Notes under the pieces: model-generated
What the model saw: the letters and a program-made list of their open reading frames with translations, nothing else
Database searches by the model: none
What the model was told of the DNA's origin: nothing
Part shown: in pieces, positions 1 to 64,000 of the stretch
Layout of the letters: every line of letters begins with the position of its first letter
Numbering within the stretch: the stretch's first letter is position 1
Assembly: GCA_029959295.1 (NCBI GenBank)
Contig: JASCOH010000005.1
Location: 62,001-126,000 of the forward strand
Direction: 5' to 3'
Length of the DNA stretch: 64,000 nt
DNA from: Flavobacteriaceae bacterium PS02334
GTDB taxonomy: Bacteria; Bacteroidota; Bacteroidia; Flavobacteriales; Flavobacteriaceae
Translations under genes and position numbers: made by a program

Positions 1-66
1 ATAAATCACAATTGGAAAATTTAGTTCCTGGCTGGTAGTTTTTGTTGAAGAAAAATTTAAGCAGAT
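1..66 (+). other. Left-edge segment, possible tail of an upstream gene
   Basis: Frame 3 is open from position 3 to a TAG at 36-38, giving eleven codons that end in ENLVPGW. This could be the C-terminus of an upstream gene, plausibly another T6SS component given the downstream genes, but it is too short to assign. Frame 1 stops at 22-24. No promoter is visible between this stop and the next gene at 67. Confidence 0.25.
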
Positions 67-798
67 ATGATGATCAAAAAATTTTATATAGCTGTTTTTC
101 TGCTCTTGACAATTCAAATGTTTTGCCAAGAAGAGAAATACGCAATTTCTGATTTTGACGGCGCTTACTTAAATGAGATGAAAATTGAAAACAGCGAATT
201 GTCTTCCAGAATTAAAACTTTTCCTCAAAATATTCAAGATTTAAACAAACAAGTAAGTCAGGCAATTCGGGATAATGATGATTCGAAAGCATTGCAGATT
301 GCCCATGAAATGGATAAATTATATCCAAACAATGCAGATATTAAAAATTTTATAGGCAAAAGGGCTGCAAAGGCTTTAGACTACAAAACAGCTTTAAAAT
401 ATTTTGATGAAGCAATCAAAATCAATCCAAAAAATAAGTGGTTTTACATCAACAAAGCTTCGGTTCAAGGAGAAGAAAACCAACTTCAAGAAGCCTTAAA
501 AACAATTGAAAAATTAAATAATTTATATCCAAATTGGAGCATTGGCCATAATTTTAAAGCCGGTTTGCTTCACAGTCTGAAAAAAGACGACCAAGCTTTA
601 AAAGCTTATGACTTGGCTATAAATGCCACACCAAAAAGCGCACAGATTTTTACAAATAGAGCTGATTTGCTGCTCAAATTACACCTTGAATCTGACGCTA
701 TTTCCGATTATAAAAAAGCATTGCAAATACAGCCTGATTATTCTCCAGCAAAAGAAAAATTAAATGCAGTTTCAAAAACAGTCGTTTCTGAAAATTAA
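67..798 (+). CDS. Secreted tetratricopeptide repeat (TPR) protein beside vgrG
   Basis: This is a 243-residue protein with an N-terminal signal peptide (hydrophobic residues about 5-20, ending near FCQ). Degenerate TPR units fill residues about 65-235; the clearest pairs start near residues 100, 168 and 202 and have the usual A/Y/G/A spacing and Asn-Pro turns. TPR proteins are protein-interaction scaffolds, and the signal peptide puts this one in the periplasm or at the outer membrane. It lies 138 nt upstream of vgrG on the same strand, so a role in the T6SS cassette is possible but only inferred. A second ATG directly follows the first (67 and 70), so the start is uncertain by one codon. Confidence 0.75.
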   Translation: MMIKKFYIAVFLLLTIQMFCQEEKYAISDFDGAYLNEMKIENSELSSRIKTFPQNIQDLNKQVSQAIRDNDDSKALQIAHEMDKLYPNNADIKNFIGKRAAKALDYKTALKYFDEAIKINPKNKWFYINKASVQGEENQLQEALKTIEKLNNLYPNWSIGHNFKAGLLHSLKKDDQALKAYDLAINATPKSAQIFTNRADLLLKLHLESDAISDYKKALQIQPDYSPAKEKLNAVSKTVVSEN

Positions 799-936
799 AT
801 ATTTATTTTTTGTATATGAGTAAGTTACGTTTTTAATGAAAGTTGATAAAATATAAAATTACAAGAAAATAGTAAATTCATAGACCCATTTTCAGCATCT
901 TCCCCCAAGATCTATTATTAACTAAAATCTACTGCC

Positions 937-2763
937 ATGCCAATAAGTACGCAAATTCAGATTCAGATCGGAGGAGAAACATTGACGCGTTTTTCCAAGC
1001 TTGTCATCAACCAAAAGGTGCAGACACATCACCGTTTTTCACTTTTGCAACCTTTGCCAAAAGAATTCGTGAGCGAGGCTATTGACAGGGCGCAAAATTA
1101 TGTGGGACAGTCTATTAAAATCAGTATCAATCCGTCAAATATGATGACTGCGTCGCCACTGGTTTTTAACGGAATTATTACTGAAGCGCAAATGGTGAGA
1201 ACTTCCGGTGCTTCCGGAGGAATTATCATCAACGGCTACAGCCCGACAATTTTAATGGAAGGCACGCCGAATATTCGCTCTTTTACAGACAAAACGATTG
1301 CTGATATTGTAAAAGAGGTTCTTAAAAATTATTCTGAAGAAAGTTTAAAACCAGCAGTTGCTGTCCAAAAAGACGCTACTTTGCCTTATACGGTTCAATA
1401 TAGCGAAAGCGATTTTGCCTTTCTCTGCAGGCTTGCCCAAAAAAAAGGGCAATGGTTTTTTTATAACGGAGAAGAACTCCAGTTCGGAAATCCGAAATCT
1501 AAAAATTTCACATTAGAATATGGCAGAACACTGCATTCTTTCAACATAGAAATGCGCGCCAAATCACTCGGATTTGAATATTTGGGCTATGATCCTTCCA
1601 ACGGAGAAACCCAGAAAGCAAACTCTACCGAAGTGAATTACCAGCCAGAAGGCTACTCAAAAACTATTTTTGAATCTTCGAAAAAATTATTTCCAAACAA
1701 TTCTACAATGCTTTATTCGCATGCTCTGGAAGAAGGAAATTCAAGAACGCATCTTATCGACAGGGTGACAACACAGCTTCAGTCGAGAACTGCTGACATG
1801 GTTACTGCAAAAGGCGATTCTGATGAAACCGGTTTGCGAATCGGAGACGTGATTGAAATAAAAGAACCTGCTTTTTCTTTGACAGGAAATTTATTAGATG
1901 GCCTTCAAGAACAAAATTTCGGGAATTATATCATTACAGATATTATTCACATTTGTGATGAATCGGGCAATTACCACAATTCTTTTGATGCCGTTCCAGA
2001 TACTGTGGCTTCTCCTCCCTATGGAAATGTGCACAGTTTTCCAGTTGCAGAATCACAGCCAGCGACGGTTATCTCAAACGATGATCCGGCAGGTTTGGGA
2101 AGAGTCCAGGTGGCTTTTGCGTGGCAGAAAGATGCAGAAGCAAATACGCCTTGGATCAGGATGATCAATCCGCATTCTGGAGGTGGAAAAGGATTTTATT
2201 TTATTCCAGAAGTTGGTGAAGAAGTCTTGGTTGCTTTTGAAGGAGGAAATGCAGAAAAGCCATTTGTGCTTGGATCTATGTATAACGGAAGCGCTTCAAG
2301 CGGTTATGCGGCGTCAGATAATATGGTAAAGGCAATTCATACGCGTAGTGGCCATATCATCAAATTTACGGAAGACGAAAGTATCATAATTACAGACAAA
2401 AGTGGCAATGAAATTCTATTCGATACCGTTGGAAGCAATATCACTATTTCTGCGCCCCAAACTATAAATTTAAACGCAACAGACATCAATATAAATGCGA
2501 CCAACAATATTAATGTAAGCGCCGGAGCCAATCAAAATACGACTGTTGGAGTTGATAATTCTACAGCAATCGGAGGCAATCATTTTGTAAATGTTGGAGG
2601 AGAAATGACCGAAAAAATTCTTGGAGATTTAATATCGCATACTGAAAAAGGAAGGACAATCAGTACAGAAAAAGGATATGAATCTTCAAGCAATGGCAAT
2701 ATAAACAAGCATTCCCAAAAGGAAATTCAGAATAATAGTGTAGAAAAATCTCAAGCCCATTAA
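937..2763 (+). CDS. vgrG: Type VI secretion system spike protein VgrG (TssI)
   Basis: The 608-residue product has the three-part VgrG architecture. Residues about 1-360 match the phage gp27/GpD-like base. Residues about 366-450 form the gp5-like OB fold (DDPAGLGRVQVAF, then WIRM, GEEVLVAFEGG and GSMYN). Residues about 480-590 form a repetitive beta-helix needle with NI/NA repeats. VgrG trimerises at the tip of the Hcp tube and carries PAAR proteins and effectors out of the cell. The length is that of a standard VgrG with no C-terminal toxin fusion, so its cargo should be the separate downstream genes. The next gene starts 1 nt after the stop codon, which indicates a tightly linked operon. Family assignment is firm; membership in the Bacteroidota T6SSiii subtype is inferred from the organism and neighbours. 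Confidence 0.95.
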   Translation: MPISTQIQIQIGGETLTRFSKLVINQKVQTHHRFSLLQPLPKEFVSEAIDRAQNYVGQSIKISINPSNMMTASPLVFNGIITEAQMVRTSGASGGIIINGYSPTILMEGTPNIRSFTDKTIADIVKEVLKNYSEESLKPAVAVQKDATLPYTVQYSESDFAFLCRLAQKKGQWFFYNGEELQFGNPKSKNFTLEYGRTLHSFNIEMRAKSLGFEYLGYDPSNGETQKANSTEVNYQPEGYSKTIFESSKKLFPNNSTMLYSHALEEGNSRTHLIDRVTTQLQSRTADMVTAKGDSDETGLRIGDVIEIKEPAFSLTGNLLDGLQEQNFGNYIITDIIHICDESGNYHNSFDAVPDTVASPPYGNVHSFPVAESQPATVISNDDPAGLGRVQVAFAWQKDAEANTPWIRMINPHSGGGKGFYFIPEVGEEVLVAFEGGNAEKPFVLGSMYNGSASSGYAASDNMVKAIHTRSGHIIKFTEDESIIITDKSGNEILFDTVGSNITISAPQTINLNATDININATNNINVSAGANQNTTVGVDNSTAIGGNHFVNVGGEMTEKILGDLISHTEKGRTISTEKGYESSSNGNINKHSQKEIQNNSVEKSQAH

Positions 2764-2764
2764 G

Positions 2765-3964
2765 ATGAGTAAGACCACGATTGTCGGCGGAAAAATTATT
2801 GAAACCACAGGCGGTGATTTCAATATTTATGCGAAAGAGAATATCGTATACTTTGCTGCGACTACAATTACCGAAACTGGCGTTGAAAAAGGCGTGAATT
2901 TTGGCGAACCGCAGACTTATCAAAATACAGAAAAACCAGAAGTTGCCATAAAAGTTATAGACACGGTTTTTCTTCCTCTCGGAATTTTTAGCTTCAAAGG
3001 AGAAAAGGAAAACAGCAAAATCCAATTCGAAATAAAATGCAAAAAAGGAGAAGCCAGCGGACTTGTTTTTTCTGTAAAGCGTGAAGGAAGAGTCATTTTC
3101 TCAAAAAATATTGAGGAAACACTAGCTTCCGGGGCAAAGACAATTGTAGAATGGGATGGTTTTTCTGATGCTAGAATATATGACAGCACTTTTTTTGTAG
3201 ACGGAAGCTTGACGGCAGAAGTTTCAAACGGAGAAGCGCAGGCATCTGAAAAAATAGAATTTAAATATAAAGAAGTCGATTGGGTTGATCTTAAAATTGA
3301 TGATAATGAAAAGAAAGCAGAAGTCACTTTAAGAGTCAATTTAAAAGAAGCAGAGATTTCACCAACGTCTAGCAAAACATTCGAACAACTGGTTGCCTTG
3401 AGTATCGATGGTTTAAAATTATATTGGGGTCGAAATAAAACAAGATCTGTGGGAAGTTCTGTCCAAATTAATGGGGCAGATTATGAAATCATGGTCAATC
3501 CTATAAATACTGCTGAAAAATCAATGCCAGCCTTAAATGTATATTCCAAAACTGAAAATTATGGAAGATCGCGAAATTGGTGGGCGTCGAGAAAACTTTT
3601 CTTTAACGACGGTTATCACGCTTCAATGTATGCACAAATGGCATCGCCGCCGGCCGGAAGTCCCGCTTTAGAAGACGAGAAAGAATTCAAGCACACAGCC
3701 GCGCATGAAATTGGCCATGAGATTTTGCAAGAATATGGAGGTAAATATGAATATTCTTATGTCCATAAAGATTCTTCCACGCTTTTTACCCAAAGCGTAA
3801 AACCTGAAAGCACATTGCCTCCGACAGGTGAAATTGACCTGATGAAATATTATTCAGACGATCCATTTTTCTATAGAGATAGCATTGATTTTTATAACCG
3901 AAATGTCGCTCACGAAAAAGACGTTCAAGGATTATTGTGGTGCTCAAAATTAAAAACAAGATAA
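2765..3964 (+). CDS. Putative T6SS effector with C-terminal HEIGH metallopeptidase motif
   Basis: This 399-residue protein starts 1 nt after vgrG. It has no signal peptide, as expected for a T6SS cargo. The N-terminal 50 residues (TTIVGGKIIETTGGDFNIYA and the following segment to GVNFGEP) look like a separate docking module. Residues about 60-250 are rich in beta strand and resemble Ig-like domains. The C-terminal third contains HEIGHE at residues 314-319, a zincin HExxH site, preceded by HTAA. A later His (near residue 336, in YVHKD, or in the AHEKD segment near the end) could be the third ligand. I infer a zinc-dependent peptidase toxin, but I do not recognise the exact family. The neighbouring lipoprotein gene 2 nt downstream is a candidate immunity gene. 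Confidence 0.75.
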   Translation: MSKTTIVGGKIIETTGGDFNIYAKENIVYFAATTITETGVEKGVNFGEPQTYQNTEKPEVAIKVIDTVFLPLGIFSFKGEKENSKIQFEIKCKKGEASGLVFSVKREGRVIFSKNIEETLASGAKTIVEWDGFSDARIYDSTFFVDGSLTAEVSNGEAQASEKIEFKYKEVDWVDLKIDDNEKKAEVTLRVNLKEAEISPTSSKTFEQLVALSIDGLKLYWGRNKTRSVGSSVQINGADYEIMVNPINTAEKSMPALNVYSKTENYGRSRNWWASRKLFFNDGYHASMYAQMASPPAGSPALEDEKEFKHTAAHEIGHEILQEYGGKYEYSYVHKDSSTLFTQSVKPESTLPPTGEIDLMKYYSDDPFFYRDSIDFYNRNVAHEKDVQGLLWCSKLKTR

Positions 3965-3966
3965 TT

Positions 3967-4359
3967 ATGAAAGCCAATTATTTAAAAATAGCCTTGCTCT
4001 CATTTTCGATGATGCTTATTTCTTGTTTTTCAAATAAGGCAATAATTCGGCCTCATATTGTAGTCAAAGTCTATGATTCTGAATCAAAAAAGCCTTTACA
4101 GAATGTAAAATTAGAAACGACAAGTGAAAATAAAATTGAAAAAACTTCTGATAAAAATGGCATAATCGATATTCCGAAGGAAGAATTTCCGACAGGAAAC
4201 TATCATTCTTTGCCTTTAGCAGATGTAGATTTTTTATTGCACAAGGAAGAATACCAATCTGAAAAAATAAATTATATAAAATATTTCAAGCTGGATAATG
4301 ATTCAAAAAGAGAGAAGACTTATGTGTCGGATTCTATTTTCATGAAGAAAAAAAATTAA
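3967..4359 (+). CDS. Small lipoprotein, candidate immunity protein for the metallopeptidase
   Basis: The 130-residue product starts with a lipoprotein signal ending in the lipobox LISC near residue 19. The remainder (about 110 residues) has a carboxypeptidase-regulatory/transthyretin-like strand pattern: VVKVYDSESKKPLQNVKLET, then a T/SDKNGIIDI turn. I chose the ATG at 3967 rather than an in-frame ATG at 3937. The later start puts the signal peptide at the N-terminus and leaves 2 nt after the previous stop, whereas the earlier one overlaps that gene. A cell-envelope lipoprotein directly behind a putative effector is the usual place for an immunity protein. That role is inference from position; no known immunity family was recognised. 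Confidence 0.65.
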   Translation: MKANYLKIALLSFSMMLISCFSNKAIIRPHIVVKVYDSESKKPLQNVKLETTSENKIEKTSDKNGIIDIPKEEFPTGNYHSLPLADVDFLLHKEEYQSEKINYIKYFKLDNDSKREKTYVSDSIFMKKKN

Positions 4360-4367
4360 GAAAGACA

Positions 4368-5183
4368 ATGCACCGAATGAGCAACACTGTTTTTTTAAAG
4401 AGCCAATTGGCTTCAAATTATTTTGAGGTCAGAAACGAGGTCAGCATAAAAATGGGGGAAAATGATTTTCAAGCGTTTTCGACCTATGATATTTTTATGA
4501 AAAAAACACAAGATGAAAATTATGATTTATTGATTGACAGGTTGAAGTTCAGAGTCAATGGAGCAGAAATTGAGAATAAATTTTCAAAAGTTTCTGACGA
4601 TTATTTCAAATGTATTTTTCCGATAAAGTTTGAAATTGTAGAAAATCAGTTGCAGTTGGTAAATTATGCAGAAATAAATAAGCGAATAGCCGAAAAAGAC
4701 GAACAGCTGCGAAATAACATGGAAGGAGAAGGATTGGCTTATATTCGAAGCCAATTTTTAGAAAACACAAATACGCCAGAAAAATTACAGCAATTGATTC
4801 TGTCGCTTGGAATAGTAAAAATTATTAATAGTTCGTTGCAAAGATATTCGCCTGAAAAAACAATTTTTTTAGAATGGACGGTGCCAATAATCGGAAAAAC
4901 ATTTTGGAGAACGCCAAATGATTTGAGCAATCAAAATTTAGCAGGAAATTATTATTATGAAAATAACAGCCACGATAAATTGCTGGAATTTTTTAATCAA
5001 TACCGAGTTGAAAATAAATTAGAGGAAATTAAAGAAAATGTTTCGGTCAGGTCAAATTTAAAACACGAAATAAATTATGCAAACGACAGCTTTTTTTTTT
5101 CAGAATCAAAAACAGAAGTCAGCATAAAAATTGAGAATTATTTCGATTATGAAGAAACAATTACTTTAAAATCAATGATCTAA
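4368..5183 (+). CDS. Unknown protein between two T6SS effector genes
   Basis: I do not recognise this 271-residue protein. It has no signal peptide or membrane segment. It is lysine- and glutamate-rich with a mixed alpha/beta pattern, a helical stretch around residues 100-160, and aromatic motifs in the middle (WTVPIIGKTFWRTPND). An alternative in-frame start lies at 4377 (MSNTVFL). It is 8 nt after the lipoprotein gene and 20 nt before the PAAR-effector gene, so it belongs to the same transcript. A cytoplasmic protein directly upstream of a large PAAR-type effector occupies the position where adaptor or chaperone genes are often found in other T6SSs. That role is only a positional inference. 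Confidence 0.55.
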   Translation: MHRMSNTVFLKSQLASNYFEVRNEVSIKMGENDFQAFSTYDIFMKKTQDENYDLLIDRLKFRVNGAEIENKFSKVSDDYFKCIFPIKFEIVENQLQLVNYAEINKRIAEKDEQLRNNMEGEGLAYIRSQFLENTNTPEKLQQLILSLGIVKIINSSLQRYSPEKTIFLEWTVPIIGKTFWRTPNDLSNQNLAGNYYYENNSHDKLLEFFNQYRVENKLEEIKENVSVRSNLKHEINYANDSFFFSESKTEVSIKIENYFDYEETITLKSMI

Positions 5184-5203
5184 TAACGCCTAAAACTTGC
5201 ATT

Positions 5204-8200
5204 ATGGAAACAGAAACCATTGATGAGAACGAAGCAAAAGTTCAAGACAAATATGATCAAGAACAAAAAAAGCAAGCTGAAGAGCAAGAGCAGAAAGAAG
5301 CGGAAAAAAGTGAGCATGATGATAAATATTATGTAGTTCACGGGGCGACCTGTGTCTGCAACAAAGCAGAAGATCCGACCAAAGAAGCAAAAATTCAAGT
5401 TACTTCGCACAAAAAACTGGTTATCAATGACAGCGACGGAAAATTTGCTGTCACCGAAGACGATAAAACCATGGATCCGCCAGTGGCGACTTATGGCAAA
5501 TGTACGCTGAAGCCATCTTCTTCAGGAAACATGCCCTGCGCGCCAGCATTCGGACCAAAATGGGACAAAACGTATGATAAAAAAGTAGTTTCTGGAAAAA
5601 CAGTTCTAACTGAAATTTCCACGTTGCAATGTATGGTTGGCGGTGTCGTGACAATCAAAAAACACGGACAAACTAACAGCGTGGTAAAAGAACATGCTGA
5701 AAATACAGATCCGGCTGAGCAAATGCTGATCAATCCGGCGGTTCCAAAACCTGCAGTAGACCAAGCTTTTCCAGTCGTGCAAAATATTACCTTAAAGAGC
5801 ATTACGGGCAGAATTGGCTTTGTCGAAATCAGTTCTGCCAAGACAAAAGCGGTTGAAAAAATCACTATCCGAAAAAATGAAGAGTGTATTTTTGAGGCCA
5901 AATTAAAGTCAGGAAACAGCGATCTTACATCTTGGATAATTTACGAAGGAGATAAAAAATCATTCGTAAGAGAGCAAACCGGAACACAATTCCAGAATGC
6001 TTTTTTAGCGCTAGGAACTTACCGCGTTGAAGGGTATGGAAAACCAAAAAGATCAGATTTTAGCGACGGACTGCATGATAAAAATTATCCTGACTGTTCT
6101 ATTGATGTGGAAGTCGTGGTCAATAAGCTTGATGGAACTGCATTGGGAACCAAAGGCGGCGACACATTTACCAGAAAAGACAAAGCTAAAGCAAATCGCT
6201 TGCGTCAAAATTTTCCGGCTGTTTTTGAAGCCAAATTCCTTTTGCCTCCAAATGCGGAAGAAACGGAAAAAATTAAAATTTTTGCTAAAGATGAAAGCGG
6301 AAATATATTGACTGACGGCGTTCAATCGGGAAATTCTTATACGTTTACGCCAACGAATACAGCTTCGCAATATACCGTAATTGCAGAATATACAACTGAA
6401 GAGGGCGAAATCCAAAGCCAGTCATTTTCCGGGAAAACCGAGAGTTTGTCTGTTTTAAGCATAACAAATGCTGCCGAGGTAATTCGTCCAGAAACCGCAA
6501 TGAAATTTTCGGTTGGAACGACGCAATACAATACAGCCAATAACATTACTTCCGACGAAGGAAAACTGATAAAATGGAATCTTAATGGAAAGCCTGTCGG
6601 AACTGGCTCTTCGATTAATTTGCCTGGCTCAAATTTTTTAAAGCACGGAAATTATGTGGTGGAAGCTTATGTTAGCTCGAGCAATGCCTTTGGCTCAGGA
6701 TCAAAAGATGAAGCAGACGATTGGCGCTTTTCGGTAAAAAACAATGACGTCGTAAGTTTTACGCAATCGGCACAGCCAAAAGTCGGAAAGAAATTTACGC
6801 TGCGAGTTGATAAATTTGTAATGCCGCCAAATGAAGATGAAAAAGTGGTTTGGGAAGTTTCTGGAAAACAGCTTGTTGCAAATGCTATCGATGTCAAGCT
6901 TGTCACTGCTGGAAAACATACCGTAATTTGTAAAATCAACCGTCAGCCTGGCGTGAAGCAAATCGTAGACGTGAAGCAAGCCGAACTTGTGGATGTAGTG
7001 TTTACAGATAAAAACGGCGTCAAGATGCAAAAGGCAAGCTGGGGACATAAAGCGAGCATTTATATAACGCACAAAGAACTTTTGGGCGAAGATTTTAAAG
7101 TTCAAATTATTGATGATTCCAGCGGGAAGGCTGTTTTTGAAAGTGCGGTCAAAAAATTTGATGGTGCATTGATTCCGGTTTCTTTTGACGGAAAATTTAA
7201 GGCAAATGCGGCGAATCATACGAAGTTTCACATTAAGATTGACGCGCCTGACCTTATCGTAAAAAATGAAGAGCAGAAATTTCCGAAAGCGGGAAGTTTT
7301 ACAATTACCGACCAAAGAAGAGTATTCGAAGCCTTGCTTGGCGAAGAAAACGCTTCAAAAAAACACCTGTCGGTCGATTATGATAAAGTAAGCTGGTTTT
7401 ATGCCCACACCACCGGAATTCCTGCAAAAGAAGAACTGACCGTTGAGGTTTGGGAATCAGTTTTGGGCTTTGATAATGACTTAAAATATAAAGCAAAAGT
7501 CAAAGTCGATGAATCGGGAGTTTTAAAATGCGAAATAAAATGGAGCAAGATACCGAAGGTAAAAAAAACAAGAGTTGTCTATATCCAAGTAAAAGATAAA
7601 GACGGAAAAACGCTTTATGACGCTGATGGTGATGTGAAAGAAGCCACTGTTAGCTTGTTATTTACGCCAACGGCTGTTAAATTGGTAGAAAATAAAAGCG
7701 CGGTTGTCGTTGGAACAAGTCCTGCCGTAAAAAAAGGAGGCTGTCCGAATTGCCAAAAACCAGTAACTGTTGCTGAATTAAAGCAAATATTTACAGAAGC
7801 AGACAATGCAACTTTGACCAAAGCAGCTGAATATTATACCAAATACATGAAAGAGCTTGGCATGGACACTTGCTGGAATAAAGCTCACTTTTTTGCACAA
7901 GCTGTCGTAGAATCAGGATTGAAATTGCATGTAAAAAGCGGTGAAAATTTCAACTGGTATTATGAAGGACTTATAACAACATTTGGTGCCTTTAAAACAG
8001 TAGAAGGACGAAAAAAAGCAGCTTTGTGGGGAAGACCAGTTCTTAAGCCTTCAACTCCGGGCGTTTCTGCAGAAAATCAAAAAAATATTGCAAATTGGGC
8101 TTATTCGCCAACGTCTGACAAAGGAAAAGAAATTGGAAATACCCAGGCAAATGATGGATGGAATTTTCGAGGCAAGGGATTGGTTCAGCTAACTGGGCGA

Positions 8201-9055
8201 ACGGCTTACGAATATGCAAATACTTACACTTTAAAAGAAGGATCAAATATTGTAAATAATCCAGATTTGGTTTTAACTGACGTAGGAGTTGCAGTATTGT
8301 CATCGATGGCTTTCTTTAAATGGAAGAACATCAATGCTTTAACAAATGGAAAAATGGATACCAAGCCGATTTCCATAAAAGTAGGAAAGGAAGTTGACGG
8401 AAGCTATGCTAAAAAGCAAAAAGCATTTAAAGATTCTACATCAAAAGTATTTGAAGTAGACAGTTGCGTGTATGGAAAAGCAGAACCTATCGAAGGAAAA
8501 GCACCTTGGATGCCATTTGCGCATAAAGAAATCGGTCAGAAAGCAATTCTTGGTAAAGAAAAAAACAATCCGAGAATTTCTGAATATTTCAACAGTTCTT
8601 CTAATGGAAAAGGGCTTACTGAAGAAACAAATTGGTGCGGTGCATTTGTCAGCTGGTGTTTCGCACAAGCGGGTTACTCGCCACCGCCACTTTCTTGCAG
8701 GGCTGCAATGTGGCAATTTTGGAAACAAGACAAGCCGATTTATGGCTCTGCCGCAGTGATTGATTGGAATGACAATCAAACGGCAAAACCAAACGGAAAA
8801 GATCAAGCAGTAGGAGGCGATGGGCATATCACTTTTGTAATCGGAATTAGTGAAGACGGTAATCATTATTACTGTGTCGGTGGCAATCAAGGAGGTTCAA
8901 AAGGTGCCAGAACAGTTAAAATTTCGAAATATAGCAAGAGCGATATCGACTGGTTTGTGATTCCGCCAAATTACACGCCTGTCGCAGATGAATATAAACT
9001 TAAAATCATGAAAAGTGAGGCTGATGTTGACAAAGCATCAACTACAAGAACCTAA
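5204..9055 (+). CDS. PAAR-like (DUF4280) T6SS effector with GH19 and NlpC/P60-type domains
   Basis: The 1283-residue protein has four regions. Residues 1-43 are a charged, probably coiled-coil segment. Residues about 44-160 are a DUF4280 PAAR-like spike cap with several cysteines (CVCNKAED, CTLKPS, LQCMVGG). Residues about 190-830 are a string of Ig-like beta domains. Residues about 847-1090 resemble glycoside hydrolase family 19: HFFAQAVVES supplies a candidate catalytic Glu903, and NFRGKGLVQLTGR matches the family signature near residue 985. Residues about 1105-1265 form a papain-like NlpC/P60/CHAP domain: NWCGAFVSWCF gives Cys1145 and GDGHITFV gives His1208. The protein would cap VgrG and deliver two peptidoglycan-cutting activities, one on glycan strands and one on peptides, into a rival's periplasm. 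Domain calls are from motifs; delivery is inferred from context. Confidence 0.88.
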   Translation: METETIDENEAKVQDKYDQEQKKQAEEQEQKEAEKSEHDDKYYVVHGATCVCNKAEDPTKEAKIQVTSHKKLVINDSDGKFAVTEDDKTMDPPVATYGKCTLKPSSSGNMPCAPAFGPKWDKTYDKKVVSGKTVLTEISTLQCMVGGVVTIKKHGQTNSVVKEHAENTDPAEQMLINPAVPKPAVDQAFPVVQNITLKSITGRIGFVEISSAKTKAVEKITIRKNEECIFEAKLKSGNSDLTSWIIYEGDKKSFVREQTGTQFQNAFLALGTYRVEGYGKPKRSDFSDGLHDKNYPDCSIDVEVVVNKLDGTALGTKGGDTFTRKDKAKANRLRQNFPAVFEAKFLLPPNAEETEKIKIFAKDESGNILTDGVQSGNSYTFTPTNTASQYTVIAEYTTEEGEIQSQSFSGKTESLSVLSITNAAEVIRPETAMKFSVGTTQYNTANNITSDEGKLIKWNLNGKPVGTGSSINLPGSNFLKHGNYVVEAYVSSSNAFGSGSKDEADDWRFSVKNNDVVSFTQSAQPKVGKKFTLRVDKFVMPPNEDEKVVWEVSGKQLVANAIDVKLVTAGKHTVICKINRQPGVKQIVDVKQAELVDVVFTDKNGVKMQKASWGHKASIYITHKELLGEDFKVQIIDDSSGKAVFESAVKKFDGALIPVSFDGKFKANAANHTKFHIKIDAPDLIVKNEEQKFPKAGSFTITDQRRVFEALLGEENASKKHLSVDYDKVSWFYAHTTGIPAKEELTVEVWESVLGFDNDLKYKAKVKVDESGVLKCEIKWSKIPKVKKTRVVYIQVKDKDGKTLYDADGDVKEATVSLLFTPTAVKLVENKSAVVVGTSPAVKKGGCPNCQKPVTVAELKQIFTEADNATLTKAAEYYTKYMKELGMDTCWNKAHFFAQAVVESGLKLHVKSGENFNWYYEGLITTFGAFKTVEGRKKAALWGRPVLKPSTPGVSAENQKNIANWAYSPTSDKGKEIGNTQANDGWNFRGKGLVQLTGRTAYEYANTYTLKEGSNIVNNPDLVLTDVGVAVLSSMAFFKWKNINALTNGKMDTKPISIKVGKEVDGSYAKKQKAFKDSTSKVFEVDSCVYGKAEPIEGKAPWMPFAHKEIGQKAILGKEKNNPRISEYFNSSSNGKGLTEETNWCGAFVSWCFAQAGYSPPPLSCRAAMWQFWKQDKPIYGSAAVIDWNDNQTAKPNGKDQAVGGDGHITFVIGISEDGNHYYCVGGNQGGSKGARTVKISKYSKSDIDWFVIPPNYTPVADEYKLKIMKSEADVDKASTTRT

Positions 9056-9068
9056 ACAGTCAATTCTT

Positions 9069-10316
9069 ATGAAATTAAACATGCTTATTTTCTCTTTGTT
9101 CTTGGTCGGATTTTCTTCCTGCCAGAAAAAAGATAATGACCAAACCGAACAATCAAACAATGAAATTATAATGGAAAATAAAGAAATTGAGCCGTTATTG
9201 AAAAAGCAGATCGAAGCCGGATATGCTGCTGAAAGATCTGAAACAGATTATCAAAATTATGATTTGGCAGAAAATGATTTGAATGCTTCCAACGAAATTT
9301 TAAAAAGTTATTTGTTAAGCAATGGTTATAAATCTCCGCCAAATGAAGAATTCGGAAAAAGGATAGAAGGTATTTTTGGAAGAAAGCTGGATTTCAGTTC
9401 TGATAAAAAAACGGTTTTTGTAAGTTTTACTTCGCCTTGCGAAAAGGAATTGAAGTTTCTAAAAAATACAGATTTAGATTATGTGAATTACATCAGCAAG
9501 GACGGAAATTTTCTTTCAGAATTGTTTTTTATTCCAGAAATTCTAGATTATCAAAAAATGTTTCCGGAAATCGCCACTTTTGAAAATGACCTGCAAGAAG
9601 AAAAAGACGGTATTAAAATCTATAAATGGAACTCTAAAACCGATTTGTCTCGAACAAGAACACAAAATTTAAGAACGGTTTTGGCTAGAAATAAATTTTT
9701 GTTTAATGATAGCAAAGCTGATTTGGAATGGTTGCTCAGCAGTGACAAAGATTTCTTGAAAATGCTTGTTTTTGCTTATGGATATGATACGAACGAGAAA
9801 ATAAACAAGCTTGTTTTGACTGATTTTTACAATAAATATGACAACTCAACTCCAAAGCAGACCCAAAAAATCGGAGAACTTTTCTTTGCAAAAGACTGCG
9901 ACGGAAATTTGAAAGTTAGAAAAGGATTGCTTGATTTTGTCCAAAATAATACGACAGGATCTGACAATCGATTTATTTATGCGCTAGCAAATTATGCTTC
10001 GGTTTTATTTGACGGAGATATTGATGAGGTTTTCAATGAAGGCCAAGATCCGTCGAAGAAATTTACAAAAGCAGATAAGGCAAAAATCATAGCTTATATT
10101 GCCAGCGTTGAAAGTCCGGCGACAGAAAAATACAAAACAGGAAATGCAGCAGTTTGGAATAATGAAGCTTCAGTAATTTATAATATTGCTGCTTCCCAAC
10201 CAGAAATTATTTCAATTATAAAGAAAAATAATTATTACAATATTCCGAATTTGAAAGCAATTGTGGATTCTAGCGAAAAAGAAGCCGAAGCTTATAAAAT
10301 GCACATGCAAGACTAA
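9069..10316 (+). CDS. Lipoprotein, candidate immunity protein for the cell-wall-degrading effector
   Basis: The product is a 415-residue lipoprotein with signal MKLNMLIFSLFLVGFSSC and a cysteine at residue 18, followed by a polar linker. I chose the ATG at 9069, which gives this clean signal and lies 13 nt after the effector stop. An in-frame ATG at 9015 would overlap the effector and bury the signal. The mature part is mainly alpha-helical with no recognised domain. Its first half contains FVSFTSPCEKELKFL and its second half a helical-repeat-like stretch. A periplasm-facing lipoprotein directly after a peptidoglycan hydrolase effector is the typical immunity arrangement. Function is inferred from position. 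A strong terminator follows. Confidence 0.7.
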   Translation: MKLNMLIFSLFLVGFSSCQKKDNDQTEQSNNEIIMENKEIEPLLKKQIEAGYAAERSETDYQNYDLAENDLNASNEILKSYLLSNGYKSPPNEEFGKRIEGIFGRKLDFSSDKKTVFVSFTSPCEKELKFLKNTDLDYVNYISKDGNFLSELFFIPEILDYQKMFPEIATFENDLQEEKDGIKIYKWNSKTDLSRTRTQNLRTVLARNKFLFNDSKADLEWLLSSDKDFLKMLVFAYGYDTNEKINKLVLTDFYNKYDNSTPKQTQKIGELFFAKDCDGNLKVRKGLLDFVQNNTTGSDNRFIYALANYASVLFDGDIDEVFNEGQDPSKKFTKADKAKIIAYIASVESPATEKYKTGNAAVWNNEASVIYNIAASQPEIISIIKKNNYYNIPNLKAIVDSSEKEAEAYKMHMQD

Positions 10317-10333
10317 AAGACTAAATAAAAAAA

Positions 10334-10360
10334 AACCTCGCCGAAAAGCGAGGTTTTTTT
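10334..10360. terminator. Bidirectional intrinsic terminator closing the T6SS cassette and ahcY
   Basis: The 8-bp stem AACCTCGC/GCGAGGTT (10334-10341 and 10348-10355) encloses the loop CGAAAA. A-tracts lie on the left and T-tracts on the right, so it can stop the plus-strand T6SS transcript and the convergent minus-strand ahcY transcript. Confidence 0.92.
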
Positions 10361-10380
10361 ATAAATATAAATTCTGAAAT

Positions 10381-11697
10381 TTAGTATCTGTAATATTCAG
10401 GTTTAAATGGACCTTGAACTTCAACACCGATGTAAGCTGCTTGGTCATCTCTTAATGTTTCCAACTCAACTCCCAATTTAGCCAAGTGCAAAGCAGCTAC
10501 TTTTTCATCCAAATGTTTTGGCAACATATAAACGTCGTTATTGTAAGCCGCGCTGTTTTTCCACAATTCAATTTGAGCCAAAGTTTGGTTTGTAAACGAG
10601 TTACTCATTACAAAACTTGGGTGACCAGTTGCACAACCTAAGTTTACCAAACGACCTTCAGCCAAAATGATAATGTCATTTCCGTTGATTGTATATTTAT
10701 CAACCTGAGGTTTGATTTCGATTTTTGAAGCACCGTGGTTTTTGTTCAACCAAGCCATGTCTATTTCATTGTCAAAGTGACCGATGTTGCAAACAACAGT
10801 TTTGTCTTTCATTTTCTCGAAGTGAGAGCCAAGAACAATATCTTTGTTTCCAGTAGTCGTGATGATGATATCCGCGGTAGCAATAACTGTGTCTAATCTT
10901 TTCACTTCAAATCCGTCCATTGCAGCCTGAAGCGCACAAATCGGATCAATTTCAGTCACAGTTACAATAGAACCAGCACCTCTGAAAGAAGCTGCAGTTC
11001 CTTTTCCAACGTCACCATAGCCACAAACGATTACTCTTTTTCCAGCCAACATCAAGTCAGTTGCGCGACGAACCGCATCAACTGCAGATTCTTTACAACC
11101 ATATTTGTTATCAAATTTCGATTTAGTAACCGAGTCATTTACGTTAATTGCAGGCATTGGCAACGTTCCTGCTTTTACTCTTTCATAAAGTCTGTGAACG
11201 CCAGTAGTCGTTTCTTCAGAAAGACCTTTGATTCCAGCAACTAATTCAGGGTAACGGTCGATAACCATATTTGTCAAATCACCACCATCATCCAAAATCA
11301 TGTTTAACGGCTGACGATCTTCGCCAAAGAACAAAGTTTGCTCGATACACCAGTCAAAAGATTCTTCATCAAGACCTTTCCAAGCATAAACCTGGATTCC
11401 AGCAGCAGCAATTGCAGCAGCAGCCTGATCTTGCGTAGAGAAAATGTTGCAAGAAGACCAAGTAACTTCAGCTCCAAGAGCGATTAAAGTCTCGATCAAA
11501 ACCGCAGTTTGAATTGTCATGTGAAGACAACCTGCAATTCTAGCACCTTTTAACGGCTGCTCGTCTTTATATTCTGCACGAAGTGCCATTAAACCTGGCA
11601 TTTCAGCTTCCGCCAATTCAATTTCTTTTCTTCCCCAAGCTGCAAGAGAAATATCTTTCACTTTGTAAGCCACAAAAGGTAATGTCGTTGTACTCAT
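10381..11697 (-). CDS. ahcY: Adenosylhomocysteinase (S-adenosylhomocysteine hydrolase)
   Basis: AhcY reversibly hydrolyses S-adenosylhomocysteine to adenosine and homocysteine, removing the inhibitory by-product of methylation and feeding methionine recycling. The 438-residue protein has the usual length. Visible family features are the substrate-domain segment [19 protein letters not shown], the NAD-binding Rossmann motif [14 protein letters not shown], the NKYGCKES segment, and the C-terminal KPEYYRY that closes the active site of the neighbouring subunit. NAD stays bound as an internal cofactor. The gene is monocistronic, with a TAnnTTTG-type -7 box (reverse complement of 11732-11739) about 35 nt upstream and a shared terminator downstream. 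No SAH or SAM riboswitch is evident in the leader. Confidence 0.98.
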
Positions 11698-11820
11698 GTA
11701 TTTGTATATATTTGTATTATCAAATTTTTTGCAAATTTACGGAATTAGTTTGTATTAAAATAATCTGTATTTTTTATTTAAGGATTGTTTAATAGTAGGC
11801 AATTGCAAATAGGCAAAAGG

Positions 11821-11941
11821 CAAGAGTGAAAATTGACACAGAAATAAAATCAGCGCAAATCTGTATCATCCGCATTCCAAAAAATAAACAATTATAAGCT
11901 TAATAAACTTTGCGAAAAACTTCCAATCTTTGCGTTTAAAT
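11821..11941. repeat. Intergenic repeat-like block (CAAATCTGTATCATCC and CTTTGCG units)
   Basis: This stretch between ahcY and the phosphopantetheinyl transferase contains two degenerate motif types seen elsewhere in the window. One is an AAATCTGT/ATCCGC string like the hairpins at 20553 and 31921. The other is a CTTTGCG...CTTTGCG string (about 11908-11936) like the one at 23261-23306. No gene or clear promoter is visible in it. Confidence 0.45.
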
Positions 11942-11955
11942 AATTCCAGTTAAAA

Positions 11956-12591
11956 ATGCCCTTACATAAAATCATCCAATATAGCCCAACAACCAAAATC
12001 TTAATCTGGAAAATCACAGAAACTTTCGACGAGCTTTTCTCCCAAGTAATCTTAAAAGAAAAAACACTCGAAAGGCTTCAAACGATGAAATCAGAAACGC
12101 ATCAAAGAGCTTTTTTAAGCGTTAGAAAACTACTCCAAGAAACAGGACACAATGATGTGCAGCTTCATTATGACGAATTCGGAAAACCGCATCTTGACAA
12201 TGAAAACCACATTTCAATAACGCATTCTTTCGATTTTTCCGCCATAATCTTAAGTGATAAAAACGTAGGAATCGATATCGAACAGCGACGAGAAAAAATT
12301 ATCAGAATCGCCGATAAATTCGTAGATAAAAGTGAATTTGAATTCCTAAATAAAGAAAACCTACAAGATTATATCTCAAAATTAACCGTAATCTGGGGCA
12401 TAAAAGAAGCCATATTCAAAATCAGAAACGAAAAAGGAATCAGCTTTAAAGACCATATTTTCGTAGCTCCATTTGAAATCAAAGACACAAAGACAGAAGC
12501 TTTATTGACTTTCGAAAACCTAAATATAGTCTTTAATGTCTGCTTCGAAGAAATTGAAGATTACACGCTAGTTTATGCCTTTGAGAAATAA
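11956..12591 (+). CDS. 4'-phosphopantetheinyl transferase superfamily protein
   Basis: This 211-residue enzyme moves the phosphopantetheine arm of coenzyme A to a serine of a carrier protein. The Sfp/AcpT superfamily signatures are present. GIDIEQRREKI (near residue 107) provides the Mg-binding acidic pair, WGIKEAIFKI (near residue 152) is the WxxKEA motif, and HITITHS-like SITHSFDF lies about 20 residues before the first. The length is typical of the Sfp-like two-domain form rather than the short AcpS form. No carrier-protein or polyketide gene is nearby, so the target cannot be read from the context. It may serve the fatty-acid carrier or a flexirubin/aryl-polyene-type cluster elsewhere. 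Confidence 0.9.
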   Translation: MPLHKIIQYSPTTKILIWKITETFDELFSQVILKEKTLERLQTMKSETHQRAFLSVRKLLQETGHNDVQLHYDEFGKPHLDNENHISITHSFDFSAIILSDKNVGIDIEQRREKIIRIADKFVDKSEFEFLNKENLQDYISKLTVIWGIKEAIFKIRNEKGISFKDHIFVAPFEIKDTKTEALLTFENLNIVFNVCFEEIEDYTLVYAFEK

Positions 12592-12596
12592 TTTCT

Positions 12597-12686
12597 GCAT
12601 AAGCTTCAATCATTATCACATTATCTAATTACAACATTATCTAATTTTCTTACGTAGCTTTGTGAAAACTTAGCAAACGCAGTAAT
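12597..12686. repeat. Intergenic repeat-like string (CATTATCTAATTA units)
   Basis: ATCATTATCACATTATCTAA is followed by ACATTATCTAATTTTC, a short tandem-like string. Next comes a CTTTGTGAAAACTTAGCAAA string similar to the TTTGCG family at 11908 and 23261. It fills the gap before the GGGP-synthase gene. No ORF lies here. Confidence 0.4.
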
Positions 12687-12690
12687 AAAA

Positions 12691-13428
12691 ATGCAAAACA
12701 TCTACCAAAAAATACTCCAATCAAAATCAAGAAAAGAGAAACTTCTGGCCATTCTTCTCGATCCAGATAAGGTAGATTTGCAAAATATAAACAGTTTAAT
12801 TTCTAAAATAAGCGAATCGCCAGCAACGCACATTTTTATTGGCGGAAGTTTGGTTTTAAACAATACCATTGACGAAATAATCCTTAATCTCAAAAAGGAA
12901 ATAAAGCTTCCAATTGTGCTTTTTCCAGGAAATCCATCCCAAATTTCAGTTTATGCAGATGGAATTTTATTTCTTTCCTTAATATCAGGAAGAAACCCCG
13001 ATTTTTTAATCGAGCATCAAGTAAAAGCAGCGCCAATTTTAAAAAAATCAAACTTAGAAATTATTTCCACAGGCTATATTTTGATTGAAAGCGGCAATCC
13101 GACTGCGGTTGCTTCTGTAAGCAAAACAAATCCATTGCCAAGGCATAATGCTGAAATTGCAGTTGATACAGCAATCGCCGGAGAATTTTTAGGAAATAAA
13201 TTAATTTATCTAGAAGCTGGAAGCGGTGCAAAACTCCCAGTTCCATTAGAAACAATTTCCTTAGTTTCAAAAAATCTCGAAATTCCGCTGATTGTCGGAG
13301 GCGGCATAAAATCCATCCAAGAAATCCAAGATGCCTACATCGCCGGAGCTGATTTGGTCGTCATAGGAACAGCCTTTGAAAACGACCTAAATTTCTTTAC
13401 AAATCCAAACCTTTCCCCAAATGATTGA
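12691..13428 (+). CDS. Geranylgeranylglyceryl phosphate synthase family protein (PcrB-like)
   Basis: The 245-residue protein is a TIM-barrel prenyltransferase of the GGGPS/PcrB family, which joins a prenyl diphosphate to sn-glycerol 1-phosphate. Motifs visible in order are LLDPDKVD, HIFIGGSL, LFPGNPSQIS, SGRNPDFLIEHQV, GYILIESG, YLEAGSGA, LIVGGGIKS and GADLVVIGTAFE, the last two being the phosphate-binding loops of the barrel. In archaea this step begins ether-lipid synthesis. In Bacteroidota the product and its role are less clear, and the preferred prenyl length cannot be read from sequence. The stop codon overlaps the start of pnuC by 8 nt, so translation is probably coupled. Confidence 0.9.
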   Translation: MQNIYQKILQSKSRKEKLLAILLDPDKVDLQNINSLISKISESPATHIFIGGSLVLNNTIDEIILNLKKEIKLPIVLFPGNPSQISVYADGILFLSLISGRNPDFLIEHQVKAAPILKKSNLEIISTGYILIESGNPTAVASVSKTNPLPRHNAEIAVDTAIAGEFLGNKLIYLEAGSGAKLPVPLETISLVSKNLEIPLIVGGGIKSIQEIQDAYIAGADLVVIGTAFENDLNFFTNPNLSPND

Positions 13429-14041
13429 TTTTTTTTTAGATGCCTATAAAAATGCCACGACCTTTGATATCGTCATGGAAGCGATTGTGTTTTTCTTCGG
13501 AATCATAAGCGTTTATTATGCCAAAAAAGAAAATATTTTAGTGTATCCAACGGGTATAGTCGCAACAATAATCACGGTTTACATTCTTTTTAAAGCAGGG
13601 TTTTTGGCAGAAATGACCTTGAATATTTATTTTTCAATCATGAGCATTTATGGATGGATAAATTGGTCGCGGGTAAAAGAAAATGAGCACGTTTTTAAGA
13701 TTTCTAGAACGAATGATAAGCAGAAAATCATTGGAATCTTGCTATTTTTTCTTACTATTGTAGTAACATATTGCATTTATCATTTATTTGGGAAAGAAAT
13801 ACTTCCTCGAAATTATATTGATATCGGCTTGACAGGTATTTTCTTTACAGGAATGTGGTACATGGCGCTGAAGAAAATCGAAAACTGGACACTTTGGATC
13901 GTCGGAGACATTATCGCCGTTCCCTTGTATGCTGATCGAGGACTGGGAATGCTATCGTTGCAGTATGTGTTTTTTACAATTTTAGCAATATTAGCCTACT
14001 TGGAATGGAGGAAAATCTTAAGCAACAACCAACAGATATAA
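13421..14041 (+). CDS. pnuC: Nicotinamide riboside transporter PnuC
   Basis: The 206-residue membrane protein has about seven hydrophobic segments. It contains PnuC-type features: YPTGIVATI, MSIYGWINW, and a C-terminal WIVGDIIAVPLY segment followed by YVFFTILAILAYLEW. PnuC lets nicotinamide riboside cross the inner membrane by facilitated diffusion, and a cytoplasmic kinase traps it as NMN. The next gene begins within the last 37 nt of this one and starts with a NadR-type kinase domain, which fits that transport-and-trap pairing. Confidence 0.93.
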   Translation: MIDFFLDAYKNATTFDIVMEAIVFFFGIISVYYAKKENILVYPTGIVATIITVYILFKAGFLAEMTLNIYFSIMSIYGWINWSRVKENEHVFKISRTNDKQKIIGILLFFLTIVVTYCIYHLFGKEILPRNYIDIGLTGIFFTGMWYMALKKIENWTLWIVGDIIAVPLYADRGLGMLSLQYVFFTILAILAYLEWRKILSNNQQI

Positions 14042-16119
14042 TTAAAATAACGTTGTATGGTCCAGAATCTACTGGAAAAACAACTTTAGCAAAACAATTA
14101 GCGCAACATTTTCAAACCAATTGGATTGAAGAATTTGCCCGTGATTATTTGCAAAAAAAATGGGATGATTCCCAAGCTATTTGTGCTCCTGAAGATTTGC
14201 TTCCTATTGCAATCGGGCAAGTGAAACTTGAAAATAAAGCACTAAAATCTGCAAATAAGTTTCTTTTTTGCGACACAAATTTAATGTGTACCAAAGTTTT
14301 TTCTGAAATCTATTACGGTTTTTGTGATTCTAGCTTGGACAAAGCGGCTAGAAAACATAAGTATGATTTGTTTTTCCTGACGGATATCGATGTTCCTTTT
14401 GAAAAAGATGACCTTCGCGACAAGCCGGAAGAAAGAGAAATGCTGATTCAAAAATTTGAAAAAGCACTGATTGAAAATAACAAACCGTACATAAAACTTT
14501 CAGGAAACCAGGAAGAAAGACTGGAAAAAGCAATTCAATTTACTGAAGATTTGGTTAAGGCAAAAAGCTTAGGTTTCACTTCGTATGATTTTGTACAAAT
14601 GGTGGAACATAACGTTTCTGTTGATTCTGTAGAAAAACATTTGGACATTTTCAAACGTGGCATTCCAAAAACAATTTTGGAAAAACCAGCTTCCATTCAA
14701 AACGGAATTTTGCCTCTTTCAGAGGATGAAGCGACTTATTATTCCAATTTATTTGACTCTAAAAAAGACAATTTAAAACTTCAAAAATTTGTTCCGGCTT
14801 CTGGCGCAGCGAGCAGAATGTTCAAATTTTTAAATGAATTTCTGCATGATTTTAAAGTGACGGAAGAAAGTCTAAACGCCTACATAAACAGAAAAAATGC
14901 GAACGCAATGACTGTTTTTCAAATCGGCCTTGAAAAATTTCCTTTCTATGAAGAAGTTTTAGGGTATGTAAAAACGCATTTTGATGATTATGAAGCGCAG
15001 ACAAAAAGCGGCAAGATTTATTTATTCGTAAAGGCCCTGCTGTCTTCGCACCATTTTAATTATGCCTGCAAGCCAAAGGGAATTTTGCCCTTTCATTTGT
15101 ATGCAGATCACACGGCAACACCAATTGAAGAGCATTTGAACGAAAGTGCTTTTTATGCTTCTTCCAACGGAATTTCGCATCTTCACTTCACTATTTCCGA
15201 AGAACACAGAACTTCTTTTGAAAAGATAATTAGTGATGTAAAAGAAAAAGTCGAGACAAAATCGGGGACAAAAATCAATGTCAATTATTCTTATCAGCAC
15301 AAATCGACTGATACTTTATCGGCGACTTTAGATAATAATGCTTTTCGAGATGACAATGGAAAATTGTTTTTCCGTCCGGGCGGGCATGGCGCTTTGATTG
15401 AGAATTTGAATGATTTGAATGCAGATATTATCTTTATAAAAAACATCGATAACGTTATCCAGAATCATATCCAAGCGATTGCTTTGTATAAAAAAGCATT
15501 GGCCGGAATTTTATTAGAATACCAAGAAAAGATTTTCAACTTCCTAAAAAATCTGTCTCAAGAAAATGTCAAAAAAGAAATAGTCGACGAAGTTGTAGAT
15601 TTTATAAAAACGAGACTTCAGACGAATATTAGTTCTGATTTTCAAAAATATACGAAGGAAAGCAAGATTGAATATTTGCAAGAATTGCTAAATCGTCCGA
15701 TTCGTGTCTGCGGGATGGTGAAAAATGAAGGAGAACCTGGCGGAGGACCGTTTTGGGTAAGAGATTGCAAAGGAAATCTTTCGCTGCAGATTGTAGAATC
15801 GTCGCAAGTTGATCTTTCAAATGCAGAACAGGCGAAAATATTATCAAAATCTACACATTTTAATCCGGTTGATTTGGTTTGCGGTACGAAAAATTACCAG
15901 AACCAAAAGTTTGATCTGTCACAATTTATTGATCAAAATAGCGGGTTTTTAGTAGAGAAAAATAAAAATGGAAAAGAATTGATTGCTTACGAATTGCCTG
16001 GATTATGGAATGGCGCGATGGCAAATTGGATTACGATTTTTGTCGAAGTTCCATTAATTACCTTCAATCCGGTGAAAACGGTAAATGATTTATTAAAACC
16101 GGCGCACCAGCCACAATAA
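14005..16119 (+). CDS. NadR-type ribosylnicotinamide kinase domain fused to DUF4301
   Basis: The 704-residue protein joins two modules in one open frame. Residues 1-185 are a P-loop kinase with GPESTGKT at 19-26, DTNLMCTKVF (Walker B-like) and a FLTDIDVPFEKDDLRDKPEER segment typical of the NadR kinase domain, which phosphorylates nicotinamide riboside. Residues about 190-704 match DUF4301: KFVPASGAASRMFKFLNEF, GILPFHLYADH, FRPGGHGALIENLNDL and CGMVKNEGEPGGGPFWV. DUF4301 has nucleotidyl- or sugar-phosphate-transferase-like motifs but no function known to me. No NMN adenylyltransferase HIGH motif is visible, so this is not a full NadR. The ATG at 14005 overlaps pnuC by 37 nt. The kinase role is supported by pnuC; the reason for the fusion is unknown. 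Confidence 0.85.
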   Translation: MEENLKQQPTDIIKITLYGPESTGKTTLAKQLAQHFQTNWIEEFARDYLQKKWDDSQAICAPEDLLPIAIGQVKLENKALKSANKFLFCDTNLMCTKVFSEIYYGFCDSSLDKAARKHKYDLFFLTDIDVPFEKDDLRDKPEEREMLIQKFEKALIENNKPYIKLSGNQEERLEKAIQFTEDLVKAKSLGFTSYDFVQMVEHNVSVDSVEKHLDIFKRGIPKTILEKPASIQNGILPLSEDEATYYSNLFDSKKDNLKLQKFVPASGAASRMFKFLNEFLHDFKVTEESLNAYINRKNANAMTVFQIGLEKFPFYEEVLGYVKTHFDDYEAQTKSGKIYLFVKALLSSHHFNYACKPKGILPFHLYADHTATPIEEHLNESAFYASSNGISHLHFTISEEHRTSFEKIISDVKEKVETKSGTKINVNYSYQHKSTDTLSATLDNNAFRDDNGKLFFRPGGHGALIENLNDLNADIIFIKNIDNVIQNHIQAIALYKKALAGILLEYQEKIFNFLKNLSQENVKKEIVDEVVDFIKTRLQTNISSDFQKYTKESKIEYLQELLNRPIRVCGMVKNEGEPGGGPFWVRDCKGNLSLQIVESSQVDLSNAEQAKILSKSTHFNPVDLVCGTKNYQNQKFDLSQFIDQNSGFLVEKNKNGKELIAYELPGLWNGAMANWITIFVEVPLITFNPVKTVNDLLKPAHQPQ

Positions 16120-16121
16120 TT

Positions 16122-16523
16122 TTGGAAGCAGAAAAAATTTTATCAGAATTAAGTTTCAAAGCTGTCAGAAGCAGTGGAGCAGGAGGTCAAAACGTAAACA
16201 AAGTTTCTTCAAAAGTAGTTTTGTCTTTTGACTTGATGAATTCTAAAGCGTTGTCTGAAGAGGAAAAATTATTGCTGGAACAAAATTTAGAACCACGATT
16301 GACTAATGACAAAATCTTGATTTTAAATTGTGATGAAGACCGAAGCCAATTAAAAAACAAAGAAATTGTTGTCAAAAGATTTCTGCAAATAATCAGGCAA
16401 AATCTAATTATTCCGAAGGAAAGAAAAGCTACAAAAGTTCCAAAGTCAGTTATAAAGAAGAGGATTCAAAACAAGCGAAATCTTTCTGAAAAGAAACAAA
16501 ATCGAAGAAAACCTGATTTTTAA
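16122..16523 (+). CDS. arfB: Alternative ribosome-rescue factor ArfB (YaeJ family)
   Basis: The 133-residue peptidyl-tRNA hydrolase has the release-factor GGQ loop at residues 21-23 (SSGAGGQNVNKVSSKV). Its lysine/arginine-rich tail (KKRIQNKRNLSEKKQNRRK) is the part that enters the empty mRNA channel of stalled ribosomes. ArfB frees ribosomes stuck at mRNA ends. The start is a TTG at 16122, 2 nt after the previous stop. No ATG fits ahead of the GGQ domain, so the non-ATG start appears genuine and probably relies on coupling to the upstream gene. Confidence 0.92.
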   Translation: MEAEKILSELSFKAVRSSGAGGQNVNKVSSKVVLSFDLMNSKALSEEEKLLLEQNLEPRLTNDKILILNCDEDRSQLKNKEIVVKRFLQIIRQNLIIPKERKATKVPKSVIKKRIQNKRNLSEKKQNRRKPDF

Positions 16524-16526
16524 AAA

Positions 16527-16557
16527 TTTATAATTTATAATTCATAATTTATAATTA
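16527..16557. repeat. AT-rich short repeat (TTTATAATT units)
   Basis: Three copies of a TTTATAATT/TTCATAATT unit follow arfB directly, forming an AT-rich imperfect palindrome before the riboswitch. It could weakly terminate the upstream transcript. No T-run terminator is seen. Confidence 0.4.
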
Positions 16558-16566
16558 GTTTTGCGC

Positions 16567-16650
16567 TGTCTCAAAGGGGTGCTCAAATAACGAGCTGAGA
16601 TTATACCCAAAGAACCTGGGCGGGTAATGCTGCCAAGGGAAAAAATGACA
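16567..16650 (+). promoter_or_regulatory. TPP riboswitch (THI element)
   Basis: The conserved core of the thiamine pyrophosphate aptamer is present. AGGGGTGCTC (from 16575) is followed by GAGCTGAGATTATACCC (16592-16607), GAACCTGGGCGGGTAATGC (16612-16630) and GCCAAGGGAA (16632-16641). GGGT pairs with ACCC to form P2, and a short P1 can form between TGTC (16567-16570) and GACA (16647-16650). Thiamine pyrophosphate binding normally represses the downstream gene. The TonB-dependent receptor starts 99 nt after the aptamer, so it is predicted to be a thiamine or precursor receptor. Confidence 0.95.
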
Positions 16651-16720
16651 AATTAAAAGTGTGCACGCTTTGAAATTTGCCATACAACCATCATTTTAAT
16701 TTTTAACAAACAGAATAATT

Positions 16721-16751
16721 ACCCCTTTTATTCGTAAACATTTTACGAATG
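16721..16751 (+). promoter_or_regulatory. Probable riboswitch expression platform and start-codon hairpin
   Basis: ACCCCTTT at 16721-16728 is fully complementary to AAAGGGGT at 16573-16580, the 5' side of aptamer helix P2. Immediately after it, TTCGTAAA (16731-16738) and TTTACGAA (16742-16749) form an 8-bp hairpin with a 3-nt loop whose last base is the A of the receptor start codon. The complementarity is visible directly; its use as an anti-aptamer and translation-blocking switch is inference. Confidence 0.55.
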
Positions 16752-18944
16752 AAAACTTTATTCAAAAAACAATGCTCTGCCAAAGAGATTCTTCCTGAGA
16801 AGCTAGGATTTCGCTATGCAAAATCTACTCTAGCTTTAGCAATTTTTTCATCAGTTTCGCTTTTTGCCCAAGATCAAACCGTTGACACTACAAAAACAAC
16901 AAATCTTGATGAGGTTTTGGTTGCTGCAGTTCGTGTTACAGCCCAAACGCCGGTGACTTTCAGCAATGTCAGCAAAAAAGAATTGCAGTCTAGAAATTTA
17001 GGTCAAGATATTCCTTCGCTTTTAAATTATCTGCCTTCGGTTGTGACAACTACAGACGCTGGAAACGGAATCGGTTACAGCAGCATTCGAGTGAGAGGTG
17101 CCGATGCGACGCGCGTGAACGTGACGGTAAACGGAATTCCTTACAATGATTCTGAATCACAAGGAACTTTTTGGGTTAACATGCCTGATTTTGCTTCATC
17201 GCTTGAAAATATTCAATTGCAGCGCGGTGTCGGGACTTCCACAAATGGTGCTGCGGCTTTTGGTGCCAGCTTAAATTTGCTTACAGATGCGTATGCAAAC
17301 AAAGCAAATGCTGAAATTTCAAATTCCTTCGGAAGTTTTAATTCTAGAAAACATACGGTAAAATTCAGCACTGGCTTGATGAACGACCATTTTGAACTGG
17401 CAGGAAGACTTTCTAATATCAAGTCTGACGGTTATATCGACCGTGCTTTTTCAGATATGAAATCTTACTTTTTGCAAGGAACGTATATCAATAAAAATAC
17501 GCTGATCAAAGCACTGGTTTTTGGTGGAGATCAAAAGACATATCAAGCTTGGAATGGTATCGACAAAGAAATGCTAGATAAAGATCGCCGTTTTAATCCT
17601 TCTGGAATGTTCACGGATGCTGACGGAAATACTCGTTTCTATGACAATGAAACTGACAATTATAAGCAAGATCATTATCAATTGCACTGGAGTGAAAAAT
17701 GGAGCGAAAACTGGAATACCAACTTGGCTTTTCATTATACAAAAGGAGAAGGTTTTTATGAAAATTATAAAGAAAACGACACTGCAAGCGATTATTTAGG
17801 GATTAATCCGACGGAACTAGATGAAGATGGAAACTTGACGCTGACTGATTTGATCAGACAAAAATGGTTAGTAAATGATTTTTATGGAGCTACTTTCTCA
17901 TCAACTTACAAAAAAGACAAATGGAATGTAATTGTTGGCGGTGGCTGGAATAAATACGAAGGCGATCATTTCGGAAAAGTAATCTGGGCAAGAAATGCTG
18001 GCGATTCAGAATTAGGCGATAAATATTATGATGACGCTTCTACAAAAACAGATTTGAATGTTTTTGCAAAGGCAAATTATCAAATTTTAGATAAATTGAG
18101 TTTGTTCGGAGATTTGCAATATAGAACGGTGAATTACAAAGCAAACGGTGAAGACACAGGGCTTGTTGATGATACTTTCGAATTTTTTAATCCAAAAGCG
18201 GGTTTGACTTTCACGGTTAATGACAAGAATAGTATTTATTTTTCATATGCTGTTGCAAACAGAGAGCCAAGAAGAGACGATTATGAAAACGGAAGTTTCA
18301 AGTCAGAAAGGCTGAATGATTTTGAATTAGGATGGAGATATGCTTCGCCAAAAGTAAAGCTTAATGTCAACGGATTTTACATGCGCTACAAAGACCAATT
18401 GGTTTTGACAGGAGCGCTTAACGATGTTGGAGCGCCAGTTTACACGAATTCTGGTGACAGTTACAGACTAGGTTTGGAAATTGACGCAACAGTTTCTGTA
18501 AATGACAAAGTTCTTTTTCGCCCGAATTTAGCTTTGAGTACAAATAAAAATATCGATTTTTATTCAGAAGTTGATGGCGAATTGAAGAATTTAGGAGATA
18601 CTGATATTGCTTTTTCTCCTAATTTTATTGCAAGCAATGCTTTTACATACTTGCCATTTCAAAATTTCCAAGTGTCTTTATTGACAAAATTAGTTGGAGA
18701 ACAATATATGAGCAATGTGGATGATAAAGCGGCAAGATTAGAAAGTTATTTTGTGAACGATATCAACTTGGTTTATGAAATAAAAACAAAAAGCATCTTC
18801 AAATCAATCATTCTTACTGGTTTGGTAAACAATGTTTTTGATTATGAATATGTTTCTAACGGAGCTGATTATGGCGGTGGATATCTAGTGTATTTCCCAC
18901 AAGCCGGAATCAATTTCTTAGCAGGATTGACCTTGAAATTTTAG
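16749..18944 (+). CDS. TPP-riboswitch-controlled TonB-dependent outer membrane receptor
   Basis: The 731-residue protein has a signal sequence ending near residue 40 (SVSLFAQ) and a TonB-box-like segment LDEVLVAAVRV. A plug domain lies at about 50-170 (IPSLLNYLPSV, SSIRVRGADATRVNVTVNGIPYNDS, LENIQLQRGVGTSTNGAAAF), and a 22-strand-type beta barrel ends in the terminal aromatic/phenylalanine pattern LAGLTLKF. Such receptors import scarce ligands through the outer membrane using TonB energy. The upstream TPP riboswitch points to thiamine or a thiamine precursor as ligand. No inner-membrane thiamine transporter is adjacent. No N-terminal carboxypeptidase-like extension is present. Confidence 0.93.
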   Translation: MKTLFKKQCSAKEILPEKLGFRYAKSTLALAIFSSVSLFAQDQTVDTTKTTNLDEVLVAAVRVTAQTPVTFSNVSKKELQSRNLGQDIPSLLNYLPSVVTTTDAGNGIGYSSIRVRGADATRVNVTVNGIPYNDSESQGTFWVNMPDFASSLENIQLQRGVGTSTNGAAAFGASLNLLTDAYANKANAEISNSFGSFNSRKHTVKFSTGLMNDHFELAGRLSNIKSDGYIDRAFSDMKSYFLQGTYINKNTLIKALVFGGDQKTYQAWNGIDKEMLDKDRRFNPSGMFTDADGNTRFYDNETDNYKQDHYQLHWSEKWSENWNTNLAFHYTKGEGFYENYKENDTASDYLGINPTELDEDGNLTLTDLIRQKWLVNDFYGATFSSTYKKDKWNVIVGGGWNKYEGDHFGKVIWARNAGDSELGDKYYDDASTKTDLNVFAKANYQILDKLSLFGDLQYRTVNYKANGEDTGLVDDTFEFFNPKAGLTFTVNDKNSIYFSYAVANREPRRDDYENGSFKSERLNDFELGWRYASPKVKLNVNGFYMRYKDQLVLTGALNDVGAPVYTNSGDSYRLGLEIDATVSVNDKVLFRPNLALSTNKNIDFYSEVDGELKNLGDTDIAFSPNFIASNAFTYLPFQNFQVSLLTKLVGEQYMSNVDDKAARLESYFVNDINLVYEIKTKSIFKSIILTGLVNNVFDYEYVSNGADYGGGYLVYFPQAGINFLAGLTLKF

Positions 18945-18966
18945 AGTTAGTTTTTTTTTAATTTCC

Positions 18967-19001
18967 CTAAAGCCTGGCAAGATTTTTTGTCAGGCTTTTA
19001 G
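18967..19001. terminator. Stem-loop terminator between converging genes
   Basis: CTAAAGCCTG (18967-18976) pairs with CAGGCTTTTAG (18991-19001) with one bulged T, around a T-rich loop. It separates the TonB receptor (plus) from the Rieske-like lipoprotein (minus). Confidence 0.7.
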
Positions 19002-19008
19002 GTTATAA

Positions 19009-19434
19009 TTAATTGTAAATCCTCAAAATATCGCCTCTTTTTTCAACGCGGTAGGCTAACATTGGCCATTCTGCAGGTCCATATCCGTCGATAAGGCTGT
19101 ATTTTACATTATCGCATGGGCAAACGGCATAAAGCCCTTCGATTTCTAAACGCGAACAAGTCGTTGGAATTTGATTTGGGCAAGTGGCCTCAAAAGCAGT
19201 ATAATTATTGCCGTCAGTATTATAAACAATTATTCCGTTTAATCCCGCACCGCTTAAATTAACGTATTTTGTCCCACTTACATAACGCAAATCGCTATAA
19301 AGCGGCAGATTTAAGTTTAATTCAACGCTGAAAGAATAACTAGGAATGTAAGGATTTGTGTTTCTCCTGCGTTCTTCTTTAGAACATCCGGAAATTGCGA
19401 TAACTGCAACAAAAAGAGCGAATAACTTTTTCAT
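19009..19434 (-). CDS. Rieske-like lipoprotein lacking the histidine ligands
   Basis: The 141-residue product has a lipoprotein signal MKKLFALFVAVIAISGC. An upstream in-frame ATG at 19449 would add five residues. The C-terminal half follows the Rieske fold: ATCPNQ in place of CxH, then LYAVCPCDNVKYSLIDG in place of CPCHGSxF, then GPAEWPMLAYRVEKRGDILRIY. Two cysteines of the second loop remain, but the histidines that bind the iron of a [2Fe-2S] cluster are absent in both loops. It is therefore probably a structural relative and not an electron carrier. It is on the minus strand with no co-directional partner. Family by pattern; function unknown. Confidence 0.75.
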   Translation of the reverse strand: MKKLFALFVAVIAISGCSKEERRRNTNPYIPSYSFSVELNLNLPLYSDLRYVSGTKYVNLSGAGLNGIIVYNTDGNNYTAFEATCPNQIPTTCSRLEIEGLYAVCPCDNVKYSLIDGYGPAEWPMLAYRVEKRGDILRIYN

Positions 19435-19534
19435 TTGTAAAAATTTCATGTGTAATTTGCATTAGCAAATTTAATTTAATTAACTTTGGTTTGTATACGA
19501 GCAGCGTATAAATTTAAACTGAACTAAAAAATAG

Positions 19535-19542
19535 TATCTTTG
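19535..19542 (+). promoter_or_regulatory. Promoter -7 box of greA (TATCTTTG)
   Basis: TATCTTTG matches the Bacteroidota TAnnTTTG box and places the transcription start near 19549, just at the base of the leader hairpin. The -33 element is weak. Confidence 0.65.
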
Positions 19543-19549
19543 TGGAAAG

Positions 19550-19576
19550 AAATCCCGTCGTGATGGGATTTTTTCT
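19550..19576 (+). terminator. Terminator-like hairpin in the greA leader
   Basis: AAATCCC (19550-19556) pairs with GGGATTT (19565-19571) over an 8-nt loop, followed by TTTT. It lies between the predicted start of transcription and the greA ATG at 19598, so it could act as an attenuator or release a short RNA instead of ending an upstream gene. The upstream gene is on the other strand. Confidence 0.6.
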
Positions 19577-19597
19577 ATTTATATAAACGATAAAATT

Positions 19598-20074
19598 ATG
19601 AGTAACGTATCTTACTATACCGCGGAAGGATTAAAAAAATTAAAAGAAGAGCTAGATCATTTGAAAAGTATTGATCGACCAAAGGCTTCACAAGATATTG
19701 CTGATGCAAGAGATAAAGGCGATTTGTCTGAAAATGCAGAATATGACGCGGCAAAAGAAGCGCAAGGATTATTAGAGATGAGAATTTCTAAATTAGAGGA
19801 AGTTTATGCAAATGCCCGACTGATTGACGAATCGCAATTAGATTTGTCAAAAGCCTTGGTTTTGTCAAAAGTGAAGATCAAAAACCAAACAAATGGTATG
19901 GAAATGACCTATACTTTGGTTGCAGAAAGTGAAGCAGATTTAAAAACAGGAAAAATCTCTGTAACTTCTCCTATCGGGAAAGGCTTGCTTGGAAAATCTG
20001 TAGGCGAAGTAGCTGAAATCACAGTTCCAAATGGTGTTTTGAAATTTGAAGTTTTAGAAATTTCAAGAGATTAA
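19598..20074 (+). CDS. greA: Transcription elongation factor GreA
   Basis: The 158-residue protein has the full GreA layout. The N-terminal coiled coil (residues about 8-75) has the acidic tip DARDKGDLSENAEYDAAK, which enters the secondary channel of RNA polymerase and triggers cleavage of backtracked RNA. The C-terminal FKBP-like domain holds ISVTSPIGKGLLGKSVGE. GreA restarts stalled polymerase. The gene is followed 80 nt later by a HIT-family gene on the same strand. The leader carries a terminator-like hairpin directly after the promoter. Confidence 0.97.
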   Translation: MSNVSYYTAEGLKKLKEELDHLKSIDRPKASQDIADARDKGDLSENAEYDAAKEAQGLLEMRISKLEEVYANARLIDESQLDLSKALVLSKVKIKNQTNGMEMTYTLVAESEADLKTGKISVTSPIGKGLLGKSVGEVAEITVPNGVLKFEVLEISRD

Positions 20075-20154
20075 AGGGAAATAGTTAATTCGTTTAACTG
20101 TTTAATCGCTACAGAGCAAACGATTAAACAAATCCACAATTCAACAAATAAGCA

Positions 20155-20544
20155 ATGAGTTCAATATTCACAAAAATAATCAACGGGGAAATTCCTGCGT
20201 ATAAAATTACAGAAGACGAAAATTATTTGGCTTTTTTGGATGTAAATCCGAATGCGAAAGGACATACTCTTTGTATTCCGAAGCAAGAAATCGACAAGAT
20301 TTTTGATATGGAAGAAGAGCAGTATTTAGGATTGTTAAAATTTTCCAGAAAAGTTTCAAAAGCTTTAGAAAAGACAGTTTCATGCAAGAGAATCGGAATG
20401 GCTGTAATCGGTTTGGAAGTCCCGCATGCACATGTACATTTAATTCCGTTAAATGAAATGGATGAAATGCGTTTCCAGAATAAAGTGAAATTGACAAAAG
20501 AAGAATTTGAAGAATTAGCTGAAAGTATTAAGGCTAATTTATAA
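20155..20544 (+). CDS. HIT family nucleotide-binding protein
   Basis: The 129-residue protein carries the histidine triad VPHAHVHLIPL near residues 99-109, preceded by the usual FTKIINGEIPAYKI start and the FLDVNPNAKGHTLCIPK strand-turn. HIT proteins of this HinT-like class hydrolyse adenosine phosphoramidates or related nucleotide conjugates. It follows greA on the same strand, an arrangement that I believe is common in this group. The physiological substrate is unknown. A long hairpin terminator follows. Confidence 0.93.
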   Translation: MSSIFTKIINGEIPAYKITEDENYLAFLDVNPNAKGHTLCIPKQEIDKIFDMEEEQYLGLLKFSRKVSKALEKTVSCKRIGMAVIGLEVPHAHVHLIPLNEMDEMRFQNKVKLTKEEFEELAESIKANL

Positions 20545-20552
20545 ATATCTAC

Positions 20553-20606
20553 AACACAGATTTCACGGATTCTCACAAATTAAAATCTGTAAAATCTGTG
20601 TTTTTT
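20553..20606. terminator. Long hairpin terminator between converging genes (CAGATTT family)
   Basis: AACACAGATTT (20553-20563) pairs with AAATCTGTGTT (20592-20602), followed by a T-run to 20606. The 28-nt loop holds further CACGGATTCTC and AAAATCTG strings. It resembles the repeat-derived terminator at 31921 and serves both the HIT gene and the converging histidine kinase gene. Confidence 0.75.
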
Positions 20607-21756
20607 ATAGCTTTCTCAAGCTAATCAACATGCAAGTTCCTTTCATGTTTTCAGAAGAAAAAACCTTGATTTTTCCGTTGTGATATTCTTCGACAATTCT
20701 TTTCGTAAGGGAAAGTCCTAATCCCCAGCCGCGTTTTTTAGTCGTAAATCCGGGTTCGAAAATTCGCTTGAACTGATTTTTCGGAATTCCTTTTCCAGAA
20801 TCTTTTACTTTTATTTTTACAAATTTAGCATCTTCCGTAATTTCAATTGCCAATTTTCCTCGGCCTTTCATGGCATCAATCGCATTTTTCATCAGATTTT
20901 CAATCGTCCAGCTGTGTAAAATCGGATTGATAGAAACCATTATCGGATAATCTGGAGCTTTGAAACTGAAATCAATTTGCTTAGAAAACCTAGATTTTAA
21001 ATAATCATAAGACTGCTCGGTTTCGCTGATAAGGTCTTTTTCTTCCAAGACAGGTTCTGACCCGATTTTTGAAAAACGATCTGCAATTGTCTGCAATCTG
21101 ACGATATCTTTTTCAATTTCCGTAACCGTAGTTTCGTCTACGTCGTCAGCTTTCATAATCTCAATCCAGCCTAATAAAGAAGAAAGCGGTGTGCCGATTT
21201 GGTGTGCAGTTTCCTTCGCCATTCCTGCCCAAAGCTTGTTTTGGGTCGCCATTCTGCTAGCTCTGTAGAAATTGAAAATTAATAGCCCGAAGAGAAATAA
21301 AATCAAGAATAAAGCAATCGGATAATATTTCAAATTGTTTAAAAGCGAGGAATTTCCATAATAAATATACTGCAATTCTCCTGGCAAATATTCAATAGTA
21401 ATTGGAGGATTTTCGTTTTTAAAATTCTTGAAAAAAGCTTTTGATTTGATAGAATCGTTCACAATCTCGTCAGAAATGTTTCGCATTCCCATGATTTTTC
21501 CGTTTTGATCGGTAAGTACAATCGGAATGGTTCTGTTTAAATCCACAATTTTTAAAGGAAGCGAAACATCGTCATTTTCAAGGTCGGCTTTGTTTATTGT
21601 ATTTAATGAAGAAGCCCAAACCTCCATCTTTAGCCTTTCCTCATTCTTAAAAATTTGGAAAAAAGTATATGTATTCCAAAGGATGAGTGTAATAATTATG
21701 AAGGAAATAAAGATGATAATCCATCTAGTGACATTTCTTTTTTCAGAAAACTGCAT
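20605..21756 (-). CDS. Orphan sensor histidine kinase
   Basis: The 383-residue protein has two membrane segments (residues about 10-32 and 160-180) flanking a roughly 125-residue periplasmic sensor. The kinase core follows: the H-box ETAHQIGTPLSS with the phospho-accepting histidine, the N-box IENLMKNAIDAM, DSGKGIP, and GFTTKKRGWGLGLSLTKRIVEE. I chose the ATG at 21756 because the longer frame (to 21942) would run into the diverging gene at 21886, and this start places the first transmembrane segment correctly. No response regulator is adjacent, so its partner and signal are unknown. Confidence 0.9.
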   Translation of the reverse strand: MQFSEKRNVTRWIIIFISFIIITLILWNTYTFFQIFKNEERLKMEVWASSLNTINKADLENDDVSLPLKIVDLNRTIPIVLTDQNGKIMGMRNISDEIVNDSIKSKAFFKNFKNENPPITIEYLPGELQYIYYGNSSLLNNLKYYPIALFLILFLFGLLIFNFYRASRMATQNKLWAGMAKETAHQIGTPLSSLLGWIEIMKADDVDETTVTEIEKDIVRLQTIADRFSKIGSEPVLEEKDLISETEQSYDYLKSRFSKQIDFSFKAPDYPIMVSINPILHSWTIENLMKNAIDAMKGRGKLAIEITEDAKFVKIKVKDSGKGIPKNQFKRIFEPGFTTKKRGWGLGLSLTKRIVEEYHNGKIKVFSSENMKGTCMLISLRKL

Positions 21757-21885
21757 ACATTTTATTTTGAGGTATAAATATAGGAAAAAGAAAGAAGTCA
21801 AAAATCGGAAACTGTTTATAAGTCTTAAAAGCTTCGCTGTTGCATCTTGATTCAATTTGCTACTTTTGTTTAAACGTAAAATTTT

Positions 21886-22764
21886 ATGATTAGTATAGAT
21901 CCAAAAGAAATTCCTACGGCGAAATTGCAAGGTTATTTGCAAGGTTCTGTTGGTCCGCGCCCGATTGCTTTTGCTAGCACCGTTGACAAAGACGGAAATC
22001 CGAACCTTTCGCCATTCAGTTTTTTTAATCTTTTTAGCGCTAATCCGCCGATTTTGGTTTTTTCGCCTTCAAGACGTGTTCGCGATAATACGATAAAACA
22101 TACGCTGATAAATGCTGAAGCGACTCGTGAAGTGGTGATTAATGTCGTAAGTTTTGACATGGTTCAGCAAACGTCGCTTTCAAGTACAGAATATGGCGAC
22201 GGTGTGAATGAGTTTTTGAAAGCAGGATTTACGGCAATTCCTTCTGATTTGGTAAAACCATTTCGCGTGAAGGAATCTCCGGTTCAATTTGAATGCAAGA
22301 TCCAAGAAATTATCAGTCTTGGAACGGAAGGCGGAGCGGGAAATCTGATTATCTGCGAAGTCATAAAAATGCACATCGACGAAAGAATTTTAGATGAAAA
22401 TGGAGGAATCGACCAGCATAAAATTGATCTGGTGTCAAGATTAGGAGGAAATTGGTACTCAAGATCAAACGCAGGACTCTTTGAAGTAGAAAAACCGCTG
22501 ACAACATTGGGTATTGGCGTAGATAATATTCCAGATTTTGTAAAGCAAAGTGCTGTTTTTGATGGGAACGATTTAGGAAAATTAGGAAATGTGGAAGCGT
22601 TGCCTACTTTCGAGGAAATTGATATATTTGTAAAAGCAAATTTTGCGGTCAAAGGCGTTCTGAGTTCTGACGACCAAGAAAAAGTGCATTTGAAGGCAAA
22701 GGAATATCTTGACAATAATGATGTGATTTCAGCATGGAAAATGCTGCTGTCAGAAAGAATTTAA
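21886..22764 (+). CDS. Flavin reductase family protein (FMN-binding split barrel)
   Basis: The 292-residue protein has the flavin-reductase-like split barrel in residues about 10-190: GSVGPRPIAFASTVDKDGNPNLSPFSFF split over two strands, NPPILVFSP, and HTLINAEATREVVIN. The roughly 100-residue C-terminal extension continues to LLSERI, longer than minimal flavin reductases, as in many Bacteroidota members. It probably binds FMN and reduces it with NAD(P)H, or uses it as a cofactor. No partner monooxygenase is adjacent. It diverges from the histidine kinase, leaving a 129-nt shared promoter region. Confidence 0.9.
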   Translation: MISIDPKEIPTAKLQGYLQGSVGPRPIAFASTVDKDGNPNLSPFSFFNLFSANPPILVFSPSRRVRDNTIKHTLINAEATREVVINVVSFDMVQQTSLSSTEYGDGVNEFLKAGFTAIPSDLVKPFRVKESPVQFECKIQEIISLGTEGGAGNLIICEVIKMHIDERILDENGGIDQHKIDLVSRLGGNWYSRSNAGLFEVEKPLTTLGIGVDNIPDFVKQSAVFDGNDLGKLGNVEALPTFEEIDIFVKANFAVKGVLSSDDQEKVHLKAKEYLDNNDVISAWKMLLSERI

Positions 22765-22819
22765 TGAAAGGGCTGTAGGATTACAAGCCATGTAAATAAC
22801 AATAATAAATTAGAGAATT

Positions 22820-23194
22820 ATGGAAATTTCAGGAAAAGTTAAAGTGATTAACGCAGAACAGCAGGTTAGCGCGGCGTTCAAAAAAAGAGAATTGGTGGTT
22901 ACAACTGAAGAGCAGTATCCACAACATATCATGATTGAATTTACTCAAGATAAATGTGATTTATTGAATAATTACAGACCAGGTGAAGCAGTGAAAGTTT
23001 CTATCAATTTAAGAGGTAGAGAATGGACAAATCCACAAGGCGAGACTAAATATTTCAACAGTATCCAAGGCTGGAGAATCGAGAAATTGCAAGCTGAAGC
23101 ACCACAAGGACAAGTTCCTCCAATGCCGGCGAAAGAAGCTTTTGAACCAGCTGCAAACTACAAAGAAGAAGAGCACGACGATTTGCCTTTCTAA
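22820..23194 (+). CDS. DUF3127 domain protein
   Basis: The 124-residue acidic protein matches the Bacteroidota DUF3127 family. The strand pattern (MEISGKVKVI, KRELVVTTEEQYPQHIMIEF, VKVSINLRGREWTNPQGETKYFN split over strands, QGWRIEKLQ) resembles an OB fold as in single-strand DNA-binding proteins. The tail is Pro/Glu-rich and ends in EEEHDDLPF, closely like the acidic DDDLPF tail of SSB that recruits repair proteins. The SSB-like role is inference from this tail and fold. Confidence 0.85.
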   Translation: MEISGKVKVINAEQQVSAAFKKRELVVTTEEQYPQHIMIEFTQDKCDLLNNYRPGEAVKVSINLRGREWTNPQGETKYFNSIQGWRIEKLQAEAPQGQVPPMPAKEAFEPAANYKEEEHDDLPF

Positions 23195-23214
23195 TCTTTT
23201 ATGTAAGATATTTT

Positions 23215-23245
23215 AAACCGCAGAAATTTTCTTGCGGTTTTTTTG
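23215..23245 (+). terminator. Intrinsic terminator after the DUF3127 gene
   Basis: AAACCGCA (23215-23222) pairs with TGCGGTTT (23233-23240), followed by a run of Ts. Confidence 0.9.
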
Positions 23246-23260
23246 TGTTTAGTTTTGTTG

Positions 23261-23306
23261 GTTTAACGCAAAGAAGCACAAAGTTTTTTCGCAAAGGAGC
23301 GCAAAG
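23261..23306. repeat. CGCAAAG intergenic repeat before aat
   Basis: Four CGCAAAG/CACAAAG units occur in the order AACGCAAAGAAGCACAAAG, TTCGCAAAGGAGCGCAAAGG. The reverse complement gives the CTTTGCG strings also found at 11908-11936 and near 12657. It lies between a terminator and the aat start, and is not coding. Confidence 0.55.
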
Positions 23307-23343
23307 GAGGAGTTTGAAGTTGAATTTTGAAATTGTTATTGAA

Positions 23344-23988
23344 ATGTATTTTATTAGAAAAGAATTATATTTTCCGCCAGTGGAAGAAGCTAATGATGAT
23401 GGGATTTTGGCCGTCGGTGGCGATTTGTCTCCAGAAAGATTGATACTTGCTTACCGAAGCGGGATTTTTCCTTGGTTTGAAGATGATGAACCGATTTTAT
23501 GGTGGTCACCAGAATATAGAATGGTTGTTTTCCCTGAGGAATTTGTAGTTTCGAAAAGCATGCGGAATATTTTAAATCGGAATATTTTCAAAGTTACTTT
23601 CAATCAGAATTTCAGAGAAGTAATTTCAAATTGCAGTGCTATTAAAAGAGACGGACAAAACGGAACTTGGATTACCAATGAAATGATTGAAGCGTATTGC
23701 AAATTAAATGACTTAGGTTTGGCAAAATCTGTTGAAGTCTGGCAGAATGATATTCTTGTCGGCGGTCTATATGGAATTGATTTGGGAGTTGGCACCGTTT
23801 TCTGTGGCGAAAGCATGTTTTCAAAAGTTTCCAATGCTTCAAAAGTCGCTTTTATTTCTTTGGTTAATAAGTTGAAATCTGAAAGTTATAAACTTTTAGA
23901 CTGCCAAGTTCATAATGACCACCTTGAAAGTTTAGGGGCAAGAGAAATTACAAGAGAGAATTTTATGAATATTTTGGAAATAAAATAA
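23344..23988 (+). CDS. aat: Leucyl/phenylalanyl-tRNA--protein transferase
   Basis: Aat attaches Leu or Phe from its tRNA to proteins with N-terminal Lys or Arg, marking them for ClpS/ClpAP in the N-degron pathway. The 214-residue protein shows the family signatures: GILAVGGDLSPERLILAYRS split over one segment, GIFPWF, ILWWSPEYRMV, GTWITNEMIEAY, SVEVWQNDILVGGLYG and FCGESMFSK, and the C-terminal LLDCQVHNDHLESLGA. I used the ATG at 23344. A frame extending to 23245 would read through the CGCAAAG repeat and is not conserved-looking. Confidence 0.95.
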   Translation: MYFIRKELYFPPVEEANDDGILAVGGDLSPERLILAYRSGIFPWFEDDEPILWWSPEYRMVVFPEEFVVSKSMRNILNRNIFKVTFNQNFREVISNCSAIKRDGQNGTWITNEMIEAYCKLNDLGLAKSVEVWQNDILVGGLYGIDLGVGTVFCGESMFSKVSNASKVAFISLVNKLKSESYKLLDCQVHNDHLESLGAREITRENFMNILEIK

Positions 23989-24002
23989 AATATTTAATTT
24001 TT

Positions 24003-24038
24003 ACCCTAATTATTTTAGGGGTTAATTATGTATATTTG
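24003..24038 (+). promoter_or_regulatory. Promoter of ald with an overlapping palindrome
   Basis: TATATTTG at 24031-24038 is a TAnnTTTG -7 box. The inverted repeat CCCTAA-N5-TTAGGG (24004-24009 and 24015-24020) covers the -33 region. This is the expected place for an operator, but the spot could also be a weak terminator remnant of aat. Confidence 0.6.
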
Positions 24039-24060
24039 AATAAAAATTGAATTATACATT

Positions 24061-25134
24061 ATGAAAATAGGGGTTACAAAAGAAATAAAGAATAATGAAA
24101 GCAGGGTTGGTTTAACTCCTGCGGGTGTTTTTGAACTTGTAAAGAACAAACACACAGTTTATGTTCAAACAACGGCCGGCGAAGGAAGCGGTTTTTTTGA
24201 CCGAGATTATAAAGATGCGGGCGCTATTGTTTTAGAAACGATGCATCAGGTTTATGCCTTAAGCGACATGATCGTAAAAGTTAAAGAACCTATTGCTGAA
24301 GAATATCCGCTGATTAAAGAGAACCAGATTGTTTTTACTTATTTTCATTTCGCTTCGAGCAAAGAATTGACAGATGCGATGATTGCCTCAAAATCGGTCT
24401 GCATCGCTTATGAAACCGTTGAAGATGAAGACGGATCGTTGCCATTATTAACGCCGATGTCGGAAGTTGCAGGAAGAATGGCAATCCAGCAAGGTGCAAA
24501 ATATCTTGAAAAACCAATCAAGGGAAGAGGCATTCTTTTAGGCGGCGTTCCGGGAGTTCCTCCGGGCAAAGTTTTAATTCTTGGCGCTGGAGTCGTTGGA
24601 ATTCAAGCGGCAAAAATGGCGGCCGGACTTGGAGCTCATGTTACAATTTTGGATATCAATATGAAACGCCTTCGTTATGTAAACGATGTCATGCCAAGCC
24701 ACGTTGTTACTGAGTTGTCTACAGAATATACAATTAGAAGACATATAAAAAATCATGATTTGATTGTTGGCGGTGTTTTGATTCCGGGTGCAAAAGCGCC
24801 GAAGTTAATTACGAGAGACATGCTAAAAGACATGCGTCCGGGAACTGTTTTGGTTGATGTTGCGGTAGATCAAGGCGGTTGTTTTGAAACTACAAGAGCG
24901 ACGACTCACGAAGATCCGACTTATATAATTGATGATGTTGTTCATTATTGCGTGGCAAATATGCCTGGCGCGGTTCCTTATACTTCGACTTTGGCTTTGA
25001 CGAATGTTACGTTGCCTTATGTTTTGAAAATTGCGAATTTGGGATGGGAAAAAGCCTGTGAAGTAAACAAAGATTTAAGAAAGGGACTGAATATTGTCAA
25101 GGGAGAAATTGTTTACGAAGGAATAAAGAAATAA
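24061..25134 (+). CDS. ald: Alanine dehydrogenase
   Basis: This enzyme interconverts L-alanine and pyruvate plus ammonia using NAD. The 357-residue protein has the alanine dehydrogenase/PNT N-terminal motif KEIKNNESRVGLTPAGV, the Rossmann-fold motif VLILGAGVVGIQAAKMAAGLG, and VDVAVDQGGCFETTRATTHE. CVANMPGAVPYTSTLALTN is the family's C-terminal signature. It is slightly shorter than typical (about 370). A palindrome overlaps its promoter, which suggests control by a dedicated regulator, perhaps of the Lrp type common for ald genes. The gene stands alone between a promoter and a 13-bp terminator. Confidence 0.95.
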   Translation: MKIGVTKEIKNNESRVGLTPAGVFELVKNKHTVYVQTTAGEGSGFFDRDYKDAGAIVLETMHQVYALSDMIVKVKEPIAEEYPLIKENQIVFTYFHFASSKELTDAMIASKSVCIAYETVEDEDGSLPLLTPMSEVAGRMAIQQGAKYLEKPIKGRGILLGGVPGVPPGKVLILGAGVVGIQAAKMAAGLGAHVTILDINMKRLRYVNDVMPSHVVTELSTEYTIRRHIKNHDLIVGGVLIPGAKAPKLITRDMLKDMRPGTVLVDVAVDQGGCFETTRATTHEDPTYIIDDVVHYCVANMPGAVPYTSTLALTNVTLPYVLKIANLGWEKACEVNKDLRKGLNIVKGEIVYEGIKK

Positions 25135-25148
25135 TTTTCATAAAAGTA

Positions 25149-25183
25149 AAAACCCTCAATCTGTTTTGAAGATTGAGGGTTTT
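25149..25183. terminator. Strong bidirectional terminator (13-bp stem)
   Basis: AAAACCCTCAATC (25149-25161) pairs perfectly with GATTGAGGGTTTT (25171-25183). It separates ald from the converging lipocalin-like lipoprotein gene. Confidence 0.93.
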
Positions 25184-25200
25184 AAATTATTTAAATTTGA

Positions 25201-25638
25201 TTATATTCTTTTGAAAACGGTAACGTATGTTTCCGTTACGCCTTCTGAATTATCAACAAATTTTACTTTCAGAGTTGTTTCGTTCACGATTAAAATTTGT
25301 CCTGCTTGAGGAGTTTGCCCTGGGTAGGTTGATGTTATTGCTGTCCCGTTCTGTGTCCATGCGCCCTGATCATTTTCGCTGATACATCCAGTTGCCGTAT
25401 TTTCATACCATACGTCATCAAAAGTTCCATTTGACTTGAATTCGATATAATCTTTGCTACATCCTGTCGTGTGGCTGTATTCGTGTAAGGTTTCTGTCCC
25501 ATTTACAATTTCGCCTTCTTGTAAATACTCCCATTTGCCTACAATTGATGCAGTGTCACTGCTGCTGTCATCATCGCTGCTGCAAGAGCTTAATCCTAAA
25601 GTGACAAATGCCACTAACATTATGCTAAATTTTTTCAT
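25201..25638 (-). CDS. Lipocalin-like lipoprotein
   Basis: The 145-residue product has a lipoprotein signal MKKFSIMLVAFVTLGLSSC, then a Ser/Asp-rich linker, then SIVGKWEY at the start of a lipocalin-like barrel: GKW, IEFKSNGTF and GAWTQNGT, ending in ETYVTVFKRI. This single-domain type is very common in Flavobacteriaceae and is surface- or periplasm-anchored. No ligand can be predicted. It has no co-directional partner close by. Confidence 0.8.
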   Translation of the reverse strand: MKKFSIMLVAFVTLGLSSCSSDDDSSSDTASIVGKWEYLQEGEIVNGTETLHEYSHTTGCSKDYIEFKSNGTFDDVWYENTATGCISENDQGAWTQNGTAITSTYPGQTPQAGQILIVNETTLKVKFVDNSEGVTETYVTVFKRI

Positions 25639-25756
25639 TTTGTTTGGTTTTTAAATTATTCAGCAAACATACATTAATTATTTGCAAAAGCGTTACAATC
25701 ATTCGTTTTTTGTAAAAAATGTTATAATTATATTTTTTAATTTTTTTCCACAAAAA

Positions 25757-25780
25757 AAAGCGCCATAAAAATGGCGCTTT
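25757..25780 (-). terminator. Terminator of the rplM-rpsI-rpsB-tsf operon
   Basis: AAAGCGCCAT (25757-25766) pairs with ATGGCGCTTT (25771-25780). On the minus strand it is followed by an eight-T run, just after the tsf stop codon. Confidence 0.93.
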
Positions 25781-25799
25781 CAATATAGTCTAGAATAGA

Positions 25800-26762
25800 T
25801 TATCCTAAAGCAACTCTTTTGAAACCTGTGATTTCAACATTGTAACCTTTAACATAATCACCCACTTTTTTACTGTCATCTTTGATAAAGTTTTGATCTA
25901 ACAAAGCTTTTTCTTGATCTAAAGTAGTGTTGTCAGAGATAAAACGCAGTACTTTTCCTGGAACAATTTTATCCCAAATTTGTTCTGGTTTGCCTTCTGC
26001 TTTCAATTCAGCTTTAGCATCCTCTTCTGCTTGTTTTAAAACTTCTGGAGTTAATTGAGAATAAGAAATATATTTAGGAACATTTTTTAATGTTTTTCCT
26101 AAACGTTTTGCTTCTTCATTGTCTTTTTCAATTACAGCAATACGAGCGGCAAGTTCAGATTCTACGAAAGCAGGATCAAAATCTTTGTAAGATAAAGTAT
26201 CAGCACCCATAGAAGCAACTTGCATAGAAACATCTTTAGTTAGTGTTTCAGCGTTGTCGATTTTTGCAGAAATAGCAGTTAAAGCAGCAATTTTATTCAC
26301 GTGAACATAAGATCCAACGAAAGCTCCTTCTAAAATTTCGAAACCACCGATTTCGATTTTCTCACCGATAACACCAGTTTGCTCGATTAATTTTTCAGCA
26401 ACAGTAAGTCCGTTGAAATCTGAAGCTAAAAATTCTTCTTTAGAAGAGAAGTTGATTGCTTTTTCAACCAATTCCTTAGCTAGAGTTACGAAAGCTTCAT
26501 TTTTACCTACGAAGTCAGTTTCGCAGTTTAAAGTGATGATAGCTCCTTTAGTGTTGTCTGCATTGATAAAAGAAACGGCAGCTCCTTCAGAAGACTCACG
26601 GTCAGAACGGTTAGCAGCAACTTTTTGTCCTTTTTCTCTAAGGATTTGTATAGCTTTATCGAAATCTCCTTCCGCTTCAACTAAAGCTTTTTTACAGTCC
26701 ATCATTCCGGCACCTGTAGTTTGTCTTAATTTATTAACGTCTGCAGCAGTAATTGTTGCCAT
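25800..26762 (-). CDS. tsf: Elongation factor Ts
   Basis: EF-Ts recycles EF-Tu by releasing GDP. The 320-residue protein has the N-terminal UBA-like signature TGAGMMDCKKALVEAEGDFD and KAIQILREKGQKVAANRSDR, then GAIITLNCETDFVGKNEAF, and the two core subdomains follow, with YVHVNKIAALTAI and MQVASMGADTLSYKD. It is longer than the E. coli protein because of an insertion in the C-terminal core, usual for Bacteroidota. It follows rpsB after a 116-nt spacer containing an inverted repeat, and ends just before a terminator. Confidence 0.97.
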   Translation of the reverse strand: MATITAADVNKLRQTTGAGMMDCKKALVEAEGDFDKAIQILREKGQKVAANRSDRESSEGAAVSFINADNTKGAIITLNCETDFVGKNEAFVTLAKELVEKAINFSSKEEFLASDFNGLTVAEKLIEQTGVIGEKIEIGGFEILEGAFVGSYVHVNKIAALTAISAKIDNAETLTKDVSMQVASMGADTLSYKDFDPAFVESELAARIAVIEKDNEEAKRLGKTLKNVPKYISYSQLTPEVLKQAEEDAKAELKAEGKPEQIWDKIVPGKVLRFISDNTTLDQEKALLDQNFIKDDSKKVGDYVKGYNVEITGFKRVALG

Positions 26763-26786
26763 AATATATTTTTGATTAAAAGATTA

Positions 26787-26867
26787 AAAGATTGAAAAAT
26801 TTAAGGATTAAAAGTAATATTAATTCTAAAATCAATAATTACCTAATCATTAAATCTCTCAATCTTT
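26787..26867 (-). promoter_or_regulatory. Inverted repeat in the rpsB-tsf spacer
   Basis: AAAGATTGA (26787-26795) and TCAATCTTT (26859-26867) are exact inverted repeats separated by 63 nt of AT-rich sequence with several GATTAAAAG units. It could fold into a hairpin that moderates tsf expression or mRNA stability, or be a simple intergenic repeat. Confidence 0.4.
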
Positions 26868-26878
26868 AAATTTATTTA

Positions 26879-27652
26879 TTATTCTTCAGTTGCAGTTTCT
26901 ACAGTCTCACTTGGAGCGGCAGCAACTTCACCAGCTGGTTGTTCATCTTTGTTATCAGAAGAATTTCTATCAGAAAGACCTTCGATAACAGCAGCAGTTA
27001 CTAAAGACAAGATTTTATCGATTGATTTTGAAGCATCATCGTTTGCAGGGATTACATAATCAACCTCTCTTGGGTCAGAGTTTGTATCCACCATTGCGAA
27101 AACTGGAATGTTTAATTTTTGAGCTTCTTTAATTGCGATGTGTTCTGCTTTAATATCTACTACGAACAATGCAGCAGGAAGTCTTGACATATCAGCGATA
27201 GAACCTAAGTTCTTCTCTAATTTTGCACGAAGACGATCAACTTGTAAACGTTCTTTTTTAGATAAAGTCATGAAAGTACCGTCTTTCTTCATTCTATCAA
27301 TAGAAGCCATTTTTTTAACCGCTTTTCTGATAGTTACGAAGTTAGTCAACATTCCGCCAGGCCATCTTTCAGTGATGTAAGGCATGTTTGCTGCAGCTGC
27401 TTTTTCAGCTACGATATCTTTTGCTTGTTTTTTGGTAGCAACGAATAAAATTTTTCTACCTGATGCAGCGATCTTTTTCATAGCTTCGTTAGCTTCTTCG
27501 ATCTTGGCTGCAGTTTTATATAGATTGATAATGTGAATTCCATTACGCTCCATATAGATGTAAGGAGCCATGTTTGGATCCCATTTTCTAGTCATGTGTC
27601 CGAAGTGAACACCTGCTTCTAGTAATTCTTTAACTTCTACTTTGTTTGCCAT
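26879..27652 (-). CDS. rpsB: 30S ribosomal protein S2
   Basis: The 257-residue S2 protein shows VKELLEAGVHFGHMTRKWDP, YIYMERNGIHIINLYKT, FVATKKQAKDIV, ERWPGGMLTNF and AVIEGLSDR. S2 is a late-assembling protein of the small subunit. I used the ATG at 27652, which gives the usual MANKVEVKEL start; the frame extends to 27688 but lacks support. The acidic C-terminal tail (EVAAAPSETVETATEE) is common in this group. A 222-nt leader with hairpins separates it from rpsI. Confidence 0.97.
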   Translation of the reverse strand: MANKVEVKELLEAGVHFGHMTRKWDPNMAPYIYMERNGIHIINLYKTAAKIEEANEAMKKIAASGRKILFVATKKQAKDIVAEKAAAANMPYITERWPGGMLTNFVTIRKAVKKMASIDRMKKDGTFMTLSKKERLQVDRLRAKLEKNLGSIADMSRLPAALFVVDIKAEHIAIKEAQKLNIPVFAMVDTNSDPREVDYVIPANDDASKSIDKILSLVTAAVIEGLSDRNSSDNKDEQPAGEVAAAPSETVETATEE

Positions 27653-27874
27653 TTTAATGTAATAGTTTACGTTCTGTTGAATTAGCAATGTCCCGTTTTG
27701 GATGTAATGATTTAAAAATTTCAGTATGTAATCTTTAGATTATTCAATTTTTTAATCTTTCAATCCCGGTTTCATTTAGATGCTAAACTAATTTCCTGCC
27801 TCGACAGGAACAACAACATTGTTTTTAAATAATAAATGAACGATGTCTTGCCCGCGTTGAGCAAGACGGTAATA
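27653..27874 (-). promoter_or_regulatory. Structured rpsI-rpsB spacer, candidate S2 leader
   Basis: The spacer contains two hairpins: GTCTTGC/GCAAGAC (27845-27851 and 27861-27867), right after the rpsI stop, and TTCCTG/CAGGAA (27793-27798 and 27805-27810). Neither is followed by a T-run, so they are not ordinary terminators. No TAnnTTTG promoter was found. A regulatory leader for rpsB, as known for S2 autoregulation in other bacteria, is inferred. Confidence 0.45.
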
Positions 27875-28261
27875 TTAACGTTTAGAGAATTGGAATCTCT
27901 TACGAGCTTTTTTCTGACCGAATTTCTTACGTTCAACCATTCTTGGATCTCTTGTTAATAAACCTTCTGGTTTTAAGATAGCTCTGTTTCCTTCGCCAAC
28001 TTCGCACATTACTCTTGCAAGTGCCATTCTCACAGCTTCTGCTTGACCAGTTGAACCACCACCATAAACGTTTACTTTTACGTCATAGTTTGATACGTTC
28101 TCTGTCATTGTAAGAGGTTGTAAAACTTTGTACTGTAAAGTAGCAGTCGGGAAGTAAGTTGTAAATTCTTTTTTGTTTACTGTGATGTTTCCAGTTCCTT
28201 CTGTAACATAAACACGAGCAACAGCAGTTTTTCTTCTACCGATTTTGTGAATTGTAGCCAT
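27875..28261 (-). CDS. rpsI: 30S ribosomal protein S9
   Basis: The 128-residue S9 shows IHKIGRRKTAVARVYVTEG at the N-terminus and GGGSTGQAEAVRMALARVM in the middle. The C-terminal basic tail, KKARKRFQFSKR, reaches toward the P-site tRNA. The start codon overlaps the rplM stop region by one base, so the pair is translationally coupled, as in most bacteria. Confidence 0.98.
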   Translation of the reverse strand: MATIHKIGRRKTAVARVYVTEGTGNITVNKKEFTTYFPTATLQYKVLQPLTMTENVSNYDVKVNVYGGGSTGQAEAVRMALARVMCEVGEGNRAILKPEGLLTRDPRMVERKKFGQKKARKRFQFSKR

Positions 28262-28716
28262 TACTTAAGATCGTTAAGGTTAACAGTTCTAGGTTTTTGA
28301 GCGTCTTGCTTGTGCTCAGTACCTACAACAACATTTAAATTTCTGAAAAGTTGTGCTCCTAATTTGTTTTTAGGCAACATTCCTTTTACAGCTTTTTCTA
28401 CCAATGTAGCAGGGTTTTTCGCCTGTAATACTTTAGCAGTCAAAGTTCTTTGTCCTCCTGGGTAACCTGTGTGACGCATGTAAATCTTGTCGTCCATTTT
28501 AGTACCTGTAAGGTTGATTTTTTCTGAGTTGATAACAATTACGTTATCTCCGCAGTCCACGTGTGGTGTGTAACTTGGTTTGTACTTACCTCTTAAAATC
28601 ATTGCGACTTTTGAAGCAAGACGTCCTAAGTTATGACCTTCAGCGTCAACAACGATCCACTCTTTCGTTACAGTGGCTTTGCTTGCTGATTGTGTCTTGT
28701 AGCTTAATGCGTCCAT
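28261..28716 (-). CDS. rplM: 50S ribosomal protein L13
   Basis: The 151-residue L13 shows WIVVDAEGHNLGRLASKVA, LRGKYKPSYTPHVDCGDNVI split over two strands, YMRHTGYPGGQR and VKGMLPKNKLGAQLFRNL. L13 is an early-assembly protein of the large subunit. It is the first gene of the rplM-rpsI-rpsB-tsf run and has a good promoter 44 nt upstream of its start. Confidence 0.98.
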   Translation of the reverse strand: MDALSYKTQSASKATVTKEWIVVDAEGHNLGRLASKVAMILRGKYKPSYTPHVDCGDNVIVINSEKINLTGTKMDDKIYMRHTGYPGGQRTLTAKVLQAKNPATLVEKAVKGMLPKNKLGAQLFRNLNVVVGTEHKQDAQKPRTVNLNDLK

Positions 28717-28759
28717 AATAAATTTTTAATTAAACATTCCATTCCCAATAAAGGGAGTG

Positions 28760-28790
28760 CAAAAGTACAATAAATTATTTTAAATGCAAA
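28760..28790 (-). promoter_or_regulatory. Promoter of the rplM operon
   Basis: On the minus strand, TTTG (28787-28790) is followed after 19 nt by TACTTTTG (28760-28767), an exact match to the Bacteroidota TTTG-N19-TAnnTTTG promoter. Transcription should start near 28753. A small TCCC/GGGA hairpin lies in the 37-nt leader. Confidence 0.8.
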
Positions 28791-28913
28791 CACCTATAAA
28801 AGATTATTTTAAGTGTTGATTATCAGAACGGTTTTCTGAAAAAGAAGTGTGCGAATTTAAGCATAATTTATTTGATTATTTGTATTTTGTCTTCTGTGGC
28901 AATTATAAAAAAG

Positions 28914-28940
28914 AAAAACCATCTGTTTTAGATGGTTTTT
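28914..28940 (-). terminator. Terminator after the ferritin-like genes
   Basis: AAAAACCATCT (28914-28924) pairs with AGATGGTTTTT (28930-28940) over a 5-nt loop. Confidence 0.9.
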
Positions 28941-28961
28941 AGTTCGGGAAATACTTGAAAT

Positions 28962-29777
28962 TTATACGATAAATATATTGGCAATTGCAACGGACTGGGC
29001 TGTAGTCAAAGGTTCGTCATAAGCTTCCGTTCCAGCGTCAACTCCAAACAAGGTTGAAGTGTTGTAGCCTGCTTGGTTTGTCGCTTCTTCTCCGTTATAA
29101 ACGGCTTGCGTAGCTTCGGGCATTCCGTTTCCTCTAACATTTCCTGTAATCCAGCCTTTCAAGCCGCGCAATCTTCTTACTTCAGAAGCATGCCTTGCTT
29201 CAACAGAATGAATTTGCAAAGCGGCAGTCAATAAATCTGGAGTAGAAATTAAATTGGCGGCTTGTCCTTTATAAGCTCTGACTCCTGTGTCTTCAAAGGC
29301 TTGCGCTAAAACTAAAAATTGTTGGTACGCAGCGGTATTTCCAATTCCTGTAGCATTAAATGGATCGAAAGCGCCTCCAACAGTGAAATCAAATGTTGGT
29401 TTTGCAACGACATTTGCTCCTAAGCCTGCTTTCAAAAATTCAACGTGGCTTTTTTCATGTTTCGCAATTTGCATAAACACTTTTTCATCGCGTCCGCCAG
29501 TTGGAATTACGCCTGATTCTAAACCTAAACGATAGAATTCATCTTCCAGATATTCTAATGTTAAAGCCAATTGCAATGCTCCGACTGGTGTATTTGGGGT
29601 TGGAGCAATATCGGCGGCATAAGTTTTATTTGCCAAAGAAGCCAATCCGAAGGGAACTGACGCCAAAGCAAGATTTTTTCCTAATTTCCCAAATTGTCCA
29701 AAACTATCTCTTCTTGAGCCTTGACTTTTCATGAAATTTTCATCAGTGAAAGACTCTATAAATTTTAAAATATTCAT
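28962..29777 (-). CDS. Ferritin-like domain protein, second of a pair
   Basis: The 271-residue protein has a Tat-like signal (SRRDSFGQFGKLGKN, then a hydrophobic stretch ending NKTYAA). A ferritin_2/DUF4439-type four-helix region follows: LEYLEDEFYRLGLESG, KHEKSHVEFLKAGLG, QAFEDTGVRAYKGQA and HSVEARHASEVRRLRG. The spaced Glu and His residues fit a di-iron site, but activity is not proven. It starts 26 nt after the upstream ferritin-like gene and clearly derives from the same family. Likely location is the periplasm. Confidence 0.85.
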   Translation of the reverse strand: MNILKFIESFTDENFMKSQGSRRDSFGQFGKLGKNLALASVPFGLASLANKTYAADIAPTPNTPVGALQLALTLEYLEDEFYRLGLESGVIPTGGRDEKVFMQIAKHEKSHVEFLKAGLGANVVAKPTFDFTVGGAFDPFNATGIGNTAAYQQFLVLAQAFEDTGVRAYKGQAANLISTPDLLTAALQIHSVEARHASEVRRLRGLKGWITGNVRGNGMPEATQAVYNGEEATNQAGYNTSTLFGVDAGTEAYDEPLTTAQSVAIANIFIV

Positions 29778-29803
29778 AATTTCTAATTTTTGCTGGTTAG
29801 TAT

Positions 29804-30550
29804 TTAAGGAAGAAAAGTAGCTGTAAATGGAGTCGTAATAAATCCGCCAGCAACAGGAAGTACTTCTGATGGTTTTTTCGCGCTATCAAGTCCGTTTGAA
29901 GCAGTAACAATATTGTCTCCTGCAAAATCATTAGAATTCGGATTCAGCAAGCTTCGAATAGCAGATGCGTGTCTAGCTTCTACAGAAACAATTTTTCCAG
30001 CAAGTAAAAGATAATCTGGAGTAGTAATTAAATATCCAGCACCATTATAAGCGCCGACTCCCGTGTCTTCTAAAGCTTGTGCTGTATTTAAAACCTCAAG
30101 TCTGTTTGAGAAATTTAAAGCACCATAATTAAATTCTAAGTTAGGAAGCAATTGCGATGCAGGATTTGGCAAAGCTCCGGTAAGTGCCGTCTTGAAAAAT
30201 TCTCTGTGAATTACTTCATGATGATACAAATCAGTCAATACTTGTCTTTCTTCTGCATTGAAAACGGTTCCGAAATTGTTGCCATTTACAACTCTTGTGT
30301 AGAAATCAGCTTCAAGCTGTTCTAAGGCATAAGCATAAGTCAAAACTCCAAAATCACCTGCTCCTAAATCAAATTTTCCATTTCTGATTCCAGGCAATTG
30401 ATTGTCAACAGGTGCGCTGACATCGTCATCATTACTACAGCCTGTGAGGATTAATCCTGTGGCAGCCATCGTAAGCCCGCTGATTTTTAAAAAACTTCTT
30501 CGGTTGGTTCCCGAGGTAAGCTGTTCTTTTACAGTTACTGCGTTTTTCAT
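29804..30550 (-). CDS. Ferritin-like domain lipoprotein, first of a pair
   Basis: The 248-residue protein starts with a twin-arginine signal (NRRSFLKISGLTMAATGLIL) ending in the lipobox LTGC, so it is likely Tat-exported and lipid-anchored. The body has the same helix motifs as its partner: YALEQLEADFYTRVV, HHEVIHREFFKTAL, QALEDTGVGAYNGAG and VSVEARHASAIRSLL, which include candidate di-iron ligands. Folded export through Tat would fit a metal-loaded protein. It is the promoter-proximal gene. Possible roles are iron or stress protection; none is shown by sequence. Confidence 0.87.
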   Translation of the reverse strand: MKNAVTVKEQLTSGTNRRSFLKISGLTMAATGLILTGCSNDDDVSAPVDNQLPGIRNGKFDLGAGDFGVLTYAYALEQLEADFYTRVVNGNNFGTVFNAEERQVLTDLYHHEVIHREFFKTALTGALPNPASQLLPNLEFNYGALNFSNRLEVLNTAQALEDTGVGAYNGAGYLITTPDYLLLAGKIVSVEARHASAIRSLLNPNSNDFAGDNIVTASNGLDSAKKPSEVLPVAGGFITTPFTATFLP

Positions 30551-30886
30551 AATTAAACATTTAAAGGTTAATACTTAAATTGGTTTGATTAATATTTCCT
30601 CTCCGTTTTGGAAATGATTGTAGGAGTAGTTACGATAAAATTAGGTTAGCGGTTTTAAGAAAAGTTTATATAATTTCAATGTTAACTTGCAATTGTGTAT
30701 TGTTTAAGCAATAAAAACCAGATATTATTGTCAAATTATAAATTACAAACAGAATTTATTGAAAAATATTCATTGTGAGCCACAGTAAATAAAAGGTATT
30801 GCTATAAATGTTAATTTATCTCGAATAAAAATTGAGGTTATTTTGCATTTTTTTACTTACTTTACATTTCCTTTATAAATTCAACG
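30551..30886. other. Intergenic region between diverging ferritin-like and LacI genes
   Basis: This 336-nt AT-rich region holds no convincing ORF, tRNA or repeat. It must contain the two divergent promoters, but I found no exact TTTG-N19-TAnnTTTG match; the nearest on the plus strand is a TACTTTAC at about 30858. A LacI-type operator could be present but none stands out as a strong palindrome. Confidence 0.6.
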
Positions 30887-31909
30887 ATGAAACCAAAAGC
30901 GACCTTAAAGCAAATAGCAAAAGAATTAAATGTTTCTGTTTCAACAGTTTCTAAAGCATTGAGTAACAGTCCTGAAATCAGCGAACCTACAAAAATCAAA
31001 ATTCAGGAATTTGCAAAGCTGAAAAATTACAAGCCTAACAATGTTGCCATAAACCTGAAAAACCGTAGCACAAAAACGATTGGAGTAATTATTCCAAATA
31101 TTTTAAATCCGTTTTTTGCAAAGGTTTTCAGCGGTATTGAAAGCAAGGCAAATGAAAAAGGATATAATGTAATTACTTGTATTTCCAACGAATCTTTAGA
31201 AAAAGAAATTCATACTATGGATATGCTAAGCAATGGAACTATCGACGGTTTTATTCTTTCAATTTCAGAAGAAACCCAGAAAAAGCAAGAGTTCAAGCAT
31301 TTCAAGGATATTATTTCTGAAGGAATTCCAATTGTGATGTTTGACAGAATTTCAGACGAAGTAAACTGCGATAAAGTTGTGGTTGATGATTTTGATTCTT
31401 CCGTGAGTGCCGTAAACCATCTGATAAAATTAGATTGCAAAAAAATTGCTTTAGTGTCTTCTATTGACAATTTAAGTGTAGGAAAATTGCGTGCCCAAGG
31501 TTATATAAAGGCTTTGAATGATAACGATATCCCGATTAATAAAGATTTAATCATAAGAACTGACAATCCAGATGAGTTTGATTTCAGGATGCAGGAACTC
31601 TTAGACAAGCATGAAATTGACGCTGTTTTTGCTTTGGACGAACATACTTCAACAATGGCGATGAAATTGGCAATTAAAAAAGGTATAAAAATTCCAGAAG
31701 AATTATCAGTAATTGGTTTTGCCGACGGAGTTTGGTCAAGAAGAATGACGCCAAGCCTTTCCACAATCAGCCAGCACGGAGTTGAAATCGGAGAAGCTGC
31801 CGCAAAATTGCTGATCGAAAAATTAGAAAGTAAAGAAGAAGAATATACTTATACGACAACAGTTATCAAAACAGAACTGCGCCAAAGAGATTCTACAAAA
31901 AAGCTATAA
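30887..31909 (+). CDS. LacI-family transcriptional regulator
   Basis: The 340-residue regulator has the N-terminal LacI helix-turn-helix ATLKQIAKELNVSVSTVSKA and the hinge ALSNSPEIS. A periplasmic-binding-protein-like sensor domain follows: TKTIGVIIPNILNPFFAKV, DGFILSIS, IPIVMFDR, VFALDEHTS and LSVIGFADGVWS. Such proteins usually sense sugars or nucleosides. No transporter or sugar gene is adjacent, so its target is unclear: the diverging ferritin-like genes or a distant locus. A 21-bp hairpin terminator follows. Confidence 0.94.
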   Translation: MKPKATLKQIAKELNVSVSTVSKALSNSPEISEPTKIKIQEFAKLKNYKPNNVAINLKNRSTKTIGVIIPNILNPFFAKVFSGIESKANEKGYNVITCISNESLEKEIHTMDMLSNGTIDGFILSISEETQKKQEFKHFKDIISEGIPIVMFDRISDEVNCDKVVVDDFDSSVSAVNHLIKLDCKKIALVSSIDNLSVGKLRAQGYIKALNDNDIPINKDLIIRTDNPDEFDFRMQELLDKHEIDAVFALDEHTSTMAMKLAIKKGIKIPEELSVIGFADGVWSRRMTPSLSTISQHGVEIGEAAAKLLIEKLESKEEEYTYTTTVIKTELRQRDSTKKL

Positions 31910-31920
31910 AACAATAAATA

Positions 31921-31977
31921 AAAAAACCGCAGATTCACAGACTAGTAATATAAAATCTGTGAATCTGCGGTTTTTTT
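31921..31977. terminator. Very long perfect hairpin terminator (21-bp stem)
   Basis: The A-rich arm at 31921-31941 (starting AAAAAACCGCAGATTC) is an exact inverted repeat of 31956-31976, with a 14-nt loop. Its core CAGATTCACAGA resembles the hairpin at 20553, which suggests a repeat-derived terminator. It serves the LacI gene and the converging serine hydrolase gene. Confidence 0.92.
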
Positions 31978-33286
31978 ATTTTTCCTTCGTAAGTTTAAAT
32001 TCCTGTCCGCCTTGTAAAATCGTCATCGCATTTTCAGAAAAAACCAATTCTAATCCAGCCGGATCAAAACTAAATTTAGTCTCGCTCAAAGAATTCAACG
32101 GAAAAGATTCCTGTCCGGTAGCCTGGCAGATCAAGACGGCATTTTGTTCCTTAATCGAAATCTTCATCGGGAAATTTGCCGCAGCATAAGTTCCTTCATA
32201 TTTTTTTAAGGTAGAAACGGCAACATCGACAGTTTTTACATTTGGAAAACGGTAAGGCATTTTATAGTAAATACTCAAAATTCCAATCATGATGTCGTTC
32301 ATTCCATAACCTCCTTGTCCGTTATCAAGCAAAGAAATGGATAATTTTTCCTTTGGATAAAATCCTAAAGTAGAAGAGAAATTTTCAATCCCGCCCGTAT
32401 GTCCAAAAAACTTTCTTTCTCCAAAAGGCATCATGAAAATACCTTTTCCAAAACCTTTTTCAATGGTTGTCATGGTAAGCAGGGAAGGCTGTGTCAATAA
32501 TTTTCCTGCAAATAAAGCATCGATAAATTTAGTCAAATCAGAAGCAGAAGATAAAATTGCGCCCGCTCCGCCTGGAATCGACATGTCTTCTTTGTCAGCA
32601 GCTTCCCAATTTTTTCCATTAAGATGGTAAGAAATCGCTTCGTTTTTTGCTCCAGAAGAAAAACCAGTATTTTTCAATCCTATTTTTTGTATGATTCTCG
32701 AATTGATGTTTTCTTCATAGCTTTTCTTAGTCAAATCTTCAATTATCCAGCCTAAAAGAACGAAATTAGAATTGCTGTATTCTGCTTTTTCTTTAGGCTG
32801 AAAAGCTGGCTGTCCCGCTTTTATTTTTTTCATCAATTCGGCTCTAGTCTTCGGAAGTTTTGCATATTCGTGATAATCTGCATCATTCGTAAAACTGTAA
32901 ATGCCGCTGGAATGTTCCAGTAAATTGGCAATCGAAATGTTTTCGGAATTTTTTATAGAAGGAAAAAACTTCGAAAGTTTTGTGTCAAGCGTCAATTTTT
33001 TCTCTTCTGCCAATTGAAAAATGACCACAGATGTAAACATTTTAGTGATTGATCCAATCTTATATCTGGTCTCAGAATTTGCCTTGATTTTGTTTTTTAC
33101 GTCCGCAAAACCATACGATTTTTCAAAAACAATATTGTCGCTTTCTTGAATAGCAACCGATCCCATAAATTTATTATTCGAAGCCAAATAATTCAAAAGG
33201 CTGTCGATTTTACCAAATTTTGTCTCGCTTTGTCCAAATGAATTTAGAGTGATTGCGAAGAATGCAAATGCGATTATTTTTTTCAT
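31976..33286 (-). CDS. Serine hydrolase of the class C beta-lactamase family
   Basis: The 436-residue secreted protein (signal peptide to about SFGQ, residue 19) has the penicillin-binding/AmpC fold. The nucleophile motif is S79-x-x-K82 in GSITKMF, the YSN motif follows (YSNSNFVLLG), and HTGG replaces KTG near residue 296. The C-terminal 100 residues form an extra lipocalin-like domain often seen in this family. Members include D-amino-acid peptidases and esterases; true beta-lactamase activity is not implied. It is 27 nt behind the aspartyl protease gene. Confidence 0.9.
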   Translation of the reverse strand: MKKIIAFAFFAITLNSFGQSETKFGKIDSLLNYLASNNKFMGSVAIQESDNIVFEKSYGFADVKNKIKANSETRYKIGSITKMFTSVVIFQLAEEKKLTLDTKLSKFFPSIKNSENISIANLLEHSSGIYSFTNDADYHEYAKLPKTRAELMKKIKAGQPAFQPKEKAEYSNSNFVLLGWIIEDLTKKSYEENINSRIIQKIGLKNTGFSSGAKNEAISYHLNGKNWEAADKEDMSIPGGAGAILSSASDLTKFIDALFAGKLLTQPSLLTMTTIEKGFGKGIFMMPFGERKFFGHTGGIENFSSTLGFYPKEKLSISLLDNGQGGYGMNDIMIGILSIYYKMPYRFPNVKTVDVAVSTLKKYEGTYAAANFPMKISIKEQNAVLICQATGQESFPLNSLSETKFSFDPAGLELVFSENAMTILQGGQEFKLTKEK

Positions 33287-33313
33287 AAGATTGTTTTGCT
33301 GAAAATTAGAACT

Positions 33314-34192
33314 CTAATTATTGATAATCATATTTTTTTTCTGGATATCAATCGTGATCTTGTCGCCAAGCCAGTTGATGCTTCCAATCGCTTCATAAAT
33401 TAAGCCTTCAATAAATGTCGCCTTGAAATCTATAGCTTTAATTTTGTCAGCTGACGGAATGCTGATTTTATCTAAACTGGTAAAATAGTAGTTGTTTCCT
33501 TCCGTAGGTTTAAAGTCGCTCGCTATTTGTTTTTTCTCCACTTTTGCAGGATCAACGCCAAGTTTTTCCATATATCTTGAGCTGAATCTGAAAACATTAA
33601 AACCTGCACCACTGTCCAAATTCATCTGAAGAGTAAGCTTGTCATTGACTTTGATGTAAGTTGAAATTCCTAAAGTTTTTTCGCCTTCTTCAGAAATTTG
33701 AATCGGAAAAGAAGTCCCCGTTTTAGCCAATTCTTTCAAAGATTTTTCAGTTTCCAAAACCAAAACTTTATTTTTATAATCAATAGTAATCGGAGTTCCT
33801 CTAAAAGGCAGTAACGAAATCAAACCATCAACAGGAAATTCCATGTCAATGGTCGTGAATTTTTGCCCTTTTGAAATAAAACTTCCAATTTCAAGCGTTT
33901 CAGTGTCCCATAAATCACAAACAATTGCTTCGCCAGTGGCGCGATGGCCGGTGTAAAAATTGTCAGTTTTCTTAAGATTTGTAACCTTGTCAGCAAACTT
34001 TTTAGTCATTAAATTAAGTCCGGCACCAGTATCGAAAATAAAACTTCCTTCGATGTTATTGACTTTTGCCTTAATTAAAATGTGTCCGCTTCCTAATAAT
34101 TCAAACGGAATCGTGATTGTTTTCGCTATTTTATTTTGCCCAAATGAATTTATAGAAAGGGCAATTAATAGGAATAAAAATATTTTTTTCAT
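33314..34192 (-). CDS. Secreted retropepsin-like aspartyl protease
   Basis: The 292-residue protein has a signal peptide (to about SFGQ, residue 19) and two aspartyl-protease-like lobes. The first lobe has SFIFDTGAG with Asp54, and the second has MNLDSGAGFNVF. Each D-T/S-G motif can give one catalytic Asp, as in single-chain pepsin-like enzymes. Its start codon overlaps the stop of the upstream toxin gene in an ATGA arrangement, so the two are translationally coupled. The similar SFGQ signal in the next gene suggests the two act in the same compartment. Substrate unknown. Confidence 0.85.
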   Translation of the reverse strand: MKKIFLFLLIALSINSFGQNKIAKTITIPFELLGSGHILIKAKVNNIEGSFIFDTGAGLNLMTKKFADKVTNLKKTDNFYTGHRATGEAIVCDLWDTETLEIGSFISKGQKFTTIDMEFPVDGLISLLPFRGTPITIDYKNKVLVLETEKSLKELAKTGTSFPIQISEEGEKTLGISTYIKVNDKLTLQMNLDSGAGFNVFRFSSRYMEKLGVDPAKVEKKQIASDFKPTEGNNYYFTSLDKISIPSADKIKAIDFKATFIEGLIYEAIGSINWLGDKITIDIQKKNMIINN

Positions 34193-34803
34193 TGGATCAA
34201 TTTTTGTTCTTCTTTAATTATAGTTTGCTTGATTTCATTCCAATTAATTGGCTCAAACATTACTGGCATTTCTTCAGTTTCTGCATCTTCGAAATAAGTA
34301 AGGCTTTTCAAAACCATAAATTCAGATCCATCTAGATATTTTTTCTTATAAAATTCGAGCAGTTCTTTTAGAGAATATTTTTTAAGTAAAAAGTATAAGT
34401 CGATAAAATCTTTTCGGCTTCCTCTTCCTGCAATTGCATTTAATTTCATCGCCCCAATATCTTTGTCAGAAACCAATCTGATGTTTTTTATAGTGCTGAT
34501 TCCTTCAAGCAATGGATATTTATAATTGACGAAATCAACTTTTATTCCATCGACGGAAAGTATGATTATATTTTTGCTCTTTTTTAAAACAATAACATTT
34601 CCAAAAGCTGAGAGTTTCTCGATAAATTCAAACTCGTTAATTTCGGCGTTGCCAAACATGTCAATATCAATCGAAAATCGATGTCCTATTTGCAATGCCA
34701 AAGAAGTTCCTCCCACAAGATTGAAACCGTTGAAAAGATCAGAATTCATTATTTTTTCTAATAATTCCAGAAGTTCGGGCCTGATTGTTTGAGTTTGTAA
34801 CAT
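34189..34803 (-). CDS. AbiEii-like nucleotidyltransferase toxin
   Basis: The 204-residue protein shows the AbiEii/AbiGii nucleotidyltransferase signature GGTSLALQIGHRFSIDIDMF at residues 31-50, with catalytic-type Asp46 and Asp48. A KLNAIAGRGSRKDFIDLYFL segment follows. Members of this family act as toxins by adding nucleotides to tRNA 3' ends, and some give phage abortive infection. It is shorter than classical AbiEii (about 300 residues). The start overlaps the upstream DUF6922-like gene by 46 nt, typical of toxin-antitoxin pairs. The stop overlaps the next gene's start. Enzyme class is clear; toxin function is inferred. Confidence 0.88.
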   Translation of the reverse strand: MLQTQTIRPELLELLEKIMNSDLFNGFNLVGGTSLALQIGHRFSIDIDMFGNAEINEFEFIEKLSAFGNVIVLKKSKNIIILSVDGIKVDFVNYKYPLLEGISTIKNIRLVSDKDIGAMKLNAIAGRGSRKDFIDLYFLLKKYSLKELLEFYKKKYLDGSEFMVLKSLTYFEDAETEEMPVMFEPINWNEIKQTIIKEEQKLIQ

Positions 34804-35066
34804 CTGAAATTTGATTTGTCAATATTAAAAGTTGTTGCTAAAAATGAAAGTGTAACTACATCTAAATTTCTTAATTCTAAAGAAATATTTTTTATAGTTT
34901 CCATTCCATAAATTTCTTTCAGAAGATTCCAATCTTTCATCAATCCATATTCTAAAACTTTGTAAACAATCTGCTCCTTAGATTTTTCGAAATCGAGGGC
35001 GCTTTTATCTACATCCCAAAAAAGATGGGTTGATAAATCATCAATCGTATATTTAGTATTTGTCAT
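34758..35066 (-). CDS. DUF6922-like putative antitoxin
   Basis: The 102-residue protein begins MTNTKYTIDDLSTHLFWDVD, a pattern of the DUF6922 family often found next to AbiEii-type nucleotidyltransferases in Bacteroidota. The rest is helical and ends in FNIDKSNFRCYKLKQSGPNFWN. It overlaps the toxin by 46 nt and comes first in the transcript, as antitoxins usually do. There is no recognisable DNA-binding domain. Family assignment is by recalled pattern; the antitoxin role is inferred from position. Confidence 0.75.
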   Translation of the reverse strand: MTNTKYTIDDLSTHLFWDVDKSALDFEKSKEQIVYKVLEYGLMKDWNLLKEIYGMETIKNISLELRNLDVVTLSFLATTFNIDKSNFRCYKLKQSGPNFWNY

Positions 35067-35091
35067 AAGTCTTAAGTCTCAAATCAAAAAT

Positions 35092-37929
35092 TTAATGTGC
35101 TTCCAGCCAATTTTGTCCAACTCCCAAATCCACAATCAAAGGAACATCTAACTTAAATGCGCCTTCCATTTCTTCTTTAATCATTGGTTGAATTCGTTCA
35201 AGCTCAGTATTATGAACGTCAAAAACAAGCTCATCGTGTACTTGAAGCAGCATTTTGCTTTTCCAGTTTTCGGCAATTAATCTTTTATGGATGTTGATCA
35301 TTGCAATTTTAATGATATCTGCAGCACTTCCTTGAATCGGAGCGTTTACCGCATTCCGTTCCGCGCCACCTCTGACCATTGCATTTTGAGAATTGATGTC
35401 TTTCAAATAGCGTCTTCTTCCTAAGATTGTTTGCACATAACCATTTTCTCTGGCAAATTCCACCTGTTCTTGAATATACGCTTTCAATCTTGGATAAGTC
35501 ACATAATAAGCATCGATCAAATCTTTAGACTCGGCTCTAGAAAGCGAAGTCTGGTTGCTCAATCCAAAAGCGGAAACACCATAAACAATCCCGAAGTTTA
35601 CTGTTTTTGCGTGGCTTCTTTGTTCGCGAGTCACTTCTTCTAAAGCTACATTAAAAACTTGGGCCGCCGTGGAAGCGTGAATGTCTTCTCCGTTTTGGAA
35701 GGATTTGATCATGTTTTCTTCGCCACTCAAAGCCGCGATAATTCGAAGCTCAATTTGAGAATAATCGGCAGAAACTAACGTGTAATTTTCATCTCTTGCG
35801 ATAAAAGCTTTTCTGATTTGGCGGCCTCTTTCGGTACGAATCGGAATATTCTGCAAGTTTGGATTGTTGGAACTTAAACGTCCCGTTGCGGCAACAGTTT
35901 GCATATAATCGGTGTGAACTCTTCCTGTTTTTCCGCAAACTTGCAACGGCAAAGCGTCAACATACGTATTTTTTAATTTCACCAATTGGCGCCAATCTAA
36001 AATATCTTGCACAAACGGGCTTGTCAAAGCCAAATAGGAGAGGACTTCTTCGCCAGTCGCATATTGTCCGGTTTTGGTTTTCTTCTGTTTTGCACCGCCG
36101 ATTTTTAATTTGTCAAAAAGAATTTCTCCTAATTGTTTCGGCGAAGCTAGATTGAATTTTTCACCCGCATTTTCATAAATCTGATTTTCTAATTTTTGAA
36201 TATCACCATCTAATTCTCCTGAAAGCGAATGCAAAAACGGCACGTCAAGATTTATTCCTTCGCGTTCCATTGCAGCCAAAACAGGAACCAAAGGCACTTC
36301 AATTTCTTCGAATAATTTCTTCGTATTTGTTCCGTCCAGTTCTTTGTCGAAAAATTCTTTTAATTGCAAAGTCACATCGGCATCTTCCACCGCATATTCT
36401 TTGACTTCTTCGATAGTAACATCGCGCATCGTTTTTTGATTCTTGCCTTTTTTACCAATCAAATCTTCAATTGGTTTTGGAGAATATTGCAGGTATGTTT
36501 CCGATAAAATATCCATATTGTGGCGCATATCGGGATTAATCAGATAATGTGCAATCATCGTGTCAAAGATTTTACCTTTGACTTCAATATTATAATTGGC
36601 TAGAATTTTTAGATCGTATTTTAAATTTTGACCTATTTTTACAATTTCTTCGGAATGAAAAAACGGAATGAATTTGTCAACAACAGCTTGTGCCTCCGCC
36701 TGATTTTCTGGAACTGGAACGTAAAATCCTTTTCCTTTTTCCCAGGAAAAGGAGAGTCCGACCAATTCTGCCGTCAACGGATCGATTCCCGTAGTTTCAG
36801 TGTCAAAACTTACGCTTGTTTGTTTCAAGAGATTTTGCAACAAGAATTTTATCGCCATATCGCCTTCCACAGTTTGATAGAAATGTTCGGTATCGGCCAA
36901 TGTTTTGTAAAAACTCGTTCTGACTTCTTCGCCATTTTCTCCTTCAGATGGAAGTGCAAAAAGGTCAAATTGGTCGTCTTTTTTCGGCTGTGGTTTTTTA
37001 TACAATCTCGCTTCCGCCGGATTGTTTGCAACTGATGCATTGTGATCCACTCTAAATAAATTGTCAAATTGTTCGGCCATTCTCCTGAATTCTAATTCTT
37101 GAAAAATAGCTTCGGTTTTTTCAATATCAGGTCGCGTCAATTCATAATCAGTTTCGTGGAAAGTCACGTTGCAATCAGTAATAATCGTTGCCAATTTCTT
37201 CGAAAGTATTCCTTTGTCTTTATTGGCTTCGATGTTTTCCTTCATCTTTCCTTTCAGTTCGTGCGTGTTTGCCAAAAGGTTTTCCATCGAACCATATTCT
37301 TTCAAGAATTTCTTCGCCGTTTTTTCTCCAACGCCTGGCAATCCTGGAATATTATCAACGGCGTCGCCCATCATTCCAAGGAAATCAATCACCTGTTCTG
37401 GTCTTTCAATTTCAAATTTCTCCAAAACTTCTGGAATTCCCCAGATTTCGATTCCGTTGCCCATTCTTGCAGGCTTGTACATAAAAATGTTTTCAGAAAC
37501 CAATTGCGCAAAATCCTTATCGGGAGTTACCATAAAAACTTGGTAGCCTTGTTTTTCAGCTTGTTTTGCCACAGTTCCAATCAAATCATCGGCTTCACAG
37601 CCTGCAATTTCAATAATCGGAATGTGCATCGCGCGCAAAAGATCATGAATATAAGGAATAGCAATTTGAATTGCATCTGGAGTGGCATCGCGATTTGCTT
37701 TATAGTCAGAATACATTTCAGTTCTAACGTGGCTTCCTTCCTTGTCAAAAGCAACGGCCAAATGATCAGGTTTTTCTCTTTTAATTACGTCTAAAAGTGA
37801 ATTCATAAATCCCATGATTGCTGAAGTATCCATTCCTTTTGAGTTGACTCTTGGATTTTTTATAAATGCAAAATAACCGCGAAAAATTAAGGCATAAGCA
37901 TCGAGAAGAAAAAGGCGTTTTTGTGACAT
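35092..37929 (-). CDS. polA: DNA polymerase I
   Basis: The 945-residue enzyme has three domains. Residues about 1-290 are the 5'-3' flap exonuclease (KRLFLLDAYALIFRGYFAF, VFMVTPDKDFAQL, GDAVDNIPGLPGVGEKTA). Residues about 350-530 are a 3'-5' exonuclease-like domain with SFDTETTGIDPL, which keeps the DxE proofreading motif. The C-terminal polymerase has YSQIELRIIAALSGE, RSHAKTVNFGIVYGVSAFGL and LQVHDELVFDV. PolA fills gaps in Okazaki processing and repair. A -7-like box TATTTTTG (minus, 37952-37959) lies 23 nt upstream. Confidence 0.98.
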   Translation of the reverse strand: MSQKRLFLLDAYALIFRGYFAFIKNPRVNSKGMDTSAIMGFMNSLLDVIKREKPDHLAVAFDKEGSHVRTEMYSDYKANRDATPDAIQIAIPYIHDLLRAMHIPIIEIAGCEADDLIGTVAKQAEKQGYQVFMVTPDKDFAQLVSENIFMYKPARMGNGIEIWGIPEVLEKFEIERPEQVIDFLGMMGDAVDNIPGLPGVGEKTAKKFLKEYGSMENLLANTHELKGKMKENIEANKDKGILSKKLATIITDCNVTFHETDYELTRPDIEKTEAIFQELEFRRMAEQFDNLFRVDHNASVANNPAEARLYKKPQPKKDDQFDLFALPSEGENGEEVRTSFYKTLADTEHFYQTVEGDMAIKFLLQNLLKQTSVSFDTETTGIDPLTAELVGLSFSWEKGKGFYVPVPENQAEAQAVVDKFIPFFHSEEIVKIGQNLKYDLKILANYNIEVKGKIFDTMIAHYLINPDMRHNMDILSETYLQYSPKPIEDLIGKKGKNQKTMRDVTIEEVKEYAVEDADVTLQLKEFFDKELDGTNTKKLFEEIEVPLVPVLAAMEREGINLDVPFLHSLSGELDGDIQKLENQIYENAGEKFNLASPKQLGEILFDKLKIGGAKQKKTKTGQYATGEEVLSYLALTSPFVQDILDWRQLVKLKNTYVDALPLQVCGKTGRVHTDYMQTVAATGRLSSNNPNLQNIPIRTERGRQIRKAFIARDENYTLVSADYSQIELRIIAALSGEENMIKSFQNGEDIHASTAAQVFNVALEEVTREQRSHAKTVNFGIVYGVSAFGLSNQTSLSRAESKDLIDAYYVTYPRLKAYIQEQVEFARENGYVQTILGRRRYLKDINSQNAMVRGGAERNAVNAPIQGSAADIIKIAMINIHKRLIAENWKSKMLLQVHDELVFDVHNTELERIQPMIKEEMEGAFKLDVPLIVDLGVGQNWLEAH

Positions 37930-38063
37930 AAATTTTTATTTGTATAGCTTTCAAAAATACAAAACTTACGCAGTAAAAAAGAAAAACCGATGCTAAATAA
38001 ATAGTACCGGTTCTTCAAAAAAAACAAAAAACTAACTAAAAGAAAATATAACGGATTATGGTT

Positions 38064-39512
38064 TTACTTTTTGATGATTTTTTTAGTGGCTTTTTGGCCA
38101 TTTTCAAAATTGATTTGGATCATGTAAATTCCAGAAGCAACGTTTGATAAATCTAACCGAGTTGCTTTTTGATTTGAAATTAATTGTCCTAATTGATTGT
38201 AAATATTTATGTTTTCTATTCCTAAATCGGTTTGAATATTGATGATGTCTGATGTTGGATTTGGATAAATCTGGAAATCATTTTTGATAAAATCTCCTGT
38301 GTCAAGTCTTTCTTGAATATTAATAGTATAATCTTCAATTTGTCCATAATAAGCATCTAGGCAAGCGTCAAATTCTCCTGGCTCATAGATATTCCATTGG
38401 TCTTTTATAATTCTCATTCTGATGCTTCCCAATGCTGCATTTTCAGGAATTGCAATTGTTTCTGTTGCTGTGACTGCGTCTGTTCCTGTTGAGATTGGCA
38501 AAACCAATGGATAATATTCCGCATTCATGTCAAAAACACCATCTTTATTCCAGTCAAAAAATACTCGGATATCGTGCTCAAAACCTGCGGTATTTCCTTT
38601 TACATTTAATTCATATGAAGTTCCTCTATTTACATTTGCAACAATCGCTGTAAAATCTTCATAAGCCGGAGTTCCGTTTACAATTGCTGAAGTTACATTG
38701 TTGATATCAGCAAAACTTACCGAAGTGATTGGTTCTACGTCATTTTCCACAGAAACATTGCAATAAGCAGGATTGTATTTCATGCACCTGATTCCGGCTC
38801 CTTGTCCGCGATTTGCTCCTGAAGAAGGATTTGCCAAAGTTGTTCCTATGTATAAATATTTTCCGCCTGAAGAACTTGTTGTTGAGCTCCAATAATAACC
38901 TCTTTGGCCTGCAAAAGTAAAATTACCATTTGTGTTGCTTCTGTATCCGTTTCCTGGAAGTTTTAAACGGCTGGCAAGCGCTGTCGCAGGATTTGCCATA
39001 TTTTCAGAATTAACGATTTCAGTCCATTCTGCTTCTGTTGGAATTTTCCATCCAGAACCAAGAGCTTTGCAGGGATCACAACCGTTCACATCATTTGCTT
39101 CTGCTGAAGTGGCAGCTTCCCATTTGTCTGTAAGACTGTTTGGCGACCACCAAGTTCCTGTGTAATAAGTTTCTGATCCTAAGGTAATTCCTAACGGATT
39201 ATTGGGTGTCGGAACCGCGGCAAGCGCTGAAGTTCTGTTCTGGTGGCCGTCATCCCATCTTCCCCATTGAAAAGAATCGCCATAACTTGCTTCGTCTGCA
39301 ATGGCTTCAGCAACTTTTGAACTTCCTAGATTTTGCTGTAGCCAGATATTTCCGTCACCGCCACGAACTGTCGTATAAGTGACCTGTTCTCCTTTGTAAG
39401 TGAATTGGACACATCCCAAATCTCCTGGTGCAGTTCCTGGATCTGAACAGTTTTGCGCTTTTACGCCTGAAATGCCTATAAAAAATAAAAGGTAAAGATA
39501 TTTTTTTCTCAT
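38064..39512 (-). CDS. Secreted FISUMP/GEVED protein with type IX sorting domain
   Basis: The 482-residue product has a signal peptide, then a FISUMP-type domain at residues about 30-255 (GDGNIWLQQNLGSSKVA, GWKIPTEAEW, YYWSSTTSSS, GAGIRCMKYN). A GEVED domain follows at about 300-400 (VFFDWNKDGVFDMNAEYYPL, then DAYYGQIEDYTINI). A C-terminal type IX sorting domain completes it (FQIYPNPTSDIINIQ, GIYMIQINFENGQKATKKII). It should be exported by Sec, then by T9SS, and held at the surface or released. I used the ATG at 39512. A -7 box (reverse complement of 39534-39541, TAACTTTG) lies just upstream. Function unknown; adhesion or carbohydrate binding is possible. Confidence 0.9.
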   Translation of the reverse strand: MRKKYLYLLFFIGISGVKAQNCSDPGTAPGDLGCVQFTYKGEQVTYTTVRGGDGNIWLQQNLGSSKVAEAIADEASYGDSFQWGRWDDGHQNRTSALAAVPTPNNPLGITLGSETYYTGTWWSPNSLTDKWEAATSAEANDVNGCDPCKALGSGWKIPTEAEWTEIVNSENMANPATALASRLKLPGNGYRSNTNGNFTFAGQRGYYWSSTTSSSGGKYLYIGTTLANPSSGANRGQGAGIRCMKYNPAYCNVSVENDVEPITSVSFADINNVTSAIVNGTPAYEDFTAIVANVNRGTSYELNVKGNTAGFEHDIRVFFDWNKDGVFDMNAEYYPLVLPISTGTDAVTATETIAIPENAALGSIRMRIIKDQWNIYEPGEFDACLDAYYGQIEDYTINIQERLDTGDFIKNDFQIYPNPTSDIINIQTDLGIENINIYNQLGQLISNQKATRLDLSNVASGIYMIQINFENGQKATKKIIKK

Positions 39513-39794
39513 GATTTTGAATTTTATCAGAGGCAAAGTTATTTATTTAGATTAAATAAAAATAAAAAATAATGATTTTTACTACATTTTCTATTTTTTA
39601 CCTGCAATTTTTAGGGATTACAAATAAATTAACAGATTGTTATTGTGAAGTAAAATTTTAAGGATAAATAAGGGGTGTGATTTGTAAAGTCTTTCTTGCT
39701 TTAAAAATCTAAATGTAGAAATAGTTAAAATTTATCCAAATTAGAAAATACAACTTTTATAATTCACTTACTTTGCCTAATTCAAATACTACTT

Positions 39795-41015
39795 ATGCTT
39801 CGCTGGATATTTTTTATTGCTTTTGTGCTTTTAGTTGAGTTATATGCTTTTCAAGCTTTCAAAACCATCACAAAAGCAAAGTGGGTTTTAATTCCTTATC
39901 AATTAATTTCGCTTGCGGTTATCGTCTTCGTAATTTATTCTTTTACGCAATTTGACAGAACAGTTGGGCAGAATAAGCAGTCTCTCATTACGATGGGACT
40001 TGTTTTATTGGTATTTATTCCAAAAATGATAGTTACACTTTTTATGCTCGGAGAAGATATTTATAGAGTATTTTCAGGAGCAATAACTCATTTTTTAGGA
40101 GACACTCCTCAAGGTGATTTTCTTCCAGATAGAAGGAAATTTGTCAGCCAATTAGCACTCGGAATTGCCGCTGTTCCTTTCGTTTCCTTAATTTATGGAA
40201 TGACAAAAGGGAAATATAATTTTAAAGTGCTCAAGCAGACTTTGCATTTTCCTGATCTTCCGGAAAGTTTTGACGGCATGACGATTACACAGATTTCTGA
40301 TGTGCATTCAGGAAGTTTTGACAATCCTGAAAAGATTCAATATGCGATTGATTTAATTAATGAACAGAATTCTGACATCGTTCTTTTTACGGGCGATATC
40401 GTAAATACCCATGCTACAGAAATGCATCCGTGGATTGAAACTTTCAAGAAAATCCATAATCCCAAGCTTGGCAAATATTCCGTTTTAGGGAATCATGATT
40501 ATGGCGAATATGTAGAGTGGCCATCTGAAAAAGCGAAAAACGATAATTTTGAAGCTATAAAAGATTTGCACCGCCAGATTGATTTTAAATTATTGCTGAA
40601 TGAAAATATTAAAATCAACAACGGAAAAGAAGAAATTGCTTTGGTTGGAGTAGAGAATTGGGGCCACAATTTTAAAAAAGCTGGCGATTTGACAAAAGCT
40701 TCTGAAGGATTGACAAACGACGATTTCAAGATTTTGATGAGCCATGATCCATCGCATTGGGAATATGAAATCAAAAATCACCAGACAAAATACCATCTGA
40801 CTTTAAGCGGCCACACGCACGGATTGCAGTTTGGGATTGAAATTCCAGGTGTTTTTAAATGGAGTCCGGTTCAGTATGTTTACAAACAGTGGGCTGGTTT
40901 ATATGAAAACCTAGGCCGTTATATTTATGTAAACCGCGGATTTGGCTTCCATGCTTATCCGGGAAGGGTCGGAATATGGCCAGAAATCACAGTTATTGAA
41001 CTAAAAAAAAGCTAA
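39795..41015 (+). CDS. Membrane-anchored metallophosphoesterase
   Basis: The 406-residue protein starts with three to four membrane segments (residues about 1-130). A calcineurin-like metallophosphoesterase domain follows with every motif: ISDVHSGSF (D, H), VLFTGDIVN (GD), VLGNHDYGEY (GNHD), MSHDPSHWE (H), and SGHTHGLQFG (GHxH). These bind two metal ions. Related proteins such as YkuE hydrolyse lipid or cell-wall phosphate groups; substrate here is unknown. It is followed 84 nt later by a thioredoxin-like gene with its own promoter. Confidence 0.93.
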   Translation: MLRWIFFIAFVLLVELYAFQAFKTITKAKWVLIPYQLISLAVIVFVIYSFTQFDRTVGQNKQSLITMGLVLLVFIPKMIVTLFMLGEDIYRVFSGAITHFLGDTPQGDFLPDRRKFVSQLALGIAAVPFVSLIYGMTKGKYNFKVLKQTLHFPDLPESFDGMTITQISDVHSGSFDNPEKIQYAIDLINEQNSDIVLFTGDIVNTHATEMHPWIETFKKIHNPKLGKYSVLGNHDYGEYVEWPSEKAKNDNFEAIKDLHRQIDFKLLLNENIKINNGKEEIALVGVENWGHNFKKAGDLTKASEGLTNDDFKILMSHDPSHWEYEIKNHQTKYHLTLSGHTHGLQFGIEIPGVFKWSPVQYVYKQWAGLYENLGRYIYVNRGFGFHAYPGRVGIWPEITVIELKKS

Positions 41016-41018
41016 AAA

Positions 41019-41049
41019 GTAGCATAATTCCGTAAAAATGCTACATTTG
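41019..41049 (+). promoter_or_regulatory. Promoter of the thioredoxin-like gene with an inverted repeat
   Basis: TACATTTG (41042-41049) fits the TAnnTTTG -7 box. GTAGCAT (41019-41025) and ATGCTAC (41038-41044) are exact 7-bp inverted repeats, the second arm overlapping the box. This may be an operator or a weak terminator of the upstream gene that also serves as promoter. Confidence 0.55.
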
Positions 41050-41099
41050 TATTGAAAAATTGTGTAAATTAGGATTCAAGACCAAGTAAATTTTCAATT

Positions 41100-41396
41100 A
41101 TGTCAAAATTTGGAGAACTTATAAACGCCTCAGTGCCCGTATTAATTGACTTCTACACAGATTGGAATGAACAATCTGTATCAATGCATCCTGTGATCAG
41201 AGATGTTGCGGCGGCTTTGGGAGATAAGGCAAAAGTGATCAAGATTGATGTGGACAAAAATCAAGAACTGGCTGACGCGCTTCGTATAAAAGGGCTTCCG
41301 ACGTTAATGATTTATAAGGAAGGACAGATGATCTGGAGACAATCTGGAGAAATGGACGCCAACACGATCATTGGGCTTGTTCAAGAACAAATCTAA
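41100..41396 (+). CDS. Thioredoxin-fold protein lacking the CxxC motif
   Basis: The 98-residue protein aligns with thioredoxin along its whole length: VPVLIDFYTDW, KVIKIDVDKNQELADALRI, GLPTLMIYKEG with the cis-proline, and GEMDANTIIGLV. The active-site WCGPC is replaced by W22-NEQS-26, so it cannot perform disulfide exchange. The fold remains well conserved, suggesting a binding or chaperone role. It stands alone and converges with the polysaccharide deacetylase gene (4-nt overlap at stop ends). This loss of cysteines is not due to a frameshift: the surrounding sequence is intact. Confidence 0.92.
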   Translation: MSKFGELINASVPVLIDFYTDWNEQSVSMHPVIRDVAAALGDKAKVIKIDVDKNQELADALRIKGLPTLMIYKEGQMIWRQSGEMDANTIIGLVQEQI

Positions 41397-42031
41397 TCGA
41401 TTCTCTCAAAAACAAATCCCTTATTTTTTAAATATTCAATTGCTTTCGGCAAGGCATATTCTAGGTTTTTAAAAGCCTTGATGCTGTCGTGGCAAACTAT
41501 TATGCTTCCTGAAACGGTGTTTTTGATTATGTTTTCAAAACATTGTTCGGGAGAAATTTCCTTGTCATAATCCACGCTTAAAACATCCCACATGATTATT
41601 TTATAACCTAGCTTTCGCAGTTTTCTTGATTGTGAAGGTTTTATTTTTCCATAAGGCGGGCGGAAGATTTTTGATTTTTGATTTTTGATTTCAGAAGTTG
41701 AATGAATAGCTTCTTCGCAGAGAATCGTATTTTGAAAGTATTCTTCCGTAGAAAAATTCCAGCCTTTTAAATGATTGAAAGTATGGTTTCCAATGGAATG
41801 TCCGTCATTAATTACCTTTTTGAAAACTTCAGGATTCTTTTTTATATTATCTCCAATACAAAAAAACGTAGCTTTAATTTCTTCCTTTTTTAAAAGATCC
41901 AAAACCCATTCTGTGACTTCGGGAATCGGACCGTCGTCAAAAGTCAAGTAGATTTTTTTCTCATTATTTGGAATATCCCAGATGTATTTTCGGAAAACCC
42001 ATTTGATGAAAGCATTTGTTTTTACCCACAT
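41393..42031 (-). CDS. Polysaccharide deacetylase family protein (NodB fold)
   Basis: The 212-residue protein shows the carbohydrate esterase 4 motifs: TFDDGPIPEV (catalytic Asp pair), GHSIGNHTFNH (metal-binding HxxxH), FRPPYGK and IMWDVLSVDYD. It probably removes acetyl groups from peptidoglycan or another N-acetylated glycan. I chose the ATG at 42031 (MWVKTNAF). The open frame extends to 42088, but that stretch overlaps the terminator at 42061-42093, so a start within it is unlikely; 42040 is an alternative. It lies downstream of the DUF2723 gene on the same strand. Confidence 0.88.
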   Translation of the reverse strand: MWVKTNAFIKWVFRKYIWDIPNNEKKIYLTFDDGPIPEVTEWVLDLLKKEEIKATFFCIGDNIKKNPEVFKKVINDGHSIGNHTFNHLKGWNFSTEEYFQNTILCEEAIHSTSEIKNQKSKIFRPPYGKIKPSQSRKLRKLGYKIIMWDVLSVDYDKEISPEQCFENIIKNTVSGSIIVCHDSIKAFKNLEYALPKAIEYLKNKGFVFERID

Positions 42032-42060
42032 TAAGTCCATAACCAATCGTATTAAAATGA

Positions 42061-42093
42061 AAAATGTGCCAATTTGAAATCTTGGCACATTTT
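42061..42093 (-). terminator. Terminator after the DUF2723 gene
   Basis: AAAATGTGCCA (42061-42071) pairs with TGGCACATTTT (42083-42093) over 11 nt; on the minus strand a T-run follows. Confidence 0.85.
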
Positions 42094-42112
42094 TATCTGA
42101 GTATTTTAAAAA

Positions 42113-45100
42113 TTATTCGTTATCGCGTCCAAAACGTTTGAACATCGTGTTGTAATCATTGAAAACTTTTTTGTTTTTTTCATAGAACTCAACATCGCCA
42201 CGATCTTTCATCACTTGAATTAAGCTTCTGTAACGCTCAATATCGGTAACAATATCAATGTACATATCATTTTGTTCTGTTGCATTGAAGTTTTTGTAAT
42301 ACTTCAAGCTTTCTTGATATTTCTTGCTCAATTTGGTCAATATTTTTCTAGCTTTTGCTTTTTCGCCAACTTCATAATAACCTCCAGCGAAAGGCTCTAC
42401 GAAAGTATAAAATCCGAATTGGTCGATTGGCATTTGCTTCATCGCAAGATCAATGATGTCTTTTGCTTTTTTAGGTTTTCCTTCGTTGATAAGCAATTCC
42501 ATCAATCTCGCAAGATTCGTTCTGTACGTAATACTGTTTTTTCTAGTTTCAGGATCATGGTAGATTTTTGTACTGCCACTATTTCCCCAATCCCATTTCA
42601 TTACAATATCATACATTTTATCAGAGTCAATCTGACCCATATCCATTGGGCTTGGCGCTTTCTCTAAAGATGTTTTTATTGGAACAAGTTTGTAAACCAT
42701 TCCGTCTAATTGAAGGTAATCCTTCATCCAAAGATAATCGTCATCGCCAAAACTTCCGCCTGTGAAATAAATCGGGCGCTCCCAGTTGTTGTTTGCTACG
42801 ATATCAAGCATCATCAGTCTGTTTTTGTATAAAGCACCATCTTTGATATCAATATCGATGTAAGGAACGATTGAATCTTGGTATTTTGCAGCAACTACTT
42901 TATTCTTGATAATTTGATTTTTATCTACAGGAATTCTGATTTTATTCGTCGGGAAGAAATGAATTTTCTGTCCGTTCGGAATTTCAAAAAGCGTTCTCGG
43001 ATCATCACTTGCAAGGAAACTGATGAAATCTTTAATATTCCATCTTGCATCTGTTTTTTGTCTGTAAATTGAATAATCGCGCTTGTCACCCACATATTGC
43101 TCGTGCGTGAAGCTTATCGGAAGCGGTTTTGATTCATAAGCCGCCGCTTTCATTTGGTCAATATACCAATCGGTCATGAACAAGCTCGTGTTTACGATTC
43201 TGATATCCGTCCTGATTTTTTCAATTTCTTGAGCATACCACAATGGGAAAGTATCATTGTCGCCAATTGTAAATAAAATGGCGTTCGGTTCGCATGATTC
43301 TAGATAAGCTTTTGCCATTGCGATTGCAGTATATTTATCAGAACGGTCGTGGTCATCCCAGTTTTGAGAAGCCATTAAAACTGGCGCAGCTAATAAAGTT
43401 GCAACAATTACAATTGGTCCGGCGATTTTCGGACTGATAAACTTTCTGATAGAATCATAGATAGCGTAAACTCCAAATCCTATCCAAATGGCGAAAACAT
43501 AGAAAGATCCGACCAAGGCATAATCTCTTTCTCTTGGTTCAAAAGGTCTTTCATTCAAATAGATTTTCAATGCCAATCCGGTAAATAAGAAAAGGACAAG
43601 CAAGACATAAAATCCTTTTAAATCTTTATTGGCATGATAAACCAAACCAATAATCCCTAGCAAGAAAGGAAGCAAATAATATAAATTTCTGCCTTTATTG
43701 TTTAAAACATCTGTAGGAAGATTTTCTTGAGATCCTAAACGGGCTTCATCGATGAAATTCACGCCGCTCAACCAGTTTCCGTCAAGATTATCGTATTTTC
43801 CTTGAATGTCGTTCTGTCTTCCGGCAAAATTCCACATCAAATACCTCCAATACATGTATCCGAATTGGTATTCAACCATGAATTTTAGGTTGTTTGCTGT
43901 TGTAGGTTTGTCAATAATTAAGTAATCTCCGTACGTTTTTAAGAATTTATGGTAACCTTCAGTATCAATATCGCCTTTGTGGTAAGCAGTTCTGAATTCA
44001 GCCACATTTTTTTCCATCTCTCCGCGAATCTGTGCTGTGTAATGTGCTAATTCTTCTTCAGAAAGATCATTTGGATTAATTCCGTAGCGTGGCAATTCTT
44101 CTTCGTATGGATAATTCGGATCCATTCTAAAGTCAAGAACATCCGTAAAAGTCATATAATTCGCAGCATGATCGGTACTCCACATTCTCGGAAGAAATGC
44201 TTTGTGGTTGTCATCTGTGTTTTGTTCTGCTTTTTTGTAATTATTTACAATTACGTATTTGCCAGTTTTGTAATCTCTTTCATAGTTAGGCGCTTTATCC
44301 AAATAAGGATTTTCCTTGTCCAAGCCAGCATAAGTATCCGAAAATTGCGGACCATAAAACAATGGATTTACACCATATTGCTCTCTGTTGTAATAAGCCA
44401 AAACCTCTCTTGCATCAGAAGGCTTGTTTTCATTAATAACCGTATTTGCATTCGCACGAATCGGCAACATCATCCAAGTGGAGAAACCAATCAATATGAA
44501 TAAGATGCACAATATTAAAGTGTTGTATTTTACGTAGCCTTTTTGTTTCGTATATTTTAATCCGAAGTAAAAAAGGGCTATGAATAAAATGGCGACAAAA
44601 AGAGTTCCTGAATCAAAAGGCAGACCAAGCGAATTTACCATGAAAACTTCTGTTTTCCCGAAGAATCCCATCGTTAGTGGCAAAAGCAATTTGAATATGA
44701 AAAGAAGAATCGAAACCACTACGATATTTGCAATGATGAAATTCTTTATCGTAACGGTTTTGTAATGCTTGAAATAGTATAAAAACCCAATAGAAGGAAT
44801 GGTAAGCAGAGCCATAAAGTGCACTCCGAAAGAAAGTCCTACAACCAAAGAAATGATCAGCAACCAGCGATTTCCTCTAGGCGTTTCCATATCTTCTTCC
44901 CAGCGAAGGCCAAGCCAGAATAAAACGGCGATTAATAAGCTTGCCATGGCATAAACTTCAGCTTCCACGGCGTTAAACCAAAAACTGTCTGAAAAAGTGT
45001 AAGCTAAAGAACCTACGAATGCGCTTCCTAAGATAGCAATTGAATTGCTGTTGTCGATTTCTGAAAATCTAGAAACTAACTTCTTCAAAAGCATTGTCAG

Positions 45101-45394
45101 CGACCAATACATAAACAAAATTGTGAATGCGCTTGAAAAAACAGACATCATATTCACCATCAAGGCAACTTTTGAAGCATCTGTGGCAAACATCGCGAAA
45201 AAGGCTCCCATCATTTGGTAAAGTGGCGCGCCTGGCGGATGTCCGACCTCTAATTTTGCTGCGGTTGAGATATACTCACCGCAATCCCAAAAACTTAAAG
45301 TGGGCTCAACAGTCAGGGAATAAGTCACTAACGCTATTGCGAAAGTTGTCCATCCTAAAATTGTATTCCATTTTTTGAAGCTGAAAGATGTCAT
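42113..45394 (-). CDS. DUF2723 family membrane protein (putative glycosyltransferase)
   Basis: The 1093-residue protein has about twelve N-terminal membrane segments with the DUF2723 signature LSFWDCGEYISTAAKLEVGH and PPGAPLYQM. This resembles the acidic first-loop motif of GT-C/protein O-mannosyltransferase enzymes (the D/E pair in WDCGE). The region about residues 640-1093 is largely soluble and contains ERPFEPRERDYALVGSFYVF, IGDNDTFPLWYAQEI, LMLDIVANNNWERPIYFTGG and a helical-repeat end. In Bacteroidota this family is linked to protein O-glycosylation of exported proteins, but the exact role is uncertain. Its neighbours give no further clue. Confidence 0.87.
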   Translation of the reverse strand: MTSFSFKKWNTILGWTTFAIALVTYSLTVEPTLSFWDCGEYISTAAKLEVGHPPGAPLYQMMGAFFAMFATDASKVALMVNMMSVFSSAFTILFMYWSLTMLLKKLVSRFSEIDNSNSIAILGSAFVGSLAYTFSDSFWFNAVEAEVYAMASLLIAVLFWLGLRWEEDMETPRGNRWLLIISLVVGLSFGVHFMALLTIPSIGFLYYFKHYKTVTIKNFIIANIVVVSILLFIFKLLLPLTMGFFGKTEVFMVNSLGLPFDSGTLFVAILFIALFYFGLKYTKQKGYVKYNTLILCILFILIGFSTWMMLPIRANANTVINENKPSDAREVLAYYNREQYGVNPLFYGPQFSDTYAGLDKENPYLDKAPNYERDYKTGKYVIVNNYKKAEQNTDDNHKAFLPRMWSTDHAANYMTFTDVLDFRMDPNYPYEEELPRYGINPNDLSEEELAHYTAQIRGEMEKNVAEFRTAYHKGDIDTEGYHKFLKTYGDYLIIDKPTTANNLKFMVEYQFGYMYWRYLMWNFAGRQNDIQGKYDNLDGNWLSGVNFIDEARLGSQENLPTDVLNNKGRNLYYLLPFLLGIIGLVYHANKDLKGFYVLLVLFLFTGLALKIYLNERPFEPRERDYALVGSFYVFAIWIGFGVYAIYDSIRKFISPKIAGPIVIVATLLAAPVLMASQNWDDHDRSDKYTAIAMAKAYLESCEPNAILFTIGDNDTFPLWYAQEIEKIRTDIRIVNTSLFMTDWYIDQMKAAAYESKPLPISFTHEQYVGDKRDYSIYRQKTDARWNIKDFISFLASDDPRTLFEIPNGQKIHFFPTNKIRIPVDKNQIIKNKVVAAKYQDSIVPYIDIDIKDGALYKNRLMMLDIVANNNWERPIYFTGGSFGDDDYLWMKDYLQLDGMVYKLVPIKTSLEKAPSPMDMGQIDSDKMYDIVMKWDWGNSGSTKIYHDPETRKNSITYRTNLARLMELLINEGKPKKAKDIIDLAMKQMPIDQFGFYTFVEPFAGGYYEVGEKAKARKILTKLSKKYQESLKYYKNFNATEQNDMYIDIVTDIERYRSLIQVMKDRGDVEFYEKNKKVFNDYNTMFKRFGRDNE

Positions 45395-45486
45395 AGAAAA
45401 CGAATAATGTTTATACCTGCAAAGAAAAACCTTTTTTGCTTAACGGAAAGCCAAAAAAAAAAAATTCAAGAAAAATTGAAAAAAAA

Positions 45487-45517
45487 TTTGCACAATATGT
45501 TTTTTGTACTAAATTTG
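45487..45517 (+). promoter_or_regulatory. Promoter of tRNA-Gln
   Basis: TTTG (45487-45490) and TAAATTTG (45510-45517) are 19 nt apart, an exact Bacteroidota promoter. Transcription should begin near 45524, about 14 nt before the mature tRNA. Confidence 0.85.
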
Positions 45518-45537
45518 CACCCGCATTCAAACGCTAT

Positions 45538-45608
45538 TGGCCTATGGTGTAACGGTAACACTACTGTTTTTGGTGCAGTCATTCAAGGTTCGAATCCTTG
45601 TGGGCCAA
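45538..45608 (+). tRNA. tRNA-Gln (anticodon TTG)
   Basis: A full cloverleaf forms: acceptor TGGCCTA/TGGGCCA, D stem GTGT/ACAC, anticodon stem ACTGT/GCAGT with loop TTTTGGT (anticodon TTG), T arm CAAGG-TTCGAAT-CCTTG, and discriminator A at 45608. CCA is not encoded. A GAAA-loop terminator follows directly, so the gene is a single-tRNA unit. Confidence 0.97.
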
Positions 45609-45610
45609 CA

Positions 45611-45640
45611 AAAAACCTCTCAAGAAATTGAGAGGTTTTT
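45611..45640. terminator. Bidirectional terminator after tRNA-Gln
   Basis: AAAAACCTCTCAA (45611-45623) pairs with TTGAGAGGTTTTT (45628-45640) around a GAAA tetraloop, serving the tRNA and the converging universal stress gene. Confidence 0.95.
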
Positions 45641-45659
45641 TTATGCAATGAAGTGATTT

Positions 45660-46484
45660 TTAGATCTTAAAAGTGACAACCGGACGCTGTGCATGATTCA
45701 CCAAATCTTCGCTGATGCTTCCGTTGAAAAAGTGGGAGAGGCCTTTTCTTCCGTGAGTACTCATTCCGATCAAATCTGCATTAATGCTTTTTGCAAAGTT
45801 TAAAATTCCTTTTTCAACGTTCGTATCGTTGTAAATGTGGGTTGTGTAATCGCTCACATTGAAAGAACCTATGAAATCTGCCATGATTTTTTTAGCAACT
45901 TCGGTAGATTTGAAATTATTTGGCGTGTTGATCATTACTAAATTTAGGTGTGCTTTAAATTTACTTGCAAAATCAACTACTTTGGCAAATGAAGATTTAA
46001 TTTCGTCGGTAAAATCAGAGGCGAAAACAAATTTCTGAACGCTGAAATCAGCATCTTCTTTTTTGATGACCAAAACAGGAACGTCAGAAGAGCGAACTAC
46101 CTTTTCAGTATTTGAGCCGATGAACATTTCTTGAAAACCGCTGGCTCCGTGAGAACCCATTACAATCAAATCCACATTATTTTTGTGGCCAATGTTTATA
46201 ATTCCTTCAAAGGCTTTTTCAAATTGAATCACTTCAGAAACTTGAATTCCTTCAAGATAGCTGACGTCCATAAGGCTTTCTAGCTTTTCAATGGCCTTGT
46301 TTTTAAAAAACATAATTTCTGGAATATCGCTTCCGGTACCCACAGCGTCGCTTCCTTGTCCTGGAAGTTCAAGCATGTGGAGCAAGATAATTTCGCCATC
46401 GTTTTCGCGAGCAATTTGCGCGGCAACTTTTAAGGCATATTCAGCATGATCTGAAAAATCGGTTGGCACTAAAATTTTTTTCAT
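45660..46484 (-). CDS. Tandem universal stress protein (two UspA domains)
   Basis: The 274-residue protein has two UspA domains. The first (KKILVPTDFSDHAEYALKVA to DLIVMGSHGASGFQEMFIGS and VLVIKK) keeps the ATP-binding G-2x-G-9x-G(S/T) pattern. The second (KFVFASDFTDEIKSS to DLIGMSTHGRKGLSHFFNGS and PVVTFKI) also retains it. The product is probably a cytoplasmic nucleotide-binding protein induced in stress or growth arrest. It is monocistronic and converges with tRNA-Gln. Confidence 0.93.
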   Translation of the reverse strand: MKKILVPTDFSDHAEYALKVAAQIARENDGEIILLHMLELPGQGSDAVGTGSDIPEIMFFKNKAIEKLESLMDVSYLEGIQVSEVIQFEKAFEGIINIGHKNNVDLIVMGSHGASGFQEMFIGSNTEKVVRSSDVPVLVIKKEDADFSVQKFVFASDFTDEIKSSFAKVVDFASKFKAHLNLVMINTPNNFKSTEVAKKIMADFIGSFNVSDYTTHIYNDTNVEKGILNFAKSINADLIGMSTHGRKGLSHFFNGSISEDLVNHAQRPVVTFKI

Positions 46485-46582
46485 AGTGATAAGTGTAAGA
46501 ATATTTTATAAAAATATTGGGTTAGTTTTTCTTACAATAAAGGTAAGAATTAAAATTAACATCTCACAATATACAGTAATGA

Positions 46583-46613
46583 TTTTCAATATATAAAAAA
46601 ATCACTATATTTG
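46583..46613 (+). promoter_or_regulatory. Promoter of rimP-nusA-infB
   Basis: TATATTTG (46606-46613) is an exact TAnnTTTG -7 box, with a TTTT-like -33 element 19 nt upstream (46583-46586). Transcription should start near 46620. Confidence 0.75.
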
Positions 46614-46642
46614 CACCGTTATTTATTAAAAAACTAAATAAT

Positions 46643-46668
46643 GAGGGGACTAATTGTCCCCTCTTTTT
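46643..46668 (+). terminator. Terminator-like hairpin in the rimP leader
   Basis: GAGGGGAC (46643-46650) pairs with GTCCCCTC (46656-46663) over the loop TAATT, followed by TTTTT (46664-46668). It has the form of a strong intrinsic terminator but lies between the promoter and the rimP ATG at 46677, on the sense strand. It may be an attenuator for the operon. Confidence 0.8.
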
Positions 46669-46676
46669 ATAAAAAT

Positions 46677-47141
46677 ATGACATTTAAAGAAAAAGTTAGC
46701 GAGTTATTAAATGCAGGCCTTAAGGAAAAGTCCGATATTTTCTTGATTGATCTAACGATTACTGATGCTTTTAAGATTATTGTTACCTTAGATGGAGATA
46801 ATGGCGTAACTTTGCAAGACTGCATTGACATTAGCCGTGCCATTGAACAGAATCTTGACCGTGAAGAAGTTGATTTTTCATTGGAAGTAGCTTCTGGAGG
46901 AGTTTCTGCTCCGTTGAAATTAGTAAGACAGTACAAAAAAAATATTGGCAGAACCTTGCAAGTTAAGACTGCTACAGAAAATATAACGGCAGAACTAGTG
47001 GATGCAAATGATGATTTTATCACATTGACTTGGACTGCAAGAGAACCAAAAGAAGTTGGTAAAGGAAAGGTAACAGTGGAAAAAAGATTGGAACTTCCTT
47101 ATGCTGATATAAAAGAAGCAATTGTTACAATAACATTTTAA
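46677..47141 (+). CDS. rimP: Ribosome maturation factor RimP
   Basis: The 154-residue protein has the usual RimP length and features: a helix-strand N-terminal domain with [25 protein letters not shown] and [21 protein letters not shown], then an SH3-like C-terminal domain. RimP assists 30S subunit maturation. I chose the ATG at 46677. An in-frame ATG at 46641 would place its codons inside the leader hairpin and add twelve residues not expected for the family. It leads the rimP-nusA-infB operon. Confidence 0.94.
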
Positions 47142-47155
47142 TTTAAAGAATAGGC

Positions 47156-48400
47156 ATGGAGAATATTGCATTAATCGAGTCATTTTCAGAGTTTAAAGAC
47201 GACAAGTTAATTGATCGTGTAACGCTTATGGCGATTTTGGAAGATGTGTTTAGAAATGCATTGAAAAAGAAATATGGTTCTGATGATAATTTCGATATCA
47301 TTATCAATCCTGATAAGGGCGATATGGAGATTTGGAGAAGAAGAGTTATTGTTGCAGATGAGGATCTGGATTTCGAAAACGAAGAGATTACATTAACAGA
47401 AGCAAGAAGAATTGAGCCAGATTTTGAAATAGGGGAAGAAGTTTCAGAAGAAGTAAAGTTGATAGATTTAGGAAGAAGAGCTATCTTAGCACTGCGCCAA
47501 AACTTGATCTCAAAGATTCATGAGCATGATAATACAAATCTTTACAAGCAATTTAAAGATTTAATTGGCGATATTTACACGGCAGAAGTGCACCACGTGC
47601 GTCCAAGAGCCGTAATTTTGGTGGATGATGAAGGAAATGAAATTGTGCTTCCAAAGGAAAAACAAATTCCTTCTGACTTTTTCAGAAAAGGGGACAACGT
47701 TCGCGGTATCATCGAAAATGTGGAATTAAAAGGAAATAAACCTCAAATTATAATGTCTAGAACTTCTGAGAAGTTTTTAGAAAAATTATTTGAACAAGAA
47801 ATTCCTGAGGTTTTCGACGGATTGATCACTATTAAAGGAGTGGTTCGAATTCCAGGCGAAAAAGCGAAAGTGGCAGTTGATTCTTATGATGACAGAATTG
47901 ACCCAGTTGGAGCTTGTGTTGGTATGAAAGGTTCAAGAATCCACGGAATTGTTCGTGAATTAGGCAACGAAAATATCGACGTAATTAATTATACGACAAA
48001 CACGCAGCTGTTTATTACAAGAGCATTAAGCCCTGCAAAAGTTTCTTCGATTAAAATCAATGAAGAAACAAAAAGAGCAGATGTGTACTTGAAATTAGAA
48101 GAAGTGTCTAAAGCTATTGGTAGAGGTGGCCACAATATCAAATTAGCGGGACTTTTAACAGGATACGAATTAGATGTTATCCGTGAAGGCAATATTGCAG
48201 AAGAAGAGGATGATGTTGAGTTGACTGAATTTTCTGATGAAATAGAAGCTTGGGTAATCGAAGAATTTGCAAAAATTGGTTTAGATACCGCAAGAAGCAT
48301 CTTGAAGCAAGATGTGAACGATTTGGTTAGAAGAACAGATCTTGAAGAAGAAACGATCCTTGATGTGATCCGCATTCTGAAGAACGAGTTCGAAGACTAA
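47156..48400 (+). CDS. nusA: Transcription termination/antitermination factor NusA
   Basis: The 414-residue protein has the N-terminal RNA-polymerase-binding domain (ENIALIESFSEFKDDKLID, FRNALKKKYG), an S1 domain (residues about 130-200, YTAEVHHVRPRAVILVDDEG), and KH1/KH2 modules (RIPGEKAKVAVDSYDDRIDP, VGACVGMKGSRIHGIVREL; AIGRGGHNIKLAGLLTGYEL). The C-terminal repeat is short. NusA controls pausing, termination and rRNA antitermination. NusA and a leader hairpin in the same operon invite a feedback model. Confidence 0.97.
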   Translation: MENIALIESFSEFKDDKLIDRVTLMAILEDVFRNALKKKYGSDDNFDIIINPDKGDMEIWRRRVIVADEDLDFENEEITLTEARRIEPDFEIGEEVSEEVKLIDLGRRAILALRQNLISKIHEHDNTNLYKQFKDLIGDIYTAEVHHVRPRAVILVDDEGNEIVLPKEKQIPSDFFRKGDNVRGIIENVELKGNKPQIIMSRTSEKFLEKLFEQEIPEVFDGLITIKGVVRIPGEKAKVAVDSYDDRIDPVGACVGMKGSRIHGIVRELGNENIDVINYTTNTQLFITRALSPAKVSSIKINEETKRADVYLKLEEVSKAIGRGGHNIKLAGLLTGYELDVIREGNIAEEEDDVELTEFSDEIEAWVIEEFAKIGLDTARSILKQDVNDLVRRTDLEEETILDVIRILKNEFED

Positions 48401-48443
48401 ACTCGCAACAACACAACAAAAAAGGTAATAATAAAAAGGTTAT

Positions 48444-51380
48444 ATGTCTGAAGAGAGAGTAATAAGAATAAACAAGGTTTTAAGGGAATTGAATATTTCG
48501 TTAGATAGAGCCGTTGATTATCTAAAAGATAAGGGAATTGCTATTGATGCAAACCCAAACGCGAAAATATCTGAGAAAGAATTCGATATCTTGCAAAGTC
48601 AATTTGCTGGCGATAAGGGTAAAAAAGAAGCTTCCAAAGAGGTTGGGGAAGAAAAAAGAAAAGAAAAAGAAGCACTGCGTTTAGAAAGAGAAAAAGAAAT
48701 TGAAGAAAAACGCAAGCAAGACGAAGAGCGTCAACGTCAAGAAGTAATCAAAGCGAAGGCTACCTTAACAGGGCCAAAGCAAGTTGGAAAAATCGATTTA
48801 GATCAAAAATCTCCTGCGGTTACACCAACACCTAAAGCTGTTGAACCAACTCCGACTCCAGAAAAAACTGAAGAAAAACCAGTTGTTGAACCAGTGAAAG
48901 AAGTTCCAGTTGAAAAAGCGGAAACTCCAAAAGTGGAAGAACCAAAAACAACTGAAGCTCCTGCGGTAAAAGCAGAAGCGCCAAAAACAGAAACTCCAAA
49001 AGCGGAAACGCCAAAACCGGAAGTAAAACCTGTTGTGGAACCAGTTGCTAAAAAAGAAGACAAAAAAGAAACTCCTGCTCCGGTTGCAAATGCTACAACA
49101 ACTCCAGAAGGCGAACAGCCAGCCGAAGAAGCAATTACAACACAATATCAAAAATTGTCAGGAACTACTTTTACCGGACAGACTATTGACTTGTCACAAT
49201 TCAATAAGCCTAAAAAGAAAAAAGAAGAGCCTAAAATTGTTCCAAACAAACCAGGCGCACCTGGTGCTGCAAATGCGAACAATAACAATAATAAAAACAA
49301 GAGGAAAAGAATTCCAGGAAAACCAGGCGCACCGGGTCAAGGTGGCGGTACTGCAACTCCAGGAAATATCATTCGTCCAAACGCTCCAGGAGCGGGTGGA
49401 AACAATGCAAACAGAAGTGCTAGACCTGGTTTCGTAAAAGGAAACAGACCAGCAATTGTTGCAAAAGTGGAGCCTACGGAAGAAGAAGTTAAAAATCAAA
49501 TTAGAGAGACTTTAGAGAAACTTCAAGGAAAAGGAAGCAAATCTAAAGCTGCTAAATATAGAAGAGACAAAAGAGACACGCACCGTCAGAAATCGGATGA
49601 TGAGCAAAGAGCGATCGAAGAAGGAAGTAAAACGATCAAAGTAACAGAATTCGTTACTGTTGGTGAAGTTGCAACCATGATGGATGTGCCGATTACTAAA
49701 GTTATCGGAACGTGTATGTCACTTGGAATCATGGTTACCATGAACCAACGTCTTGATGCTGAAACCTTGTCTATCGTTGCTGATGAATTTGGATATGAAG
49801 TAGAATTTATTACTACAGACATTGAAGAAAATCAAGAAATCATCGAAGATAGGGAAGAAGATTTAGTGTCTAGAGCTCCAATCGTTACTGTAATGGGTCA
49901 CGTCGATCACGGTAAAACATCGCTTTTGGATTATATCCGTAAAGAGAATGTTATTGCTGGTGAATCAGGAGGAATCACGCAACACATTGGTGCTTATGCG
50001 GTGACTTTAGATAACGGTCAAAAAATTACTTTCTTGGATACTCCTGGTCACGAAGCGTTTACCGCGATGCGTGCGCGTGGAGCTCAAGTAACCGATATCG
50101 CAATTATTGTTGCTGCGGCGGATGATGATATCATGCCTCAAACAAAAGAAGCAATTTCTCATGCACAAGCGGCGAATGTTCCAATGATTTTCGCAATCAA
50201 CAAAGTGGATAAGCCAGCTGCGAATCCTGAGAAAATTAAAGAACAATTGGCAGGTATGAATTTACTTGTTGAAGATTGGGGTGGAAAATACCAATCACAC
50301 GATATTTCTGCAAAAGTAGGAACTGGTGTGAAAGATCTTCTTGAAAAAGTTTTACTAGAAGCTGAATTACTTGACTTAAAAGCGAATCCTACAAAACCAG
50401 CTGTTGGAACTGTAGTAGAAGCGCAATTAGATAAAGGTAGAGGTTATGTGACTACAATATTAGTTCAAGCCGGTACCTTAAAAGTGGGAGATTATGTATT
50501 AGCAGGAAAAAACCATGGTAAAATCAAAGCCATGTATGACGAAAGAGGAAATGCGGTTAAAGAAGCAGGACCTTCAACTCCAATTTCAATCCTTGGATTG
50601 GACGGAGCGCCAACTGCCGGTGACAAATTCAACGTTTTTGAAGACGAAAGAGAAGCGAAACAAATTGCTGCAAAACGTACGCAGTTGATCCGTGAGCAAT
50701 CTGCAAGAACTAAGAAACATACTACTCTTGCTGAACTTGGACGTAGAATTGCTCTTGGACAGTTTAAAGAATTGAACATCATCATCAAAGGTGACGTGGA
50801 TGGTTCGGTTGAAGCATTGGCAGATTCATTCTCTAAATTATCTACTGAGGAAATCGAAATCAAGATTATCCACAAAGGTGTTGGAGCCATTACAGAAACG
50901 GATGTCAACTTGGCGTCTGCTTCTGATGCGATCATCATCGGATTTAACGTGAGACCTGCAGGAAATGCGAAAGCTTTGGCAGATAAAGAAGAAATCGATA
51001 TTCGCAACTACTCAATCATCTATGATGCTATTGACGACTTGAAAGATGCGATGGAAGGAATGCTTTCTCCAGAAATGAAGGAAGAAATTTCAGGAACTGC
51101 TGAAATCCGTGAGATTTTCAAAATTTCTAAAGTAGGTTCAATTGCGGGTTGTATGGTAATGGATGGAAAAATTATCCGTTCTTCAAGAATACGACTAATC
51201 CGTGAGGGTGTTGTAATCCATACTGGAGAATTGATTGCCTTGAAACGTTTCAAAGACGATGTTAAGGAAGTTTCAAAAGGATATGACTGCGGTATGCAAA
51301 TCAAAGGATACAATGATATTCAAGAATATGATGTTATCGAATCATTCCAAGAAGTTGCAGTGAAGAAAAAATTGAAATAA
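48444..51380 (+). CDS. infB: Translation initiation factor IF-2
   Basis: The 978-residue IF-2 recruits initiator tRNA to the 30S subunit and promotes subunit joining with GTP. It has an IF2-N domain (residues about 3-50, [20 protein letters not shown]) and a roughly 270-residue linker rich in Lys, Glu, Pro and Ala with imperfect (K)AE(T)PK repeats. A second IF2-N segment precedes the G domain with GHVDHGKTS (near residue 485), DTPGHEAF and NKVDK. The C-terminal domains (about 660-978) end with [20 protein letters not shown]. It is the last gene of the operon and ends at a strong terminator. Confidence 0.97.
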
Positions 51381-51394
51381 TTTTCTATATTTAT

Positions 51395-51428
51395 AAAAAA
51401 TCCCAATTACTAATTGGGATTTTTTTTT
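51395..51428 (+). terminator. Terminator after infB
   Basis: AAAAAATCCCAAT and ATTGGGATTTTTT pair with a TACTA-type loop, followed by more Ts. Confidence 0.92.
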
Positions 51429-51448
51429 ACTTAAATTTAAATGAAAAG

Positions 51449-52534
51449 ATGAAAAAAGTAATTACACTCTTCCTGTTTGTTTGTGCGGTTTCTGGATTTT
51501 CTCAGACAGAAATTAAGTATCATAAGATCTCTCTTGAAAATAAAAATGATACGCCAATCGGTCTCAATTTTTCAATTTCTAAAGTTTACGACGGGAGGCA
51601 ATTCAAAGAAAATATCGGAACGGTTCAAAAAGGAGCCTTCAATAAAAAAGTATTAGCAAATTTTGAAAAACCTTTGGAAGAAGAAATTTTAAATTATTTA
51701 TCCGTAATTCTTCCTTCTGCAAATAAAAAAATTGACATACGAATTAATGATCTTTATATCTCAGAATACACAAAAGCTTTTTCAGAAACAGGTTTTGCTA
51801 CGATTGTTTTAGATGTAATTGAGCAAAAAGAAGGAGTAGATTATATTGTCGGAACTTATTCTTACACGGCTGAAGGAAATGGAATGGATGTCACAAATAA
51901 GCATGACGATCGTTTAAAAGAAGCTCTGGTGCAAATTATGACAGAGTATAAAAATACGTCTCAAGAGAAGAAAACTCAAATTGTTTTTGATCCAAATCAG
52001 ATAATTTTAAACAGGAATTTAGTTGAAACGCCAAAGAAAGGAATTTACCTAACGTATGCCGATGTTTTAAATAACAAGCCTTTTGCCGAAGATTTTAATT
52101 TCAGTAATAAAAAGGAGCAATATTATATATTGGATGCTTCAGGCAAAGACAAATCAAATTATTTTGGATTTAGTGACGGAGTGAATTTTTACATCAATGT
52201 TTCCAAGTATGCGAGCAGTAAATTTTATGCAAAAACGGAGGTTGTCGGAAATAAATATTTTATTGAAGATATAGCTTATGATCAAAATAGTGTTGTTGCG
52301 GCAGGAGCTATGTTTGGTCTGATTGGGGTTTTAGTGGCTTCTTCTGCTGGTAATGGAGGAGTTCCGATGCTGATTGACTGTTATTCCGGCCAGCCTATTT
52401 TTCTGTCAAATTCAGAAATTAAAACGATGCTGAAACCGCAGCCTGAACTTTATAAAGAGTATAAAGACGGGAAGAAAACCAATCAGGAAATTAAAAATAT
52501 TCTTGAAAAATATTACAAACTGACTTTAAAATAA
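51449..52534 (+). CDS. Secreted protein of unknown function
   Basis: I do not recognise this 361-residue protein. It has a signal peptide (FLFVCAVSGFSQ, cleavage near residue 20). A beta-rich first half follows (IDIRINDLYISEYTKAF, FATIVLDVIEQKEGVDYIVG). In the second half, a Gly/Ala-rich hydrophobic stretch (VVAAGAMFGLIGVLVASSAGN, near residue 290) could be a membrane anchor or buried loop. It ends with a helical tail. The gene starts just after the infB terminator and has its own downstream terminator, so it is not part of the rimP operon unless there is read-through. Confidence 0.75.
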   Translation: MKKVITLFLFVCAVSGFSQTEIKYHKISLENKNDTPIGLNFSISKVYDGRQFKENIGTVQKGAFNKKVLANFEKPLEEEILNYLSVILPSANKKIDIRINDLYISEYTKAFSETGFATIVLDVIEQKEGVDYIVGTYSYTAEGNGMDVTNKHDDRLKEALVQIMTEYKNTSQEKKTQIVFDPNQIILNRNLVETPKKGIYLTYADVLNNKPFAEDFNFSNKKEQYYILDASGKDKSNYFGFSDGVNFYINVSKYASSKFYAKTEVVGNKYFIEDIAYDQNSVVAAGAMFGLIGVLVASSAGNGGVPMLIDCYSGQPIFLSNSEIKTMLKPQPELYKEYKDGKKTNQEIKNILEKYYKLTLK

Positions 52535-52568
52535 AAAAAATGCCTTCTAAATCAGAAGGCATTTTTTT
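52534..52568. terminator. Bidirectional terminator
   Basis: AAAAAAATGCCTTCT (52534-52548) pairs with AGAAGGCATTTTTTT (52554-52568) around AAATC. It overlaps the stop codon of the converging SPOR gene. Confidence 0.92.
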
Positions 52569-52956
52569 ATTTCGTAGGCTTTATCACGAGTGCATTCGGA
52601 TACTTTTTCTTGAGGTCATTTAAATTTCTTTCAGCCTCAATTTTTGTCTTGAAATTGCCGATCCAGACTTTGTAAGTAGGCGTATTGAAAACAATAGTGC
52701 CGTCTAAATTTTTAAATTCTTTCCTGAATTCGTTCAGTGTTTTCTTCGCCGTCTCGCTTTCTCCATAATAAATCTGAATTTTATAGCGCTCATTAACTGT
52801 TAAAGAGGAGTTGATTTTTCTCTTTTCGTTAAGCAATTGCTCAAATTTAGGGTCTTGTGAAACGTTAATTCCTTTGTCTTGCGAATAGCCTGAAACTGTT
52901 AAAAATGCTAGACATGTGGCATTTAGAAAGATTGATTTTGGACTTAAAATTCTCAT
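52567..52956 (-). CDS. SPOR domain protein
   Basis: The 129-residue protein has an N-terminal hydrophobic signal (FLNATCLAFLTVSGYSQ) and a SPOR domain at residues about 50-126 (YKIQIYYGESETAKKTLNEF, then YKVWIGNFKTKIEAERNLNDL). SPOR domains bind peptidoglycan stripped of stem peptides, usually at division sites. I used the ATG at 52956 because the extra residues from 52977 do not fit a signal. It diverges from the respiratory operon with about 218 nt between the starts. Confidence 0.88.
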   Translation of the reverse strand: MRILSPKSIFLNATCLAFLTVSGYSQDKGINVSQDPKFEQLLNEKRKINSSLTVNERYKIQIYYGESETAKKTLNEFRKEFKNLDGTIVFNTPTYKVWIGNFKTKIEAERNLNDLKKKYPNALVIKPTK

Positions 52957-53058
52957 AATGAAGTTAGTTTTATGCAAATGTAATATTTAACTTTTGAATC
53001 AAAATTAAAAAAATTATTTAGAATTAATATAAATTGATTATTAAGAGTTCTTTAGGGT

Positions 53059-53088
53059 TTTGAGAATAGTTCTTAAGTCGTATTTTTG
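53059..53088 (+). promoter_or_regulatory. Promoter of the alternative complex III operon
   Basis: TTTG (53059-53062) and TATTTTTG (53081-53088) with an 18-nt spacer match the Bacteroidota promoter. The start should be near 53095, leaving an 80-nt leader before actA. Confidence 0.8.
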
Positions 53089-53174
53089 TGCAAAGTTTAA
53101 AACAACGTATTGTGTTTTCTATTAATTCTGATAGAAAAAACCGTACCACAAATTAGTCGATAATCATTTTAAAT

Positions 53175-54503
53175 ATGAAAAAGGTGGGTAACCATAATTC
53201 GATTTCAAGAATATTACTGTTTAGTTTAGCGCTTCTGCTATCATTTTCCGCTACATCTTATGCTCAAGACGCGGCTGCTCCGGCTGCCGAGGCTGTTGCT
53301 CCTGCTGCAGGAGCGGGCGATGCTGGTGCGGGCAAAGCCTTGTTTAATGCAAACTGTGCTGCGTGTCACAAATTAGACGCAAAGATGACAGGTCCTGCAT
53401 TAAGGGGAGTTACAGAAAGACACGACACTAAATGGTTGCATGCTTGGATCAAGGATAGTCAGAAATTAATAAAATCTGGCGATGCTGCGGCAGTAAAAGT
53501 TTTTGAAGAAAATAACAAGTCAGTAATGACTGCTTTTCCTCAGTTGTCAGATGCGGATATTGATAATATTTTAGCATATACTTCTCAGCCGGCGCCAGTA
53601 AAAGGTGGTGGTGCAGCGAAAGAAGGTGCGACTGTTGATGCTTCTTCTGAATCTGGAAGCGGTGTTTCAAACAATATCATTCTTGGTGCTTTGGCATTAG
53701 TGATGGCAATGTTGGTTGTGATGCTTTTCCTTGTAAACAATGTTTTAGGGAAAATTGCAAAAGCTAACGGAATTGAAGCTGCTCATAAAGAGCCAACTGT
53801 GCCGATTTGGGTTGCTTTCGCTAGAAATCAGTTTTTAGTATTGGTAACTTCAATCTTATTATTGCTTGCAAGCGGTTATTTTGTTTACGGATTCTTAATG
53901 CAGGTGGGTGTTGATCAAGGCTATCAGCCAATTCAGCCAATCCATTATTCTCATAAAATTCACGCAGGTGACAATGGTATTGATTGTAAATACTGTCACT
54001 CTTCTGCTAGAGTTAGTAAAAATGCAGGTATTCCTTCGTTGAATGTTTGTATGAACTGCCACAAAAATATTTCAGAAGTTGCTGAAGAAACTGGAACTCC
54101 AGAGCACAGCAAGGCATTCTATGATGGGGAAATCCAAAAATTATATGATGCTGTTGGTTGGGATAAAGCAGGTCAAAAATATACAGGAGTTACTAAGCCG
54201 GTGAAATGGGTTAGAATTCACAACTTGCCTGATTTTGTTTACTTCAACCACTCTCAGCACGTAATCGTTGCTGGTGTTGAATGCCAGACTTGTCACGGAC
54301 CGGTGGAAACATTGGAAATCATGGAGCAATTTTCTCCTCTGACAATGGGATGGTGTGTTGACTGCCACCGCAAGACGGATGTTAAAATGGAAGGTAATGC
54401 TTACTATGACAAGATCCATGCTGAATTAGCTAAAAAATATGGTAAAGACAAGCTTACTGCTGCAGAAATGGGTGGTTTAGAATGTGGAAAATGCCACTAT
54501 TAA
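53175..54503 (+). CDS. actA: Alternative complex III multihaem cytochrome c ActA
   Basis: The 442-residue protein has a signal peptide, then a monohaem cytochrome c domain with CAACH at residues 61-65. A membrane segment (IILGALALVMAMLVVMLFLV) follows, then the pentahaem ActA domain. Five further CxxCH sites are visible (CKYCH, CMNCH, CQTCH, CVDCH, CGKCH). It therefore binds six c-type haems, one more than the basic pentahaem ActA. It probably accepts electrons from the ActB/C/F core and passes them to the terminal oxidase or the monohaem module. It is first in the actABCDEF-coxBA run, 35 nt ahead of actB. Confidence 0.95.
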   Translation: MKKVGNHNSISRILLFSLALLLSFSATSYAQDAAAPAAEAVAPAAGAGDAGAGKALFNANCAACHKLDAKMTGPALRGVTERHDTKWLHAWIKDSQKLIKSGDAAAVKVFEENNKSVMTAFPQLSDADIDNILAYTSQPAPVKGGGAAKEGATVDASSESGSGVSNNIILGALALVMAMLVVMLFLVNNVLGKIAKANGIEAAHKEPTVPIWVAFARNQFLVLVTSILLLLASGYFVYGFLMQVGVDQGYQPIQPIHYSHKIHAGDNGIDCKYCHSSARVSKNAGIPSLNVCMNCHKNISEVAEETGTPEHSKAFYDGEIQKLYDAVGWDKAGQKYTGVTKPVKWVRIHNLPDFVYFNHSQHVIVAGVECQTCHGPVETLEIMEQFSPLTMGWCVDCHRKTDVKMEGNAYYDKIHAELAKKYGKDKLTAAEMGGLECGKCHY

Positions 54504-54538
54504 TCAAATTTATTAAGATAATTTATATATAATATACG

Positions 54539-57500
54539 ATGTCATCAAACAAAAAATACTGGAAAAGTGTTGAAGAACTAAACGATAATAGTTCTATTGT
54601 TGAGACGCTCAGAAATAACGAATTCGCAGAACCGATCCCTGTGGAAGAGTTTTTAGGAGATAAAGAATCATTATCAGCATCATCAACTTCACGTCGTGAT
54701 TTCTTAAAATATGTAGGATTTAGTACTGCTGCTGCTTCTTTGGCTGCTTGTGAAGGTCCGGTAATTAAATCGATTCCTTATGTAGTGCAACCAGAAGAAA
54801 TTATTCCTGGTGTGGCAGATTATTATGCTACTACAATTGCTGACGGTTTTGATTTTGCTAATATATTAATTAAAACTCGTGAAGGTCGTCCGATTAAAGT
54901 TGAGAATAACACACTTGACGGAGTAAAACTTAGCGCTAACGCAAGAGTTCATGCTTCAGTTCTTTCTTTATATGACAGCACGCGTTTAAAAGCGCCAAAA
55001 ATTGATAAAAAAGGTGCTTCTTGGTCTGATGTAGATGCAAAAGTTAAAGCAAGTCTTGCTCAAGCAAAAGCTTCTGGTCAACAAGTTGTTTTGCTTACCA
55101 ATACAATGGCGAGCCCTTCTACAGATAAATTAATTGCAGAATTTATTGCTAAAAATCCTGTTGCAAAACATATAGTATATGACGCTGTTTCTGAATCAAA
55201 TGCTTTGGATGCTTTCCAAATGGCATATGGTGAAAGAGCTTTGGCTGATTATGATTTTTCAAAAGCTAACGTAATCGTTTCTGTTGGTGCTGATTTCTTA
55301 GGAGACTGGCAAGGTGGAGGCTTTGATGGAGGATATGCTAAAGGACGTGTTCCGAAAAATGGAGTAATGTCTAAACATATTCAGTTAGAATCAAATATGT
55401 CTTTGTCAGGGGCAAATGCTGACAAGCGTATTCCGTTGACAGTTACGGACCAAAAGCAAGCTTTGGTTAAAATTTATAACTTAATTACTGGAGCTTCTGT
55501 TTCTACTCAAAAAATCTCTCAGGAGAATGACGTAGTGAAAGCGGCACAGCAATTAAAAGCAGCTGGTTCAAAAGGAGTTTTGGTTTCTGGTTTGGATGAT
55601 GTAAATGCGCAGTTGTTGGTTTTTGCCATTAACAATGCATTGCAATCTCAAGCTTTCAATCCTTCTTCAGCTAGGCTTACAAGAAAAGGTGATGCAAAAG
55701 CAGTTGCTCAATTAGTAGCTGATATGAAAGCGGGTTCAGTTCATACTTTAATTATGAGCGGTGTTAATCCGGTTTATACTTTGGCAGCTTCAAAAGATTT
55801 CGCTGAAGGATTGAAAAAAGTAAAATTGTCTGTTGCATTTTCTTTGAAAGAAGATGAAACGGCTGTTCTTTCTTCAATTGCGGCTCCAGCGCCACATTAC
55901 TTAGAATCTTGGGGTGACGTTACGATTTCTAAAGGAAATTACAGCATCACGCAGCCGACGATTCGTCCATTATTTGATACAAGACAATTTCAGGAAGCTT
56001 TATTGCTTTGGTCTGATAATTCAACTTCATACTACGATTACTTAAGAGCTGTTGGTTCTTCAATTGCTACAGGAACAACTTGGAACAAATTAGTTCACGA
56101 CGGAGTTTATGCTACGCCAGTAACTTCTACTGCTTCTGGTTCTGCTGATTATGCAACTGCGGCTTCAACTTTGGCGCAAGCTAAAAAACAAGGCGATTTC
56201 GAATTAGTATTGTATACTAAAACAGGAATGGGAGACGGTCAGCAGGCAAATAACCCTTGGTTGCAAGAGTTTCCAGATCCAATCACTCGTGTTTCTTGGG
56301 ATAACTACGTAACTGTTTCTAAAGCAGATGCGGCGAAATTAGACCTTGAAAATTATAACGTAGCAAACGGTGGCTTGAATGGTAGCTATGTTACTATTGA
56401 AGTTGGCGGTGTGAAATTGGAAAATGTTCCAGTAATCATCCAGCCTGGTCAAGCTGTTGGAACAATCGGGGTTGCTTTAGGTTACGGCCGTAAGGAATCG
56501 ATGAAAGAAGAAATGCAAGTAGGTGTAAATGCTTATGTTTTATATGCAAATTCTAATTCTAATCAAGTTGCTAAAGTAACTAAAGCTGGCGGAGAACACG
56601 AATTCGCTTGCGTTCAGTTGCAAAGAACTTTGATGGGAAGAGGAGATATTATTAAGGAAACTACTTTAGATGTATTCAATAAAGAAGAATCTGAAGTTTG
56701 GAATCCTTCTCCAATGGTTTCTTTGGATCACAATCCTGTAAAAGCAAATACTGTTGATTTATGGGAATCATTTGATCGTTCAGTTGGGCACCATTTCAAA
56801 TTATCAATCGACTTAAATTCATGTACGGGTTGTGGCGCTTGCGTTATTGCTTGTCATGCTGAAAATAACGTTCCTGTTGTCGGAAAATCTGAGGTAAGAA
56901 GAAGCCGTGATATGCACTGGTTGCGTATTGACAGATATTATTCTTCTGAAGAGACTTTCGCAAAAGACGACGAGAAAAAAGAAAATTTCGATGGATTGTT
57001 CGGAGACAAAGGCTCTTTAGGAGGTTTTGGAGAATTAGAGCATCCTGCGGATAACCCGCAAGTGGCATTCCAGCCAGTAATGTGCCAGCACTGTAACCAT
57101 GCTCCATGTGAGACGGTTTGTCCGGTTGCTGCAACATCACACGGTCGCCAAGGTCAAAACCACATGGCTTATAACAGATGTGTTGGAACTCGTTACTGTG
57201 CAAACAACTGTCCTTATAAAGTGCGTCGTTTCAACTGGTTCTTGTACAATAAAAACTCAGAATTTGATTACCACATGAATGATGATTTAGGTCGTATGGT
57301 ATTGAATCCAGACGTTGTTGTTCGTTCAAGAGGAGTTATGGAAAAATGCTCAATGTGTATTCAAATGACACAAGCGGTTATTTTGAAAGCAAAACGAGAA
57401 GGAAAAGCAGTTGATACAGATGCTTTTGATACAGCATGTTCTGCAGCTTGTACTTCAGGATCTATGGTGTTTGGTGATGTGAATGATAAAGAAAGTCCGA

Positions 57501-57598
57501 TTGCTAAATTAGAGCATGACGAAAGAATGTATCATTTATTAGAACACGTTGGGACAAAACCAAATGTATTCTATCACGTAAAAGTTAGAAATACCTAG
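54539..57598 (+). CDS. actB: Alternative complex III iron-sulfur subunit ActB
   Basis: The 1019-residue protein fuses a molybdopterin-oxidoreductase-like part (residues about 70-740, without an evident molybdenum role) to a ferredoxin-like part. That second part has CTGCGACVIACH near residue 762, CQHCNHAPCETVCP, CANNCPYKVRRF and CSMCIQMT plus CSAACTSGSM, enough ligands for several 4Fe-4S/3Fe-4S clusters. It has the extended Tat signal with STSRRDFLKYVGFSTAAA, so it is exported folded. The length and layout match Bacteroidota ActB. Confidence 0.96.
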   Translation: MSSNKKYWKSVEELNDNSSIVETLRNNEFAEPIPVEEFLGDKESLSASSTSRRDFLKYVGFSTAAASLAACEGPVIKSIPYVVQPEEIIPGVADYYATTIADGFDFANILIKTREGRPIKVENNTLDGVKLSANARVHASVLSLYDSTRLKAPKIDKKGASWSDVDAKVKASLAQAKASGQQVVLLTNTMASPSTDKLIAEFIAKNPVAKHIVYDAVSESNALDAFQMAYGERALADYDFSKANVIVSVGADFLGDWQGGGFDGGYAKGRVPKNGVMSKHIQLESNMSLSGANADKRIPLTVTDQKQALVKIYNLITGASVSTQKISQENDVVKAAQQLKAAGSKGVLVSGLDDVNAQLLVFAINNALQSQAFNPSSARLTRKGDAKAVAQLVADMKAGSVHTLIMSGVNPVYTLAASKDFAEGLKKVKLSVAFSLKEDETAVLSSIAAPAPHYLESWGDVTISKGNYSITQPTIRPLFDTRQFQEALLLWSDNSTSYYDYLRAVGSSIATGTTWNKLVHDGVYATPVTSTASGSADYATAASTLAQAKKQGDFELVLYTKTGMGDGQQANNPWLQEFPDPITRVSWDNYVTVSKADAAKLDLENYNVANGGLNGSYVTIEVGGVKLENVPVIIQPGQAVGTIGVALGYGRKESMKEEMQVGVNAYVLYANSNSNQVAKVTKAGGEHEFACVQLQRTLMGRGDIIKETTLDVFNKEESEVWNPSPMVSLDHNPVKANTVDLWESFDRSVGHHFKLSIDLNSCTGCGACVIACHAENNVPVVGKSEVRRSRDMHWLRIDRYYSSEETFAKDDEKKENFDGLFGDKGSLGGFGELEHPADNPQVAFQPVMCQHCNHAPCETVCPVAATSHGRQGQNHMAYNRCVGTRYCANNCPYKVRRFNWFLYNKNSEFDYHMNDDLGRMVLNPDVVVRSRGVMEKCSMCIQMTQAVILKAKREGKAVDTDAFDTACSAACTSGSMVFGDVNDKESPIAKLEHDERMYHLLEHVGTKPNVFYHVKVRNT

Positions 57599-57633
57599 TC
57601 ATTAATATTAATTAAGAAATAAGATAAAGGATT

Positions 57634-59037
57634 ATGTCGTCTCACTACGAAGCACCCATTAGAAAACCTTTAGTTATAGGTGATAAATCTTATCACGACG
57701 TAACAGTAGATGTTGCTGCGCCTGTTGAAGGAAGAGCTAACAAACAATGGTGGATTGTATTTTCAATCGCATTAACCGCTTTCCTTTGGGGAATAGGATG
57801 CATTATATACACCGTCTCTACTGGTATCGGTACATGGGGATTAAATAAAACAGTTGGCTGGGCTTGGGATATCACAAACTTCGTTTGGTGGGTTGGTATC
57901 GGTCACGCCGGGACATTGATTTCAGCGGTACTTTTATTATTCCGTCAAAAATGGAGAATGGCCATTAACCGTTCTGCAGAAGCAATGACTATTTTCTCTG
58001 TAGTTCAAGCAGGTTTGTTTCCAATTATCCACATGGGACGTCCATGGTTGGCTTACTGGGTACTTCCAATTCCAAATCAATTCGGATCTTTATGGGTTAA
58101 CTTTAACTCACCGTTGCTTTGGGACGTATTTGCGATCTCTACGTATCTTTCTGTATCATTGGTTTTCTGGTGGACAGGTTTGCTTCCAGATTTCGCAATG
58201 CTTAGAGATAGAGCGGTAACGCCTTTCACAAAAAGAGTTTATTCGATCTTGAGCTTCGGTTGGAGCGGTAGAGCAAAAGACTGGCAACGTTTCGAAGAAG
58301 TATCTTTGGTTCTTGCAGGTTTGGCAACGCCACTTGTACTTTCTGTACACACAATCGTATCTTTTGACTTTGCTACTTCTGTAATTCCAGGATGGCATAC
58401 AACAATCTTCCCTCCATACTTCGTTGCTGGAGCGGTTTTCTCAGGATTCGCGATGGTAAATACCTTGCTTATCATCATGAGAAAAGTTTCAAACCTTGAA
58501 GCTTACATTACATTGCAGCATATCGAATTGATGAACATCGTAATCATGATTACAGGTTCTATCGTAGGTGTTGCTTATATCACAGAATTATTCGTAGCTT
58601 GGTATTCAGGTGTTGAATACGAACAATATGCGTTCTTGAACAGAGCAACTGGTCCTTACGCTTGGGCTTACTGGGCGATGATGACTTGCAACGTTTTCTC
58701 TCCACAATTTATGTGGTTCAAAAAATTAAGAACAAGTATTATGTTCTCATTCATTATCTCAATCGTGGTAAATATCGGTATGTGGTTTGAGCGTTTCGTA
58801 ATTATCGTAACTTCACTTCACAGAGATTACCTTCCATCTTCATGGACAATGTTCTCACCAACATTCGTTGATATCGGAATTTATATCGGAACAATCGGTT
58901 TCTTCTTTGTATTATTCTTATTGTATGCTAGATCATTCCCTGTGATTGCTCAAGCAGAGGTTAAGACAATCTTGAAATCTTCTGGAGATAATTATAAAAA
59001 ACATAGAGAAGAAAATAAACATTCACACCATGAGTAA
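57634..59037 (+). CDS. actC: Alternative complex III quinol-binding subunit ActC (NrfD-like)
   Basis: The 467-residue membrane protein has about ten membrane segments in the NrfD/PsrC style. Features include WGIGCIIYTVSTGIGTWG, WWVGIGHAGTLISA, MGRPWLAYWVLPIPNQF, SVHTIVSFDFA and ERFVIIVTSLHRDYLPSSW. Together with ActF it forms the membrane core that binds menaquinol. The final 8 nt overlap the actD start, so the two are co-translated. Confidence 0.96.
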   Translation: MSSHYEAPIRKPLVIGDKSYHDVTVDVAAPVEGRANKQWWIVFSIALTAFLWGIGCIIYTVSTGIGTWGLNKTVGWAWDITNFVWWVGIGHAGTLISAVLLLFRQKWRMAINRSAEAMTIFSVVQAGLFPIIHMGRPWLAYWVLPIPNQFGSLWVNFNSPLLWDVFAISTYLSVSLVFWWTGLLPDFAMLRDRAVTPFTKRVYSILSFGWSGRAKDWQRFEEVSLVLAGLATPLVLSVHTIVSFDFATSVIPGWHTTIFPPYFVAGAVFSGFAMVNTLLIIMRKVSNLEAYITLQHIELMNIVIMITGSIVGVAYITELFVAWYSGVEYEQYAFLNRATGPYAWAYWAMMTCNVFSPQFMWFKKLRTSIMFSFIISIVVNIGMWFERFVIIVTSLHRDYLPSSWTMFSPTFVDIGIYIGTIGFFFVLFLLYARSFPVIAQAEVKTILKSSGDNYKKHREENKHSHHE

Positions 59038-59554
59038 TAAAGTTATATACGCTATTTATAATGATGATGATGTGCTTATGGATGCCGTTAAGAAAACACG
59101 TGCTGCTCATCACCATATTGAAGAAGTTTTCACTCCATTTCCAGTTCACGGATTGGACAAAGCGATGGGAATTGCCCCAACAAGATTAGCAATCTGCGCA
59201 TTTATTTACGGATTGATAGGATTGACTGTAGCCACAACAATGATGAATTATATCATGATTTCTGACTGGCCACAAGACATTGGTGGTAAGCCAAGTTTCA
59301 GCTACATTCAAAATATGCCGGCTTTCGTTCCGGTAATGTTTGAGTTGACAGTATTTTTTGCAGCTCACTTAATGGTAATCACTTTTTATATGAGAAGCAG
59401 ATTATGGCCATTCAAAAAAGCTGAAAATCCAGATGTAAGAACTACTGATGACCATTTTTTAATGGAAGTTGCAGTACATGGAGATGAAAATGAATTGGTT
59501 TCATTTTTTCAAAATACTGGAGCAGTAGAAGTTAAAGTAATAGAAAAGCATTAA
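59030..59554 (+). CDS. actD: Alternative complex III subunit ActD (DUF3341)
   Basis: The 174-residue protein is of the DUF3341 type: a short N-terminal helix with IYNDDDVLMDAVKKTRAAHHHIEEVFTP split over two segments, two membrane spans (residues about 57-75 and 105-125), and the FELTVFFAAHLMVITFYMRS stretch. ActD is a peripheral-to-membrane subunit with no cofactor. It overlaps actC by 8 nt and is followed 7 nt later by actE. Confidence 0.95.
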   Translation: MSNKVIYAIYNDDDVLMDAVKKTRAAHHHIEEVFTPFPVHGLDKAMGIAPTRLAICAFIYGLIGLTVATTMMNYIMISDWPQDIGGKPSFSYIQNMPAFVPVMFELTVFFAAHLMVITFYMRSRLWPFKKAENPDVRTTDDHFLMEVAVHGDENELVSFFQNTGAVEVKVIEKH

Positions 59555-59561
59555 GAGAGAT

Positions 59562-60107
59562 ATGAAAAGTTTATATAAAGTAACACTTTTGGTAGGAATT
59601 GCGATAACAGCCGTTTCTTGTCACAACAAGAAACAGCCAAACTATCAGTACTTTCCTAATATGTATCAGTCAGTAGGCTATGAAACCTATTCTGAATCTG
59701 ATGCTTTTGCAAATGGAAAAGAAGGACAGCTTCCTGCAAAAGGTTCTATCCCAAGAGGATTTGAGCCTTATGAATATGAAAATTCAACTGCTGGTTATGA
59801 ATTGGCAAAAGCTAATTTGAAATCACCACTAGATTCTGTTGCTAAAACTTCTGAAAAAGGGGCACAGCTTTTCGGAATCTACTGTGCAATTTGCCATGGT
59901 GAAAAAGGTGATGGAAAAGGAAACTTAGTGAAAAGAGAAAAATTCCTTGGTGTTCCAAGTTATGCAGATAGAGTTATCACTGAAGGAAGCGTATTTCACG
60001 TAGAAACTTATGGATTGAATGCAATGGGTTCTCATGCAAATCAATTGACAAAAGAAGAACGTTGGATGGTTGCAGCTCATGTGATGAAGCTAAAAAGTGA
60101 ATTATAA
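59562..60107 (+). CDS. actE: Alternative complex III monohaem cytochrome c ActE
   Basis: The 181-residue lipoprotein (lipobox near residue 20, ITAVSC) has one haem c site CAICHG near residue 107, and a distal Met is likely in the AMGSH segment (NAMGSHANQL). It is anchored in the membrane outer leaflet and carries electrons from the ActA/ActB side. It sits 7 nt after actD and 27 nt before actF. Confidence 0.96.
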   Translation: MKSLYKVTLLVGIAITAVSCHNKKQPNYQYFPNMYQSVGYETYSESDAFANGKEGQLPAKGSIPRGFEPYEYENSTAGYELAKANLKSPLDSVAKTSEKGAQLFGIYCAICHGEKGDGKGNLVKREKFLGVPSYADRVITEGSVFHVETYGLNAMGSHANQLTKEERWMVAAHVMKLKSEL

Positions 60108-60134
60108 TTGTAGAACAAACTGATCTTAATAGAT

Positions 60135-61664
60135 ATGTACACATTTTCAAGCAAATTAAAAACTCTCTCTATCATCCTTATGGTTGTAGGTATCCTTGGG
60201 ATAGGATATGGTTTTTTAACTGCACCAAAAAATACTGCTGACGTAGAGAAAATTTTAAAGGATGAGGAAAGTGCTCACGGCGGACATCACGAAGCTGCGG
60301 CTGGACATGATGCTCATGAAGCACATCCTGCAGTTGAAGCTCACGCTGCTGAAGTTCATGAAAATCATGGAGCAGTTGCTGTGGCTAAACCAGCTGACTC
60401 CGTTCACGTTGATTCCCTTTCAACTGTAAAAGATACAGCTCATGCAGTTGCTTCTGCTGAAGAACACCATGATGATCATGCTGCAGTAGTAGTACATGGT
60501 CATGATAAAGGTAAAGGTGAACATGATGCTCACGCTGAACATGCAAAACATGTAGAGCACGTTTATCACCAATTGACAAACAAACCTTGGGCAGCTGTTT
60601 ATGTAGCGGCATTGTTCTTCTTCTTGATTTCACTTGGTGTTTTAGCATTTTATGCTTTACAGCAAGTAGCTCAAGCAGGTTGGTCTCCAGTATTATTTAG
60701 AGTAATGCAAGGAATTACAGCTTATGTGCCGGTTGGTTCTGTAATTGTATTTATTCTTTTAGCTTTAGGCGCTTTTCACTACCACCATTTATTTGTTTGG
60801 ATGGATGCAGAATTGCTTGATCCTAAAAGCCCAAAATTCGACAAATTAATTTCTAATAAATCAGGATATTTAAACGAATATTTCTGGTTGATCAGAGCGG
60901 CTATTTTCATTATCGGATGGAATCTTTACAGATACTTTTCTAGAAAAAATTGTTTGGCTCAAGATGAAGCTTCTGATAATTCTTTCTACAAAAAGAATTT
61001 CAAAATGTCTGCAGGATTTTTAGTATTCTTCTTAGTTACTGAATCAATCATGTCTTGGGATTGGATTATGTCTGTTGACCCACACTGGTTCAGTACTCTT
61101 TTCGGATGGTATGTATTAATGAGTTTCTTAGTGAGCGGTGTAACTGTTATCGCATTGACCACTTTATACTTGAAATCAAGAGGATATTTAGAATATGTAA
61201 ATACAAGTCATATTCATGATTTAGCTAAATTCATGTTTGGATTCAGCGTATTCTGGACCTACTTATGGTTCTCACAATTCATGTTGATCTGGTATGCAGA
61301 TATTCCTGAAGAGATTACTTATTTCATTACAAGAATTGAGCAGTATAACTTACCTTTCTTCGGAATGGTCGTTATGAACTTTGTTTTCCCAATCTTGATT
61401 TTGATTAACACTGACTTCAAACGTCTTACTTGGATTATTGTTATGGCTGGGGTTGTGATTTTAGCTGGACACTATATTGATTTCTATAACATGATTATGC
61501 CGGCAACAGTTGGTGACCGTTGGTTCATCGGATTTGCAGAAATTGGTGCGGTACTTTTCTTCCTTGGATTATTTATTTTAGTGGTTTTCACTGCTCTTAC
61601 TAAATCTCCATTATTGGCAAAAAGAAATCCATTTATTGAAGAAAGTAAACATTTTCATTATTAA
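60135..61664 (+). CDS. actF: Alternative complex III quinol subunit ActF with a histidine-rich insert
   Basis: The 509-residue protein is the second NrfD-like membrane subunit, with the motifs ESIMSWDWIMSVDPHWFSTL, HIHDLAKFMFGFSVFWTYLW and QFMLIWYADIPEEITYF. After the first membrane segment (residues about 12-30) there is an approximately 100-residue insert (residues about 45-150) packed with about 20 histidines in repeats such as GGHHEAAAGHDAHEAH and HHDDHAA. The insert is likely on the periplasmic side and could bind copper, zinc or haem-related metals. The remaining eight or nine spans match ActF. Confidence 0.94.
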   Translation: MYTFSSKLKTLSIILMVVGILGIGYGFLTAPKNTADVEKILKDEESAHGGHHEAAAGHDAHEAHPAVEAHAAEVHENHGAVAVAKPADSVHVDSLSTVKDTAHAVASAEEHHDDHAAVVVHGHDKGKGEHDAHAEHAKHVEHVYHQLTNKPWAAVYVAALFFFLISLGVLAFYALQQVAQAGWSPVLFRVMQGITAYVPVGSVIVFILLALGAFHYHHLFVWMDAELLDPKSPKFDKLISNKSGYLNEYFWLIRAAIFIIGWNLYRYFSRKNCLAQDEASDNSFYKKNFKMSAGFLVFFLVTESIMSWDWIMSVDPHWFSTLFGWYVLMSFLVSGVTVIALTTLYLKSRGYLEYVNTSHIHDLAKFMFGFSVFWTYLWFSQFMLIWYADIPEEITYFITRIEQYNLPFFGMVVMNFVFPILILINTDFKRLTWIIVMAGVVILAGHYIDFYNMIMPATVGDRWFIGFAEIGAVLFFLGLFILVVFTALTKSPLLAKRNPFIEESKHFHY

Positions 61665-61682
61665 TATTTAAAGAAAAAACAG

Positions 61683-62846
61683 ATGACAAGTTTGTTGGTA
61701 ATTATAGTTTTAGTTTTATTGGCTGTCGCTATTTGGCAGTTGACTAAAATTTTCGATTTGACTCAAGTTGGCGCTCACAGTGATAATTCACAGATTGCTA
61801 GCGATAAAGATAATAATGTGAATGGATACTTGATGTTTGCCTTTTTGGTATTCATCTATCTGACGATGATTATTTGTGTTGTGAAATTTGGAGATTTGCC
61901 TTTGATGAGCAACTCTGCTTCTGAACACGGTCAAGATGTAGATAATTTGATGTGGATTTCAATGATATTGATCTTTGTTGTTCAAATCTTGACTCAAGCT
62001 CTTTTGCATTACTTCGCTTACAAATACAGAGGTAAAGAAGGACAAAAAGCATTATATTTTGCTGATAATGACAAATTAGAATTCATCTGGACAATTATTC
62101 CGGTAATCGTTTTGGCAGGTTTGATCCTTTACGGATTATACGCTTGGACAAACATCATGTTTGTTGACGAAGATGAAGATGTAATCGTTGTTGAATTATA
62201 TGCTAAGCAGTTCTCTTGGGAAGCTAGATATTCTGGAGATGATAATGTCTTAGGAAAAGCTAATGTAAGATACATTGAAGGAATCAATACTTTAGGTGTT
62301 GATATTTCTGATCCAAATGCACAAGATGATAAAGTTGTGAATGAATTGCACTTGCCAAAAGGTAAAAAAGTTCTGTTCAAAATGCGTTCGCAAGACGTTT
62401 TGCACTCTGCTTACATGCCGCACTTCAGAGCACAGATGAACTGTGTTCCAGGAATGGTAACTCAGTTTGCTTTCACGCCTAACAAAACAACTGAAGAGAT
62501 GCGCCAAACTCCAGAGATTGTTGAGAAAGTTTCTCGAATCAATGAATTGCGCGCTAAGAAAAGTGTTGAATTGACTAAAAACGGACAAACTGCACTTGAT
62601 CCTTATACTTTTGATTTCCTTTTGCTTTGCAACAAAATTTGTGGCCCTTCTCACTATAACATGCAAATGAAAATTGTAGTAGAAAGTGAAGCAGATTACA
62701 AAAAATGGTTAAGCGATAAGCCAACATTGGTTTCAGCTGTAAAAGCAGAAAAAGAGCCTAAAGCAGAAACTGTCGGGCCAACAGCTCCACAAGATACTAC
62801 TGCAAAAGCACCTGCTGATACTACAAAAGTTGTTGCAGCTAAATAA
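61683..62846 (+). CDS. coxB: Cytochrome c oxidase subunit II
   Basis: The 387-residue protein has membrane segments (residues about 1-20, 50-70 and 98-118, plus one near 140-160). The CuA domain has DVLHSAYMPHFRAQMNCVPG and the metal site LCNKICGPSHYNM, giving two Cys, His and Met ligands. The residue between the cysteines is Lys-Ile rather than the usual Glu-Ile/Leu; only its backbone carbonyl is used. The C-terminal tail is rich in Ala, Pro, Lys and Thr, with no haem c fusion. It follows actF by 18 nt and feeds electrons to coxA. Confidence 0.95.
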   Translation: MTSLLVIIVLVLLAVAIWQLTKIFDLTQVGAHSDNSQIASDKDNNVNGYLMFAFLVFIYLTMIICVVKFGDLPLMSNSASEHGQDVDNLMWISMILIFVVQILTQALLHYFAYKYRGKEGQKALYFADNDKLEFIWTIIPVIVLAGLILYGLYAWTNIMFVDEDEDVIVVELYAKQFSWEARYSGDDNVLGKANVRYIEGINTLGVDISDPNAQDDKVVNELHLPKGKKVLFKMRSQDVLHSAYMPHFRAQMNCVPGMVTQFAFTPNKTTEEMRQTPEIVEKVSRINELRAKKSVELTKNGQTALDPYTFDFLLLCNKICGPSHYNMQMKIVVESEADYKKWLSDKPTLVSAVKAEKEPKAETVGPTAPQDTTAKAPADTTKVVAAK

Positions 62847-62889
62847 TTAATAAAGTATATCTTTTAAATAAAAATTTAAATTATAATAT

Positions 62890-64000
62890 ATGTCAGCAGT
62901 AGCTCACGATATCGATCACGGACACGATCACGAACACGAACATCACCACAAAGATACCTTCATCACGAAGTATATCTTTAGTATTGACCACAAGATGATT
63001 GCGAAACAGTATCTTATTACTGGTATCATCATGGGAATTATCGGTGTTGGAATGTCTTTGCTTTTCAGAATGCAGTTGGCTTGGCCAGAAGAATCATTCG
63101 GAGTTTTCAAATTTTTCCTAGGCGAGAAATTCGCACCAGGAGGAGTAATGAAAAATGATGCTTATCTTGCTTTGGTAACCATTCACGGAACCATCATGGT
63201 ATTCTTCGTTTTGACTGCCGGATTAAGTGGAACCTTCAGTAACCTTTTGATTCCATTGCAAATCGGGGCCCGAGATATGGCTTCTGGTTTCATGAATATG
63301 GTTTCTTATTGGTTGTTCTTTCTTTCAAGTGTAATCATGATTTCTTCACTTTTTGTGGAATCAGGACCAGCATCTGCAGGTTGGACAATTTATCCTCCAT
63401 TATCAGCATTGCCACAAGCAATCCCAGGTTCTGGAACAGGTATGACTTTATGGTTAGTATCCATGGCAATTTTCATCGCATCTTCTTTAATGGGATCTTT
63501 GAATTATGTAGTAACAGTTATCAACTTAAGAACAAAAGGAATGTCAATGACAAGATTGCCTCTTACAATTTGGGCTTTCTTTATCACGGCAGTAATTGGT
63601 ATCGTATCTTTCCCTGTCCTTTTATCAGCAGCATTATTGTTGATCATGGACAGAAGCTTCGGAACTTCATTCTTCCTTTCTGATATTTATATTGCTGGAG
63701 AAGTATTGCACTATCAAGGTGGTTCTCCGGTATTGTTCGAGCACTTATTCTGGTTCTTGGGTCACCCTGAGGTTTACATTGTAATCTTGCCAGCAATGGG
63801 TCTTGTATCTGAAATTATGGCAACGAATGCTCGCAAGCCAATCTTTGGTTACAGAGCGATGATTGCTTCAATTCTTGCAATTGCTTTCTTGTCAACAATC
63901 GTTTGGGGTCACCACATGTTTATCTCAGGAATGAATCCATTCTTAGGATCTGTGTTTACTTTTACAACTTTATTGATCGCAATTCCTTCTGCAGTAAAAG
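62890..64000 (+). CDS. coxA: Cytochrome c oxidase subunit I (partial, runs off the window)
   Basis: The first 370 codons are present from an ATG at 62890. The N-terminus contains a short histidine-rich tract (residues about 7-21, HDIDHGHDHEHEHHH). Then come FSIDHKMIAKQYL, VTIHGTIMVFF, SNLLIPLQIGARDMA, the His-Tyr crosslink region HPEVYIVILPAMG, and WGHHMFISGMNPFLGS with the two CuB histidines. The remaining helices and the stop codon are outside the window. This is the haem-copper core of an aa3/caa3-type oxidase fed by alternative complex III. Confidence 0.97.
   Translation, partial: MSAVAHDIDHGHDHEHEHHHKDTFITKYIFSIDHKMIAKQYLITGIIMGIIGVGMSLLFRMQLAWPEESFGVFKFFLGEKFAPGGVMKNDAYLALVTIHGTIMVFFVLTAGLSGTFSNLLIPLQIGARDMASGFMNMVSYWLFFLSSVIMISSLFVESGPASAGWTIYPPLSALPQAIPGSGTGMTLWLVSMAIFIASSLMGSLNYVVTVINLRTKGMSMTRLPLTIWAFFITAVIGIVSFPVLLSAALLLIMDRSFGTSFFLSDIYIAGEVLHYQGGSPVLFEHLFWFLGHPEVYIVILPAMGLVSEIMATNARKPIFGYRAMIASILAIAFLSTIVWGHHMFISGMNPFLGSVFTFTTLLIAIPSAVK

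Follow-up and report, generated by a model that had tools for sequence, protein, structure and literature searches.

The window, the whole stretch of 64,000 nucleotides that was analysed, contains an operon with a VgrG gene and a gene for a large probable effector (ORF at C55:67204-71052 of the assembly), which is linked both to this VgrG and to an adjacent T6SS-iii gene cluster. The effector is a single chain with, in this order, a DUF4280 tip, a long stalk, a GH19-type glycosidase and a CHAP/TIGR02594 cysteine hydrolase (Table 1). Its N-terminus, METET..., has no signal-peptide-like start as judged by eye.

Table 1. Features of the effector locus in window coordinates; residue numbers are those of the encoded protein.
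Feature	Position	Strand	Remarks
VgrG spike protein	937..2763	+	Phage_base_V 1.6e-23, Phage_GPD 5e-21, TIGR01646
Possible other effector of the vgrG operon	2765..3964	+	HEIGH zincin-type motif at residue 314; putative role
Small lipoprotein-like gene, candidate immunity gene for 2765..3964	3967..4359	+	role suggested by position
Probable tip adaptor/chaperone	4368..5183	+	role suggested by position
Effector, 1283 aa	5204..9055	+	ATG start, no internal stop
DUF4280 PAAR-like tip, residues 44-156	5333..5671	+	Pfam
Stalk, residues ~182-840	5747..7723	+	no family matched in Pfam scan
GH19-type glycosidase, residues 842-1092	7727..8479	+	Glu903, Glu914, Thr997; Cys847, Cys850, Cys890, Cys1088
CHAP/TIGR02594 domain, residues 1101-1251	8504..8956	+	Cys1145, His1208, Asn1228
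Candidate immunity lipoprotein	9069..10316	+	ATG 9069; directly downstream of effector
Next gene	10381-11697	opposite	ORF list

The VgrG scores 126.5 bits with TIGR01646 (vgr_GE), above the cut-off of 121.8. The possible other effector matches no family above cut-off in Pfam or NCBIfam; the small gene behind it was given an internal ATG start (in the ORF list it begins at GTG 3937) and its product matches SpaA weakly (0.0086) and below cut-off. In locus L041, the ten genes immediately upstream of the window were scanned. These include TssC (2e-238), TssN (2e-91), two TssD/Hcp (2e-49 and 1e-45), GPW_gp25 (8e-8) and a ClpV-type AAA protein; TssB (VipA) and TssF were found below cut-off only, and two of the ten gave no match.

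The earlier note, which had proposed one chain with a DUF4280 cap, a GH19 glycosidase and an NlpC/P60-like domain, finds support in the profile searches, in residue conservation and in the neighbouring genes. In the domain search that it called for, the tip lies well above the curated Pfam cut-off (PF14107, 68.5 bits versus 26.3, E 9.1e-19), whereas both enzymes fall slightly short of theirs. The GH19 domain reaches 20.3 of the 25.5 bits required by Pfam, the CHAP domain 24.3 of 26 in Pfam and 67.7 of 70.55 with TIGR02594 (E 1e-18). Relative L080 does pass the Pfam GH19 cut-off (31.2 bits). The effector's GH19 finds endolysin 4ok7 by phmmer (2e-10) and PHROG endolysin family 181 (E 4e-31), and a profile of 12 relatives (A1), searched against solved structures, retrieves 4ok7 at 5.9e-23 and GH19 chitinase entries at 8e-4 to 9e-3. 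The CHAP region matches PHROG 1259, 'baseplate hub subunit and tail lysozyme' (E 6e-16); its profile retrieved nothing relevant among solved structures, only two isomerase sequences at 0.38. The tip has a single weak match there (0.11); over tip plus stalk, proteins in L045, L046 and L043 share 37-46% identity with the effector. The Ig-like character that the earlier note gave the stalk found no backing in the Pfam scan, where no family matched it.

Relatives were collected as 54 GH19 ORFs with distinct ends, of which 37 were retained; L050, probably missing among the 54 since it ends in the same residues as L010, was added to give a table of 38 effectors with a C-terminal extension. Dropped were L037, a near duplicate of L036 and L038; L040_7116, whose second domain is short and partial; L065, L076 and L079, broken or incomplete; L075 and L078, with GH19 at the extreme C-terminal end and no second domain; and ten stand-alone GH19 proteins (L017, L018, L020, L021, with longer copy L089, L022, L026, L071, L073, L074 and L088). 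For L002, L005, L007, L009, L010, L014, L029 and L033 longer versions of the loci were used. Sampling left out three of the 41 matches of one search, on G069 contig C37, and three of another, outside the order.

Both catalytic motifs appear intact, as the earlier note had it. A triad of Glu-Glu-Ser/Thr has been described for GH19 (PMC11253643) and is present as Glu903, Glu914 and Thr997. The candidate Glu903 is invariant (38/38), as is Thr997 (38/38), and Glu914 is kept in 34/38. According to the same source both catalytic glutamates are conserved in 4ok7, the SPN1S endolysin; a literature search for their numbering gave nothing relevant among the matches listed. Three of the four signature cysteines of the effector's GH19 are missing in all ten aligned stand-alone GH19 proteins and the fourth is found in one of them; this four-cysteine signature of the delivered module is a new point. 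NlpC/P60-type cysteine hydrolases have a Cys-His motif plus a polar third residue. Cys1145 and His1208, the pair that had been proposed, are invariant together with Asn1228 in all nine CHAP members aligned.

The C-terminal extensions of the 38 effectors form nine sequence clusters. By type, the second domains are M23 (13), CHAP/NlpC (10), YkuD (3), DUF5675 (2), to our knowledge a family of unknown function, and ten without library match as judged by cluster, six of which were scanned. For 26 of the 38, the second domain belongs to a cluster with at least one Pfam-matched member of a wall-enzyme type (M23, CHAP, YkuD); the CHAP domains of L059 and of the window effector are themselves below the Pfam cut-off. 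DUF4280 is carried by or adjoins 29/38. The chain DUF4280-GH19-CHAP is not unique, since four others carry it (L036, L038, L059 and L060); L038 showed no domain at all in Pfam at E 0.01, and its domains were called from local alignment and an iterated profile. Because related toxins mix such enzymes, we regard the effector as a member of a swap-and-combine arsenal, not as a one-off. An adaptor relative, sought with an iterated profile, lies upstream on the same strand in 21/38 loci, window included, downstream only in 5/38, and is absent from the stretch examined in 12/38, so an upstream adaptor is not a feature of every effector.

We consider it very probable that a Bacteroidota-type T6SS-iii uses the protein as an antibacterial effector, delivered to the periplasm with two wall enzymes and countered by a lipoprotein immunity. 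The DUF4280 domain would be seated on the VgrG spike, aided by the putative upstream adaptor, and contraction would carry the effector into a neighbouring cell's periplasm. GH19 would there cleave the peptidoglycan in its glycan strands and CHAP would open a peptide or amide bond, and with both cut the wall would therefore fail; kin would be shielded in the periplasm by the downstream lipoprotein. Points that weigh against this reading are the enzyme scores slightly below cut-off, the lack of a relevant structural match for the CHAP profile, the failure of Pfam to find any domain in L038, the 12 relatives with DUF5675 or an unmatched second domain, and the related lipoproteins behind effectors that have no CHAP. 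That one delivered protein may attack glycan and peptide bonds, as first suggested from the letters alone, agrees with the profile searches, the conservation and the gene context. The PHROG matches of both enzyme regions to phage endolysin and tail-lysozyme families could also point to a phage-derived or housekeeping wall hydrolase outside the T6SS. We reject this reading as highly improbable because of the operon context, with DUF4280 tip, VgrG, adaptor-like gene and adjacent T6SS-iii genes, and the cysteine signature that the stand-alone GH19 proteins lack.

The lipoprotein gene directly downstream is probably the immunity gene of the effector, judging from sequence and position. Its product has a lipobox-like start, GFSSC, recognised by eye (the ORF list has an upstream GTG at 9015). 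A related lipoprotein gene lies directly 3' of all nine effectors of the CHAP cluster, window included, and of some others; those that follow the non-CHAP effectors L054 and L055 are related at 32% over nearly full length. For this product, solved structures yielded no relative (best 0.054), Pfam and PHROG gave no match, and NCBIfam gave TrsH at 19.9 of 150 bits, far below cut-off, and PRK07523.1 at 0.15.

On the enzyme that this protein would block, close and distant comparisons disagree. The GH19 domain could serve chiefly to pierce the wall, as a phage tail-spike lysozyme does, with the C-terminal domain as the actual toxin and as the target of the single immunity gene, which we hold to be possible though rather doubtful. 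The GH19 domain of the window effector is 66% identical to that of an orphan cassette in its own genome, and the second domains and downstream lipoproteins of the two are unrelated. In a set of 465 pairs from 31 dereplicated effectors, immunity similarity exceeds 0.35 in 11; each of these has second domains that are 0.60 similar or more, with GH19 similarity from 0.18 to 0.73, and 11 of the 12 pairs with second domains that similar exceed 0.35 in immunity. Where GH19 similarity is above 0.45 and tail similarity stays at or below 0.2 (28 pairs), immunity similarity exceeds 0.30 in none and 0.15 in six. At longer range, however, immunity similarity tracks GH19 given the tail (partial rank r 0.22, p 0.001) and shows no correlation with the tail given GH19 (r 0.025, p 0.30), while weak immunity similarity (>0.15) is enriched in pairs with common GH19 and different tail (16/63, p 0.008) and not in pairs with common tail and different GH19 (3/37, p 0.73). 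TfcB, a GH19 effector of a type IV system, is moreover described as bactericidal in PMC11253643. Since the whole-set statistics contradict the close-range support, immunity that follows the C-terminal domain is kept as a rival only. An immunity lipoprotein in two parts, one per enzyme, seems less probable still. The immunity proteins of L061 and of L062 and L063, effectors with similar GH19 and different second domains, are alike in the C-terminal half only (0.29 and 0.27), with the N-terminal half at background, and over the set this C-terminal half correlates with GH19 (r 0.22, p 0.002) and with the tail (r 0.10, p 0.03). The N-terminal half is not significantly linked to either of them (p 0.12 and 0.10), and L066, L072 and L077 have the C-terminal part in common with L042, L084 and L085 despite a GH19 similarity of 0.11-0.25. 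The pattern is inconsistent because such pairs with low GH19 similarity also match there.

The earlier suggestion that the combination may be new holds in part. Besides the four further chains, bifunctional peptidoglycan-degrading T6SS effectors have been published for Proteobacteria, namely TseP (PMC11893102), Tae17 (PMC11796386) and the WHIX proteins (PMC12135965); the present chain is one of many GH19 pairings, and a literature search found no DUF4280-GH19 version for Bacteroidota among the papers listed. TseP of Aeromonas dhakensis likewise joins amidase and lysozyme activities, but it interacts with its carrier VgrG2, its amidase is zinc-dependent and not CHAP, and its abstract names no DUF4280 tip. 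Tae17 of Acinetobacter baumannii likewise attacks glycan and amide bond, as a lytic transglycosylase plus amidase that is non-covalent cargo of VgrG17. The WHIX 'double-blade' effectors (Awe1) are also single T6SS cargoes with two toxic domains, mostly peptidoglycan-targeting, with blades that include Glycosyl hydrolase 19, NlpC/P60, M23 and M15, and their adjacent immunity proteins likewise differ with the toxic domain. In these WHIX lies between the blades, the orders named are proteobacterial and two immunity proteins are required, whereas the window effector has a DUF4280 tip and stalk, tandem blades at the C-terminal end, a T6SS-iii and one downstream lipoprotein gene (the roles of 3967-4359 and 4368-5183 being putative). 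A motif search found no WHxxxH in the effector, and no word starting with Bacteroid- occurs in the main text of PMC12135965. TfcB of Stenotrophomonas and the SPN1S endolysin have the GH19 fold and paired catalytic glutamates in common with the effector; TfcB differs in its one catalytic domain, its type IV signal and the missing third Ser/Thr (Thr997 in the window), and the available text of PMC11253643 describes no DUF4280 or CHAP in it. DUF4280 PAAR-like proteins, the spike-tip family of the N-terminal domain, are named as possible effectors in the accessible parts of PMC8651086, PMC11854122 and PMC5349215; those of the first two describe no GH19-CHAP fusion, and 'peptidoglycan' has no occurrence in PMC8651086.

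Few studies of Bacteroidota T6SS-iii effectors were found in the literature search. We tentatively propose for these systems a DUF4280-tipped combinatorial class, in which glycan and peptide modules would be shuffled independently, with orphan cassettes behind one anchor gene. As the single immunity would be aimed mainly at the C-terminal module, the glycosidase might open the wall, with no immunity directed at it, and so potentiate the second enzyme. A two-enzyme format that can be recognised and exchanged may allow annotation of many unnamed effectors and immunity genes and a side-by-side comparison with the double-blade effectors of Proteobacteria, and makes testable why wall enzymes are delivered in pairs and whether one immunity gene suffices. 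In the window genome itself, DUF4280 plus stalk recurs in a second gene, and one contig carries orphan cassettes in tandem whose pairings differ; this array and the combinatorial domain pairing are new points.

The effector ORF is intact and encodes 1283 residues, which an earlier note had read as a DUF4280 tip, an Ig-like stalk, a GH19 domain and an NlpC/P60-like domain in one chain. By its sequence the tip domain is certainly DUF4280 (68.5 bits, Pfam cut-off 26.3). Both enzyme domains scored slightly under their Pfam cut-offs (GH19, 20.3 bits vs 25.5; CHAP, 24.3 bits vs 26), as did TIGR02594 under its own (67.7 vs 70.55 bits, E 1e-18). Their identities are nevertheless settled, since the GH19 region hits 4ok7, the structure of the SPN1S endolysin, both as a single sequence (2e-10) and as a 12-member profile (6e-23), as well as PHROG endolysin family 181 (4e-31), and since PHROG 1259 (baseplate hub and tail lysozyme) is hit by the C-terminal region (6e-16). 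A profile of the CHAP region gave no relevant match to solved structures, and no Pfam family marks the stalk as Ig-like. Of the relatives with a name, Flavobacterium covae has the closest GH19-CHAP part (68%).

Searches with the GH19 module gave, within the order, 41 matches spread over 32 of 395 genomes (E <= 1e-15), and hits in 11 of 395 phylum-wide genomes (E <= 1e-20), the two genome sets overlapping; the full-length effector was matched in 23 of 100 relatives. The GH19-CHAP part was matched at six named loci (L035-L040), from F. covae, three Chryseobacterium, Hoylesella loescheii and Prevotella jejuni. We tabulated the 38 effectors that remained once duplicate, broken or truncated copies had been removed, together with ten stand-alone GH19 proteins and with L075 and L078, two long GH19 proteins that have no second domain; the table is therefore selected for a C-terminal extension. 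Glu903 and Thr997 are kept in all 38 and Glu914 in 34, and these three residues make up the Glu-Glu-Ser/Thr triad given for GH19 in PMC11253643. Cys1145, His1208 and Asn1228 are kept in 9/9 aligned CHAP members. The earlier note had picked Glu903, Cys1145 and His1208 correctly.

DUF4280 lies in the same chain in eight of the 38 effectors, in the gene directly upstream in 21, and in neither place in nine, some of which are orphan cassettes or loci cut by contig ends. The combination had been thought possibly new. DUF4280, GH19 and CHAP are joined in one chain in five effectors, namely that of the window, two from Chryseobacterium (L036, L038), L059 and L060; in the latter four DUF4280 was detected by a locally iterated profile, and it is missing from the Pfam results for L038 and L059. 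Two-enzyme T6SS effectors are also in print, the closest being the WHIX double-blade effectors (PMC12135965), TseP (PMC11893102) and Tae17 (PMC11796386). The WHIX proteins are described as pairing a glycosidase, GH19 among others, with an NlpC/P60, M23 or M15 domain, and the orders that have them include Enterobacterales and Aeromonadales (PMC12135965). No DUF4280-GH19 effector from Bacteroidota was found among the titles and abstract openings listed by the literature searches, a weak absence as few subscription papers or preprints were covered. Since similar effectors are published and none of DUF4280-GH19 form was found for Bacteroidota, we count the window effector as a variant of known effectors.

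Single-linkage clustering of the second domains (E 1e-4) gave nine clusters, named from scanned members, only part of the members being scanned: M23 (13), CHAP (9), YkuD (3), DUF5675 (2), one CHAP-like (L083) and four further clusters (3, 3, 3, 1) whose ten effectors, six of them scanned, gave no library match. By eye, HxxxxxxD...HxH-like or H...SxGC-like motifs can be seen in these ten, as a lead. Lytic domains besides GH19 are present in further effectors that have a DUF4280 tip or such a stalk: L046 has a phage-lysozyme domain (3e-23), while L042:9481-10710 (1e-21) and L045 (6e-11) match PHROG endolysin family 90, followed in L045 by M23. At the F. covae locus (L035:3355-5577) one stop-free ORF runs from a phage-baseplate-like region, which is not GH19 and matches PHROG 196 and 4928, through CHAP to an immunity-like stretch.

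An orphan cassette in the window's genome (L042:1955-3793) has a GH19 domain 66% identical to that of the window effector, but its tail is YkuD, where the window effector has CHAP. Conversely, L072 has a second domain close to those of L066 (similarity 0.75) and L077 (0.63), with GH19 similarities of just 0.19 and 0.18. Shared GH19 with different tails and shared tails with different GH19 are expected from exchange at the GH19/tail joint. The orphan cassette lies on C8 (L042), a contig of 11,111 bases that carries remnants of stalks, pairs of enzymes and genes for lipoproteins. One end of it (C8:1-756) is 98.4% identical in DNA to C33:1-756, on a separate contig off whose end runs a second DUF4280-stalk gene of this genome (L043:1-2270). 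Within C8, cassette stretches 6576-7067 and 3365-3852 are 92.7% identical across 492 bases; the identity ends no more than about 20 bases from where GH19 begins, and those two GH19 domains are 30% identical. A similar repeat occurs in another genome (L045; 87.2% over 375 bases). The 92.7-98.4% repeats of C8 and C33 suggest exchange borders. Rhs and CDI systems have an orphan-cassette design, which the tandem orphan cassettes of C8 resemble.

A relative of the window lipoprotein, the putative immunity protein, lies immediately 3' of all nine CHAP-cluster effectors (identity 52% in L044, 47% in L035, 34-36% in Chryseobacterium). Effectors whose second domain is of another kind can also be followed by such a relative, e.g. 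L054 and L055 (32%). Among 31 dereplicated effectors compared pairwise, all 11 pairs with putative immunity similarity > 0.35 were also strongly similar in the second domain, and immunity similarity > 0.35 was seen in 11 of 12 pairs whose second domains are >= 0.60 similar. Whole-set statistics tie immunity similarity to GH19 instead of the tail.

Cys847, Cys850 and Cys890 are present in 38/38 effector GH19 modules and Cys1088 in 37/38 (window 7742-8467). Among the ten stand-alone GH19 proteins, most of which lack the whole N-terminal stretch bearing Cys847 and Cys850, counterparts of the first three were found in none and of Cys1088 in one. The four cysteines could form a metal site or disulphides particular to delivered GH19 modules.

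Genes of the effector operon in the window
Feature	Position	Place or remark
VgrG	937-2763	first gene of operon
Gene with HEIGH motif	2765-3964	after VgrG; without confident family match
Small lipoprotein-like gene	3967-4359	candidate immunity gene for 2765-3964
271-residue adaptor-like gene	4368-5183	between small lipoprotein-like gene and effector
Effector	5204-9055	after 271-residue gene
Lipoprotein gene	start 9069	after effector

The 20 kb immediately upstream of the window hold T6SS-iii genes for TssC, TssN, two Hcp/TssD, a gp25-type protein and a ClpV-type ATPase; TssB and TssF matched under cut-off, and two of ten scanned genes there had no match. In the operon, the HEIGH gene is possibly a metalloprotease effector. 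For the 271-residue gene nothing in Pfam passed the cut-off, and neither NCBIfam nor PHROG gave a match; judged by position only, it probably encodes a tip adaptor. With an iterated profile, a relative lies upstream on the same strand in 21/38 effector loci and downstream only in 5/38; at 12/38 none was found within the examined stretch. Its family adjoins many DUF4280 genes. Elsewhere in the window, 14005-16119 is one 704-residue ORF with, by eye, a NadR-type ATPase-like N-terminal part and an unrelated-looking remainder.
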